Below, one piece after another: positions 1 to 42,657 of a DNA stretch of 42,657 nucleotides. Both the position numbers and the translations under genes were made by a program. The DNA is from a virus. A model generated the notes under the pieces. That model saw only the letters and a program-made list of their open reading frames with translations. It was not told the DNA's origin and searched no databases. The DNA is taken from positions 1 to 42,657 of IMG/VR virus record IMGVR_UViG_3300042934_000878; one strand, given 5' to 3'. Within the stretch, counting starts at the first letter, position 1, and every line of letters starts with the position of its first letter.

Positions 1-364
1 ACCGGGACGCTCTCGCCGTCGACGACCTCGACGTGGGCCTCCGGTCGGCGGAGGGCGTTCTGCAGGTTGGCGAGTGCGCTTCCGAGTCCGACCACGATCG
101 TCGATGCTACTGGGCGGCGAGCCGGTCGTGCAGTCGCGCCGTCTTCGCGGGAAGGCGACGGTCCGCGGGCCGGGAGGCACGTGGCGGGCCGGTCCCGCGC
201 CTCCAGTCCGATGCCCAGAGCGCCCCGATCCCACCGTCGAAGCGACAGATGGCAGGACCATCGCTCGGACTGTGCGGCCGGAGCGACAGAACGACGCGAA
301 CTGTTCGCAGAGTTCTGTCGCTTTCGCAGCGGCACGCGGCGGGCGCCACGCCAGAGCCTCGGCG
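1..364. other. left chromosomal flank, no confident gene
   Basis: Host DNA left of attL. On the minus strand a frame is open from a GTG near position 95 to the window edge and could be the start of a truncated gene, but it has no visible ribosome binding site and no recognisable family, so it is not called. The rest is GC-rich sequence with only shadow reading frames. A perfect 11-bp inverted repeat lies at 282-322 and is listed separately. Confidence 0.4.
282..326 (+). terminator. inverted repeat, possible terminator in host flank
   Basis: AGCGACAGAAC (282-292) is a perfect inverted repeat of GTTCTGTCGCT (312-322) with a 19-nt loop, followed on the plus strand by TTTCG. It could end a transcript of the host flank. 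On the minus strand, downstream of where the uninterrupted tRNA gene would end, there is no T-tract. A regulatory palindrome is also possible. Confidence 0.35.
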
Positions 365-400
365 GTACCCCCGGTGGGACTCGAACCCACAACTCAGCGA
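365..400. repeat. attL: attL, 36-bp direct repeat of tRNA 3' end
   Basis: These 36 bp are identical to 42411-42446, which form the 3' half of the tRNA gene at the right edge (T arm, variable region, 3' side of the anticodon stem and acceptor). The sequences diverge immediately on both sides. This is the classical footprint of tyrosine-integrase insertion into a tRNA gene: the left copy is an orphan fragment and the right copy completes the functional tRNA. The integrase gene beginning about 440 bp to the right fits this end being attL. Confidence 0.93.
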
Positions 401-403
401 ATA

Positions 404-422
404 GGGTGGGACTATCCCGCCC
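404..422. other. short perfect-type hairpin next to attL
   Basis: GGGTGGGA (404-411) pairs with TCCCGCCC (415-422), one G-T wobble, over a 3-nt loop, directly beside attL in the 142-bp gap between attL and the first gene. It could be a weak terminator for the leftward integrase operon or part of the attachment-site structure. No long T-run follows on either strand. Nothing else is evident between 401 and 542. Confidence 0.35.
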
Positions 423-542
423 CTTCCCTCCACCATCCCGGAAGTACCCCGGACCTGGCCTTTTCGAGACTCAGCACTCCCCTGCGGCACCCTGCTCATC
501 CCGCTGTTTCCCGAGCAAAGCGGCGGGTAAGCGGCAACTCGC

Positions 543-839
543 CTACGGTTCTCGGTCGATCTGCTCCTGCTGCAGAGCCTCTACCTCGTCGCGTATCCAC
601 GCGATGCAACGAAGGGTGTTGGGCGCTTCCTCGTGAGGCGCAGCCGCCATGATGGCGAGCGAGATGCCGACGCCGACCACCAGCTGCCCTTCCTCCGGCT
701 CGCCGAGGATGTCGAAGCCGGAGATCGGAACTGCGATGGCTCGGCCGGCGCTCGCGAACTCGGTGCAGGCGACGCCGACCCATTCCGCGAGGTCGTCCGC
801 GACCACCACCGAGTACGCGCCGTAGATCAGTCGCTTCAT
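543..839 (-). CDS. hypothetical protein coupled to integrase (98 aa)
   Basis: A 98-residue protein starting MKRLIYGAY, from an ATG that overlaps the integrase stop in an ATGA arrangement (836-839), so translation is probably coupled. The sequence has a hydrophobic middle (around residues 48-62, GQLVVGVGISLAIMAAA) and an acidic, Gln/Glu-rich C-terminus. I recognise no family. It is the last gene of the leftward integration operon and lies between int and attL, a position often used by small recombination directionality or exclusion proteins. The sequence does not show which, and no DNA-binding motif is obvious. A longer frame reading through from 1058 is an overlap of the integrase gene and is not believed. 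Confidence 0.7.
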   Translation of the reverse strand: MKRLIYGAYSVVVADDLAEWVGVACTEFASAGRAIAVPISGFDILGEPEEGQLVVGVGISLAIMAAAPHEEAPNTLRCIAWIRDEVEALQQEQIDREP

Positions 840-1996
840 GCGCTCTCGCCGAACTGCTCGAGGATGTCGCGGACGTCCGGACCCAGGTACTCGCGCGCGG
901 CGTAGAACTTCCGGGTGACCTCGGAGTTGGAGTGACCGAGCTGCGCGCCGGCGCTCTCGATGTCGACGCCGTCGCGGATGGCCGTCGCGACGGTCTTCCG
1001 GAACGTCTTCGGCGTCAGCCACATCGGGTAGTCGTTCGCCAGCTTGAACTCGCGCCACTGCCGGCGCAGGTTCGCCGGTGACCGCAGCGTGCCAGTCGAC
1101 GACGGGAACACCCAGTCGGAGTACGCGCGTTCGCGGCGTCGGACCAGCATCTCCCAGACGAAAGTCGGGAGCTGCAGCTTCCGGAAGCCCGAGTCCGACT
1201 TCGGTCGCTCCTGCCGGATGAGCCCGACGCTGTCAAGCTGCACCGCCGTCGCCTGGATCGTGACGATGGGCACCTCGACGTCGAGGTCGAGGTCAGACCA
1301 GCGGAGGGCGACGAGCTCACCGGTTCGGATGCCGGTGCCGAGCAGCATGTCGGTCGGCTCGGCGAGGTCGGTTGTGCGGGCGCGCCCTGCTCCGTCGAGT
1401 CCGGCGTCCCACTTCCGCAGGTCAATCTGCAGGGCGCGCACCTGTTCGAAGGTGACGACCTGCACCTCCTTGCGCTCGATCCGGACGGACTGCGCCTCGC
1501 GCACCGGGTTGGTCGCGACCGCGCCGCGGCGGACGGCGAGGGAGAACATCGCGGTCAGGACGACGCGAGCCGTCTTCGCTGCGCCAGGGCCTCGCCGCGA
1601 AGACAGCGTCTCGACGACTCGGTCGATGACGGGCACGGTCGCCTCTCGCAGCCGGACCCCGCCGAGCGCGGGCAGCACGTTCACCTCGAGCGACAGCTTG
1701 TAGTTCTGAACCGTCGAGGGTGCGCGCCCCAGCTTCTCGAGGACGGCGACCCATTGCTCCGCGAGCTCCGCGACCTTGCTTTCGGACGTGAGGTCACTTC
1801 CGTGCGTGCGGACGCGGTCGCGAAGGTGCTCGACCAGGGCGTCCTCGGCGCGGCGTCCGGTCGGACCCTGGCGGGCGACCTTCCGGGTGACGCCGTCGAA
1901 GTCGCGGAAGCGGGCGCTCGCTGTCCACTTGCCGGGACCCTGCTGGGTCCGGCTGATCGATCCCCAGGTGCCGAGCACCAGCGGTGGACGTGCCAT
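836..1996 (-). CDS. int: tyrosine-type site-specific integrase (Int1)
   Basis: A 386-aa tyrosine recombinase that would catalyse prophage integration and excision at the tRNA attachment site. An N-terminal arm-binding/SAM-like region (about 1-175) includes the core-binding stretch near 72-165. The catalytic domain follows with Arg224 in GTGIRTGEL, Lys266 in the beta-hairpin, a box II TPKTFRKT (Arg333), His355 in LGHSNSEV and the nucleophile Tyr365 in RKFYAA. The usual His of the HxxR motif is Lys330 here. Length is normal for actinophage integrases. It is about 440 bp from attL, transcribed toward it, and overlaps the downstream 98-aa gene by 4 bp. The upstream repressor gene ends 30 bp before it, so the two may share a transcript. 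Confidence 0.95.
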   Translation of the reverse strand: MARPPLVLGTWGSISRTQQGPGKWTASARFRDFDGVTRKVARQGPTGRRAEDALVEHLRDRVRTHGSDLTSESKVAELAEQWVAVLEKLGRAPSTVQNYKLSLEVNVLPALGGVRLREATVPVIDRVVETLSSRRGPGAAKTARVVLTAMFSLAVRRGAVATNPVREAQSVRIERKEVQVVTFEQVRALQIDLRKWDAGLDGAGRARTTDLAEPTDMLLGTGIRTGELVALRWSDLDLDVEVPIVTIQATAVQLDSVGLIRQERPKSDSGFRKLQLPTFVWEMLVRRRERAYSDWVFPSSTGTLRSPANLRRQWREFKLANDYPMWLTPKTFRKTVATAIRDGVDIESAGAQLGHSNSEVTRKFYAAREYLGPDVRDILEQFGESA

Positions 1997-2026
1997 TAGG
2001 CGCCCTCTCCCTGTAGCAGGCTGCAG

Positions 2027-2674
2027 TTACTCACCTTCACCCCTAACCGATCCGGCATCCTGCCCCTCCGAGACATCCGCCGGATCCTTTGCTGCGTACA
2101 TCCCCTCGAGCCCGTAGATGCGTCTCGTGTCAGACGGCCGTTCCCGAGCTTTCTGGTCCAGTTGCGCAGCCCTGAAGATGATCGATCCCATCGGGTCGAA
2201 GCCCTCCACCTCTCCCAAGAACGTTGCTGTGCCTGCGTCGATGATGGTGCTCGAGATGGATGACGCCATCTCCCTGACGAGCCGGGTTGCGACTCCCGCT
2301 CGCAGAGCTGACTCCACAAAATCGAGTGCATCGATAGCGCCGAAGTAGAGCTTCCGTTGCAAGAGCGCGAGCTCCTCAAGGGACTCCCCGTTTTTGGCGA
2401 GGCTCATGAAGCGTTCCGTGTTAGCCCGCATGTCGGCAAGGAACTGCTCCTCAAGCTCAGGGGAGAAGGCCTCTTCCTCATCGCCATGGTCCGAGGACCC
2501 TGTTTCTGCATCCGGAAGGATCTGCGCAATGGCGCCCCAGTGCTTCTTCGGCACGGTCCCCCCACGTTCCCAGTTCCCGATCGTACGAAGAGCGACCTGT
2601 AGTTCATCCGCCACGCGCTGCTGGGTCATGAACGAGGCGAGCCGGGCGCGTTTGAGGCTGTGTCCTGTGATCAC
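2027..2674 (-). CDS. XRE-family phage repressor
   Basis: A 215-aa protein with an N-terminal Cro/CI-type helix-turn-helix (residues about 3-60; motif around TQQRVADELQVALRTIGNWE) and an acidic alpha-helical C-terminal part without the Ser-Lys LexA peptidase signature. I chose the GTG at 2674: the HTH starts just after it, and a promoter-like TTGCTT-17-TACGAT lies so close that the message would be leaderless. A longer frame back to 2737 would run over that promoter. It is divergent from the Cro-like gene at 2796, the layout of an immunity switch, so it is probably the lysogeny repressor. The C-terminal fold is unassigned. Confidence 0.85.
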   Translation of the reverse strand: MITGHSLKRARLASFMTQQRVADELQVALRTIGNWERGGTVPKKHWGAIAQILPDAETGSSDHGDEEEAFSPELEEQFLADMRANTERFMSLAKNGESLEELALLQRKLYFGAIDALDFVESALRAGVATRLVREMASSISSTIIDAGTATFLGEVEGFDPMGSIIFRAAQLDQKARERPSDTRRIYGLEGMYAAKDPADVSEGQDAGSVRGEGE

Positions 2675-2795
2675 ATGCCCATCGTAGGCACCAACAGGCA
2701 ACAAAGCAACAGTCAGACCCGCGTAGGCAAGCGTCACAGGAAACTTTTGGTTGCCAAAGCGTGCGTAACAAGCAAAGTTGCCTTAGGTTGTCTGC
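2675..2795. promoter_or_regulatory. divergent immunity switch with operator-like GTTGCC sites
   Basis: The intergenic region between repressor and Cro-like gene has three copies of GTTGCC: minus strand at 2697-2702 and plus strand at 2750-2755 and 2777-2782. The middle one sits in the palindrome TTTGG-TTG-CCAAA (2746-2758). Leftward, TTGCTT (2709-2704) and TACGAT (2686-2681) are spaced by 17 bp and lie 6 bp ahead of the GTG. Rightward, TAGGTT (2784-2789) also lies exactly 6 bp ahead of the ATG at 2796, with a poor -35. Both transcripts would therefore start at or next to the initiation codon. The operator role is inferred. Confidence 0.65.
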
Positions 2796-3026
2796 ATGGA
2801 GCAGCGCAGAACGAACGGCCCGGCAGTCCGGGTGATCCGCGAGCTGATGGGTATCCGGCATGGACAGCTTGCACGCAGGATCGAGATTGACCCTGGCTAC
2901 CTGACCAAGATCGAGGCAGGCAGCAGGCAACCGTCGCCCGAGGTGACTGTGCGCATAGCAAACGCGCTCGGCGTGTCACTTGAAGTGATCACCTACCCGG
3001 TGACCGTCATGGAGTTCGCCGCATGA
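2796..3026 (+). CDS. XRE-family Cro-like regulator
   Basis: A 76-aa helix-turn-helix protein nearly all of which is the DNA-binding domain (residues about 10-66; HGQLARRIEIDPGYLTKIE then RQPSPEVTVRIANALGV). It is the first gene of the rightward early operon and divergent from the repressor, the position of a Cro-type regulator. The ATG is 6 bp from a TAGGTT -10-like element and has no clear Shine-Dalgarno sequence, suggesting leaderless translation. The stop overlaps the next start (ATGA at 3023-3026). Confidence 0.85.
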   Translation: MEQRRTNGPAVRVIRELMGIRHGQLARRIEIDPGYLTKIEAGSRQPSPEVTVRIANALGVSLEVITYPVTVMEFAA

Positions 3027-3226
3027 CCGCCGTGCAGCCGGTTTTGCGCACCGAAGACGCTGCGGCGTACATCGGCGTCAAGCCGAAGACTCTCTTGAAC
3101 TGGCGGTCATTGCGCAAGGGCCCGGTTGCGGTGAAGCAAGGGCGATTGCTCGCGTACCGCGTCTCGGACCTGGATTCCTACCTCGCGGAACACACAGAGG
3201 ACCGGCCCGGTGTCCTCCGCCAGTGA
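3023..3226 (+). CDS. xis: HTH_17/excisionase-like DNA-binding protein
   Basis: A 67-aa winged-helix protein with the pattern of MerR/excisionase-type HTH_17 domains: RTEDAAAYIGVKPKTLLNWR, a basic stretch, then a wing and AYRVSDLDSYLAEH. Proteins of this type act as excisionases or as small transcriptional regulators. It is translationally coupled to the Cro-like gene. Being early and opposite the integrase operon fits an excisionase, but the sequence alone cannot separate that role from regulation. Confidence 0.75.
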   Translation: MTAVQPVLRTEDAAAYIGVKPKTLLNWRSLRKGPVAVKQGRLLAYRVSDLDSYLAEHTEDRPGVLRQ

Positions 3227-3398
3227 TGTGGAAAGCGTGCCTCCACGCTCCGTCACCACCTCGAGTACATCGCGGGTCCCCAGATTCCCCTCCATCCGCC
3301 GCTTCATCACGGCCGTCCTCATCGCCGAGGACCCGTACCCCTCCTACAGCAAGCTCGACCACCTCGACGGTCTACCCGAACGGAGCACCAACCCGTGA
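3210..3398 (+). CDS. hypothetical small early protein
   Basis: A 62-aa protein from a GTG at 3210, overlapping the upstream gene by 17 bp and the antirepressor GTG by 4 bp (GTGA at 3395-3398). The N-terminus is Ser/Thr/Arg-rich and the C-terminus reads RRFITAVLIAEDPYPSYSK. No family is recognised. It is called because it exactly fills the space between two good genes with the overlaps typical of this operon. The alternative frame from 3223 runs deep into the antirepressor gene and is rejected. Confidence 0.5.
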   Translation: MSSASDVESVPPRSVTTSSTSRVPRFPSIRRFITAVLIAEDPYPSYSKLDHLDGLPERSTNP

Positions 3399-4165
3399 CC
3401 GACCTCATGAACTTCCAGTACGACAGTCTCACTGTCCGCACCCTGGTCATCGACGGCGAACCTTGGATCGTCGGCGTCGACGTGTGCAGGGCGCTTGGGC
3501 TCGTCAACCCTCGCGATGCGCTCGGGCGGCTCGACCCGGATGGGGTCGGCACTGCCGACGTCATCGACAGCATCGGCCGGACACAGAACGCGAAGGTCAT
3601 CAACGAGGCCGGCCTCTACGAACTCATCTTCCAGTCAAGGACCCCCGGCGCCGCACAGTTCCGCCGTTGGGTCACACACGAGGTGCTGCCAAGCATCCGG
3701 CGCACAGGCTCGTACATCGCCACTCCTGAGGAAGACGACACCACCCTCATCGCTCGCGCGCTGCAGGCGTCCGCCCGCATGCTCGAGCAGAAGGACGCCA
3801 AGATCGCTGAGCTCGTACCCCGAGCCGTCGCATGGGACGAGCTTGCAAGTGGCGTCGGCGACTACGAGGTCGCAGATGCAGCCAAGATGCTCTCACGCGC
3901 TGGCATCCCGATCGGATCACAACGCCTCTTCCGTCAGCTCAACGATCTCGGCTGGATCTACCGCGGTAGCGGCGGGAAGTGGAAGGCCCGGCAGGCACAG
4001 GTCGACGCCGGCTACCTCGCCGAGCGACCGATGTCGCACCACCACCCGCGCACCGGCGAGGTCGTCGTCGACCCCCCGCAGGTACGCGTCACGTTGAAGG
4101 GCCTCGAGCGACTCCGCGTCCGGCTCGGCGACTTGACCACCTCGCGCCTCAGCACGGCCGTCTGA
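3395..4165 (+). CDS. BRO-N/KilAC phage antirepressor
   Basis: A 256-aa two-domain protein. Residues about 10-105 form a BRO-N domain (PWIVGVDVCRALGLVNPRDA, then INEAGLYELIFQSRTP and FRRWVTHEVLPSIRRTGSY). Residues about 125-245 match the antirepressor KilAC domain (AKMLSRAGIPIGSQRLFRQL, then LGWIYR and the C-terminal VRVTLKGLERL). Such proteins antagonise or bypass repressors, or regulate early transcription. The GTG overlaps the preceding stop; an ATG at 3407 is an alternative start. It lies in the early operon, downstream of the switch. Confidence 0.92.
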   Translation: MTDLMNFQYDSLTVRTLVIDGEPWIVGVDVCRALGLVNPRDALGRLDPDGVGTADVIDSIGRTQNAKVINEAGLYELIFQSRTPGAAQFRRWVTHEVLPSIRRTGSYIATPEEDDTTLIARALQASARMLEQKDAKIAELVPRAVAWDELASGVGDYEVADAAKMLSRAGIPIGSQRLFRQLNDLGWIYRGSGGKWKARQAQVDAGYLAERPMSHHHPRTGEVVVDPPQVRVTLKGLERLRVRLGDLTTSRLSTAV

Positions 4166-4214
4166 CGACGGCCACACAAACCGAAGGCCCTCGCGGTGCA
4201 ACGCGAAGGCCCTC
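4156..4214 (+). terminator. tandem hairpins with 11-bp direct repeat after antirepressor gene
   Basis: GGCCGTC (4156-4162) pairs perfectly with GACGGCC (4167-4173), bracketing the antirepressor stop codon. A second hairpin pairs 4186-4195 with 4202-4211 (nine of ten pairs). The 11-mer CGAAGGCCCTC also occurs twice in direct orientation (4182-4192, 4204-4214). There is no T-run, so this may be an attenuator or partial terminator rather than a full stop. It fills the only gap in the early operon before the next gene. Confidence 0.4.
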
Positions 4215-4236
4215 ACTCCCGAAGGAGAAACACAGA

Positions 4237-4713
4237 ATGTTTAACCCCATCATCGCATCGAACACCGACATCGGCGCAACCCTCAGGGCACTCCGGCTCC
4301 AAGGCCGACTGTCGCAGCAGCACCTCGCATCGACCATCGGCACCACCACCGCATACATCGCGAAGCTCGAAGAAGGCCTCGTCACTCCAACGCAGAGCTA
4401 CGTCGGGAAGATCCTCGATGCCGTCGTCAAGCTACTCGATGCGCCCCCCCGTCCCTGCCTCATGCTCGGCTGCACCGTCACCCACGATCCAGACGAAATC
4501 GTCTTCCACCACGCGGACACCGTCTCCGGCGACTGGGGTTCGGTCGAGGTCCGCATGTGCGAGGGCCAGGACAAGGAGTGGGTCCCCTACCTCCGTGTCG
4601 AGGACGAGTACGCGACTTCCGCTGACTCGTTCCGCGCGATCGACCGTGCGTACAAGACGGCGAGCGCCCTCGCGGCCGCGCTGAACCGTCACCCCGCGGC
4701 GGTAACCCGATGA
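4237..4713 (+). CDS. XRE-type HTH protein
   Basis: A 158-aa protein with a helix-turn-helix near the N-terminus (residues about 12-65; RLSQQHLASTIGTTTAYIAKLE) followed by a domain of unknown type with LMLGCTVTHD and EVRMCEGQDKEW and a helical C-terminus. The ATG at 4237 is preceded by the good ribosome binding site GAAGGAG (4221-4227). The stop overlaps the next ATG (ATGA). It is likely a third transcriptional regulator of the early region; its target is unknown. Confidence 0.8.
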   Translation: MFNPIIASNTDIGATLRALRLQGRLSQQHLASTIGTTTAYIAKLEEGLVTPTQSYVGKILDAVVKLLDAPPRPCLMLGCTVTHDPDEIVFHHADTVSGDWGSVEVRMCEGQDKEWVPYLRVEDEYATSADSFRAIDRAYKTASALAAALNRHPAAVTR

Positions 4714-5105
4714 GTGCGTGGAAGCCGACTCCAGCCGAGCGTCGCAAGTACCGGGACTACGCCGTCGAGTTCGTCGAATCGCAGTCCTCGTCGGTGCGAT
4801 CCGAAGTGATGGACGGGAACGTCCTGCGGTTCATCTGCCGGGTGCGCCGCTTCCCGTCAGACAAGAAGTTCGTCGTCATCATCTACAAGGGCGTCAGCGA
4901 CTCGGAACGCGCCCGCATCGAGCTCTGGGGCAACGGGATGCCGCGTGGAGGGTGGGCGATGCATCCCACCCTCTGGTTCCGTCACACCGGGAAAACCAGC
5001 AAGAAGGTCTACTTCGTGCAGGAGTGCGGCTACCCGGCGCCGGATCCGTTCGCGCAGCTCGAGCTGGAGCTGATGATCGACGCGGGCAGCAAGGTGGCCG
5101 TCTGA
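4710..5105 (+). CDS. hypothetical early protein (131 aa)
   Basis: A 131-aa soluble protein, start overlapping the previous stop (ATGA). It has alternating polar and hydrophobic strands (RFICRVRRF, KKFVVIIYKG, ARIELWGNGM, KKVYFVQECGY), suggesting a mixed alpha/beta fold. No family is recognised. The tight coupling on both sides (the next ATG also overlaps) supports it as a real early gene of unknown function. Confidence 0.75.
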   Translation: MSAWKPTPAERRKYRDYAVEFVESQSSSVRSEVMDGNVLRFICRVRRFPSDKKFVVIIYKGVSDSERARIELWGNGMPRGGWAMHPTLWFRHTGKTSKKVYFVQECGYPAPDPFAQLELELMIDAGSKVAV

Positions 5106-5551
5106 TGGCGATCGAGATCGACATGCGCCGGACCACCACTCGCCCCGATGAAGTGCGCATCAGCCTGTACGAGGACGAGACATCCCTCCTGATGACGCTA
5201 GACGAGTCCACCGAGCTCGCTCTCGACATGCTCGAGCTCGCGTACTCGGTACGCGCGGGCGTACCGGTCCCCATCTTCAGCCTCCACACCGGCAAGCAGG
5301 CGCTGTCCAATGCGTACAAGCCCACGTCTCGCGTCTACTCCGTCGCGGAGTCCTCCGGCCTCGGTGTTGCCGTTCACCTGAAGGAGCTGCGCCGCATCGG
5401 TCGGCGATACAGCTGGGAGGCAGACGACACACTCACTCTTGCCCGGGACACGGCTCACGTTCTAGGTCAACGTCTCGTCACTGCCGCTCGAGAGTCCGAG
5501 GAACGGCTCTACGAAGGCGGATGGCGTCCGAAGAAGGCGATGCTCCGATGA
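5105..5551 (+). CDS. hypothetical early protein (148 aa)
   Basis: A 148-aa protein starting MAIEIDMRRTTTRPDE at an ATG whose A is the last base of the preceding stop codon. A beta-rich start (EVRISLYEDETSLLMTLDE) is followed by helices and a basic C-terminal tail. No family is recognised. It ends in an ATGA overlap with the next gene. A frame extending upstream to 4718 is the shadow of the previous gene. Confidence 0.75.
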   Translation: MAIEIDMRRTTTRPDEVRISLYEDETSLLMTLDESTELALDMLELAYSVRAGVPVPIFSLHTGKQALSNAYKPTSRVYSVAESSGLGVAVHLKELRRIGRRYSWEADDTLTLARDTAHVLGQRLVTAARESEERLYEGGWRPKKAMLR

Positions 5552-6135
5552 GCGCAGGCGACTTCATCCCGCTGCGTCGGCAGTTCACCGATGAACAGAT
5601 CGCGGACTACAAGCAGCGCGCCGCTGACGCGGTGCGCAAGTACAGCGCAGACGAATCGATCCCCCAGGAAGACACGACCGTGCAGGACATCCTCTCGGCG
5701 ATCCACCCGTGGGAGTTCGAGCTGAAACGCGATCGTGATGGCTCCCCCGGCATGTACGGCGAGTACGGATACATGCGGCTTGAGCAAGCCCTCAAGCAGC
5801 TCGAGATCGGGGTGGAGGACTGGGTTCTGTCCGCGGCTCCGCCGTGGGTTGGCGTCATCAGCGAAGTCGTGTGGCACGACGCAGAGACACCGCAGGAAAT
5901 CGAGCACAGCACGCGGCACGCCTATGTCTCGGCGCCAGATGCCGGTCAGGAGGACGATCTGGACGGCGGCCGTCTTGCCGTCTACCTCGTTCGCACCGAC
6001 AGGATCCTCGACGAGCACAACGCCGTTGAGGGGCAAGTCCTCGTGGGGGTCAGCGAAGGCAGCGCCGCAAGCGAGACGAAGGTGCTTCTCGATGACCTCC
6101 TGGCAGTGATCCACCAACTGCAGGTCAAGTCATGA
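5548..6135 (+). CDS. hypothetical early protein (195 aa)
   Basis: A 195-aa acidic, soluble protein beginning MSAGDFIPLRRQFTDEQIAD. The start at 5548 overlaps the previous stop; an upstream ATG at 5521 in the same frame is possible but lies inside the preceding gene. No motif is recognised. It is followed by the HNH gene, again with ATGA coupling, so it belongs to the early metabolic/replication operon. Confidence 0.72.
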   Translation: MSAGDFIPLRRQFTDEQIADYKQRAADAVRKYSADESIPQEDTTVQDILSAIHPWEFELKRDRDGSPGMYGEYGYMRLEQALKQLEIGVEDWVLSAAPPWVGVISEVVWHDAETPQEIEHSTRHAYVSAPDAGQEDDLDGGRLAVYLVRTDRILDEHNAVEGQVLVGVSEGSAASETKVLLDDLLAVIHQLQVKS

Positions 6136-6512
6136 GCGGCGCCGAGGTAGTACTCGCCGCGTCAGTAGACCCGCGGTCTCTTCGTTGGATGCCGGCCGAG
6201 TGCTGGGGCACGCACGAGCGCGAGGTGTGGTCCGCCGATGACCGCAACTCCTTGAAGTGCAGGATCAACGCCGGCCGCGGACGTCCCCGGCGGAAGTGGA
6301 AGCACTGCATGCTCTGCAACCGACGCTGCCGAGTCAAGAGCCGGCACCGTCGCCTCACGATCGACCACGTCGTCCCGATCAGTCGAGGCGGCTGCAACCA
6401 CCTGCACAACCTTCAGCTGCTCTGCAACGACTGCAACACCGCCAAGGGCAACGTCCTGCCCTGGGACCTGCCCGTTCTCACCACTCGAACCCGAACCGAG
6501 GAGTACCGATGA
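6132..6512 (+). CDS. HNH endonuclease
   Basis: A 126-aa HNH-family nuclease. Two CxxC knuckles (Cys59/Cys62 in HCMLC and Cys98/Cys101 in LCNDC) bracket the catalytic beta-beta-alpha element, with Asp78-His79 in TIDHVVPISRGG, Asn93 in HNLQ and the trailing CNTAKGN. Such proteins nick or cut DNA. In phages they are homing nucleases, packaging helpers or recombination enzymes. Its place is among early genes, far from terminase, so a packaging role is less likely than for the second HNH at 13845. Both ends overlap neighbours. Confidence 0.9.
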   Translation: MSGAEVVLAASVDPRSLRWMPAECWGTHEREVWSADDRNSLKCRINAGRGRPRRKWKHCMLCNRRCRVKSRHRRLTIDHVVPISRGGCNHLHNLQLLCNDCNTAKGNVLPWDLPVLTTRTRTEEYR

Positions 6513-7018
6513 CCGTCTCCATCTACATCCCATCGACACTGTCCGCCGGCGCCCGCCAGGCCCTCACCGACATGCTCACCAGCACGACAGAGGTCGCAAC
6601 GCTCGTCGATACCGAGCAGGGCCCGTGGACAACCGCCGATGCAGAAGCCATCGCCGTGGAGCTCGAACAGGCTGGCTACGGCGTACGAAGCCGTACGGGC
6701 ACGTTCGCGTGGACGATCGAGCCGTACAGCCCGCCCACCCTGGGCACGGACTTCCTCGACGACATCGCGCCGGCACTGGCAATCGTCCAGCAGATCATGA
6801 CGGACACGAATGCCGTCCGCACTCCCGAGAACCCCGGCGTCGTCGGGAACACGGCAGGCATCGGCACGTACGGACTTCTCATCGGTGTGCTCAACATCCT
6901 GCAGCTCGCCGACCACGACCTGCGAGGCGAACTGAAAGCGCGCCCCGCCGCCGTCATGTTCCCCGTCGTCGCACAGCTGCTCGCTCGACACATCCGCCGA
7001 GAGGCGGGACAGCTGTGA
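6509..7018 (+). CDS. hypothetical early protein (169 aa)
   Basis: A 169-aa protein starting MTVSIYIPSTLSAGARQ at an ATG overlapping the HNH stop. It has a mixed alpha/beta N-terminal part with YIPSTL and a hydrophobic stretch around residues 115-135 (AGIGTYGLLIGVLNILQLA) that could be a buried helix or a single membrane segment. No family is recognised. The GTG of the replication initiator overlaps its stop (GTGA), linking it to the replication genes. Confidence 0.72.
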   Translation: MTVSIYIPSTLSAGARQALTDMLTSTTEVATLVDTEQGPWTTADAEAIAVELEQAGYGVRSRTGTFAWTIEPYSPPTLGTDFLDDIAPALAIVQQIMTDTNAVRTPENPGVVGNTAGIGTYGLLIGVLNILQLADHDLRGELKARPAAVMFPVVAQLLARHIRREAGQL

Positions 7019-7815
7019 CTGGAGTACCCGTCGAAGAGGCCACTGCGCACGACTTCATGCAGGTGCGGGCTGCTCTCGTAGCGCGTGTTGGCGGCGCGAA
7101 CGAGGCGCTCGTGTGGACGCGCATCAACTACCGATGCGCCGACAAGGCTTACGCCCACCTCGACGAGCAAGGGGTCGCGTGGTGGCCGGCCTCGAGCACG
7201 CAGATCAGCGCAGAGGTCGGCCTGTCCGTCGACCAGGTGGACCGGGCTCTGCGCGCGCTTCGGAACGGTGGCTACGTCGATGCGACAGAGCACCGACTCG
7301 GCGGCAACTACGACCGAACGAAGTCCTGGCGCCCAGTGCTCGACCTGCGCGGAGTCGAGTCCGCGAATTCGCGGAATGGAGACCGCGAAATCGCGGACAA
7401 GACACCGCGGAATCGCGGACAGGACCCCGCGAATTCGCGGAATCTTCCTCTTAGTCAAGACACTCTCTCTACGTCGGACGTCGCAGGAGCGACGATCCGT
7501 GACGACGTCAGGGAGATCCTCGACTACCTCGACGCAGCGATCGAGCGGAACGACGCGAAGAAGCCGTCGCGGACGAAGAAGAACCTCGACGCGGCTCGCC
7601 GGCTGCTCGACAACGACGAGCGCACCGTCGAGCAGGTCAAGAAGGCCATCGACTGGGCCACGACCGACTCCTTCTGGCGCTCCAACATCCTGTCGATGGC
7701 GAAGCTCCGGGAGAAGTACGACCAGCTGCGGCTCAGCGCGCAACGAGCCGAGCAGCCGCAACAGAACCGCCAGCCCGCCTACGCGGGCCGAGAGGAATAC
7801 CGGGCACCCGAATGA
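7015..7815 (+). CDS. replication initiator (winged-helix/DnaD-like)
   Basis: A 266-aa protein with the layout of phage replisome organisers. An N-terminal winged-helix domain (about 25-110; ISAEVGLSVDQVDRALRAL, then GGYVDA) precedes a low-complexity middle (115-145) and a helical C-terminal part ending FWRSNILSMAKLREKYDQL (220-238), a pattern seen in DnaD-like and lambda O-like loaders. It would bind the origin and recruit the helicase encoded next. The middle segment is encoded by four DNA iterons (7361-7441), so the likely origin lies inside the gene, as in lambda O. GTG start overlaps the previous stop; its own stop overlaps the helicase ATG. Confidence 0.82.
   Translation: MTGVPVEEATAHDFMQVRAALVARVGGANEALVWTRINYRCADKAYAHLDEQGVAWWPASSTQISAEVGLSVDQVDRALRALRNGGYVDATEHRLGGNYDRTKSWRPVLDLRGVESANSRNGDREIADKTPRNRGQDPANSRNLPLSQDTLSTSDVAGATIRDDVREILDYLDAAIERNDAKKPSRTKKNLDAARRLLDNDERTVEQVKKAIDWATTDSFWRSNILSMAKLREKYDQLRLSAQRAEQPQQNRQPAYAGREEYRAPE
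7361..7441 (+). repeat. ori: four iterons at exact 22-bp period, candidate phage replication origin
   Basis: A 15-mer CCGCGAAWTCGCGGA (third copy CCGCGGAATCGCGGA) starts at 7361, 7383, 7405 and 7427, exactly 22 bp apart, about two helical turns. Each copy is itself palindromic; with the preceding base the first is a perfect 16-bp palindrome. Because 22 is not a multiple of three the copies are read in shifting frames, so the repeat is conserved at the DNA level and not as protein repeats. A comparatively AT-rich, pyrimidine-rich stretch follows (7441-7480). Location inside the initiator gene matches lambda-type origins. Confidence 0.8.
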
Positions 7816-9083
7816 TCGATAACGACATCCCCTACGCGGAACTGGCCGTCATCGGAGCAGTCATGCACACCGACGGCAAGGCACTCGACCGCATCGCACT
7901 CACAGGCCGCGACTTCGAGGACGCCCGCAACGGCGCGTTCTTCGACCTGATGCGAGAGCGCCACGATCGTGGCGAACCGGTCGATCACATCACGATGAGC
8001 GTGCTGCCGAAGATGGATCCTCTCTTCATTGACCGTGCGTACGAAGCAGGCTGGTCCCATGCAGTGGTGACAGCTCACGCCGAGACGGTCGCAACTGCGG
8101 CTCTCCGGCGCCGTCTCGCCGTCGTTGGCAGCCGCCTGCAGCAGCTTGGTGGCGCCACAGAGTCAACGGAAGCGGAGCTACGGGAGCTTGCCTACAACTT
8201 TCTTGACGCGGCCATGGGGTCCGCTGTCTCCAAGGTCACGTACCTCGCGGACATCGTCGAGGAGACGGTGCAGTACATGACCGAGCAGCAGCAGTTCGTC
8301 CCCACACCCTGGCCGAAGCTCAACGAGATGATCGGTGGGCTCCGACCCGGCGCGCTGTACGTCTTCGGTGCCCGACCTGGCGTTGGTAAGACCGTGGTCG
8401 CGCAGAACCTCGCGCAGACACTTGCGCAACAGGGTGGTGTCGCGTTCAGTTCGCTCGAGATGGGCCGCTACGAGCTCCACCAACGGTTCATCGCCGCGAA
8501 CAGCGACATCACGCTGTACCGGATGAAGAACGGCCGCGTCACCGACCGGGACGTCCAGACCATCCGGACGAACGTGAAGCGGGTGTCACCGCACGTCGCG
8601 ATCGACGACCGCTCCTCAGCCGGATTGGCCGAGATCCGTCAGCACGCACGCCAGGTGCAACACGATGGCGGACTGTCCGGCATCGTCGTCGACTACCTGC
8701 AGCTGATGGAAGGCACGTCAGGCAGCCCAAGGCACGAAGTGGTCGCAGCGTTCTCCCGGGGTCTGAAGGTGCTCGCGCGAGACCTCCACGTCCCCGTCAT
8801 CGCCCTGTCCCAGCTGAACCGCAACAGCGAAGCCTCGCTGTCCGGTGAACCGAAACTCTCCGACTTGCGCGAGTCCGGCGCGATCGAGCAAGACGCCGAT
8901 CTGGTGGTCCTTCTGCACCGAGAGCGGGACGCGCAGACGAAGCAGCTCGACAACTTCCACATCACCTTCGACGTCGCGAAGAACCGGCATGGCGAAACCG
9001 GCCACGTCACCCTCGATTGGGACGGCACCCACTCTCGCGTCACAGACCCGACCACACGCCCTATGCAAGGAGCAGCAGCATGA
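7812..9083 (+). CDS. dnaB: DnaB-like replicative DNA helicase
   Basis: A 423-aa RecA-fold helicase that would unwind DNA at the phage origin. A short N-terminal DnaB domain (1-135) precedes the ATPase: Walker A GARPGVGKT (186-194), SLEM (214-217), Walker B IVVDYLQLM (291-299), the sensor-like ALSQLNR (331-337) and the arginine-finger region near LLHRERD. It is close to the usual 430-460 residues of DnaB. It is coupled to the initiator gene (ATGA) and to the downstream gene, forming an initiator-helicase cassette. Confidence 0.95.
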   Translation: MIDNDIPYAELAVIGAVMHTDGKALDRIALTGRDFEDARNGAFFDLMRERHDRGEPVDHITMSVLPKMDPLFIDRAYEAGWSHAVVTAHAETVATAALRRRLAVVGSRLQQLGGATESTEAELRELAYNFLDAAMGSAVSKVTYLADIVEETVQYMTEQQQFVPTPWPKLNEMIGGLRPGALYVFGARPGVGKTVVAQNLAQTLAQQGGVAFSSLEMGRYELHQRFIAANSDITLYRMKNGRVTDRDVQTIRTNVKRVSPHVAIDDRSSAGLAEIRQHARQVQHDGGLSGIVVDYLQLMEGTSGSPRHEVVAAFSRGLKVLARDLHVPVIALSQLNRNSEASLSGEPKLSDLRESGAIEQDADLVVLLHRERDAQTKQLDNFHITFDVAKNRHGETGHVTLDWDGTHSRVTDPTTRPMQGAAA

Positions 9084-9991
9084 CCGTCATTCAGCAGGCT
9101 CAGGAAGCAGCCGACGTCGACCCCAACGTTCTCCTGTCACTCGCAGCAGCTCGAGCACGGCACCGCCTCGGTGAGGCCCCTGGGCTGGTCGCCTACGTCC
9201 GGACACTCATCGCCCCGGCGGGAGCTCAGCGCTCGGACGGTCTCCCCCGCCCTGCCTCGAAGGAAGCACCGGCGCCCCTCCGAGTGGACGCCGTCGACGA
9301 GTCCGACGCTGCCTACGCGCAACTGCTCAACTGGGTCGCCTACTGGTCCGAGACCCTGCACATCGCTCCCCCAGTCACAGCGACCTACGCGTGGTCGAAC
9401 AACCGAGAGGTACAGGGCTTCCGCGCCGGCGTCACCCCGGAGGGTGCTGCCGTGCTGGTGCGGAACTCGACCATGTGGCTTCTGCTGCATCAGGACAAGA
9501 TCGAGCGACACCAGCAGGCCGGCGCCTACTTCGACGACGTCGCCGCGATCGTGTGGGACCTGCGGAAGAAGTTCCCCCGCGACGGGCGTGGCCCTCGACC
9601 GGTGTTCCCCCGCCCATGCCCCGTCTGCGGGGACCCGTCATTGGGCGTCGAGTGGCGCTCGGAGCATCTGCAGGACTTCATCGTCGTGTGCTCCTACTGC
9701 GGCTTCGAAGGTGACACCGCTGCGCTTCTGAAGGAGCGGAACCTCGCCGAGCTCCTGCGCGACATGCGTTCCGAGGAAGTCGCGGAACCGACCACGTGGT
9801 GGACGAAGAAGCAGGCAGCCCGGGAGATGCGGATCACCCCGCAGACCCTGAACCGGTACATCCAGCAGGACGGGTTGAAAACCCACACGGCCGACGGCGC
9901 GGTGTGGGTGAACGCGGATCAGCTGCGGGAGATCTGGCGAGGCAAGCGAATGCGAGACCAGAACCCTCGGAACGGGCGCCTCGCGTCCTAG
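9080..9991 (+). CDS. zinc-finger and HTH domain protein
   Basis: A 303-aa protein from an ATG overlapping the helicase stop. The N-terminal two thirds are helical and contain NWVAYWSETLHIAPP. A four-cysteine zinc knuckle follows (Cys180/Cys183, Cys204/Cys207, in PCPVCG and CSYCG), then a C-terminal HTH_17-like domain (about 240-290; TKKQAAREMRITPQTLNRY then VWVNADQLREIW). It probably binds DNA, perhaps as a late regulator or replication accessory factor. It is the last gene of the early operon and is followed by a hairpin terminator. Confidence 0.78.
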   Translation: MTVIQQAQEAADVDPNVLLSLAAARARHRLGEAPGLVAYVRTLIAPAGAQRSDGLPRPASKEAPAPLRVDAVDESDAAYAQLLNWVAYWSETLHIAPPVTATYAWSNNREVQGFRAGVTPEGAAVLVRNSTMWLLLHQDKIERHQQAGAYFDDVAAIVWDLRKKFPRDGRGPRPVFPRPCPVCGDPSLGVEWRSEHLQDFIVVCSYCGFEGDTAALLKERNLAELLRDMRSEEVAEPTTWWTKKQAAREMRITPQTLNRYIQQDGLKTHTADGAVWVNADQLREIWRGKRMRDQNPRNGRLAS

Positions 9992-10003
9992 AGCGGATGA
10001 AGG

Positions 10004-10036
10004 CTGCCGCGCTCCCACTAGGGGCGCGGCAGTTCG
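10004..10036 (+). terminator. early operon terminator hairpin
   Basis: CTGCCGCGC-T-CCC (10004-10016) pairs with GGG-GCGCGGCAG (10021-10032 region) over a short loop with one bulged T, 12 bp after the stop of the last early gene. The downstream sequence TTCGTCTC is only weakly T-rich. It separates the rightward early operon from the oppositely oriented membrane protein gene. Confidence 0.6.
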
Positions 10037-10070
10037 TCTCTCCGAAGGTCAGGACTCGGTTTGGCCGGGG

Positions 10071-10532
10071 CTAAGCAGTGGTGGACGACGCGTCCACGCG
10101 GAGAGCGAGGATCACCGCCCTGACGGCGATAGCGACGCCCAGGGCGTTGAACCCGACGAGCCCCCAGCAGAAGTACTGCCAGAACCCTCCGACGAGGTCA
10201 GCATTTGCAATGACTTCGTTGACTGCAATCCCGCTCGCCACGACACCGGCGAAGGCGAGGGCGAGGTATACGACCGCGACCGTCACTCCCCGGCGTTTCT
10301 CCCTGAAGCCAAGCTGACGCGACAGCTCAGCGATGTGCTCGTTCTGTAGTGCGCGGAGCGCGGCCACCACTGTGGACGTGTCGGAGTCCGCTTTCGCTGC
10401 GGCCACGATCGGGGCGAGGCGCTCGAGCTGCCGAAGAGACGATCTCTCGCCCAAATCCTTCACGAGCGCAGACCCGACGGGCAGCAGGAGGCCGATTAGC
10501 GAGACGATGACCGGCCAAGTTAGGTTCCCCAC
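10071..10532 (-). CDS. three-helix membrane protein, cargo
   Basis: A 153-aa membrane protein. A first hydrophobic helix (about 6-25, PVIVSLIGLLLPVGSALV) is followed by a cytoplasmic helical loop with a probable coiled coil (30-78) and two further membrane helices (about 84-106 and 117-143). No family is recognised. It is transcribed against the early operon, alone or downstream of the TIR gene, the typical placement of lysogeny-expressed cargo. A role in superinfection exclusion or as membrane partner of the TIR protein is only inference. The GTG start is preferred; the ribosome binding site is weak. Confidence 0.72.
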   Translation of the reverse strand: MGNLTWPVIVSLIGLLLPVGSALVKDLGERSSLRQLERLAPIVAAAKADSDTSTVVAALRALQNEHIAELSRQLGFREKRRGVTVAVVYLALAFAGVVASGIAVNEVIANADLVGGFWQYFCWGLVGFNALGVAIAVRAVILALRVDASSTTA

Positions 10533-10640
10533 GAGACCGCCTATCGGCCACCGGGGCGCCTCCGTCAGTGTGTCAACGACACTCCGAAGTCAAAATAGCA
10601 GCGGGTGTTCATCTCTGGGTTAAGATGTCCGTAACACCGC

Positions 10641-10673
10641 ATGCCCGCCCGAGATGGCGGGCATTGCTGTTTC
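10641..10673 (+). terminator. hairpin between cargo genes
   Basis: ATGCCCGCC (10641-10649) pairs perfectly with GGCGGGCAT (10656-10664) over a 6-nt loop, followed on the plus strand by TGCTGTTTC. It lies in the 195-bp gap between the two leftward cargo genes and would stop rightward read-through better than leftward transcription. No gene is visible in that gap. Confidence 0.5.
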
Positions 10674-10727
10674 GCAGTCTAGAAGTCGAGCGGCCATCTG
10701 GGTCATCTGGCTTGTGCGCGGAGATGG

Positions 10728-11609
10728 TCAAACATCTCTGTCCAGACTCGGCTCCTCCCTAGGCTCAAAGTGACCAGCGTTCGCGACGATGGGTTCAATC
10801 GACAGTCTGACGCTGGGGGGAAGGATACCGAGCAGAGCTCGCTCGACTTCTTCGAGGGAGCCAGTCGCGCCGATGGGCGGAACCAGGAGCACTACCCTCG
10901 CTAACGAATCGTTCAGCGTCGCGCTCAGGAGCGCGATGGAGCCATCTGTCTGCTCGTCGAGGACACTCTTTACGATGCGCTCGAATCGGAGATTGGCACC
11001 CTTGGGCCTTGGTCCGTCCGACTTGTGGAGGTTCACTCCCCGACTGGGCAGCTCGCGCTCCTCGATTCTGCGGACCCGCTCGACGATCTCGGCCAGCATC
11101 TCGTTGCTATCACGAGCGGGCGGTTCACTCCCGCCGCCGCCGTCGCTCCACGAATCTCGGATCTGAGGCCAGACGGGTGCGAGCAATGTCTCGAAGGCTT
11201 GGTCGTTCATCATCGGGTTAGCTAGGTCGACGACTTGACGCAGCAGTGTCGCCATGTCTGCCGGATTCTCGAACTGCGTGGCCTGCCGCGGCGCCAGTGG
11301 GGAGGTGATGTCTCCAGGTCGGAGATTGAGGCAGATTGTCGCGACCGGTCGTGAGAGCGTGCTTGCGAGCCATCCCCCCTCGTAGTTGAGCCACGGCGCG
11401 AACTGATTCTCGCGTGACACAAGGACGATCCCGAAGGCCGACTCATCGAGGTTCGCCTCGATGACGGCAACTCCGTTAGCTCCCTTCGAGATCGATTGAC
11501 TCGACACAAAGATGCTGACGTCCGCGACGCAGAGCTTTGGGATTGCTGCTTGGAGCGCCTCCGCCACCGCGCGCTCGCGGTCGCCGGACCAACTGATAAA
11601 GATCTTCAC
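10728..11609 (-). CDS. TIR-domain protein, probable defence effector
   Basis: A 293-aa protein with an N-terminal TIR domain (about 1-130): KIFISWSGDRE at the first strand, SIFVSSQSISKG, FGIVLVSRENQFAPWLNYEG, with Glu77 in WLNYEGGW at the position of the catalytic glutamate of NAD-consuming bacterial TIR domains. A Gly-rich linker (about 155-160), a short helical segment (165-195) and an unassigned C-terminal domain (200-293) follow. Bacterial TIR proteins commonly degrade NAD or make signalling nucleotides in anti-phage defence. The GTG start lies 6 bp after TAGCGT, so a leaderless transcript is likely. It is set in reverse orientation between early and late operons, as cargo. Confidence 0.85.
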   Translation of the reverse strand: MKIFISWSGDRERAVAEALQAAIPKLCVADVSIFVSSQSISKGANGVAVIEANLDESAFGIVLVSRENQFAPWLNYEGGWLASTLSRPVATICLNLRPGDITSPLAPRQATQFENPADMATLLRQVVDLANPMMNDQAFETLLAPVWPQIRDSWSDGGGGSEPPARDSNEMLAEIVERVRRIEERELPSRGVNLHKSDGPRPKGANLRFERIVKSVLDEQTDGSIALLSATLNDSLARVVLLVPPIGATGSLEEVERALLGILPPSVRLSIEPIVANAGHFEPREEPSLDRDV

Positions 11610-11971
11610 GTTTGCACGCTATCGGATTCCAGAACGCCCCCGAGACGGGCCTCGGGGCTGTCGGAGCCACTTCGGGTTGGCTCCGACGATGGTGGTAGTC
11701 CACCCGCGGCGAGCAGTCCGCGACAACAACATGCACCGCCTTCGAGTGGGCCGGGTACGTGTCAGCGGCTGAGCAAGTCGCATCAGCCACGTGACGGCCC
11801 ACTCGTCGTGCTCCCACACTTCCTCGTCACCCGCAGATCAATGATCGCCATCGCGCTGCGTCGAGTCACGAGGACCCTTCAAGACCGTGACCCTGAGTAA
11901 CCCGCTGTGGCGCGCGGAACTCAGCCGTGAGCGGTCGACCACTTGAAGTACATGGCACACATGGAGGCGAC
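11610..11971. promoter_or_regulatory. TIR/late intergenic region with four adjacent hairpins
   Basis: No coding frame is convincing here. Next to the TIR start is TAGCGT (11621-11616, minus), 6 bp from the GTG. Then four hairpins abut: 11636-11658 (8 pairs, one bulge), 11660-11687 (perfect 10-bp stem GTCGGAGCCA/TGGCTCCGAC), 11691-11704 (GGTGG/CCACC) and 11705-11722 (CGCGG/CCGCG). The remaining 11723-11971 should hold the late promoter, but I cannot point to a confident -10/-35 pair. It ends with the ribosome binding site GGAGG before 11972. Confidence 0.5.
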
Positions 11972-12118
11972 ATGCGTTTCCCGATCGGATCCACCGCCAT
12001 CTACCGAGAACAGGTCTGGGCTGTCGTCGGTGTGCGCAGCCAGACGCGGCAACTCGAATCCCTCGACGGCACCCGCACGATCTACGAACCCGCGGACCGG
12101 CTCCGCCCAGCACCGTAG
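11972..12118 (+). CDS. small hypothetical protein (48 aa)
   Basis: A 48-aa protein starting MRFPIGSTAIYREQVWAVV, from an ATG with ribosome binding site GGAGGCGAC just upstream. It reads like a small beta-barrel (RFPIGSTAIY, VWAVVGVR, RTIYEPADRLRP), resembling short SH3-like proteins. An upstream start at 11927 would add 15 unlikely residues. It is the first gene of the rightward late operon. Confidence 0.6.
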   Translation: MRFPIGSTAIYREQVWAVVGVRSQTRQLESLDGTRTIYEPADRLRPAP

Positions 12119-12126
12119 GAGGCGAC

Positions 12127-12333
12127 ATGCCTGAGCCCATCAAGGAGACCGTCTACTGCGTCGCACGCGGCAAGCAGGCCATCAGCTCGTACTACGAGAT
12201 CCGGCAGAACGCCGCCGCCGACCTCATCCGCATCGAGCAGTCGATGCGCGACGCGATGCTCGAACCCGACGTGACCCTCGCCACGGTCGTCAAGACCACC
12301 ACGTACGGCGACCCGGAACCGGTGAAAGCATGA
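12127..12333 (+). CDS. small hypothetical protein (68 aa)
   Basis: A 68-aa protein, MPEPIKETVYCVARGK onward, helical in the middle (ADLIRIEQSMRDAML). The start is preceded by GGAGGCGAC. Its stop overlaps the start of the 37-aa membrane peptide gene. Function is unknown. Confidence 0.65.
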   Translation: MPEPIKETVYCVARGKQAISSYYEIRQNAAADLIRIEQSMRDAMLEPDVTLATVVKTTTYGDPEPVKA

Positions 12334-12443
12334 GCGCCAAGGAGAAGTGGCAGTACTTCCTGCTCGGCCTGACCTTCTGCATCCTCAGCGGTCTGCTGAT
12401 CGGATTCTGGGCCATCTGCATGATGGAGAGCGGCCAGCTGTGA
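12330..12443 (+). CDS. single-pass membrane peptide (37 aa)
   Basis: A very short gene encoding 37 residues: a charged start (MSAKEKWQY), one long hydrophobic helix (FLLGLTFCILSGLLIGFWAI) and CMMESGQL. The ATG overlaps the preceding stop and the stop overlaps the next GTG (GTGA at 12440-12443), so it is embedded in a coupled array, which supports it despite its size. Function is unknown; it is far from the lysis genes. Confidence 0.65.
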   Translation: MSAKEKWQYFLLGLTFCILSGLLIGFWAICMMESGQL

Positions 12444-12661
12444 CCGCGGGTGACCTCAGCCTCGGCGAGTACCGGGCCGCGAAGCTCAACCTGCTCGCCG
12501 GCATCGAACAGCAGCTGACCCTCATTGCGCAGAACACGGCCCACGCGGACGTGCACCTCAGCGAAGAGCAAGTCGCCAACGCCTGGGAAGCACGCGGCCT
12601 CCGCATGTACGGCGATGAAGTCATCGCCACACTCCGCGACCTCGGCATCGAAGTCGACTGA
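12440..12661 (+). CDS. small hypothetical protein (73 aa)
   Basis: A 73-aa helical protein from a GTG overlapping the membrane peptide stop: VTAGDLSLGEYRAAKLN, then SEEQVANAWEARGL and EVIATLRDLGIEVD. An N-terminal extension to 12347 would overlap the membrane peptide gene entirely and is not favoured. No family is recognised. Confidence 0.6.
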   Translation: MTAGDLSLGEYRAAKLNLLAGIEQQLTLIAQNTAHADVHLSEEQVANAWEARGLRMYGDEVIATLRDLGIEVD

Positions 12662-12716
12662 CGGACAGCTACGGCTCACCACCGAAGCAGCAGAACCCGC
12701 GATCAGGGAGAACGGC

Positions 12717-13655
12717 ATGAAGACCCGCGGCAACGACGAACTCGCCGTCAAGGCGATGGACCGAGCGAACAACGCCCGCAGCATGGTCCTCGCCCGAGAC
12801 CCCAGGTTCACTGACCTGTCCGCACTCGTCGCGCAAGTCCTCGGCGCCCTCGCCCAGACGAACGCCACCCAGCAGGTACAGGCCGACGCTCTCGCCGCCG
12901 TGTCCACCAACCTGGGCACCGTAACCACCGCTCTCGCCGCGAACACGTCCGCTGACGCCACCACCAAGGCGCAGCTGAACGCCGCGAAGACCGACATCGC
13001 TGCTGCGCAGTCCCAGATCGTGGACGCGCAGCAGCAGATCAGCACGTTGACGGCCGACGTCACCCAGCTTGGGCAGACACTCACCACGGCAACGTCGCAG
13101 CTCGCAGCGGAAGATGTCGAGCTCGCGGCACGCATCGCCGCCGCTGAGCAGGCCCTCGCCAACGAAGCGACCATCCGCGCAGCAGCTGACGCCGCGGAGG
13201 CGAAAGCACGCGCGGACGCGGACGCTGCAGAGGCACGTGCCCGAGCCGACGCTGACACCGCCAACGCTGCACTCGCCGCCGCAGCAGACAAGGCAGAAGC
13301 CGACGCACGCAAGGCAGCCGACACCGCGGAACAGGCAGCACGCGCAGCCGCTGACACGGCCCTCGCAGCACGAGTCGCAGCCCTCGAGAACCACATGACG
13401 GCCGTCACTTCCGGACGGAAGTCGCAGACCGTCGTGTCGCTCGGAGCCGGCGCCACAGTCGACGTGCCCGTCGTGTTCGACGCTGCAGCCCCTGATGGGA
13501 CGTACACGCCCCTGGCAGTTCTTAGCAGTGACGCGTTCACACCTGCCGGGTTCAAGAACCAGACCAAAGACGGCGTCACAGTCACCCTCCGAGCGAAAGC
13601 CGCAGTCACCCTGTCGCTGACCGTCCTCGTGACCGTTGTCGCACTGAAGCTCTAA
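12717..13655 (+). CDS. alanine-rich coiled-coil protein, possible fibre
   Basis: A 312-aa protein from an ATG preceded by GGGAG. A globular start (1-50) leads to a long Ala/Glu/Asp coiled coil (about 75-222) with recurrent AAAD, AEARARAD and AEADARKAAD blocks. It ends in a beta-rich, non-helical domain (about 228-312; KSQTVVSLGAGATVDVPVVF, then KDGVTVTLRAKAAVTLSLTV). This build (stalk plus beta cap) resembles trimeric fibres or head/neck whiskers more than an enzyme. It stands upstream of packaging genes, an unusual place for a fibre, so a head-associated fibre is my guess only. Confidence 0.72.
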   Translation: MKTRGNDELAVKAMDRANNARSMVLARDPRFTDLSALVAQVLGALAQTNATQQVQADALAAVSTNLGTVTTALAANTSADATTKAQLNAAKTDIAAAQSQIVDAQQQISTLTADVTQLGQTLTTATSQLAAEDVELAARIAAAEQALANEATIRAAADAAEAKARADADAAEARARADADTANAALAAAADKAEADARKAADTAEQAARAAADTALAARVAALENHMTAVTSGRKSQTVVSLGAGATVDVPVVFDAAAPDGTYTPLAVLSSDAFTPAGFKNQTKDGVTVTLRAKAAVTLSLTVLVTVVALKL

Positions 13656-13716
13656 CGGGGTACGAAAGGCTCGCTCAGCACGGGCTGAGACCCAGAACGG
13701 CTCCGAAACGGGGTAC

Positions 13717-13851
13717 ATGATGCTCGAAGACGACATCAGCAGCCACCGCGTGCGCAGCAACCGATGGCCCGAACCGTTGACACCGCAGCCATCACAAGCG
13801 CTGACACAGGCCGTCAACGAGGTGTACGAAGCGTTGGAGGACCGATGGTGA
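13717..13851 (+). CDS. small hypothetical protein (44 aa)
   Basis: A short gene encoding 44 residues: MMLEDDISSHRVRSNRWPEP, then a helix ALTQAVNEVYEALEDRW. The start has two adjacent ATGs (13717, 13720). Its end overlaps the HNH ATG at 13845, the usual arrangement here. Small size keeps confidence moderate; no family is recognised. Confidence 0.5.
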   Translation: MMLEDDISSHRVRSNRWPEPLTPQPSQALTQAVNEVYEALEDRW

Positions 13852-14174
13852 AAGACAACGGCCTCACCGTCCCAGCCTGGTCAGGGCGCCGCGCACAAGC
13901 CGCCCTCGAGCAGGTACGCACCGACCACCGACCGGGTGGTCCGAAGGCCACCGACCGGCAGCGAGGCACGCCCTGCTGCGAGTGCCACATGCCCCTCGAC
14001 TACACCAGCCGCGGTAAGGGCGACAGCCTCACCGTCCAGCACGTGAAGAGCAGGCGTGACTTCCCCCAACTGACGTGGGAGCCGAAGAACTGGCTGCCCT
14101 GCCACGCCTCATGCAACTACGCAGCCGGCGCCGACGGTGTCGGCATGACCGGACTCGGACTCACCAGCATCTGA
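13845..14174 (+). CDS. HNH endonuclease near terminase
   Basis: A 109-aa HNH-like protein with CCECHMPL (first zinc pair), the catalytic segment TVQHVKSRRDFPQLTWEPKNW and CHASCNYAAG (second pair). The canonical first residue pair DH is replaced by QH. Phage HNH proteins next to the terminase genes of cos-packaging siphoviruses help DNA cleavage at packaging, which fits this position. The ATG at 13845 overlaps the 44-aa gene; a longer frame from 13764 would overlap it fully. Confidence 0.8.
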   Translation: MVKDNGLTVPAWSGRRAQAALEQVRTDHRPGGPKATDRQRGTPCCECHMPLDYTSRGKGDSLTVQHVKSRRDFPQLTWEPKNWLPCHASCNYAAGADGVGMTGLGLTSI

Positions 14175-14186
14175 CGGAGGGCACCC

Positions 14187-14387
14187 ATGAGCGCTCTCTC
14201 TGACCTCATGGACCGCGCAAGGGCATGGGACGACGCACACGGTGTCACTGACGACAACCGACGTGCTCGCCTCGCTCACCAACGAGCACGGATCGAGCAG
14301 TGGAACGCCATGACCGGGCAGGAACGGCTGCGGGTACTCACCCAGGGCCGGTCTGACCCCCAGGGGTACCAGAAAATCCATGTCTGA
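14187..14387 (+). CDS. small hypothetical protein (66 aa)
   Basis: A 66-aa highly charged helical protein (MSALSDLMDRARAWDDAHG, then RRARLAHQRARIEQWNAMTG). A good ribosome binding site (GGAGGGC) precedes the ATG. No family is recognised. It lies between the HNH and small terminase genes. Confidence 0.6.
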   Translation: MSALSDLMDRARAWDDAHGVTDDNRRARLAHQRARIEQWNAMTGQERLRVLTQGRSDPQGYQKIHV

Positions 14388-14472
14388 AAACCGCCAGGAC
14401 GACGCCGCCGGTGGTGTCCTCTCCCCCCGAAGTTCTGGGAGGGGGTCGCGCTGATGAGAGGGAGGGCTGCTG
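14388..14472. other. hairpin-bearing gap before terminase, possible cos region
   Basis: The 85-bp gap ahead of the small terminase gene holds a G/C-tract inverted repeat (CTCCCCCC near 14423-14430 against GGAGGGGG near 14440-14447). This is where cos sites often lie in siphoviruses with an HNH gene next to terminase, but no overhang can be identified from sequence alone. Confidence 0.25.
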
Positions 14473-14823
14473 ATGGCGACTGTGAACCTCGTCGAGGCGA
14501 CGGAAGCAGCGTTCAAGGCGGCCACGCACCTGACTGCGGCTGATGCGGGTGCGAAGGCTGCCCTGCTGGCTCTCGCTCGGAAGATCGACGCGTGGGACGT
14601 GATCGTCGACTGGGCGTTCGAGGACGCGTCGGAAGACGAGTCGCGTCCGAAGGTCCCGGCCAATGACAACGTGTCGATCAGCGCGTACCTGAAGGGCTGC
14701 GATCAGCTCGGGTTGACGCCGGCTGGTCGTGCGGCGTTGACGAAGGGTGCTGCTGCGGCTGCCCCGAAGGCGTCTTCGAAGATGGCGACGCTCACTGCGC
14801 TGCAGGGCGGGAAGTCGGCGTAG
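14473..14823 (+). CDS. terS: terminase small subunit (probable)
   Basis: A 116-aa protein immediately before the large terminase. It has an N-terminal helical part with VEATEAAFKAATHL, TAADAGAKAALLALARKID and a C-terminal ISAYLKGCDQLGLTPAGRAAL, the YLKxxxxLGLTPxxR pattern of P27-type small terminase subunits. The small subunit recognises phage DNA and presents it to the motor. The ribosome binding site GGGAGGG precedes the ATG. Confidence 0.82.
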   Translation: MATVNLVEATEAAFKAATHLTAADAGAKAALLALARKIDAWDVIVDWAFEDASEDESRPKVPANDNVSISAYLKGCDQLGLTPAGRAALTKGAAAAAPKASSKMATLTALQGGKSA

Positions 14824-14839
14824 AGCTCGGAGGTGGTCG

Positions 14840-16588
14840 GTGCGTTACGGACCGGACTTCAAGCGACCTGACGACTCGATCGAGTCGGAGTGGGTGTTCG
14901 AGGGTGTCGAGAAGCTGGATCCGCGGATGCGGTTCGGCGAGCCGGTGCCGCGGATCTTCACTCCGCCGCTGCGGGAGCTGACGCCGGAGACGTCGTGGGG
15001 CTTCTCGGTGATCGAGTTCGCTCGCAATGTGCTCGAGATCGAGCTGATGCCGTTCCAGCGCTGGTTGGTCATTCATCTGCTGGAGCTGCGGTCGGATGGG
15101 TCGCTGCGGTTCCAGACGGCGTTCGTGCTCATCGCCCGCCAGTCGGGGAAGTCGACCCTGTCGCAGGTGTTGGCGCTCTGGTTCATGCTCGTGCAGAAGT
15201 GGCCGCTGGTCCTGGGCACGGCGCAGGACTTGGCGACTGCGGAGAAGGTGTGGGACGGCGCGGTCGCGCTGATGGAGGACGACGGGGATCTGTCGGAGCT
15301 CATCGACAAGGTCGTCCGGGTGAACGGGTCGAAGTCGCTGCGGTTGCGCGGCCGGCTCGAGTACCTGGTGAAGGCTGCGTCCCGGTCCGCGGGTCGTGGC
15401 CTGTCGGGGAACCTGATCCTCCTCGACGAGCTCCGTGAGCAGCGCAACTGGGAAGCCTGGGGTGCGCTCACGAAGACGACGCAGGCGCAGAAGGATCTTC
15501 TGGTCCTGGGGTTGTCGAACGCGGGTGACATCTCGTCGGTGGTGCTTCGGCACTTCCGGTTGAAGGCGCACGCGGCCCTCGGTGACCCGGACGGCATCGG
15601 CCTCGACGACTACATGCCCGACTCGGCGCCGACGGTTCTCGACACTGACGGCGAGGACGAGTTCGACGACCCGGATGAGCTCACACCGGACAGTGCGTCG
15701 GTGTTCCTCGCTGAGTGGTCGGCGACTCCGAACCTGCCGGTCACGGACCGTGTCGGTTGGGCGCAGGCGAACCCCGCTCTGGGTCACCGCATCCGGATCC
15801 GGAAGCTGATCGAGGATTCGCAGAACGACCCCGAGTGGGTGTTCCGCACTGAGGTTCTCTGCCAGTGGCCGGACACGGCACTCGCGGGTCCGTTCCCGGC
15901 GGGGTCGTGGGAGCTCGGCCGCAACGTGCCGGGTGAACGTCCTGATGGGTCGAAGTACCTCCTCGACGACGACAAGATCGTTGGCCCGTTCGACGTGTGC
16001 ATCGATCAGTCCTCGGACCGGTCGATGTACTCGATCATCGCGGTCGGGAAGCGTCAAGACGGCAAGGACCAGGCGGAGCTGATCGCGTACCGGTCGGGCA
16101 ACGACTGGATCAAGGACTTCCTGACTTCCGATGAGCGGTGCGCGGGCCGTGTGCGGCGCATCACGGGGCAGACGCGTGGCGCTCCGGTGTCGTCGTTCAT
16201 GGCGGCGCTGCTCGAGGCGTACGAGGCTCCTACGGATCCGTTCCGCATCGAGACGGTGCCGTGGTTGGGTGCTGATCTCCTGATCGCACACCAGCTGCTG
16301 TACGACGCCGTTTCGGACGGTTCGGTTCGGCACAACATGCAGCCGCAGCTCGACGTAGCTGCTGGCACAGCAGCTACGAAGCAGCTGACTGGTGGGTTCG
16401 TCATCGATCGGGACTCGTCCCCTGCTGACGCTGCCCCGCTCGTCGCGATGTGCGGCGCGTTGTGGCTCGCGAGAAAGCGGTCCGCTGAGCCTGCTCCTGC
16501 TCCTCCTCCTCCGAAAGCGGTCCGTTCCGCTGATTACGTACCCGGCTCTGGGACGCTCACCAGCCACATCCGCAGCGTCGGGTTCTGA
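14840..16588 (+). CDS. terL: terminase large subunit
   Basis: A 582-aa packaging motor. The ATPase domain has Walker A in IARQSGKST (98-106), Walker B NLILLDE (191-197) and the following REQRNW. The C-terminal RNase H-like nuclease domain begins around residue 370 with FDVCIDQSSDRS, supplying a catalytic Asp, and has later acidic residues. I chose the GTG at 14840 because GGAGGTGG lies 4-11 bp before it and the protein then starts VRYGPDFKRPDDS; a longer frame overlaps the small subunit gene. Portal follows 14 bp later. Confidence 0.95.
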   Translation: MRYGPDFKRPDDSIESEWVFEGVEKLDPRMRFGEPVPRIFTPPLRELTPETSWGFSVIEFARNVLEIELMPFQRWLVIHLLELRSDGSLRFQTAFVLIARQSGKSTLSQVLALWFMLVQKWPLVLGTAQDLATAEKVWDGAVALMEDDGDLSELIDKVVRVNGSKSLRLRGRLEYLVKAASRSAGRGLSGNLILLDELREQRNWEAWGALTKTTQAQKDLLVLGLSNAGDISSVVLRHFRLKAHAALGDPDGIGLDDYMPDSAPTVLDTDGEDEFDDPDELTPDSASVFLAEWSATPNLPVTDRVGWAQANPALGHRIRIRKLIEDSQNDPEWVFRTEVLCQWPDTALAGPFPAGSWELGRNVPGERPDGSKYLLDDDKIVGPFDVCIDQSSDRSMYSIIAVGKRQDGKDQAELIAYRSGNDWIKDFLTSDERCAGRVRRITGQTRGAPVSSFMAALLEAYEAPTDPFRIETVPWLGADLLIAHQLLYDAVSDGSVRHNMQPQLDVAAGTAATKQLTGGFVIDRDSSPADAAPLVAMCGALWLARKRSAEPAPAPPPPKAVRSADYVPGSGTLTSHIRSVGF

Positions 16589-16602
16589 CGAAGGGAACAC
16601 AC

Positions 16603-17919
16603 ATGGCCGAGATGGGACCTGTGCCGAAGGGCGAGAAGGGGTACCAGAACGAGGCCAGCGGTTTCGGTGCGGGCTGGTGGAACGCGCTCGACGTGAACGA
16701 GGAGACGCCGGAGCTGCAGTGGCCGGCGAACATCGGCACGTACGACAAGATGCGCCGGCAGGATGCGCAGGTCATCCAGGTGCTCCGCGCGGTGCAGCTG
16801 CCGATCCGGCGGACACAGTGGCGCATCGACCCGAACGGCGCCGATGAGAAAGTCGTCGAGCACGTTGCGAACGACCTGGGTCTGCCGGTGCAGGGTCAGC
16901 CGAAGCGGACGATCACGCGGATGCGGAACCGGTTCGACTGGAACCAGCACCTCCGGCTCGCGTTGACGTCGCAGGTGTTCGGACACTCGTTCTTCGAGCA
17001 GGTGTACGACGTCCGCGATGGGCAGGCGCACCTGTCGAAGTTGGGGTGGCGTCCACCGCGGACGATCACGAAGGTCGACGTCGCCGCGGACGGTGGGCTC
17101 GTCGCGATCCATCAGGGTGGTGTCTCGGGCGGAAGCGCGGACATCAAGATCCCGACGGACCGTCTCGTCGCGTACGTGAACGACCGTGAGGGCGGCAACT
17201 GGCTCGGCCAGTCGCTGCTGCGGCCGGCGTACAAGTTCTGGCTGCTGAAGGATCTCCTCCTCCGGGTGCAGGCGCAGTCGATCGACCGGAACGGCATGGG
17301 GTTCCCCGTGTACAAGTCGGCGGCGGTCGACGACTCAGTGCAGGGCGACGATCGCACGTCACGTGAGCAGGCGCAGATCGACCAGGGGCAGGAGATCGCC
17401 TCTGGAATGCGCGCGGGTGAGAACTCGGGTGCTTCCCTTCCGAACGGTGCTGACCTGAAGCTCCTTGGAGTGGAAGGCACCCTGCCGGACGCAACGGTGC
17501 CGATCAAGTACTACGACGAGCAGATCGGGAAAGCGGTCCTCGCGAACTTCCTCAGCCTCGGCGGGGACCAGTCGACGGGCTCGTATGCGCTCGGTGACAC
17601 GTTCCAGGACTTCTTCACGCTGTCGCTGCAGACCGTGGCGTTGGACATCGCGAACACGACGACGCAGCACGTCATCGAGGACATCGTTGACCTGAACTAC
17701 GGCACCGACGTGCAGGCTCCTCGGCTCGTGTTCGACGAGATCGGGTCGAAGCATCCGGTTACGGCTCAGGCGATCTACCAGCTGGTGCAGGTCGGTGCGC
17801 TCGTCATGGACGAGCCGCTCGAGGAGTACCTGCGGACGACGTACAACCTGCCCCCGATCGATCCGACCACTCGCCGGCAGGTTCCGACGACGACGAACGC
17901 GCCTGAGGAGGCTGCATGA
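16603..17919 (+). CDS. portal protein
   Basis: A 438-aa portal-family protein that forms the DNA entry ring. It has features of the DUF935-like portal group: an early TYDKMRRQDAQVIQVLRAVQ segment, LTSQVFGHSFFEQVYDV, the central LVAYVNDREGGNWLGQSLLR, then PIKYYDEQIGKAVLANFLSL and the C-terminal AIYQLVQVGALVMDEPLEEY. It lies directly after terminase and overlaps the protease gene by 4 bp (ATGA), as usual in head modules. Confidence 0.92.
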   Translation: MAEMGPVPKGEKGYQNEASGFGAGWWNALDVNEETPELQWPANIGTYDKMRRQDAQVIQVLRAVQLPIRRTQWRIDPNGADEKVVEHVANDLGLPVQGQPKRTITRMRNRFDWNQHLRLALTSQVFGHSFFEQVYDVRDGQAHLSKLGWRPPRTITKVDVAADGGLVAIHQGGVSGGSADIKIPTDRLVAYVNDREGGNWLGQSLLRPAYKFWLLKDLLLRVQAQSIDRNGMGFPVYKSAAVDDSVQGDDRTSREQAQIDQGQEIASGMRAGENSGASLPNGADLKLLGVEGTLPDATVPIKYYDEQIGKAVLANFLSLGGDQSTGSYALGDTFQDFFTLSLQTVALDIANTTTQHVIEDIVDLNYGTDVQAPRLVFDEIGSKHPVTAQAIYQLVQVGALVMDEPLEEYLRTTYNLPPIDPTTRRQVPTTTNAPEEAA

Positions 17920-19169
17920 ACGCCAACGAGCGTCAGTCGAACAGGTACTGGGGTAGCGCCCCGATGCCGAAGGCGAAGACGGAGTTCTTCAACGCGGTCA
18001 CGACGCCGGCACCCACGGGTGACGGATCAGTCGCCACGATCCGCATGTACGGACCGATCGATTCGTGGGGTGGCTTCTGGGGCATCTCGACGAAGGACAT
18101 GGGTCAGGTGCTCGACGCCCTCCCCGAGTCGGTGTCGCGGATCATCCTCCGCATCAACTCTCCCGGCGGTGAGGTGTTCGAGGGTGTCTCCATCCTCAAC
18201 ATGCTCCGCGCCCACAAGGCTTCCGTGACGGCCGTCGTGGACGGGCTCGCAGCTTCGGCAGCTTCGGTCATCGCAGCCGGCGCCGACGACACGGTCATGT
18301 CGCCCGGAACGCAGATGATGATCCACTCCCCGTGGATCTTCGCGATCGGGAACGCGGTCGACCTGCGGAAGCAGGCGGACGTGCTCGACACGATCGAGTC
18401 GTCGCTGGTCGAGATCTACACGGCGAAGGCTGGCGAGCAGGACTGGACGTCGCTGCTGGCTGACGACACGTGGCTGAACGCTGCAGACGCTGTCGAGCTC
18501 GGTCTCGCGGACCGCATCGCGGTGGTTCCGGACGCCGGTGAGACGGAGACCGTCGGCGAGGCCGACGAGGTCATCGTCATCCCCGACGAGGACGCGGAGG
18601 ACGCTGCGGCGTCGCTGATCGTCCGAGTCAACGCGCGGGCGACCGCGCGCCAGAAGCTCCCGAGCTCGTCCGAGCCGGGTCACCCCAACCGAAAGGAGGA
18701 CGCCGTGAACAACGACGCCCTGAAGGCTGGAATGCGTGAGCGGCTCGGCGTGACCGACGCCTCCGCGTCGGTGGAGCAGCTCCTCGCTGCCCTCGACGAG
18801 GCGCTCACCGAGTCGGCCGAACCCACCCCCGCACCGATCCCGGAAGGCACCACCCTCGTGGAGAACAGCGTCCTCGAAGAGCTCCGCGCCGATGCTGTCG
18901 CCGGCCGTGAGGCCCGCGATGAGCAGATCGCGACCCGTCGTGAGCAGAAGGTCCAGAACGCCCTCGAGGAGGGCAAGATCGCCCCGGCTCGTGCTGACCA
19001 CTGGCGTGACGCGCTGAAGGCCGACGAGGAGGGTGCTTCGGCGCTCCTCGACAGCCTCGCTGCCGGTCTCGTCGTCCCCACCGCCGCACTCGGCGTCACG
19101 GGCGGCGTCGACGAGTCGTCCGACGAGGACGTCGTCTTCTCGAAGATCTACCCCTCGAAGGAGTCCTGA
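17916..19169 (+). CDS. ClpP-like head maturation protease fused to scaffold region
   Basis: A 417-aa protein. The N-terminal half (about 36-205) is a ClpP-type serine protease: ILRINSPGGEVFEG, the serine in GLAASAASVIAAG (Ser114), and His137 in MMIHSPW. The C-terminal half (about 265-417) is acidic and helical, with VEQLLAALDEALTES, a coiled-coil stretch EELRADAVAGREARDEQI, and HWRDALKADEEGA as seen in Mu-type protease/scaffold proteins. The full product would cleave scaffold and capsid precursor during head maturation. A strong internal start at 18705 suggests the second half is also made separately. Confidence 0.92.
   Translation: MNANERQSNRYWGSAPMPKAKTEFFNAVTTPAPTGDGSVATIRMYGPIDSWGGFWGISTKDMGQVLDALPESVSRIILRINSPGGEVFEGVSILNMLRAHKASVTAVVDGLAASAASVIAAGADDTVMSPGTQMMIHSPWIFAIGNAVDLRKQADVLDTIESSLVEIYTAKAGEQDWTSLLADDTWLNAADAVELGLADRIAVVPDAGETETVGEADEVIVIPDEDAEDAAASLIVRVNARATARQKLPSSSEPGHPNRKEDAVNNDALKAGMRERLGVTDASASVEQLLAALDEALTESAEPTPAPIPEGTTLVENSVLEELRADAVAGREARDEQIATRREQKVQNALEEGKIAPARADHWRDALKADEEGASALLDSLAAGLVVPTAALGVTGGVDESSDEDVVFSKIYPSKES
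18705..19169 (+). CDS. nested in-frame scaffolding protein (predicted)
   Basis: Inside the protease gene, AAAGGAGG (18692-18699) sits 5 bp before a GTG at 18705 that is in the same frame (codon 264). This would give a 154-aa acidic helical protein starting VNNDALKAGMRERLG. The layout copies lambda C/Nu3, where the scaffold is translated from an internal start of the protease gene. No separate scaffold gene exists between protease and capsid, which supports the idea. It is visible as a start signal only. Confidence 0.65.
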   Translation: MNNDALKAGMRERLGVTDASASVEQLLAALDEALTESAEPTPAPIPEGTTLVENSVLEELRADAVAGREARDEQIATRREQKVQNALEEGKIAPARADHWRDALKADEEGASALLDSLAAGLVVPTAALGVTGGVDESSDEDVVFSKIYPSKES

Positions 19170-19171
19170 TC

Positions 19172-19528
19172 ATGGCCCAGTACCTCCCGATCCACCGTCC
19201 GGGTGACACCGTCACCTTCGACGTGACGACCGCCGTGACCGGTGGCACCCCCGTCGAGGTCGGCACCGCCGACCGTTCCGTCGCACCTGCGGCAGCCGCT
19301 TCCGCGAAGTACGTCGGTGTCGCCGGCCACGACGCAGCCGTCGGCGACAAGGTCACCGTCGAGGTGGCCAAGGTCATCCACGAGCTCAAGGCAGTCGGCG
19401 CGGTCACCCGCGGTACCCGTCTCGAGATCGCCGCTGGGGGCGTCCGCACCCTGGCATCTGGCACCGCCGTCGGCGTCGCCCTCACGTCCGCTGCTGACGG
19501 TGCCCCCGTCCAGGTGCTCCAGGTCTAG
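19172..19528 (+). CDS. capsid decoration protein (DUF2190-like)
   Basis: A 118-aa Ala/Val/Gly-rich beta protein: PIHRPGDTVTFDVTTAVTGG, YVGVAGHDAAVGDKVTVEV, GAVTRGTRLEIAAGG. This repetitive small beta-domain matches the DUF2190/lambda D-like capsid cement class. It begins 2 bp after the protease stop and precedes the major capsid gene, the expected order protease, decoration, capsid. Confidence 0.8.
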   Translation: MAQYLPIHRPGDTVTFDVTTAVTGGTPVEVGTADRSVAPAAAASAKYVGVAGHDAAVGDKVTVEVAKVIHELKAVGAVTRGTRLEIAAGGVRTLASGTAVGVALTSAADGAPVQVLQV

Positions 19529-19542
19529 GAAGGACCCCTCAG

Positions 19543-20454
19543 ATGAAGACCTACCCCTTTACCCCGAGCCAGCTGGCCGCGGCATCCGCCACGGACCTCC
19601 TGGCGTTCATCAAGTCCCCGACGCTCGTCGGTCGTCGTCTCGGTGAGATCCTCACCGCGCAGCAGTTCCTGGGCCTGTTCCTCCTCTCGGGGCGGTACAC
19701 GATCCAGGGCGGCGCGATCGCTGTCCCGACGAACGAGAAGATCCGCACTGACCGTCGCGCTGACACCGTCGCCCCCGGCGCCGAGTACAAGCTCACGCCG
19801 CTCTCCAACGAGCAGTACGAGGTGTACACCGCGTCGAAGGAGGGCATCGCGACGGAGGTCACGGACGAGGAGATCGGCCGCAGCCTCCGCCAGCCCGTCG
19901 ACGAGGCGTTCACGTTCCTGCAGACGGAGCTCGTCTTCAACTCGAACGACCTCGCGGCGGGTGTCATCGAGTCGTCGGTCACGCAGACCGCCGGCGCGGG
20001 TGCTGCGTGGACCAACGGGAAGCAGATCCTGAAGGACGCGTACCGCATGCAGGCGCTCGTCCGGAAGCTGAAGCTCGGCTACTCCCTCGACACCGTCGTC
20101 CTCAACGGCGAGCAGTACGCGGAGGTCATCCCCGAACTCCTCGACGTCCTCCCGGACAACGACACCACTGCGCTCGGTTCTTCGTTCCCGACGATCGCCG
20201 GCCTCACGTGGATCTCGTCCGACGACGACGCATTCGAGGACCCGCTGTTCCTCGACCGTCGCCGCCTCGGTGGCATCGCACGCGAGAACATCCCGTCGCC
20301 GGAGTACCGCCAGGTTGGCGGCGACACCGGCGTCGAGATCACCTCGATCCGTGAGCCGAAGGCGGACAAGACCCGCCTGCAGGCCCGCAACGCGCACGTC
20401 CCGCTGGTCACCAACCCGCTGGCCGGCATCCACCTCACCGGAACGGGGGCCTGA
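19543..20454 (+). CDS. major capsid protein (HK97 fold)
   Basis: A 303-aa protein with typical HK97-fold features: a helical N-terminal arm, YTIQGGAIAVP, an E-loop region, YTASKEGIATEVTDEE at the spine helix entry, and a C-terminal GGDTGVEITSIREPKADKTR ending LVTNPLAGIHLTGTG. The length is usual for siphovirus capsid proteins without a delta domain. An ATG with ribosome binding site GGAAGGA follows the decoration gene. It assembles the icosahedral head together with the nested scaffold. Confidence 0.9.
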   Translation: MKTYPFTPSQLAAASATDLLAFIKSPTLVGRRLGEILTAQQFLGLFLLSGRYTIQGGAIAVPTNEKIRTDRRADTVAPGAEYKLTPLSNEQYEVYTASKEGIATEVTDEEIGRSLRQPVDEAFTFLQTELVFNSNDLAAGVIESSVTQTAGAGAAWTNGKQILKDAYRMQALVRKLKLGYSLDTVVLNGEQYAEVIPELLDVLPDNDTTALGSSFPTIAGLTWISSDDDAFEDPLFLDRRRLGGIARENIPSPEYRQVGGDTGVEITSIREPKADKTRLQARNAHVPLVTNPLAGIHLTGTGA

Positions 20455-20456
20455 GC

Positions 20457-20789
20457 ATGGGCTACATCGCCAACAAGCCGTTCGTGAAGGTGTCGATCGG
20501 TGCCGCCGACGGCAACCGCGTCGCATCGATCCTCCGCGAGGGGCAGACGGTCCCCGAGGGCATCGCCGACGAGCTCCTGAAGAGCCTCGAGAAGCGTGGC
20601 CTGATCGCGAAGGTCAAGGACGAGGAGACGACCACTGAGGTTGTCATCCCGGACGGCGACCCGACCGACCAGTGGAAGGGCGCCGAACTCGACGGCTACG
20701 CCGCACGTGAGGGCATCGACATCAAGGGCAAGACGAACAAGGCCGACAAGCTGACCGCGATCCTCGCGGCCAAGCAGACGGCGTCCTGA
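20457..20789 (+). CDS. small head protein with SAP/HeH-like C-terminus
   Basis: A 110-aa protein after the capsid gene. The first half (about 1-60) is alpha/beta, with SILREGQTVPEGIADELLKS. The end (about 75-108; WKGAELDGYAAREGIDIKG, then KADKLTAIL) is a helix-extended loop-helix motif like SAP/HeH modules that bind nucleic acid. Proteins of this kind sit between capsid and connector genes in many actinophages. A related C-terminal motif recurs in the gene at 21583. Confidence 0.72.
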   Translation: MGYIANKPFVKVSIGAADGNRVASILREGQTVPEGIADELLKSLEKRGLIAKVKDEETTTEVVIPDGDPTDQWKGAELDGYAAREGIDIKGKTNKADKLTAILAAKQTAS

Positions 20790-20806
20790 CGGGAGAGGGG
20801 CCGCGC

Positions 20807-21265
20807 ATGGCTGACGAGACCGCATGGGCTCAGCCCAGTGACATCGCCGCCGTGTGGCGGCCCCTCACCACCGCAGAACAGACACGCGCTGAAGGTCTCA
20901 TCGAGACCGTGTCGCGTGCGATCCGCCGCGAGTGGCCCGACGTGGAGGCCCGCCTCGCCGCTGGGACGCTCAGCGCGGACGACGTCACGGACGTGATCGT
21001 GTGGACGGTCCTCCCGATACTCGCTCCCGGTGTCGCGATCCCGTTGAACGCGAAGTCGTACCAGGAGACCTCAGGTTCTGAGTCCCGGTCGATCACGTTC
21101 TCGGACGCGTCGGGGACGCAGTTCCTCGAGTTCCTGCCGTGGATGGTCCGCGTGTTCGAGGGCGGCGCGAACGGGGCGAAGCCGATCACGGCGCTCCCCC
21201 GCTTCAGTTCCCCACGGTCGCAGGTGAACCGGGCGTTCCCGTACCTGTCGGGTTGGGAGCGCTGA
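20807..21265 (+). CDS. head-tail connector (Gp19/Gp15/Gp42-like)
   Basis: A 152-aa helical protein with EQTRAEGLIETVSRAIRREW near the start, DVTDVIVWTVLPIL in the middle and SGSESRSITFSDASGTQFLE, matching the Gp19/Gp15/Gp42 head-tail connector family of actinophages. It would form the adaptor ring below the portal. Its stop shares one base with the ATG of the next connector gene. Confidence 0.85.
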   Translation: MADETAWAQPSDIAAVWRPLTTAEQTRAEGLIETVSRAIRREWPDVEARLAAGTLSADDVTDVIVWTVLPILAPGVAIPLNAKSYQETSGSESRSITFSDASGTQFLEFLPWMVRVFEGGANGAKPITALPRFSSPRSQVNRAFPYLSGWER

Positions 21266-21579
21266 TGCATTCCGAGACCGTGACGATCATCCGGACCACT
21301 GAGGGTGAACCCGACGAAGACGGCGTCCCCACGAAGACCACGCTCGAGCAGGACATCGAACGCTGCACGGTCGATCCGACCGGCACGAAAGAGTCCGTCG
21401 GGCAGAACGACATCGTCACCGGACGGTGGCTGGTGTCCACCGAAGACCCGCAGGACTGGGTGCATGCCGCCGACACCGTCGTCTGGCGTGACAACACCTA
21501 CGAGGTCGACGGAAAACCACAGACCTACTTCGGTGTGCTCCCGCACACGGAGTTCGTGATCACCGAGACGAAGGGCTGA
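21265..21579 (+). CDS. head closure protein
   Basis: A 104-aa beta-rich protein, MHSETVTIIRTTEGEPDEDG to the end, with DIVTGRWLVSTEDPQDWVHA and TVVWRDNTYEVDGKP. The pattern of a small beta-barrel (VTIIR, ERCTVDPTG, TVVWRDNTYEVDG) is that of siphovirus head-closure/neck proteins. It follows the connector gene directly, in the usual order. Confidence 0.78.
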   Translation: MHSETVTIIRTTEGEPDEDGVPTKTTLEQDIERCTVDPTGTKESVGQNDIVTGRWLVSTEDPQDWVHAADTVVWRDNTYEVDGKPQTYFGVLPHTEFVITETKG

Positions 21580-21582
21580 CGG

Positions 21583-21816
21583 ATGTCGGACAAGATCAGC
21601 GTGAACGGCAACGAGTACCGGCTCGAGGACGCGGTGCGTCTGGGGTTGGTGGAGCCGAAGCACACTCCGGTGGTGGAGACGGTTCCGTCGGAGGCGTGGA
21701 CGGTCGCGGAGATCGACGCGTGGGCTGACAAGCGCGACATCGACCTCACGGGGGCGAAGACGAAGCCGGAGAAGCTGGCGGTCATCGCGGACTTCGAGTA
21801 CGCGGCACCCAGCTGA
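21583..21816 (+). CDS. small SAP/HeH-motif protein (77 aa)
   Basis: A 77-aa protein with a short N-terminal YRLEDAVRLGLVEPKH segment and a C-terminal WTVAEIDAWADKRDIDLTG plus KPEKLAVIADF motif like that of the protein at 20457. It appears to be a second, shorter copy of the motif inside the neck module. It overlaps the next gene by one base. Role unknown, perhaps a head-neck accessory. Confidence 0.68.
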   Translation: MSDKISVNGNEYRLEDAVRLGLVEPKHTPVVETVPSEAWTVAEIDAWADKRDIDLTGAKTKPEKLAVIADFEYAAPS

Positions 21817-22127
21817 TGCCGAAGGTCGTCATCGGCCGGGGGATCATCGATCAGGCGGTCCGGAACCCTGCGGTGCGGAAGGCGATGCGCGACAAGGCGG
21901 ACCGGATACTGCCGCGCGCTCAACGGCTGGCGTACTCGGCTGGTGCGAAGCAGTTCGGTGACTCTCTCCGTGTGGAGGAGGGCACTCGTCCTGGCACGAA
22001 GGCGAATGGCGGGTACAAGCGTCCGTTCGCTCGTGTGATCGCGACGTCTGCTGATGCGACGCAGGTGGAGCACGGCGACGTGGGTGTGTCGAAGCAGGCG
22101 ATCCTGCGGAGAGCGATGGGCGCATGA
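21816..22127 (+). CDS. neck/minor tail protein (HK97 gp10-like)
   Basis: A 103-aa basic helical protein: MRDKADRILPRAQRLAYSAG followed by LRVEEGTRPG, YKRPFARVIATSADATQVEH and a short C-terminal helix. The profile (helix, then beta hairpin with the ARVIA strand, ending LRRAMGA) is characteristic of HK97 gp10-like tail-completion proteins. It is flanked by one-base and four-base overlaps in the neck module. Confidence 0.78.
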   Translation: MPKVVIGRGIIDQAVRNPAVRKAMRDKADRILPRAQRLAYSAGAKQFGDSLRVEEGTRPGTKANGGYKRPFARVIATSADATQVEHGDVGVSKQAILRRAMGA

Positions 22128-22492
22128 ACGTGTACGGGGTGTGGCCCAACGTGGAGCGTGTGCTCCTCGCCTACTTGAAGCAGGAGACGGGCGCTGCGAC
22201 GTACACGGAGACCCCGTCGAACCTCGAGACCGTGGCGCCGTGCATCGTCGTGGAGCGGATCCCTGGCGGGTTCGGCCGCGACTACGAGAAGACGTTCCAC
22301 GTCGACCTGACGGTGTTCGCGAAGACCCGCGGCGCCGTGTGGGACCTCGTGCAGAAAGTCGAAGTCGCGATGGTCCTCTGCAACCTGTTCGACCAGGTCC
22401 GCGAGTCCGACTCGTTCGGGAACGTCGCGTACTCGAACACGGCGCTGCGTCGTGCTGTCGGCACGTACGAGCTCGACGCGCGCCCCCAATAG
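22124..22492 (+). CDS. tail terminator/completion protein
   Basis: A 122-aa protein with WPNVERVLLAYLKQETG, CIVVERIPGGFGRDYEKTFH and VDLTVFAKTRGAVWDLVQK, the order of elements in lambda gpU-like tail terminator proteins (helix, strand, helix). It would cap the tail tube and join it to the head. It precedes the major tail protein gene, its normal position. Confidence 0.8.
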   Translation: MNVYGVWPNVERVLLAYLKQETGAATYTETPSNLETVAPCIVVERIPGGFGRDYEKTFHVDLTVFAKTRGAVWDLVQKVEVAMVLCNLFDQVRESDSFGNVAYSNTALRRAVGTYELDARPQ

Positions 22493-22520
22493 GCCGCTCA
22501 CCAACACTCATCATCCATTC

Positions 22521-22552
22521 AGCCGTCCGCACGTCGGGCGGCTTTGTCGTTC
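22521..22552 (+). terminator. weak terminator before major tail gene
   Basis: AGCCGTCC (22521-22528) pairs with GGGCGGCT (22536-22543), one wobble, over a 7-nt loop, followed by TTGTCGTT. It lies between the tail terminator and major tail protein genes and could reduce read-through or protect the 3' end of the upstream message. Confidence 0.5.
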
Positions 22553-22563
22553 AAGGAGAACGC

Positions 22564-23193
22564 ATGCCTGACGTGGTCGACCAGATGGTCAACGACAACC
22601 GCAACATCCACAAGTGGCGCAGGGTCATCCTCGCCATCGCGGACTACTCCGCCGACGTCCCCGAGGCGTTCTTCGGTACCGATGGGAAGCCGATCGCGCT
22701 CCCCACCGGGTACAAGAACATGGGGTTCATCACGACCGACGGCATCTCGCACTCGTACGACCTGTCGGTCGACGAGACGAACATGCTGCAGGACCTCGAG
22801 CCGGTCCGGTCCGACAACACGTCGAAGTCGCACACCTTCCAGGTGGCGTTCGGTGAGACGAACGGGTGGACCAAGGCGCTGGCCTACGGCAAGCCCGTGT
22901 CGGAGTGGCCGTCGGACAAGAACGCGGCGTGGATCTTCGACGAGGACCCCGACTCCGGTGACGCCTACTACCGGGCGATCACGCTCGCGCAGGACGGCGT
23001 CGGCGCCGGAGCTGTGTACCGCGTCGAGGCGGCGTACCGGATCAAGGTCACCGACATGGACGACCGAGCGATCAACAACTCCGACGTCGAGGAAGTGAAC
23101 CGGACGTTCACGATCTACCGCGACCCGGTGATCGGGAAGTCGTACACGGAGGCGCAGACCGCCGCGACCGGCGTCGTCGTTTCCGGCGGCTGA
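22564..23193 (+). CDS. major tail protein
   Basis: A 209-aa protein forming the tail tube. It has the hallmarks of siphovirus tube proteins: KWRRVILAIADYSADVPEAF, GFITTDGISHSYDLSVDETN, KSHTFQVAFGETNGWTKAL and VYRVEAAYRIKVTDMDDRA, a beta-sandwich pattern. The ATG at 22564 is preceded by AAGGAGAA. A long frame upstream to 22054 is a shadow of the preceding genes. Strong hairpins on both sides suggest separate transcript ends, as expected for a highly expressed gene. Confidence 0.9.
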   Translation: MPDVVDQMVNDNRNIHKWRRVILAIADYSADVPEAFFGTDGKPIALPTGYKNMGFITTDGISHSYDLSVDETNMLQDLEPVRSDNTSKSHTFQVAFGETNGWTKALAYGKPVSEWPSDKNAAWIFDEDPDSGDAYYRAITLAQDGVGAGAVYRVEAAYRIKVTDMDDRAINNSDVEEVNRTFTIYRDPVIGKSYTEAQTAATGVVVSGG

Positions 23194-23209
23194 CCCCTCC
23201 CCCCAAGAC

Positions 23210-23276
23210 CAGGTGGCGGCGTCGTTTGGTGAGCTGCGCCGCCGCCACCTGTTACCCCTGCTCACGAGCTCACCAA
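23210..23276 (+). promoter_or_regulatory. strong hairpin with competing downstream pairing
   Basis: CAGGTGGCGGCG (23210-23221) pairs perfectly with CGCCGCCACCTG (23240-23251). Its loop contains TTGGTGAGCT (23226-23235), which is perfectly complementary to AGCTCACCAA (23267-23276). The two pairings can form a pseudoknot or exclude each other. The element ends shortly before the ribosome binding site AGGAG (23283-23287) of the tail chaperone gene. It may act as terminator after the tail tube gene and as translational control for the next. Confidence 0.65.
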
Positions 23277-23294
23277 GCTCACTAGGAGACCCGC

Positions 23295-23624
23295 ATGACC
23301 AGCAAGGCTGACAAGAACCGTCGCACGTCGTACACCCTCGCCGCCGCTCGGCGGAAGGTCGAAGAGTCCGTCGGTGGCGACACGATCGAGATCTTCGTGG
23401 AAGAGGGTGGTGAGGCGTTCTACCTGCCCCACCCGTACTTCTACGACAACGACACCAAGAAGGCGCTGAAGGGCGCCGACGACGAGGACGACTCCGCGCA
23501 GGGCCGCATCCTCCTCGGCGACGAGCAGTACGAACGGTTCATCGCTGCCGGCGGGACCGATGAGGGCATCAACCTCGTCATGATCGCTGTCGGTCAGGAC
23601 CTGAAGGACTCGCAGGGAAACTGA
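23295..23624 (+). CDS. tail assembly chaperone G
   Basis: A 109-aa protein, MTSKADKNRRTSYTLAAAR to DLKDSQGN, the first of two overlapping tail chaperones that coat the tape measure during tail assembly. It has IEIFVEEGGEAFYLPHP and LGDEQYERFIAAGG segments, common in actinophage G-type chaperones. Its last codons are CAG GGA AAC followed by the TGA stop, which form the -1 slippery heptamer GGGAAAC (23615-23621). Confidence 0.85.
   Translation: MTSKADKNRRTSYTLAAARRKVEESVGGDTIEIFVEEGGEAFYLPHPYFYDNDTKKALKGADDEDDSAQGRILLGDEQYERFIAAGGTDEGINLVMIAVGQDLKDSQGN
23615..23621 (+). promoter_or_regulatory. -1 programmed frameshift site GGGAAAC
   Basis: G GGA AAC in the frame of the chaperone gene is a canonical X XXY YYZ heptamer, closely like lambda's GGGAAAG. 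The stop TGA follows at once. After a -1 slip the ribosome enters a frame that is open through 24115. Lambda-like and actinophage tail chaperones are made this way. Confidence 0.88.
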
Positions 23625-24115
23625 CGGGGGTAGACCTCGACGAGTTCGACCTCGAGATCGCGGACCTGCCGGCGACGCACCCCGTCGCTGTGCAGGTCCG
23701 CACCGAGGCGATGCTGCAGCTGTTCGGGGATCACCTCCGTTCCGGCGATGCAGCGTTGCAGGCCACGTACGGCGGCCGGGATGTGCTGCGTGAGTTCCTC
23801 CGCGGCCGCATCTCGGTATGGCAGCTGCGTGGCCTGGTCGAGGCTCTACCCCCCGATTCGGCGTTCCACCGTGCCGTGCGGGAGAACGACTGGGCGGACG
23901 GCGACTGGATCAGCCGCGACACGAACTCGGTGCTGCGCGCCCAGTTGGCGCTGATCGAGGCGTTCCTCGCGGGTGAGAAGCGGCCGAAGAAACCCGACTA
24001 CCTGCCGTCTCCTCTTGATGGGCGTGACGTGCGGGACGCGGCGGAACAGGAACTCGACGAGCGGCAGCTCGTGGAGATGCAGGAAGTCGCCGACGGCTGG
24101 TTCGCGAACAACTAG
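23621..24115 (+). CDS. tail assembly chaperone T part, made by -1 frameshift
   Basis: This frame encodes 164 residues joined to the upstream chaperone by the -1 shift, giving a fusion of about 273 aa (23295-23621 joined to 23621-24115). The junction reads on as KLTGVDLDEFDLEIADLP. The T part is helical, with AMLQLFGDHLRSGDAALQ, FLRGRISVWQLRGLVEAL and DWISRDTNSVLRAQLALIEA typical of actinophage T proteins. No good independent start exists: an ATG at 23711 or GTG at 23690 lacks a ribosome binding site. It is followed by the tape measure gene, as expected. Confidence 0.88.
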   Translation: MTGVDLDEFDLEIADLPATHPVAVQVRTEAMLQLFGDHLRSGDAALQATYGGRDVLREFLRGRISVWQLRGLVEALPPDSAFHRAVRENDWADGDWISRDTNSVLRAQLALIEAFLAGEKRPKKPDYLPSPLDGRDVRDAAEQELDERQLVEMQEVADGWFANN

Positions 24116-24130
24116 ACATTGGAGTGCCTC

Positions 24131-27100
24131 GTGGCCGGTTCCGCTGTATGGCTCGATGTCCTCCCCTCGATGTCGAAGTTCGCGGCGACGATGTCGAAGC
24201 AGGCAGGTACCGCGGCGAAAGCTGCGGGCCTGTCTGCTGGCCGTCAGTTCTCGGCTGGTGTCGCGGCTGGCGGTTCCACGTCGGCGGCGAAGACGCTCGT
24301 GCAGGAGCTCGAGGTCGCGTCGAAGCGTGCCGCGAAGGTCGTGCAGGCGGAGAAGGTCGCGATCGCGAAGGCGCGTTCGGAGGAGAAGGCTGCCGCTGTC
24401 GGTGTGCAGGCGGCGGAGGCTCGTCTCGTTGAACAGCGGAAGAAGTATGCGGCGTCGTCGTCGCAGGCGTTGAAGGCGGAGCAGCAGCTCACGTCGGCGC
24501 GTGGGAAGCAGCAGCTCGCCGGCATGAAGGTCGTCGCGGTTGAGGATCAGCTGAAGGCTGCGTTCAACGAGCAGAAGACGGTCACTGGGCAGTTGTCTGC
24601 GGCGCAGGGTCAGGCGTCGAAGCAGTCCGCGTTGATGACGGGAAGGTTCTCGAAGCTCGCCGCGGCCGGCGCTCCTCTGTCCTCTGGGTTGGGGAAGGTT
24701 GCTGCTGGCGCGAAGAACGTCGCGGCCACGGCTCTGGCAACACTGAAGCCGCTCGCGGGGATGGCTGCCGGGTTCGGCGCGATCATCGGTGCTGGGCAGG
24801 TCATCAAGCTCGGCAACGAGTACACGGCGACGATGAACGAGCTGCAGGCCGTCGCGAACCTGACGAACAAGCAGATGATGCAGGTCGGGTACACGGCCCG
24901 CGAGCTGGGTTCCGACCTCACCCTCCCCGCGACGTCGGGCAAGGACGCTGCGGCGATCATGCTGGAGCTCGCCAAGGGTGGTCTGTCGGCTGCTGACGCG
25001 ATGGAGGCGGCCCGCGGGACGATCCAGCTCGCTGCTGCCGCGCAGGTGTCTGGTGGGCGTGCTGCGGAGATCCAGGCGAACTCCCTCAACCAGTTCGGGC
25101 TCGCGGCGAAGGACGCTGCGATGGTCGCCGACGTCCTCGCGAACACCGCGAACGCAGCCGCCGGTGGTGTCGACGACATCGCCCTGTCGATGAAGTACGT
25201 CGGCCCCGTCGCGAACACCCTCGGCATCAGCATCTCCGACACCGCGTCGGCGATCGGCATCCTCGCGAACAACGGTCTGAAGGGCGACACGGCAGGTACC
25301 GCCCTTCGTGGCATGCTCGCGTCCCTCGCGCGGCCGTCGAAGCAGGCGCAGAAGGCCGTCGACTCGCTGAACCTGTCCGTCTTCGACCAGGAAGGCCGCT
25401 TCGTCGGTCTCCGCACCGTCATCGAGCAGCTTTCCGAAGCGCGCAAGGTGATGACGCAGGAGGACTTCGCGTCCCAGGCAGTCCTCGCGTTCGGCCGTGA
25501 GCCGCTCGCCGCGGTCGCCGCCCTCGCGAAGACCGGTGCCACGAACTTCGACAGCATGGCCGGCGCGGTGACCCGTCAAGGCGGCGCAGCTGCAGTCGCG
25601 CAGTCGAAGATGAAGGGTCTCGGCGGTGCGATGGACAAGCTGCAGTCGCAGCTTGAAGACGTCGCCCTCGGCATCTACCAAACCGTCACCCCTGCCCTCG
25701 AGGGCATCGCGAACGGTGCCGCGAAGGGCCTCGACGGCGCCGGCAGCAAGGTCACGAACTTCCTCGACCTGATGGGCGGACTCGGCAAGCTCGCCTTCAC
25801 CGGGAAGGTGTCGCTGGGTCTGACGGCGACCACCAACTTCGTCCCGGACTCGCCTCAGGTGAAAGCGATCCTTGCCGCACGCCAGGTCGTCATCGACGCG
25901 TTGAACGATGTGCGGACGTTCGTGACGACTGCCCTCGTGCCGTCGTTCAAGAACCTGCTGGTCGCGATCGGCCCGGTCGCCGCGATCATCGGTGGGGCAT
26001 TCCTCCTCGCGTTCCGCGCGGCTGCTGCAGTGCTCCGGTTCATCGGTCCCACGCTGCTGGCGGTCACCGGGTTCCTCCGGGAGCACGAGATCGTCGTCGG
26101 CCTCGTCGCTGGTGCTGTCGGATTCCTCGTCGCCGCGTATTGGTCGATGCAGGTAATCCCCGGGATCATCGGCGCCGTCACCGCGGCAACCCTGATCGCC
26201 AAGCGCGCACAGGAAGGGTTCGCGCTCGCCTCGTACGGCGCTGCAGCAGCAACGCAGGCCCAAGGGCTGGCAGGCAAGGCAGGAGTCGCGGTCTTCGGGC
26301 TGTGGCGCGGTGCCGTCGCCATCGCCACCGCAGCGCAGTGGGCGTACAACGCAGCACTGCTCGCGAACCCGATCGGCCTGGTAGTCGTGGCGATCGTCGC
26401 GGCCATCGCTGCCCTCGCAGCACTGGTCGCCGGTGTCATCTGGGCGTACAAGAACCTCGGCTGGTTCAAGACTGCGGTCGACGCCGTCTGGACCGGAATC
26501 CAGGTCGGTGCGAAGGCAGTCGGCGCAGCAGCCATGTGGCTGTGGAAGACAGTGTTCGTGCCGGCGCTGACCGGGATCGGGACGGCCGCGATGTGGGTGT
26601 GGAACACGGTCCTGAAGCCGGTTTTCTCGGGCATCATGACCGTGGTCCGCGCGGTCGGAGCCGTGTTCACCTGGTGGTGGCAGAACGTCACCATGCCGGT
26701 GTTCCGCGGCATCGCTGCAGTCGCGGGCTGGTTCGGAAACACGATCTCCGCGATCTTCGACCTCGTCATCGCGATGGTGAAGTTCGCCCTCGCGCCGGTG
26801 TTCAACTTCGTGGCGCAGGTCGCGAAGGTCGCGTTCGCGGCGATCGTGGCAGGCGTCCGTTGGTGGTGGGGCTTGACCTCCACCGTGTTCAACATCGCGG
26901 TCGTGTTCCTCCGCGGCACGCTCGGCGCCGCGTTCACCTGGGTCAGCAGCATCGTGCGGATCGCGTTCGCAGCCATCAGCGCTGTGACGTCAGCCTGGTG
27001 GGCTCGAGTGCGGGTGATCTTCGCGGCCACGAGCGCGTACATCCGCGGCACGCTCGGTCCGGTGTTCACCTGGCTGAACCGCTCGATCATCGCTCCGGCG

Positions 27101-28573
27101 ATGACCGGGATCCGTGTTGCGGTCGGTGCGCTCTGGTCGTGGCTCAAGCCGGTGTTCGACAAGCTCGCAACGGTGGCGAAGGTCACGATCCCGGCTGCGT
27201 TCGGCGTGATGAAGAACAGCATCGGCAAGGCGTGGGAGGCCATCAAGACTGCCGCGAAGCTGCCGATCCGGTTCGTCGTCGAGACGGTCATCAACAAGGC
27301 CCTCATCGGCAACTTCAACAAGGTCGCCGGGTTCTTCGGGACGAAGAAGATCGACCCGATCTCGCTCCCCAAGGGGTTCGCCGGCGGCGGCATCATCCCC
27401 GGACAATCGCGGATGCGCAACGGCGACGACCACCTGCGCCCCATGCGCCAAGGTGAGGGCGTCCTCGTCTCCGAGGGCCTCCGCACCTCGGCCGACCGCA
27501 GCGCGTTCCTCGCTGCGAACGCGGCTGGGCGACGAGGCGTCGGCTTCGCGTCCCTCCTGCAGGGTGGGTACGCGAAGGGCGGCGTCGTCAAGAAGAGCTC
27601 CGGCTCGGATGGCGGCAACGGCAACGGGCTCCTGTCCGGTGCGAAAGCCGCCTGGAACTGGACCAAGGGCGCTGCCGGTGCCGCGTGGGACTGGACGAAG
27701 AACGCTGCGGAAACCGCATCGCAGGTGGTGTCCGACCCCATGGGGACGCTCGGGAAGCTCGTGAAGTCCGTGATCGGGAACATCCCCGGCGCGGGCGGCA
27801 TGGTCGACGCTGCAGCGGGCATGGGCAACAAGCTCCTGTCCGGCGCGGTCTCCGTCCTGAAGAACATGGGCGGCGCTGGCGACGTCGGGAACTTCGGCGG
27901 GTCCGGTGCGAACGGACAGCTGCCGAAGTCGGCGCTGTCGAAGGTGTCCGGGTTCACCGGCGGTCCTGGTGTCGGCCCTATCGGCGGGTACCTCCGGAAG
28001 GCTGCTGCTCTCGCGTGGGAGGCGATGCAGCGGGCGTTCGGTGGTGGCCTGTCGTTGACGGAGGGGTACCGGGATCTCGCGAACCAGCAGATGCGGTACT
28101 CCGCGTACCGGGCTGGCCGCGGGAACCTCGCGGCAACGCCTGGCACGTCGGTCCACGGGTACGGGCTCGCTGCTGACGTTGGTGGCGGCTCGCAGGCGTG
28201 GATGCGTGCGAACGGTCCCCGGTTCGGCTGGTACCCGACGGGCCTGTCATTCGCGCAGCGTGAGCCGTGGCACTTCGAGTACAAGGGCGGCAAGGCTGCT
28301 GGCGGTATGGCAGCTGGCGGCATCGTCGGCGGGTTGACGCCCACCTTGTACGACAAGGGCGGTGTGCTGCCGCAGGGGCTGTCTCTGGTGCAGAACAACC
28401 TCCGCGACCCGGAGGTGGCGCTGCCTATGCAGACGCTGCGGGAGATCGTCTCGACCGAGAGCGGTGGCGGCGGGAACACGTACGCACCGGTGTTCCACAA
28501 CCCGGATCGTGGCGCTGTCCGCGAGTTCGAGTCGTGGGTGCACAAGAAGGAAGTCATGGCCGGTGGCCGCTGA
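24131..28573 (+). CDS. tape measure protein with C-terminal M15-type peptidase
   Basis: A 1480-aa tail length ruler. It has an N-terminal coiled coil (about 40-165), a TP901-type tape measure core with AIMLELAKGGLSAADAMEAA and LRGMLASLARPSKQAQKAV, several hydrophobic segments (about 605-780) and Trp-rich repeats (to about 1000). Near 1310-1385 is a D,D-peptidase (M15/VanY-like) domain: LSLTEGYRDL, VHGYGLAADV (His and Asp ligands) and EPWHFEY. That domain would cut peptidoglycan during DNA entry. GTG at 24131 is preferred, with GGAG 7 bp upstream; a TTG at 24119 is possible. An FAGGGIIPGQSRMRNGDDH element lies near residue 1080. Confidence 0.95.
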   Translation: MAGSAVWLDVLPSMSKFAATMSKQAGTAAKAAGLSAGRQFSAGVAAGGSTSAAKTLVQELEVASKRAAKVVQAEKVAIAKARSEEKAAAVGVQAAEARLVEQRKKYAASSSQALKAEQQLTSARGKQQLAGMKVVAVEDQLKAAFNEQKTVTGQLSAAQGQASKQSALMTGRFSKLAAAGAPLSSGLGKVAAGAKNVAATALATLKPLAGMAAGFGAIIGAGQVIKLGNEYTATMNELQAVANLTNKQMMQVGYTARELGSDLTLPATSGKDAAAIMLELAKGGLSAADAMEAARGTIQLAAAAQVSGGRAAEIQANSLNQFGLAAKDAAMVADVLANTANAAAGGVDDIALSMKYVGPVANTLGISISDTASAIGILANNGLKGDTAGTALRGMLASLARPSKQAQKAVDSLNLSVFDQEGRFVGLRTVIEQLSEARKVMTQEDFASQAVLAFGREPLAAVAALAKTGATNFDSMAGAVTRQGGAAAVAQSKMKGLGGAMDKLQSQLEDVALGIYQTVTPALEGIANGAAKGLDGAGSKVTNFLDLMGGLGKLAFTGKVSLGLTATTNFVPDSPQVKAILAARQVVIDALNDVRTFVTTALVPSFKNLLVAIGPVAAIIGGAFLLAFRAAAAVLRFIGPTLLAVTGFLREHEIVVGLVAGAVGFLVAAYWSMQVIPGIIGAVTAATLIAKRAQEGFALASYGAAAATQAQGLAGKAGVAVFGLWRGAVAIATAAQWAYNAALLANPIGLVVVAIVAAIAALAALVAGVIWAYKNLGWFKTAVDAVWTGIQVGAKAVGAAAMWLWKTVFVPALTGIGTAAMWVWNTVLKPVFSGIMTVVRAVGAVFTWWWQNVTMPVFRGIAAVAGWFGNTISAIFDLVIAMVKFALAPVFNFVAQVAKVAFAAIVAGVRWWWGLTSTVFNIAVVFLRGTLGAAFTWVSSIVRIAFAAISAVTSAWWARVRVIFAATSAYIRGTLGPVFTWLNRSIIAPAMTGIRVAVGALWSWLKPVFDKLATVAKVTIPAAFGVMKNSIGKAWEAIKTAAKLPIRFVVETVINKALIGNFNKVAGFFGTKKIDPISLPKGFAGGGIIPGQSRMRNGDDHLRPMRQGEGVLVSEGLRTSADRSAFLAANAAGRRGVGFASLLQGGYAKGGVVKKSSGSDGGNGNGLLSGAKAAWNWTKGAAGAAWDWTKNAAETASQVVSDPMGTLGKLVKSVIGNIPGAGGMVDAAAGMGNKLLSGAVSVLKNMGGAGDVGNFGGSGANGQLPKSALSKVSGFTGGPGVGPIGGYLRKAAALAWEAMQRAFGGGLSLTEGYRDLANQQMRYSAYRAGRGNLAATPGTSVHGYGLAADVGGGSQAWMRANGPRFGWYPTGLSFAQREPWHFEYKGGKAAGGMAAGGIVGGLTPTLYDKGGVLPQGLSLVQNNLRDPEVALPMQTLREIVSTESGGGGNTYAPVFHNPDRGAVREFESWVHKKEVMAGGR

Positions 28574-28585
28574 TCGGAGGACTCT

Positions 28586-29641
28586 GTGGCGACACTGATC
28601 AGCGGCGGCTCACCGTCGCTCACCATCACCGACATCATCGATGGTGGTGGGCCGGCGGACGAGTTCGTCGACACCCTCGACGGGAACGGCCCCACCGGGC
28701 CCGACTTCCCCACCACCCCACCCGTCATCGTGCGGGAAGACACACGCCGGATCTGGCTCGAGTCGATGGACGGTTCCCTCGTGGTCCCGTTGAACGTTGA
28801 CGTGGACCGGATCCTGAAGGCGGGGGCGACTGGTCTGCAGTTGCCCCCGCTGGACGTGGTGACGATCAAGACTCCCGGCATGCCGGGGTCGTCGTTGCAG
28901 GAGGTGAACGTCGACGAGCGGGAAGTGTTCCTGCCGTTGAAGTTCGCCTCCGACACGTCCCACGCGGAGTTCATGGGGAAGCTGACCGAGCTCCGCGGGC
29001 TGATCGCCCCGATGTGGGACCTGGTGAACGTGGGCGACACGGGCACCTTCCGCCTCGGGGTGTCCTCCCTGAACGGGGAACGGCTCCTCGACGTCGTCTA
29101 CAAGGACGGGTGGACGGGTGAACACGGCGGGTCTGCCGGCGGGACGCGGTTCGAGAACTTCGGGCTGACGCTCCTCGCGGTGGATCCGTTCTTCCACGCC
29201 CGGGAGTACACGTCGTTCACGTACGGCATCGCTGACGGGGAAGTGTTCCTCTCCTCCACTGATGACAACGTGTGGCCGCGGTCGATTTCCGCTTCGGTAA
29301 CGATCGGCAACGGCATGCAGATGGCGGTGCAGGGTGATGTGCCGGCGTGGGTGGAAGTCTTCGTCGATGGTCCCGCGACGATCGCGGAGCTCAGCTTCCC
29401 GGGGACGAACATGGTGATGACGTCGTCGGTCGCTGACGGCCAGGAATTGGTGCTGATCACGGATCCTCGGCGCCGGTCTGCTCGTCTCGGCGGGCAGGTG
29501 GCGTGGCCGTACATCTCCCCGACTTCGACGTTCGCTCCGCTCCGGCCGGGGATGAACAGTGTGAACGTGCAGCTCGGTTCGGCTGGGGCGGACACGTCGA
29601 TGACCGTCCGATGGCTCGAGCGCTGGCTCGCAGCGTTCTGA
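28586..29641 (+). CDS. distal tail protein (Dit-like)
   Basis: A 351-aa tail tip protein with RRIWLESMDGSLVVPLNVD, REVFLPLKFASDTSHAEFM and GTRFENFGLTLLAVDPFFHA, the core pattern of actinophage distal tail proteins. It then has a galectin-like beta region (PAWVEVFVDGPATIAELSF) and a C-terminal PLRPGMNSVNVQLGSAGADT strand set. GTG start with ribosome binding site GGAGGA follows the tape measure gene by 12 bp. It joins tail tube and baseplate. Confidence 0.85.
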   Translation: MATLISGGSPSLTITDIIDGGGPADEFVDTLDGNGPTGPDFPTTPPVIVREDTRRIWLESMDGSLVVPLNVDVDRILKAGATGLQLPPLDVVTIKTPGMPGSSLQEVNVDEREVFLPLKFASDTSHAEFMGKLTELRGLIAPMWDLVNVGDTGTFRLGVSSLNGERLLDVVYKDGWTGEHGGSAGGTRFENFGLTLLAVDPFFHAREYTSFTYGIADGEVFLSSTDDNVWPRSISASVTIGNGMQMAVQGDVPAWVEVFVDGPATIAELSFPGTNMVMTSSVADGQELVLITDPRRRSARLGGQVAWPYISPTSTFAPLRPGMNSVNVQLGSAGADTSMTVRWLERWLAAF

Positions 29642-29654
29642 TCTGGGAGGTCGC

Positions 29655-30815
29655 ATGCCGCAGTGGATGATCCAGCCGCGGGACAAGAACCTCCGCCGCT
29701 CCTACGACCCCGTGAAGTTCTGGTCCTCGCTGACCGTCGTGGAGCGGCACAACGTCACAGGCACCGACCCCGGTACCTGGTCCGTCACCGCACGCAACGA
29801 GGGCCTGACGGGGCTGCTGACGACCGGGAACGGGGTGCTCCTCACCCGTGGTGACCAGCTGGTCATGTCGGGGCCGATCACGAGCATCCAACGCGGCGCG
29901 ACCGTGTCGACGGTGTCGGGGGTGTCGGACCTCGACGTCCTCAACGACCGGATCTTGTTCCCCGACCCGTCGTCACCGATCACGTCGCAACCGGCCGCGT
30001 ACGACAACCGGTCGGGCCCTGCCGAGTCGGTGCTCCTCAGCTACGTCCGGTTCAACGCCGGGGACGCCGCTCGAGCGGAACGGCGCGTACCCCGGCTGCG
30101 GTTGCCGGCGACGTTGGGGCGTGGGCGGAACGTGTCCATCAAGGGCCGACTCGACCTGCTCGGTTCAACCGTTGCGGACATCGCGGAGTCGGGGAAGCTG
30201 CACGTCGACATCTTGCAGGGCGAGGACGACGCCCCGTTCCTGCAGTTCACGGTGCGGCCGATCACCGACCGCACCGCGAACGTCAGGTTCGGGTCGACGC
30301 GGGACTTCACCGGCGGGATCGTCGGCGAGGACTGGTCGTACACGCTGACCCGCCCCACCGTCACCGACGCGATCGTCGCGGGCGGCGGTCAGGGCCAGCA
30401 GCGGCTGTTCGCGGAGCGTGTCTCGACCGCTGCTGAAGCGGTGTGGGGCGCGAAGGTCGAACAGCTCATCGACCAGCGGCAGACCACCGTCGCGGCGGAG
30501 CTCGCCGATGCAGGCGACGATGCACTGTCGGACGGGGACTCCCCGGTGTCGGTGTCGTTCACGATCACCGACTCCCCGGACGTCCGGTACCGGCGTGACT
30601 GGTTCGTCGGCGACAAGGTCGGTGTCTTCATCGACGGTCTCGACTTGTCGAACCTGGTCCGTGAGGTGACGACGACGGTGCAGGCGCAGGACGGTTCTCC
30701 GACGGAGACCGTGTCCGCGGTGGTCGGGTCCAGGGACTCGTCAGCGTGGACGACGAAGACGAACACACGTGTGGCGAAGGCGCTGAAGAGCGTCCGGCTG
30801 CTGCAGGCGATCTAG
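29655..30815 (+). CDS. tail hub protein (ReqiPepy6 Gp37-like)
   Basis: A 386-aa baseplate protein. RRSYDPVKFWSSLTVVERHN with TGTWS-type elements at the start, a SGPITSIQRGATVSTVSGVS strand block, WRYDQ-like YTLTRPTVTDAIVAGGGQG and RYRRDWFVGDKVGVFIDGL near the end match siphovirus Gp37-like hub proteins of actinophages. The ribosome binding site GGGAGGT precedes the ATG. It sits in the usual place after Dit. Confidence 0.87.
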   Translation: MPQWMIQPRDKNLRRSYDPVKFWSSLTVVERHNVTGTDPGTWSVTARNEGLTGLLTTGNGVLLTRGDQLVMSGPITSIQRGATVSTVSGVSDLDVLNDRILFPDPSSPITSQPAAYDNRSGPAESVLLSYVRFNAGDAARAERRVPRLRLPATLGRGRNVSIKGRLDLLGSTVADIAESGKLHVDILQGEDDAPFLQFTVRPITDRTANVRFGSTRDFTGGIVGEDWSYTLTRPTVTDAIVAGGGQGQQRLFAERVSTAAEAVWGAKVEQLIDQRQTTVAAELADAGDDALSDGDSPVSVSFTITDSPDVRYRRDWFVGDKVGVFIDGLDLSNLVREVTTTVQAQDGSPTETVSAVVGSRDSSAWTTKTNTRVAKALKSVRLLQAI

Positions 30816-30827
30816 AAGGAGACCATC

Positions 30828-31790
30828 ATGACGGAGACCTCGTTCCCGATCGTCGATCAGAAGCTGACGGACGGTGCGTGGGCGCAGACGGTGGGTGCTG
30901 TTGGGAACGGCATCCTCGACGACTGGGGTTCCCCGTACGCGATCGTGGTGAACACGAACGACACGGTGCGGATCAAGCGGTCGTCGGCGACCGGGTACGC
31001 GCGGGCGGTGGTGAACGGGTTCGGTCATCAGATCGACGCGGACGTGACCCTGTCGGTGCCGGCGGTATCTTCGCCGACCCGGTACTACGTGGGCCTGCTG
31101 TACTCCCCGTCGAACGCTGCACAGCCGGTGAAACTGGTGGTGCTGAAGGGTGCTGAGGTGCCCCTCGAGACGGGGCAGGAGTTCCTGACCCTGCACCAGT
31201 TCAGCCGCGGCGCCGGTCAGACGCTCGCCGCGTCGACCCTGTACTCTCCGCTGCCGTCGATCCGCCCGTCTGTTCAGGTGGACTCGAAGGCTGCGCTGAT
31301 GGAGATGAGCCCCCTGCTGTTCCTCCGTGGGACGGAGGCATACTGCATCGACGTGGACTTCGCGTACCGGTCGTCGGGGACAGCGTCTTCGCCGCAGTGG
31401 CGTCGGGCGCAGTCGATCGACGCGCTCCCCTCTGCAGACGACAACGTCGACACGGACGTCACACCGGCTGCTGGGCGGGTGCGAATCGCGGGTCAGCAGT
31501 TCTACACCGACGCCGACCGGACGGTGCTCATCACCGTCACGGGAACCGCGGTGGGTGCGCATCAGCAGGACGCGTCGGGGGTGCTGTCGGTGGTGTTCAA
31601 CGACGAGAACGTGCTCCACCCGTCGTCGTGCCGGCTGTCGCGGATCACGTCCGGCGGGATCTTCTTCTCCGTCACGGGCATCGCCCGCACGAAGGGTGGG
31701 GCGAACGTGGTCCGCGCGTTCGTGGACACCGACAAGGACTCGGACACGATCCGCACGAAGGGTGTGCAGATCGGCGTCGTCTCGTTCTGA
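30828..31790 (+). CDS. baseplate/tail protein
   Basis: A 320-aa beta-rich tail protein, MTETSFPIVDQKLTDGAWAQ onward, with VGNGILDDWGSPYAIVVNTN, RIKRSSATGYARAVVNGF and VRIAGQQFYTDADRTVLITV. The N-terminal segment is common in actinophage minor tail proteins that decorate the baseplate. The ribosome binding site AAGGAGA precedes the ATG. No enzymatic motif is seen; receptor binding is possible. Confidence 0.8.
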   Translation: MTETSFPIVDQKLTDGAWAQTVGAVGNGILDDWGSPYAIVVNTNDTVRIKRSSATGYARAVVNGFGHQIDADVTLSVPAVSSPTRYYVGLLYSPSNAAQPVKLVVLKGAEVPLETGQEFLTLHQFSRGAGQTLAASTLYSPLPSIRPSVQVDSKAALMEMSPLLFLRGTEAYCIDVDFAYRSSGTASSPQWRRAQSIDALPSADDNVDTDVTPAAGRVRIAGQQFYTDADRTVLITVTGTAVGAHQQDASGVLSVVFNDENVLHPSSCRLSRITSGGIFFSVTGIARTKGGANVVRAFVDTDKDSDTIRTKGVQIGVVSF

Positions 31791-31808
31791 CCCACCCACT
31801 CATCTTCC

Positions 31809-31838
31809 AGGCCATCCCGTTCGGGGTGGCCTTTCGTC
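31809..31838 (+). terminator. intrinsic terminator after tail protein gene
   Basis: AGGCCATCCC (31809-31818) pairs with GGGGTGGCCT (31823-31832), one wobble, over a GTTC loop and is followed by TTCGTC. It separates the tail module from the lysis module, which begins at 31855. Confidence 0.7.
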
Positions 31839-31854
31839 ATGGAAGGGGGCCGTC

Positions 31855-32670
31855 ATGGTCGCCAAGTTCAGCGTGCGGAAGTCCTCGTTCGGGGATCTCC
31901 GCGGCGTGGAGCAGTACGTCATGTCGGAGCGGATCGCTCTGCAGGTGCTGTCCACGATCATCGACTTCAACGCGTACCTGCGGTCGAAGGGTCGGCCGGG
32001 TTCCCTGTCGGTCAACGAGGGCATGCGCTCCCGGTGGCGGCAGTCGTACCTGTGGAACAACCGGGCCGCGCTCGGTGTCGTGGTTGCCGCACCGTTCACG
32101 TCGCGGCATGACGAGGTGCTGCACGGCAACGCAATCGACTTCGGCATCACGATGCCGGACGGGTCGAACCGTGCGCTGTACGCGGACGAGTTCACCCGGC
32201 TGCACCAGATCGTCGAGGGCCGCGGCGGCACGTGGACCGGCCGCTACTTCAACGAGCCGTGGCACCACGAGTTCGCGACCCGTACTGAAGCGGTTCCCCC
32301 GTACCCGGACGCTCGAGCTCGCCTCGCGGCGAAGCCGTCCGCAGCCCCCAAGCCGCCGGTGAAAGCGCCGGCACCCGTCAAGCCACCCACTCCGAAAGTC
32401 GAGGCAGACATGCTCTACGTCACGTCCAAGAAGACGCAGAAGAAGTACGCGATCGGTGAGCTGTCGTTCACCGCCGTGTCCTCGTCCCGCGCAATCACGT
32501 ACTCCAACGCGATCCCCGGCGACACCAGCCTGTTCCAGGAGCTGTCCTCGGCGCAGGTGTCCGGTCTGATCCAGGACTGCCGTGACCGTCGGGACTCGCT
32601 GGGCGTCGCGGTGTCGGCGAAGTTCGAGTCGGCTGTGAAGGCGGCTCTGGCCGAGGAGGACGCAGCGTGA
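31855..32670 (+). CDS. endolysin, M15 D,D-peptidase
   Basis: A 271-aa lysin. The catalytic domain (about 10-145) has VNEGMRS, the zinc motif LHGNAIDFG (His90, Asp95) and EPWHHEF (Glu134, His137), the M15/VanY pattern that cleaves peptidoglycan cross-links. A proline/alanine/lysine linker (about 158-184) joins a C-terminal domain (187-271) of unknown type, probably a wall-binding module. No signal peptide is present, so export by holin is expected. The ATG at 31855 follows GGAAGGGGG. The stop overlaps the next ATG. Confidence 0.92.
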   Translation: MVAKFSVRKSSFGDLRGVEQYVMSERIALQVLSTIIDFNAYLRSKGRPGSLSVNEGMRSRWRQSYLWNNRAALGVVVAAPFTSRHDEVLHGNAIDFGITMPDGSNRALYADEFTRLHQIVEGRGGTWTGRYFNEPWHHEFATRTEAVPPYPDARARLAAKPSAAPKPPVKAPAPVKPPTPKVEADMLYVTSKKTQKKYAIGELSFTAVSSSRAITYSNAIPGDTSLFQELSSAQVSGLIQDCRDRRDSLGVAVSAKFESAVKAALAEEDAA

Positions 32671-33077
32671 GCGGCGAGCACGAGGCCGTCGCGAAGATCG
32701 ACGTGCAGACCATCTGGTTCCAGTCGAAGCGTGTCCTCCGCACCGTCGTGCAGGTCGTCATCGGTGCTGCAGCGGTCCTCGCTGTCGTCGTCGTCGTGGC
32801 GCCGCAGGTACTCGCCGCCATCGCGGACGTCGTCCCGGGTCCGGTCCTGGCGTGGCTGACGGGTGCGGTGGCGACGCTTGCTGCGGTCTCGGCTGCGCTG
32901 ACGAAGATCATGGCGATCCCGAAGGTCAACGAGCTCCTGACGCTGATCGGCCTCGGTTCGGTGCCGAAGGCGGTGGCGGTTGAGACGGCGGCTGCGAAGT
33001 CGCAGGAGCTGCGTCCGGCGCAGTTCGAACCGTCGACCACCGACCTGCGTACCGAGCAGAGCGAGCCGAAGCCTTGA
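32667..33077 (+). CDS. holin-like protein, two membrane segments
   Basis: A 136-aa protein with two strong hydrophobic segments (about 27-52, VVQVVIGAAAVLAVVVVVAP, and 60-86, LAWLTGAVATLAAVSAALT) followed by a hydrophilic Glu/Pro-rich tail (to 136). It is directly coupled to the endolysin (ATGA), which makes it the best holin candidate. Exact type is not assigned. Confidence 0.78.
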   Translation: MSGEHEAVAKIDVQTIWFQSKRVLRTVVQVVIGAAAVLAVVVVVAPQVLAAIADVVPGPVLAWLTGAVATLAAVSAALTKIMAIPKVNELLTLIGLGSVPKAVAVETAAAKSQELRPAQFEPSTTDLRTEQSEPKP

Positions 33078-33583
33078 CCGCTCGAGGGCGACGCCTCCGG
33101 GCAGCGTTCGGGCGACAGTGGGGCGAGGACGTGCGGTACGAACCGCACCCCTCGCTCTACGTCACCCTGAGCGTGAAGTACGCGTTCCTGGCCCTCTACG
33201 GCATCCTCACCGCCGTGTTCGGCATCACGACCGTCGAGGTGACGTTGGGTCGAGCATGGTCGGTCGGCATCCCGGCGATCATCATCCTCGCGTCCGTGAC
33301 TTCGATGATCGGCGTGCACGTGTCGAAGCGGTACCGGGAACGTCTCCCGTCCCGGCACCCCCTGCCGGAGCGGGTGCTGCTCGTCGAGATCATCGCCGAG
33401 TACGTCCTGATCCTGTCGCTGTTCGCGTACGCCGTCTCGATCATCGTCCGCACCCACAGCGACGGCGACTGGGAACGTCTCGCGTACGCGATCCTGCCCA
33501 TGGCGGTCTCCGTCGTCCCCTTCTACCGCGCGCTGCACCTGTCGGAGCGCGAGGAGGTACCTGAGCCGGAGGCCCACAAGTGA
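33074..33583 (+). CDS. membrane protein of lysis module, three to four helices
   Basis: A 169-aa protein with hydrophobic helices at about 30-50 (YAFLALYGILTAVFGITTV), 62-82 (VGIPAIIILASVTSMIGVHV), 104-124 (EIIAEYVLILSLFAYAVSII) and 136-152. The start is a TTG overlapping the previous stop (33074-33077), chosen because the frame is coupled and no ATG or GTG gives a full first helix. Function unknown; similar proteins sit beside holins in actinophages. It overlaps the next gene by 4 bp. Confidence 0.68.
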   Translation: MTARGRRLRAAFGRQWGEDVRYEPHPSLYVTLSVKYAFLALYGILTAVFGITTVEVTLGRAWSVGIPAIIILASVTSMIGVHVSKRYRERLPSRHPLPERVLLVEIIAEYVLILSLFAYAVSIIVRTHSDGDWERLAYAILPMAVSVVPFYRALHLSEREEVPEPEAHK

Positions 33584-33969
33584 GCGACTCTGTCCTCATC
33601 GCCCTCATCACCGCTGGCGGCGGTTCGATCGGGGCGATCCTGCTGTTCATCCAGCGGCGGCTGCCCCCGCGTCCCGCTTCGGCTCGGGACGTCGCGATCA
33701 CTGAGGTGTGGGAAGAGCTCCGGGTGCGGGGTGAGGAGCAGCGCATTATGCGAGCCGAACTCGACGAGGTCATCAGCGAGCGTGACGCGGAACACCTGAT
33801 GGTGACGATCCTCACCGACTCGAACGACGCGCTGACGGCTGCTGTGGAGCGGACGAAGCCGCCGATCGTGTTCACGGCTGCGGAGCAGCAGAAGATCGAC
33901 CGTGCGAGCGCGGCTCGGCAGGCCCGCGATGACAGCAAATGGCCGACGCTCGGGTCCCGTCCGGCCTGA
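33580..33969 (+). CDS. small membrane-anchored coiled-coil protein
   Basis: A 129-aa protein with an N-terminal membrane helix (about 4-26, VLIALITAGGGSIGAILLFI) and a long charged helical part (40-125, LRVRGEEQRIMRAELDEVI). GTG start overlaps the previous stop. The build recalls holin/antiholin or spanin-like anchors, but a specific role cannot be assigned. It closes the lysis module. Confidence 0.7.
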   Translation: MSDSVLIALITAGGGSIGAILLFIQRRLPPRPASARDVAITEVWEELRVRGEEQRIMRAELDEVISERDAEHLMVTILTDSNDALTAAVERTKPPIVFTAAEQQKIDRASAARQARDDSKWPTLGSRPA

Positions 33970-34041
33970 CCCCAGTTCTTGACGCTGCCGTTCGGGGCGG
34001 TGAAGTAGGCCGCAGGGCCGTGACATCAGAGAGAGGCCAGC

Positions 34042-36174
34042 ATGGCAACGCAGTACGCAACGATCGTGGTGCGGCGCGGGAACGCGGAGTCCTGGGCGGA
34101 CAGTACGAGGCCGCTCGAGCCGGGTGAGTGGGGGTATGACGACACGTCGCGGGTGACGAAGATCGGTGACGGGTTCAGCCTGTGGTCGGAGCTTCCGATC
34201 CACCTGACCGCGACCGCTGACGGCAACCTGCCATCCGACGTGCGCGCACGTCTGGCCGAGAACCTGGCCGACCCGGAGACCCCGGAAGGTGCTGTTGTCT
34301 CCTCGACCGTTGGCAAGCAGGGACCGCCCGGAGAACCCGGCAACAACATCCCGACGGACACCGCTGTCGCCGGCTACCTCGGCGACCCCGCATCCCAGTC
34401 CGGCGCTCTCGCCGCGTCCAGGTTCGCTTCGCAGCTGACCGCTACGTCGGCGACCTCGGTCGCGCAGATCAACTCGTGGCTGGCCGCAGGTTCCGCTCTC
34501 GGGGCGAAGCGCCTCGTTGGAGCAGTGACCATCACGTCCGCGCCGATCGTCATCCCGTCGGGCACCTACCTCGATGCGACCGGTGCGACGATCACTTCCA
34601 CGTTCGTCGGCAACATGCTGCAGAACGCGAACGCGAAGTCCACGACGAGCCGCGACAAGGACATCACCATCGTCGGTGGGACGTGGCAGCGCAACGCAGG
34701 TGGACCTGCAGCGACCGCTGAGGACGGCTCGGCGAACGGTGCGCACTCTTTGTTCCTCCGCCACATCGACCGTCTCCGCATCCGGGGACTGTCCGTCGGG
34801 TCAACGGGAGGGAAGTACATGATCGCCCTCGGCGACGTGACCAACTTCCACGTGTCCGAGATCGCCGGTACGACTCTCGCGTCGGACACAGTGCACATCA
34901 CCGGTCCCGCCAAGAACGGCCTCGTGGAGCTCGTCGAAGTCTCGAGCGGCGGAGACGACGTCGTCGCTACGACGACGACCGACTATGCGGCGTACTCGGA
35001 CACGCACGGCGACATCACCGATGTCACGATCCGCGGCATCAAGGGCGGCAACACGACCCGCATCGTCCTCATCGCTGGCGCTTCGTACGCGACCGGTCAG
35101 GGCGACGGGCACGTGCTGGACCGCATCGTCGTGGACACGGTCACACAGACCGGCACGGGGGCTGTGGTGTGGACCGGGGCCGGTGGCAGCACCGATGTGC
35201 TCGGCTCCATCGAGATCGCGCACGTGTACGGAGGTCCCATTCAGCTGCGGCACCCCAACCACCGAGTCGTCGTCGTCCGCGACGCTCCTCGAGGAGTGAT
35301 CCCCGCAACGCAGGACACGAACACGGTCGTCAACATCGGCCGGTTGATCCTCCGAGACACCACCGTCGCGTCGGGAAACTTCCTGCTGCTCAACAACGCG
35401 GGCATCGTCATCGACCACCTCGAGATCGACAACGTCACGAGTACGGCGGACAGCCTCATCAACCACGTGCTCGGCGTGGTGAAGAAGGCTGTCCTCTCGA
35501 GCGTGCGGTACGCGGGCACGAACAACATGCTCGCCATCGCTGGAACTCTGACGGCTCTCGTCTTCAACGGTGTGACTGCTGTCATGAACGTCAGCACGAC
35601 GCACGTGATCCGCGTGAATGCTGGCGGGGTGATCGGATCGGCGACGTTCAACGACGTCGACGTGACGGGTGTGGACACGAACACGGCGACGCTCGTGAAC
35701 CAGGTGTCTTCCGCGACGGTAGGCGCTGTCGTCGTGAACCGTGGAACGTTCACAACGTTCGCTCGGTTCCTGGAGAAGGCGAGCGGTGCGACAGGTGCCG
35801 TACTGCTGCGGCTCACGGACGTGACGGTGGCCGGCGCGAACCGGCTGGCTCAGGTCGGAGGCGGCACGGTCGACTTCGCGTACTCGAACATCCGCCTGTC
35901 CGGTGTCGCCAACCAGCCGGTCCGCCTCTACGGTGGCGCGACGGGGAAGATCAGCGGCAACGGCTGGGCTGGCTACACCGGCGGCGCTCTCGTCACCGAC
36001 GTGGCGGCTGCTGTCCAGTGCACGGCGCTCGACTTCCCGGTGGACCTGTCGCTGCTGTCGAAGGCGAACGGGGACCGTGCGACGAACACGAACAACGCGC
36101 TCGCGTGCGGTCTCGGCCCTGCGGTGAGCAACGGCACGAACTGGAAGAACCTGTACACCGGCACGACGTACTGA
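34042..36174 (+). CDS. tailspike/tail fibre with beta-helix
   Basis: A 710-aa protein. The start (about 1-55; VVRRGNAESWADSTRPLEPG, then IGDGFSLWSEL) resembles the N-terminal repeat of phage tail-fibre and tropism proteins. A short collagen-like stretch GKQGPPGEPG (91-100) follows. From about 150 to 650 the sequence is a run of short strands with Asn/Thr/Val turns, the signature of a right-handed parallel beta-helix, as in pectate-lyase-like depolymerases. It likely binds or degrades a surface glycan. Catalytic residues cannot be assigned. It is the last late gene. Confidence 0.85.
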   Translation: MATQYATIVVRRGNAESWADSTRPLEPGEWGYDDTSRVTKIGDGFSLWSELPIHLTATADGNLPSDVRARLAENLADPETPEGAVVSSTVGKQGPPGEPGNNIPTDTAVAGYLGDPASQSGALAASRFASQLTATSATSVAQINSWLAAGSALGAKRLVGAVTITSAPIVIPSGTYLDATGATITSTFVGNMLQNANAKSTTSRDKDITIVGGTWQRNAGGPAATAEDGSANGAHSLFLRHIDRLRIRGLSVGSTGGKYMIALGDVTNFHVSEIAGTTLASDTVHITGPAKNGLVELVEVSSGGDDVVATTTTDYAAYSDTHGDITDVTIRGIKGGNTTRIVLIAGASYATGQGDGHVLDRIVVDTVTQTGTGAVVWTGAGGSTDVLGSIEIAHVYGGPIQLRHPNHRVVVVRDAPRGVIPATQDTNTVVNIGRLILRDTTVASGNFLLLNNAGIVIDHLEIDNVTSTADSLINHVLGVVKKAVLSSVRYAGTNNMLAIAGTLTALVFNGVTAVMNVSTTHVIRVNAGGVIGSATFNDVDVTGVDTNTATLVNQVSSATVGAVVVNRGTFTTFARFLEKASGATGAVLLRLTDVTVAGANRLAQVGGGTVDFAYSNIRLSGVANQPVRLYGGATGKISGNGWAGYTGGALVTDVAAAVQCTALDFPVDLSLLSKANGDRATNTNNALACGLGPAVSNGTNWKNLYTGTTY

Positions 36175-36182
36175 TCACGACC

Positions 36183-36224
36183 AGACCCCCTCGGGTTCCT
36201 TCGGGAGCTCGAGGGGGTCTTTCA
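36183..36224 (+). terminator. strong terminator at end of late operon
   Basis: AGACCCCCTCG (36183-36193) pairs perfectly with CGAGGGGGTCT (36210-36220), followed by TTTC. It lies 8 bp after the tailspike stop. It marks the boundary between the rightward late operon and the leftward accessory block, and probably works from both sides. Confidence 0.88.
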
Positions 36225-36249
36225 TCGTGGGTGTCAGGAGAGGACAGAC

Positions 36250-36903
36250 CTAGCGGGACCGTGCGGGGCCTTGGGGAAGAAGCGCGTACGGGTCGCGCTC
36301 GCGCACAAGAGGTCCGAAGGTCTCATCATCGAGGTCTTGCTGGTACTTGATGCGAACTGCAGCCGCTAGGTCGGATTTGAGCTCAATAAGCGCATCCATC
36401 ATCGGGAGGCGCCGATTCCAGCCGCGAAGAAGTGCGATTGCGGTATCGTCTACCGAGCTCAAGTAGCGATCGAATTGGACGTCATCCGCCGTCAACTCCA
36501 AGCGCAGCTCAGCAATGTTGTCCCTAAGTGGCGATATCAACTTAAACGCTTCTTGACTATTCTTTGCACCTGCGTATTGCGCTGACGCTGCCAGCAAGCG
36601 CGCGGCGACTTCCCGTTGCCGGGAGAGCCTCGCTACTTTTTCTTGGCTTGCAATTTGCCGCTCCACCGCTTCAAGCGTGGTTTTTCGGGCCTCCGCGCTT
36701 GCCCGGTCCGCATCGGCCCGCGCTCTCTCGTTCGAGATCCTGAGGATGAGCAACGGGACGAGCACTGCTGCGGCCAGACTAAGCGTCGGGAACACATAGG
36801 TGGCGATCGCGTGTTCAAGCGCGCTTTGCTCGAGCTTCTCCAAGGCGTCGGCAATGCGCGACAGTACGCTCTCGAAGGCGGAAGGTGAACCACTGGGCAA
36901 CAC
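36250..36903 (-). CDS. membrane-anchored coiled-coil protein, accessory
   Basis: A 217-aa protein from a GTG at 36903. A helical start (10-32) and one membrane helix (about 33-56, IATYVFPTLSLAAAVLVPLL) precede a basic/acidic coiled coil (58-105) and a helical C-terminal domain (110-217) with MDALIELKSDLAAAVRIKYQ. No family is recognised. Base composition is visibly lower in GC than the neighbouring structural genes, suggesting recent acquisition. Its position just beyond the late terminator, reverse strand, is a classic place for lysogenic cargo, possibly superinfection exclusion. Confidence 0.75.
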   Translation of the reverse strand: MLPSGSPSAFESVLSRIADALEKLEQSALEHAIATYVFPTLSLAAAVLVPLLILRISNERARADADRASAEARKTTLEAVERQIASQEKVARLSRQREVAARLLAASAQYAGAKNSQEAFKLISPLRDNIAELRLELTADDVQFDRYLSSVDDTAIALLRGWNRRLPMMDALIELKSDLAAAVRIKYQQDLDDETFGPLVRERDPYALLPQGPARSR

Positions 36904-36956
36904 CTTCGAGATCGTAGCCGAACTATTTCACCGGTCGCGCCAGAGGCGGTCAAGCC

Positions 36957-37229
36957 TCAACCCCTCCTAGGCGGCTGAACCCTCGGATGTATCGCATCTC
37001 TCCACACCCAAGCGCACTCGGCCGCCTGGCCAAAGCCCCACTCAACGAGCACCGCGCGCTCCGTGTAGGCGATGACGCGAGCCTCAACCTCGAGGATGCG
37101 GTCGGAGAACTGCAGCCACGCGAGTACGGGGTCGGGCGGCGTGACGTCGTAGTCAGGACCGCCTCGTGCTGCTTCGGGGAGCGAGAACGCAGGGCCAAGC
37201 GCCCATCGATCGCGGCGTCGTCGTGCCAT
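36957..37229 (-). CDS. hypothetical protein (90 aa)
   Basis: A 90-aa protein from an ATG at 37229 that overlaps the stop of the upstream gene (ATGA), MARRRRDRWALGPAFSLPE onward, with ILEVEARVIAYTERAVLVEW and AAECAWVWRDAIHPR. These strands suggest a small beta protein similar to the product upstream. A longer frame to 37307 exists but would overlap more. No family is recognised. Confidence 0.6.
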   Translation of the reverse strand: MARRRRDRWALGPAFSLPEAARGGPDYDVTPPDPVLAWLQFSDRILEVEARVIAYTERAVLVEWGFGQAAECAWVWRDAIHPRVQPPRRG

Positions 37230-37546
37230 CAGTCTCGACGCGGCGCCAGCGAGCGCCGGCTCACGCTCGAGCGCGGCACCCAGGCGCGCTGCAGTCGCCC
37301 CTGCCAAGCGATCTCCGCGTAGACGGCAATGTCGGACTTAGCTACGGCGAAGGCCTTGACTCGCTGGAGCTCTCCGATCCGGTCGAAGATCAGTCGATCG
37401 ATCCAGACCGGTGCGGGCGCGTCGAGCGCTGTGGGGTCACCGATTCGGTCGAGCGGCAACGATGCGGCCGCGTAGACGGGAACGTCCTGATGCTCGGGTG
37501 GTGCCCACTTGTGCTCGACCATACGAATGATGATGAGCATCGCCAC
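37229..37546 (-). CDS. hypothetical protein (105 aa)
   Basis: A 105-aa protein, MAMLIIIRMVEHKWAPPEHQ onward (an internal ATG at 37522, MVEHKWAPPE, is an equally good start). It contains WIDRLIFDRIGELQRVKAFA and IAVYAEIAWQGRLQRAWV. The pair with the downstream 90-aa gene is translationally coupled. Function unknown. Confidence 0.58.
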   Translation of the reverse strand: MAMLIIIRMVEHKWAPPEHQDVPVYAAASLPLDRIGDPTALDAPAPVWIDRLIFDRIGELQRVKAFAVAKSDIAVYAEIAWQGRLQRAWVPRSSVSRRSLAPRRD

Positions 37547-37582
37547 CGACAGAAGCAGGAGGCAGTGGCAGTGGCAGGGCAG

Positions 37583-37810
37583 TCAGAGCGTCAGCGCGAG
37601 CAGCCCAGCGAATGTCGTCAAGATCAATCCGACGCCGAGACCCAGCGCGCCGCGATGTTGCCCCCACCAGCTGTCCGCGTAGTTCAGGGTGTACTCGCCC
37701 GCGTCCTTCTGCTCGGGCGTCATGGTCACGACGGGGCGGGTAGACCACCAGGTTCCGAAGCCGGACGCGACGAGGGATGAGATGAGCAGTGCGGCGATGG
37801 CGATCTTCAC
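37583..37810 (-). CDS. small membrane protein (75 aa)
   Basis: A 75-aa protein from a GTG at 37810. It has two hydrophobic segments (about 1-21, VKIAIAALLISSLVASGFG, and 54-74, ALGLGVGLILTTFAGLLAL) separated by an outside loop with TRPVVTMTPEQKDAGEYTL. An upstream frame to 37972 overlaps the neighbouring gene and looks non-coding. Function unknown; may be an exclusion protein. Confidence 0.62.
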   Translation of the reverse strand: MKIAIAALLISSLVASGFGTWWSTRPVVTMTPEQKDAGEYTLNYADSWWGQHRGALGLGVGLILTTFAGLLALTL

Positions 37811-37844
37811 CGACGAAGCATGCCACGAGCGCTCGATGGAGCGT

Positions 37845-38150
37845 CTACTCGCGGACCTCCCGCAAGTTCTGCGACTGCCAGCCGTCAGGGATTGACGTGA
37901 GGTAGGCGTGCAGTGCAGCCGAGTAGTTCGCATCGGTCGCCTCGTGCGGCTTCGTCGCGGTCGACCGTGCACGAGCCTTGATTGTGGTCTCGCCCGTCGC
38001 CTTGCTCGTGACCGTGTTCGCCTGCTGCAGCTCGAATCCGTCGAGGTTCAGTGCAGCGATCGCCGCCTGCCGCGCCTCGCTGATGTTGTCGCCGCTGCCT
38101 TCGGACTCCTGCGTTTCGGTCGATCGAAGGGTGCCCACTACTTTCGTCAC
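37845..38150 (-). CDS. hypothetical protein (101 aa)
   Basis: A 101-aa soluble protein from a GTG at 38150: an early ARQAAIAALNLDGFELQQA, a strand pair TVTSKATGETTIKARARSTA, then YSAALHAYLTSIPDGWQSQN. Reads like a small alpha/beta domain. No family is recognised. Part of the accessory leftward block. Confidence 0.62.
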   Translation of the reverse strand: MTKVVGTLRSTETQESEGSGDNISEARQAAIAALNLDGFELQQANTVTSKATGETTIKARARSTATKPHEATDANYSAALHAYLTSIPDGWQSQNLREVRE

Positions 38151-38164
38151 CCATCCAGTATCGG

Positions 38165-38776
38165 CTACTTGCCCGGCGAGGCCTCGACCTCATCGAAGCC
38201 GCCGGCCGGCATCACGGTGACTCGCCACGCGGAGGTGACGGGCTGGTCGAAGGCGACCAGTGCGGTGCCCTTGGCGCCGGCCGCGAGGTCGAACATGGCG
38301 TACTTGTTGTTGGCGTCGATGAGGGCGTTGTACTTGTCGACGTCGTCTCCTGCTGCGTCCTCCCACGAGGAGAACTTGTCGGCAAGGTCGACGCTGTCGA
38401 TCTGCTGCCCGTCCTTCGTGACGACGGTGATGCCGTACATGTTGATCGACTCGGTCCCCGCCGTGTTGTCGATCTCCACCGGGACCAAGGTGACAGGCTC
38501 ACCGTCGACGGTGGCGCGAGCTGCCTCGACAGCAGCGGCGTCCGCGTTGGTCGGGTCGCCGCTGAGCTTGAACGTGCCGGTTGCTCCCTGGTAGTCGAAC
38601 GTCCAGGTGTCGTCGATGTGCTCGACGGGGGTCGGCGCCGTGGTCTTCGTCTCCGAGGCTGGGCTCCGCGGTGCTTCGCCCTGATCGCTCTGCGCTCCCC
38701 CGCTGCATGACGCGAGCAGGATTCCGATGGCCGCTGCAGCTGCGAAGGCTGACGCGACTCTGGTGTGACGGTTCAT
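38165..38776 (-). CDS. lipoprotein coupled to second integrase
   Basis: A 203-aa exported lipoprotein. The signal peptide has basic residues (RHTR), an Ala-rich core and the lipobox LASC with Cys24. A Ser/Thr/Gln-rich spacer (25-50) and a beta-rich domain (about 57-203; WTFDYQGATGTFKLSGDP, then VTLVPVEIDNTAGTESINM and the closing SAWRVTVMPAGG) follow. The domain resembles DUF4352-like, telokin-like extracellular modules. It would sit on the cell surface. Prophage lipoproteins often block superinfecting phages. The ATG overlaps the integrase stop (38773-38776), so the two are made together. Confidence 0.82.
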   Translation of the reverse strand: MNRHTRVASAFAAAAAIGILLASCSGGAQSDQGEAPRSPASETKTTAPTPVEHIDDTWTFDYQGATGTFKLSGDPTNADAAAVEAARATVDGEPVTLVPVEIDNTAGTESINMYGITVVTKDGQQIDSVDLADKFSSWEDAAGDDVDKYNALIDANNKYAMFDLAAGAKGTALVAFDQPVTSAWRVTVMPAGGFDEVEASPGK

Positions 38777-39951
38777 GGTGTTCCCCCTGATGATGATGGA
38801 TCGGTCGATGTGACGAGTCGCGCCATGGCTGCGAGGGCCGCACGTTGGGCGCCGCGGTCTCCTCGTGAGCGGTACGCCCTCGACATCGTGACGGTGGAGT
38901 GCCCGACGATGTCGCCGATGACGGCCTCGGAGACGTCGGCTGCATAGAGCAGGTCGACAGCTGCGTGTCGTGCGTCGTGAAGGCGAGCGTCCCGAACGCG
39001 CGCTCTCTTCAGCACGTCGTGCCAGGCACGGTTGTCGTCACGCGGGTCGATCGGAGACCCCTCGAGGGCAAGGGTGCCGCCCTGCCGAGTGTGCTTCGGG
39101 TCTGACGTCCACAGCAGACCGTGCGGATTCGGTTCCTCCCCCGCGATCCGCACACGCCGTTCGATGATCGACCGCAGCGGATCCACCAACGGCACCACAC
39201 GCCAACCTGCAGCGGACTTCGGCCGCGACAGCCACAGCCCTCCCTTCAGGTGTCGGAACTCCTGATCCTCGGGAGCGTCCAGGTGCCGTTCAGGGCACTT
39301 CGCCCCTTGCCGCGCGCCGCAGCGGGGCCTGTCAGACGAGTGCTTCGTGCATCCGTGCGACCAGGAGAACCGCTTCAACTGCCACGACAGGTCGAGCTCG
39401 TCAGTGACACGTTCGAGCTCGAGACCAAGGAGTTCCCCCTGTCTCGCACCCGTAAGCAGCGCGGCGGCGATGCGGGATCCGAGCCGGTCATGCTGCACCG
39501 TCTCGAGGATCCGTGCTCCGTCATCCGCGGTGAGGGCAACCAGCTGCGCCAGCTTCTTCTTCGGTGCGCCGACCAGAGTCGCGACGTTGCGCGGGATGTG
39601 CTCGTATCGGACCGCGTCTCGCAGTGCGAGAGACAGCACCCGATACGCCTGCTGTGCACTGGCCCCGCCAAGCCCACGGTCACGGATGAACTTCTCGACC
39701 AGCCCGACGTGTGTCGGAGTGAGCGCGCGGACCCCGACGGTTCCGATCGCCGGCACGATGTACTGCTCGATCGAGGTCCGGTACGACGCGATGGTCTTCG
39801 GGGCGATCTTCTTCGAGTGGATGTGCGCGAACCAGTGGCGTAGCCACGTCTCCAGCGGCTCGCCGTCGTCTACTCCGACGTCGGCAAGCGCGGCAGCCAA
39901 CTCAGCGCGGTTCTCGGCGCTGAGTCCGCTCACGAGCGTCTGCCAGGTCAT
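38773..39951 (-). CDS. second tyrosine recombinase/integrase (Int2)
   Basis: A 392-aa tyrosine recombinase with an intact active site: Arg170 in LTGARQGEL, Lys245 in SRPKSAAGW, His325/Arg328 in LHDARHAAVD, His351 in IVGHSTVTM and Tyr360 in SRAYRS. The N-terminal SAM-like core-binding domain lies at about 30-130. A cysteine-rich insert (about 197-222, SHGCTKH, RCG, KCPERH) may bind zinc. Start taken at ATG 39951; a TTG at 39987 would add 12 residues. It differs clearly from Int1 and is coupled to the lipoprotein gene. Confidence 0.93.
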   Translation of the reverse strand: MTWQTLVSGLSAENRAELAAALADVGVDDGEPLETWLRHWFAHIHSKKIAPKTIASYRTSIEQYIVPAIGTVGVRALTPTHVGLVEKFIRDRGLGGASAQQAYRVLSLALRDAVRYEHIPRNVATLVGAPKKKLAQLVALTADDGARILETVQHDRLGSRIAAALLTGARQGELLGLELERVTDELDLSWQLKRFSWSHGCTKHSSDRPRCGARQGAKCPERHLDAPEDQEFRHLKGGLWLSRPKSAAGWRVVPLVDPLRSIIERRVRIAGEEPNPHGLLWTSDPKHTRQGGTLALEGSPIDPRDDNRAWHDVLKRARVRDARLHDARHAAVDLLYAADVSEAVIGDIVGHSTVTMSRAYRSRGDRGAQRAALAAMARLVTSTDPSSSGGTP

Positions 39952-40072
39952 GCCCTGAGCGTCGTGCCCGGACAACCTCGAAGTCAAACGTCACTAGTGC
40001 TACTTCCGCGCAGGTACGCCGATCGAAGCCGGTAACGGTTGCGTAACTCTCGGCTTGACGCGCTGCGCGGGT

Positions 40073-40477
40073 CTAGGGGCGGCTACCGCGTAGCCTCTGG
40101 TAGATCGCCTTCAGGACCGCCGCGCGTGCAGCTGGGGCGTCGTCTGCCACCGGACCGAACTCCCCCTCGAAGAATCTGCGGGCGACCTCGATCACTAGCA
40201 GCGTGACGTCTTCGAGGTCATCGGGGTGCTCGGGCGTCACCGGGATGACGTGCGTGATCTCAGCCTGGCTCTGGCCAACGAGGTGCGACAACTTGAACGT
40301 CCATTCGCCGCCCGTCTTCTCGATGATCAAGTCGGTGTCGGCGTCCAGCCCAACGTCGACGTACCGCCAGTTCGGGTCGGCCCCGTCGCCCGGCATCGCG
40401 CGGCCGGCGTACGCATGCAGCGTCGACGAGTGCGACCAGATCATCGTCGCCAGCTCGTGCGCCTGGAACTCGTTCAT
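40073..40477 (-). CDS. hypothetical protein (134 aa)
   Basis: A 134-aa protein from an ATG at 40477 (a frame back to 40528 adds 17 residues that read like non-coding sequence). It begins MNEFQAHELATMIWSHS, contains YVDVGLDADTDLIIEKTGGE and WTFKLSHLVGQSQAEITHVI, and ends in a helix RAAVLKAIYQRLRG. Acidic and soluble; no family recognised. It lies between Int2 and the toxin-antitoxin pair, divergent from neither. Confidence 0.65.
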   Translation of the reverse strand: MNEFQAHELATMIWSHSSTLHAYAGRAMPGDGADPNWRYVDVGLDADTDLIIEKTGGEWTFKLSHLVGQSQAEITHVIPVTPEHPDDLEDVTLLVIEVARRFFEGEFGPVADDAPAARAAVLKAIYQRLRGSRP

Positions 40478-40528
40478 GTCCACACGGCCGAACCTAACAG
40501 CCGGCGCGTCCGTCAGAGCATGCCGCAA

Positions 40529-41032
40529 TCAGCCGACCGCCTTTACGGCCGCACTCATCGTGACGGCGAGCCGAAGCGAGTTCGGCAATCGCGCGAAGCC
40601 GTACTTCTCGTAGAACGGCACAAGCGATTCTTCCGCGGCATCGACGACGAACAGCTGCAGGCTGCTCGCCTTGTGCGCCTCAACGGCCTTCTTCATCGCT
40701 TCACCCACTAGGAGCGCCCCCTGCCCCCCACCCTGGTCTTCTCTCCGCACCCCCATCTGGGCCAGCAGCGAAGCTGTGGCGAAACCGTCTTGAGCTCCGC
40801 GCGAAAGTCGGTTGGAGAGTCCTTCAACAGGCACTACTACGGTCCTCAGCGCGAAGAAGCCGCGAACGATCCCTGCCTCATCGACGCACACGTGAGTGTG
40901 CACGAAGTGACTGTTCTGCCGGGCCTTATCCTGCAACCAGGTGTCGACAGATGGGCGACCGGAGAGAAAAACGTCTAGGTCGTGATCGTCGTCCAGCGGA
41001 CGGACAGCCGACCAGACAGGTGCAGTCGTCAC
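40529..41032 (-). CDS. GNAT acetyltransferase, probable toxin
   Basis: A 167-aa GCN5-related N-acetyltransferase: a Trp-rich start (DTWLQDKARQNSH), substrate strand AGIVRGFFALRT, the acetyl-CoA loop region around 97-107 (RREDQGGGQGALL) and the active-site-like VPFYEKYGFARL (Tyr141). The length and the FYEKYGF element resemble TacT/AtaT-type toxins that acetylate charged tRNAs. It is encoded directly after the DUF4065-type gene with a GTGA overlap (41029-41032), an antitoxin-first order. Toxin function is inferred. A housekeeping acetyltransferase is the alternative. Confidence 0.82.
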   Translation of the reverse strand: MTTAPVWSAVRPLDDDHDLDVFLSGRPSVDTWLQDKARQNSHFVHTHVCVDEAGIVRGFFALRTVVVPVEGLSNRLSRGAQDGFATASLLAQMGVRREDQGGGQGALLVGEAMKKAVEAHKASSLQLFVVDAAEESLVPFYEKYGFARLPNSLRLAVTMSAAVKAVG

Positions 41033-41622
41033 TTCTCGAAGAGCCGCGACAGTCGAAGAACAATCTCGTCTTCGTTCTCATCCGCAGCCTCAACGAACCC
41101 CTCAGGCACCATGACCACAGCCGAGTGGAACACTCGATCCTTGGCCGGCACCTTGTCACGGAAGAACTCGACCATGTCGGCGTCGGGGATCTCGGGACGA
41201 TAAGCGTCCTCGACGTAGTTCCTGGTCCAAGGTTCCTGGTGGTGAGTCAGGCGCCGCAGAGCGGCCGCGCTCAGGTCCTTGTACCGTTCCCACACCTGTC
41301 CGATGAAGGCTTCGACGTCCTCGGGTAGAGCGCTGGCGTCGGAGTAACTACTGGCGTCTTGGGTCGCGATGATCTGGTTACCGGGGAACATCTTCCAGGC
41401 GCGGTACACGACGGGCCCGTGCTTGTAGGCCTCCACGGGCTCGTTGAACAAGCGGCGACCCGTCGACGCAAGGTAGTTGGCCTGCGCGAGGTAGAGAAGC
41501 TTCTGAAGCTTCATGGGAGTCACGTCTGCGTCTTCGCGCAGCGCATCGAGTTGCACAAACGTCTTCGCGACGTCCTCCACCTCGAGGTCGTAGTTGAACA
41601 CAGCGTCCTGATGGTTCAGCAT
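41029..41622 (-). CDS. Panacea/SocA-like (DUF4065) protein, probable antitoxin
   Basis: A 197-aa protein with the DUF4065/Panacea core: TPMKLQKLLYLAQANYL (36-51), then EPVEAYKHGPVVYRAW (61-76). A helical C-terminal half (ALPEDVEAFIGQVWERY, DLSAAALRRLTHH, RDKVPAKDRVF) follows. Panacea domains neutralise many unrelated toxins; SocA-like members can be proteolytic adaptors. I chose the ATG at 41622 because AGGAGGTGATC lies 4-14 bp upstream; a GTG at 41655 would place the start inside a DnaA-box-like repeat. Coupled to the GNAT gene, so a toxin-antitoxin pair is likely. Confidence 0.85.
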   Translation of the reverse strand: MLNHQDAVFNYDLEVEDVAKTFVQLDALREDADVTPMKLQKLLYLAQANYLASTGRRLFNEPVEAYKHGPVVYRAWKMFPGNQIIATQDASSYSDASALPEDVEAFIGQVWERYKDLSAAALRRLTHHQEPWTRNYVEDAYRPEIPDADMVEFFRDKVPAKDRVFHSAVVMVPEGFVEAADENEDEIVLRLSRLFEK

Positions 41623-41974
41623 CCCGATCACCTCCTCTTCGTTCTCGTTGTCCACACGTTGTCCACAGTTTCGGGCATGTTATCCACACCCCCTGTTGAC
41701 AACAGACTACTCGCACGTCGTCGCGGCGCGCCATGAAGGAAAGGTCCAAATTTCTCCTGACGGATGGGGCAGATACGACGAAGACGGAGTGCTCCTCACT
41801 GACCCGAGCACTGCGCAGCTACCTCCGTCAGAGGCCCCAGCAGTCCGCAACGAGTCCGCAACAGCACCACTTCGGCACTTAAACCGACTGTCCCCGGCTA
41901 CACCCCGATCCCCGCGAATTCAACGGTCACACCACGAGCCGTCACCCACCTACACGCCCGCGTGTGTACTTCGG
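41623..41974. promoter_or_regulatory. control region of the toxin-antitoxin operon
   Basis: No convincing gene. Near the antitoxin start are three DnaA-box-like 9-mers: TTGTCCACA at 41648-41656 and 41659-41667, and TTATCCACA at 41680-41688, all in the same orientation. Then comes the perfect palindrome CTGTTGACAACAG (41693-41705). TAACAT (minus, about 41682-41677) could be a -10. Plus-strand frames (from 41648, or an ATG at 41734) have no ribosome binding site and are probably non-coding. The rest (to 41974) holds a small direct repeat AGTCCGCAAC around 41840-41862 and nothing else clear. Confidence 0.6.
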
Positions 41975-42295
41975 CTACTCGTCGCCGAGAACCGACACCG
42001 CAACTCCGGTGCAGAGCACACCTGCGACTGCTGCGATCAGCGCAAGGGAGGCAGCCCAGACCAGTCCAGCGAAGAAGCCCTGGATCGGAATGTCCCTGCT
42101 GACGCAGACCACGCACGTCATTGTTGCCATCAGGGATGCCAAGACTGTCGCGATCAGCAGGACTACCACCAGCCAGCGTCCGTTTCGAGAAGTCGGCCGA
42201 ACCTCCCGTAGGAGCGACCGGCTCTCAAGCGCGAGGAGCAGTACGCCGATCGGTAGCAGGGTGGCTACAAGAGTTGCACCGTCCTGGCTGATCAT
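41975..42295 (-). CDS. small membrane protein near attR (106 aa)
   Basis: A 106-aa protein with three hydrophobic segments (about 8-23, LVATLLPIGVLLLAL; 41-64, WLVVVLLIATVLASLMATMT; 74-101, FFAGLVWAASLALIAAVAGV). No family is recognised. It is the last prophage gene before attR and faces leftward, like the other accessory genes. Confidence 0.7.
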   Translation of the reverse strand: MISQDGATLVATLLPIGVLLLALESRSLLREVRPTSRNGRWLVVVLLIATVLASLMATMTCVVCVSRDIPIQGFFAGLVWAASLALIAAVAGVLCTGVAVSVLGDE

Positions 42296-42410
42296 GCCAG
42301 TCAGCGTAGCGGGGACGAAGTCTGCTCGTTGCTGGCCTCACTTCGATCGGCAAAGCGGAGGGTAAACGGTCACCGATGAGGCTCCACAGCTGAGACTCCT
42401 CAGCATCCTT

Positions 42411-42446
42411 GTACCCCCGGTGGGACTCGAACCCACAACTCAGCGA
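42411..42446. repeat. attR: attR, 36-bp direct repeat within tRNA
   Basis: Identical to 365-400. It covers tRNA nucleotides 40-74 (3' side of the anticodon stem, variable region, T arm, acceptor and discriminator base) plus one base beyond. Integration here restores an intact tRNA, so insertion is silent for the host. The 115 bp between the last prophage gene and attR hold nothing recognisable. Confidence 0.93.
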
Positions 42447-42485
42447 TTTTAAGTCGCGTGCCTCTACCGATTGGGCCACGGGGGC
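42412..42485 (-). tRNA. tRNA with UAA anticodon (tRNA-Leu type)
   Basis: A 74-nt cloverleaf read on the minus strand: acceptor GCCCCCG paired with CGGGGGT (one G-U at the end), D arm GGCCCAATCGGTAGAGGC, anticodon loop CTTAAAA, T arm GTGGG-TTCGAGT-CCCAC, discriminator A73. CCA is not encoded. The UAA anticodon and A73 indicate leucine. The variable region is only about five nucleotides, whereas leucine tRNAs normally carry a long variable arm. It is the prophage attachment gene. Confidence 0.88.
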
Positions 42486-42507
42486 GGGCCGCAACAGCCT
42501 ACCGATG

Positions 42508-42546
42508 CACGAAGGCGGCCACCCTTCGCGGGTGACCGCCTTCGTG
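42508..42546 (-). terminator. intrinsic terminator of the right flanking host gene
   Basis: CACGAAGGCGG-c-CACCC pairs with GGGTG-a-CCGCCTTCGTG over a five-base loop, a 16-pair stem with one mismatch. It lies 10 bp beyond the stop of the partial leftward gene and before the tRNA, so it ends that gene's transcript. Confidence 0.8.
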
Positions 42547-42556
42547 ACGAGCGTTG

Positions 42557-42657
42557 CTACTTGGCGTCGGCCGGGGCCGTCACCGGCTCGGGGGCGTTGG
42601 AGACGTCCTTCGCGGGCTCGCCGTAGACGGGGCCGGCGGCACCGGCGACCTTGCCCT
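42557..42657 (-). CDS. partial host protein, C-terminal end
   Basis: The last 32 codons of a leftward gene that continues beyond the window: GKVAGAAGPVYGEPAKDVSN, then APEPVTAPADAK and the TAG stop (42557-42559). The Ala/Pro-rich tail does not identify the family. A strong terminator follows. It belongs to the host chromosome and not to the prophage. Confidence 0.65.
   Translation of the reverse strand, partial: GKVAGAAGPVYGEPAKDVSNAPEPVTAPADAK

Follow-up and report, generated by a model that had tools for sequence, protein, structure and literature searches.

The 42,657-bp window, by which we mean the whole stretch of DNA analyzed, carries near its right end a Panacea-domain antitoxin gene followed by a GNAT acetyltransferase toxin gene, and in front of this pair lies a compact array of predicted boxes for DnaA, the bacterial replication initiator (Table 1). 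Two identical copies of a 36-bp att repeat, the right-hand of which forms the 3' end of a tRNA-Leu(TAA) gene, enclose the operon, which therefore lies inside an integrated element beside attR, with the array ~0.7 kb from attR. A location of the operon outside the prophage was considered and ruled out by this enclosing repeat, despite the second integrase gene that adjoins the operon; the second integrase may itself belong to an inner or earlier element. Arthrobacter phages match parts of the phage head region at 70-79% identity, from which we take the prophage host to be probably a member of the Micrococcales. A DNA-similarity search of the array region in phages returned no match.

Table 1. 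Features of the prophage, the operon and the predicted DnaA-box array (window coordinates; distances in bp from the antitoxin ATG)
Feature	Position	Strand	Remarks
attL, 36-bp repeat	365-400	no strand	identical to 42411-42446
Integrase gene (tyrosine-type)	836-1996	-	near attL
Phage DnaB-like helicase gene	7812-9083		
Second integrase gene (tyrosine-type)	38773-39987	-	beside the toxin-antitoxin operon, near attR
GNAT acetyltransferase toxin gene, 167 aa	40529-41032	-	Pfam PF13673; overlaps antitoxin stop codon (GTGA)
Panacea (SocA-like, PF13274) antitoxin gene, 197 aa	41029-41622	-	Pfam; AlphaFold2 model
Shine-Dalgarno AGGAGG (within GAGGAGGTGATCGGG)	41631-41636	-	sequence
Predicted DnaA box 1, TTGTCCACA	41648-41656	+	exact match; TGTGGACAAC on coding strand; -34
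Predicted DnaA box 2, TTGTCCACA	41659-41667	+	exact match; -45; 11 bp from box 1
Predicted DnaA box 3, TTATCCACA	41680-41688	+	exact match; -66; 21 bp from box 2
Near-box TTGTCAACA, 1 mismatch	41694-41702	-	inverted, within palindrome; -80
Inverted repeat CTGTTG-A-CAACAG (CTGTTGACAACAG)	41693-41705	no strand	6-bp arms, unpaired central A
attR, 36-bp repeat	42411-42446	no strand	3' end of tRNA-Leu(TAA) 42411-42485

Domain content and gene order predict that the gene pair is a toxin-antitoxin system of the Panacea-GNAT type. Panacea is the sole domain that Pfam recognizes in the antitoxin (PF13274, 2.9e-18, above cut-off) and the toxin matches PF13673 above cut-off; the SocA NCBIfam model reaches 56.8 bits on the antitoxin against a cut-off of 190 and thus falls far under it. 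We place the operon start at the ATG at 41622, behind AGGAGGTGATC, and not at the GTG at 41655, which sits within a box. A further open reading frame (40073-40528, - strand), which matches no Pfam or PHROG family, follows right after the toxin gene and possibly belongs to the same operon. Most type II antitoxins contain a DNA-binding domain with which they repress the operon that encodes them. The AlphaFold2 model of the antitoxin (pLDDT 88) shows a single compact domain flanked by a short, flexible N-terminus and a C-terminal tail of lower certainty, and neither Pfam, AlphaFold2 nor Foldseek detected a helix-turn-helix or other DNA-binding domain in it; the Foldseek search of PDB structures gave no significant match and no fold hinting at DNA binding. 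The lack of a recognizable DNA-binding domain makes an outside regulator plausible. Kurata and colleagues likewise consider Panacea probably not to be the autoregulator and favor a sensor role for it (PMC10440598).

The array, 26-80 bp upstream of the antitoxin ATG, comprises three exact 9-mers and one inverted near-box. On re-reading the sequence we found the three 9-mers, their positions, their common + orientation and their start spacing of 11 and 21 bp to be as given in the initial annotation. The adjacent element that it had called a perfect palindrome, CTGTTGACAACAG, differs from its reverse complement at the center and is more properly an inverted repeat. TTRTCCACA occurs three times in the window, each time within the array, compared with an expectation of 0.16 from shuffles, none of which contained three; related whole genomes hold ~60 such sites per 3.0-4.7 Mb, and among the sites listed for these genomes no three fall within 41 bp. 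When one mismatch is allowed the 42.7 kb contain seven sites, four of them inside the one 55-bp stretch that forms the array, and the largest such cluster per 60 bp counts four sites in the window compared with one (59 runs) or two (1 run) in 60 simulated second-order Markov sequences of the same composition. The clustering of the boxes is real and non-random.

We then turned to related operons, which were collected by protein similarity with no regard to boxes. The close set comprises six loci with the same gene pair, from Arthrobacter sp. H-02-3 (L012), Microbacterium sp. Root53 (L013), Mycobacterium sp. ST-F2 (L015), Timonella (L016/L004), G717 (L134) and an IMG/VR prophage independent of that in the window (L338). 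The last of these carries the best array, with five copies (TGTGCATAA, TGTGAATAA, TGTGGATAA twice and TGTGAATAG) spaced 11-12 bp apart at -82 to -35. Upstream of the Arthrobacter operon lies a degenerate four-copy array at -118 to -84, again with 11-12 bp spacing, the last copy of which is the exact TGTGGATAAC; of the three boxes in Timonella (L016), at -48 to -25, one is exact, and L134 has a single exact box at -94. Exact boxes thus precede the operon in four of the six close relatives, compared with 5/359 control upstream regions (p=2.5e-6), the controls being upstream intergenic sequences taken at loci of the same kinds. No boxes are found upstream in L013 and L015, though these have the same gene pair, and two more distant Panacea-GNAT loci (L135, L136) contain no exact box. 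A Sanguibacter locus (L014), in which the Panacea gene is followed by a different acetyltransferase-like gene, also has no boxes. Conservation upstream of homologous antitoxin genes, to which the initial annotation had pointed as a check, is accordingly partial: it extends to the four relatives with exact boxes and fails in L013 and L015.

The recurrent arrays are carried by unrelated mobile elements and lie no more than ~120 bp upstream of the antitoxin start; their box number, orientation and distance to the start codon vary among the carriers. L338 and L016 are prophages; judged from a reading of the open reading frames, L012 is an island beside tRNA-Ser with an integrase-like gene and L134 lies near serine-recombinase-like genes. 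Most forks in the antitoxin trees are weakly supported and the box carriers do not form a single clade, with L338 grouping with the box-less L013 and L015 at 82/85 support. Given these weak forks and the scatter of the carriers, gain and loss of boxes cannot be ordered. The absence of boxes in L013 and L015, and of exact boxes in L135 and L136, implies that DnaA control would not be a necessary part of the module.

The same tandem arrangement was sought in 396 Micrococcales genomes, where the pair TGTGGAYAACNTGTGGAYAAC occurs once in each of seven genomes and a reversed control pattern does not occur. Five of these occurrences lie at the dnaA-dnaN site (L127, L128, L130, L131, L132), one between rsmG and parA (L126) and one upstream of dnaB (L129); at each of the six loci tested with Pfam (L126, L127, L129, L130, L131, L132) at least one diagnostic gene was confirmed. 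As all seven fall at replication loci, the tandem arrangement is a replication signature in Micrococcales chromosomes. The L129 site (G390:C1:1192458) reads TGTGGACAACGTGTGGACAAC, identical over 21 bases to the window, and its position 5' of a chromosomal dnaB raises the possibility of a DnaA-controlled dnaB. TTATCCACA is the high-affinity DnaA box of E. coli and B. subtilis, and TTGTCCACA that of M. tuberculosis and S. coelicolor (PMC4285127). The earlier recognition of the 9-mers as known DnaA boxes is borne out by this listing, by the tandem form at replication loci and by the recurrence of the arrays, and there is good support for the prediction that DnaA boxes lie at this prophage toxin-antitoxin promoter.

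We propose, with a probability of roughly 60%, that cooperative binding of host DnaA to the array represses or tunes the Panacea-GNAT operon. The three exact boxes and the inverted near-box (41648-41702) would cover the leader and probably the promoter of the operon, and DnaA would take the place of autoregulation by an antitoxin's own DNA-binding domain. Free, active DnaA would keep the operon low, and its loss, titration or inactivation, through replication stress, the takeover by another phage or phage DNA replication, would let expression rise. Two points make repression the likeliest sign: the leader, and possibly a -10 element (TGTGGATAACAT), lies under the boxes, and several promoters that carry such boxes, that of dinJ among them, are repressed by DnaA. 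On the coding strand box 3 offers GATAAC/TAACAT as a candidate -10 element; a promoter consensus scan recognized no promoter, so the occlusion of RNA polymerase is something we infer, as we infer that DnaA binds in vivo, where the promoter lies, which sign the regulation has and what its physiological role is. The box words are those of E. coli and actinobacteria and may differ from the preference of the DnaA of the actual host. The initial annotation did not know of a description of a link between a toxin-antitoxin operon and host replication status; DnaA is in fact reported to repress E. coli dinJ, the antitoxin gene of dinJ-yafQ, two- to threefold (PMC6015884), whereas a search of open-access papers returned no account of DnaA boxes in front of Panacea operons. 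Panacea-GNAT pairs (VcaAT, PMC9177977) and DnaA control of a toxin-antitoxin gene are thus each already known.

A different function for the same bound protein would be that of a datA-like site through which the prophage titrates or sequesters DnaA, with no meaningful effect on the operon. Box clusters away from oriC can titrate DnaA (PMC5835720), and the tandem pattern is common in viral contigs (at least 119 matches), so the mere presence of a DnaA-box array in a phage is nothing unusual; in the 80 viral loci that were read, no Panacea or GNAT gene lies beside the pattern, and the common tandem TGTGGATAAC pairs of viral contigs have no toxin-antitoxin link. The viral contigs with tandem CTGTGGATAACCTGTGGATAACT arrays (L163-L242, from at least 119 matches) differ widely in GC. 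Three or four boxes would be few for a titration site, and titration does not require that arrays recur within ~120 bp of the antitoxin start on unrelated elements. We consider a pure titration site improbable, and titration as a side effect of the array possible.

Where tandem and inverted repeats occur at a toxin-antitoxin promoter, they usually serve as operators for autoregulation, and the inverted arm here resembles a box. The repeats could on these grounds be the operator of some other repressor, either phage-encoded or the antitoxin-toxin complex acting through an unrecognized DNA-binding mode, which resembles DnaA boxes by its sequence. Against this stand the exact identity of the words with known DnaA boxes, the confinement of the tandem arrangement to replication loci in the 396 genomes, and the presence of boxes in front of some Panacea operons with different toxins. 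An autoregulatory complex is further disfavored by the antitoxin, in which Pfam, AlphaFold2 and Foldseek found no DNA-binding domain, and a phage repressor by the palindrome, which has no other close copy in the window. An operator of this kind therefore appears, if anything, slightly more doubtful to us than a titration site.

A secondary or phage replication origin, which the initial annotation had also entertained, is quite unlikely. The tandem arrangement is typical of oriC and the array is close to attR, yet GC remains at 54-66% over 41.0-42.3 kb (100-bp windows) with no AT-rich unwinding region, the boxes number four and no more, and the phage DnaB-like helicase gene is far off, with no box cluster near it and a single one-mismatch site at 6624 as the nearest. 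We attach equally little credence to the boxes as chance matches or as remnants of a -10-like promoter sequence (GATAAC/GATAAT). A -10 element could be present in TTATCCACA, whose coding-strand sequence is TGTGGATAAC, and this could also explain the single-box relative L134; TGTGGACAAC, in contrast, is unlike a -10 element, shuffles rarely or never match the arrays of three to five copies, and only 5/359 control promoters have a box. An RNA leader hairpin that controls translation through the inverted repeats is the least credible. Folding of the window leader is somewhat more stable than that of its shuffles (z -2.7), but the leaders of relatives are not outstanding (z -1.8 and -1.2), the window leader is structurally unremarkable 3' of a box-3 promoter (z -0.2), and a search of Rfam gave no match.

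Beyond the close relatives, conservation across all Panacea operons was considered; among those with other toxins it receives no support from chromosomal loci, where an exact box precedes 2/136 operons compared with 4/281 control promoters (p=0.64; no excess). Viral Panacea operons carry one in 5/42 cases, compared with 1/78 viral controls (p=0.02) or 5/359 of all controls (p=0.002), an excess at viral and prophage operons that is suggestive and weak. Another viral count, 7/42 with 0.06 expected, uses as background the rest of each locus, which is mostly coding, and includes the near-duplicate pair L360/L364, so that the control-promoter comparison (5/42) is the fairer of the two. Short box-like arrays with 11-12 bp spacing are seen 5' of Panacea genes with other partners at L363, L362, L355, L155 and L361, and in P. 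aeruginosa phage CF60a (MK510969.1, L394) an exact TTATCCACA precedes the start of a Panacea-domain gene (prophage ps3 protein 01) by 30 bp. No exact box is present in those Panacea examples from E. coli, Salmonella and Paenibacillus that were read.

DnaA control of the operon in the window could be one instance of a broader arrangement, in which prophages and other integrated elements would recurrently employ DnaA as the dedicated transcriptional regulator of their Panacea toxin-antitoxin operons, in place of antitoxin autoregulation, and the toxin system would thereby sense the replication state of the host or a phage takeover; we regard this extension as tentative and rather unlikely. For Panacea antitoxins that have no DNA-binding domain, a DnaA-box array would offer a concrete and testable answer to what controls the operon and to which cue it responds. 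The array would tie the toxin system of a mobile element to the host replication cycle, and the operon would make a simple reporter for switch-on by DnaA loss during replication stress or phage takeover. If limited to the close clade, the arrangement would be a neat regulatory variant; if the weaker prophage-wide Panacea signal holds, it would be a general wiring rule.

The closest known counterparts of the gene pair are the DUF4065(Panacea)-GNAT pairs of the VcaA-VcaT type (GNAT toxin clade C, PMC9177977), in which, as in the window, the gene for a Panacea antitoxin immediately precedes that for a GNAT toxin. The operon in the window differs in that it resides on a prophage and has a DnaA-box array in front; the passages of the VcaAT paper that were consulted contain no discussion of transcriptional control. 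Among the E. coli SOS genes repressed by DnaA and LexA, dinJ (PMC6015884) resembles the operon in the window, where DnaA boxes are likewise predicted at the promoter of an antitoxin-toxin pair. The dinJ promoter, however, has a single box overlapping the LexA site, compared with three exact boxes and one near-box here, and DinJ is itself a known repressor, whereas the Panacea antitoxin has no recognizable DNA-binding domain. The actinobacterial oriC arrays in the dnaA-dnaN intergenic region use the same words in the same 11-bp tandem arrangement; the array in the window has far fewer boxes, is not accompanied by an AT-rich unwinding region and is located at a predicted toxin-antitoxin promoter. 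Lastly, the Caulobacter type VI toxin-antitoxin system SocAB also relies on a Panacea-domain antitoxin, but the toxins differ, in that SocB blocks replication and the toxin encoded in the window is a GNAT acetyltransferase.
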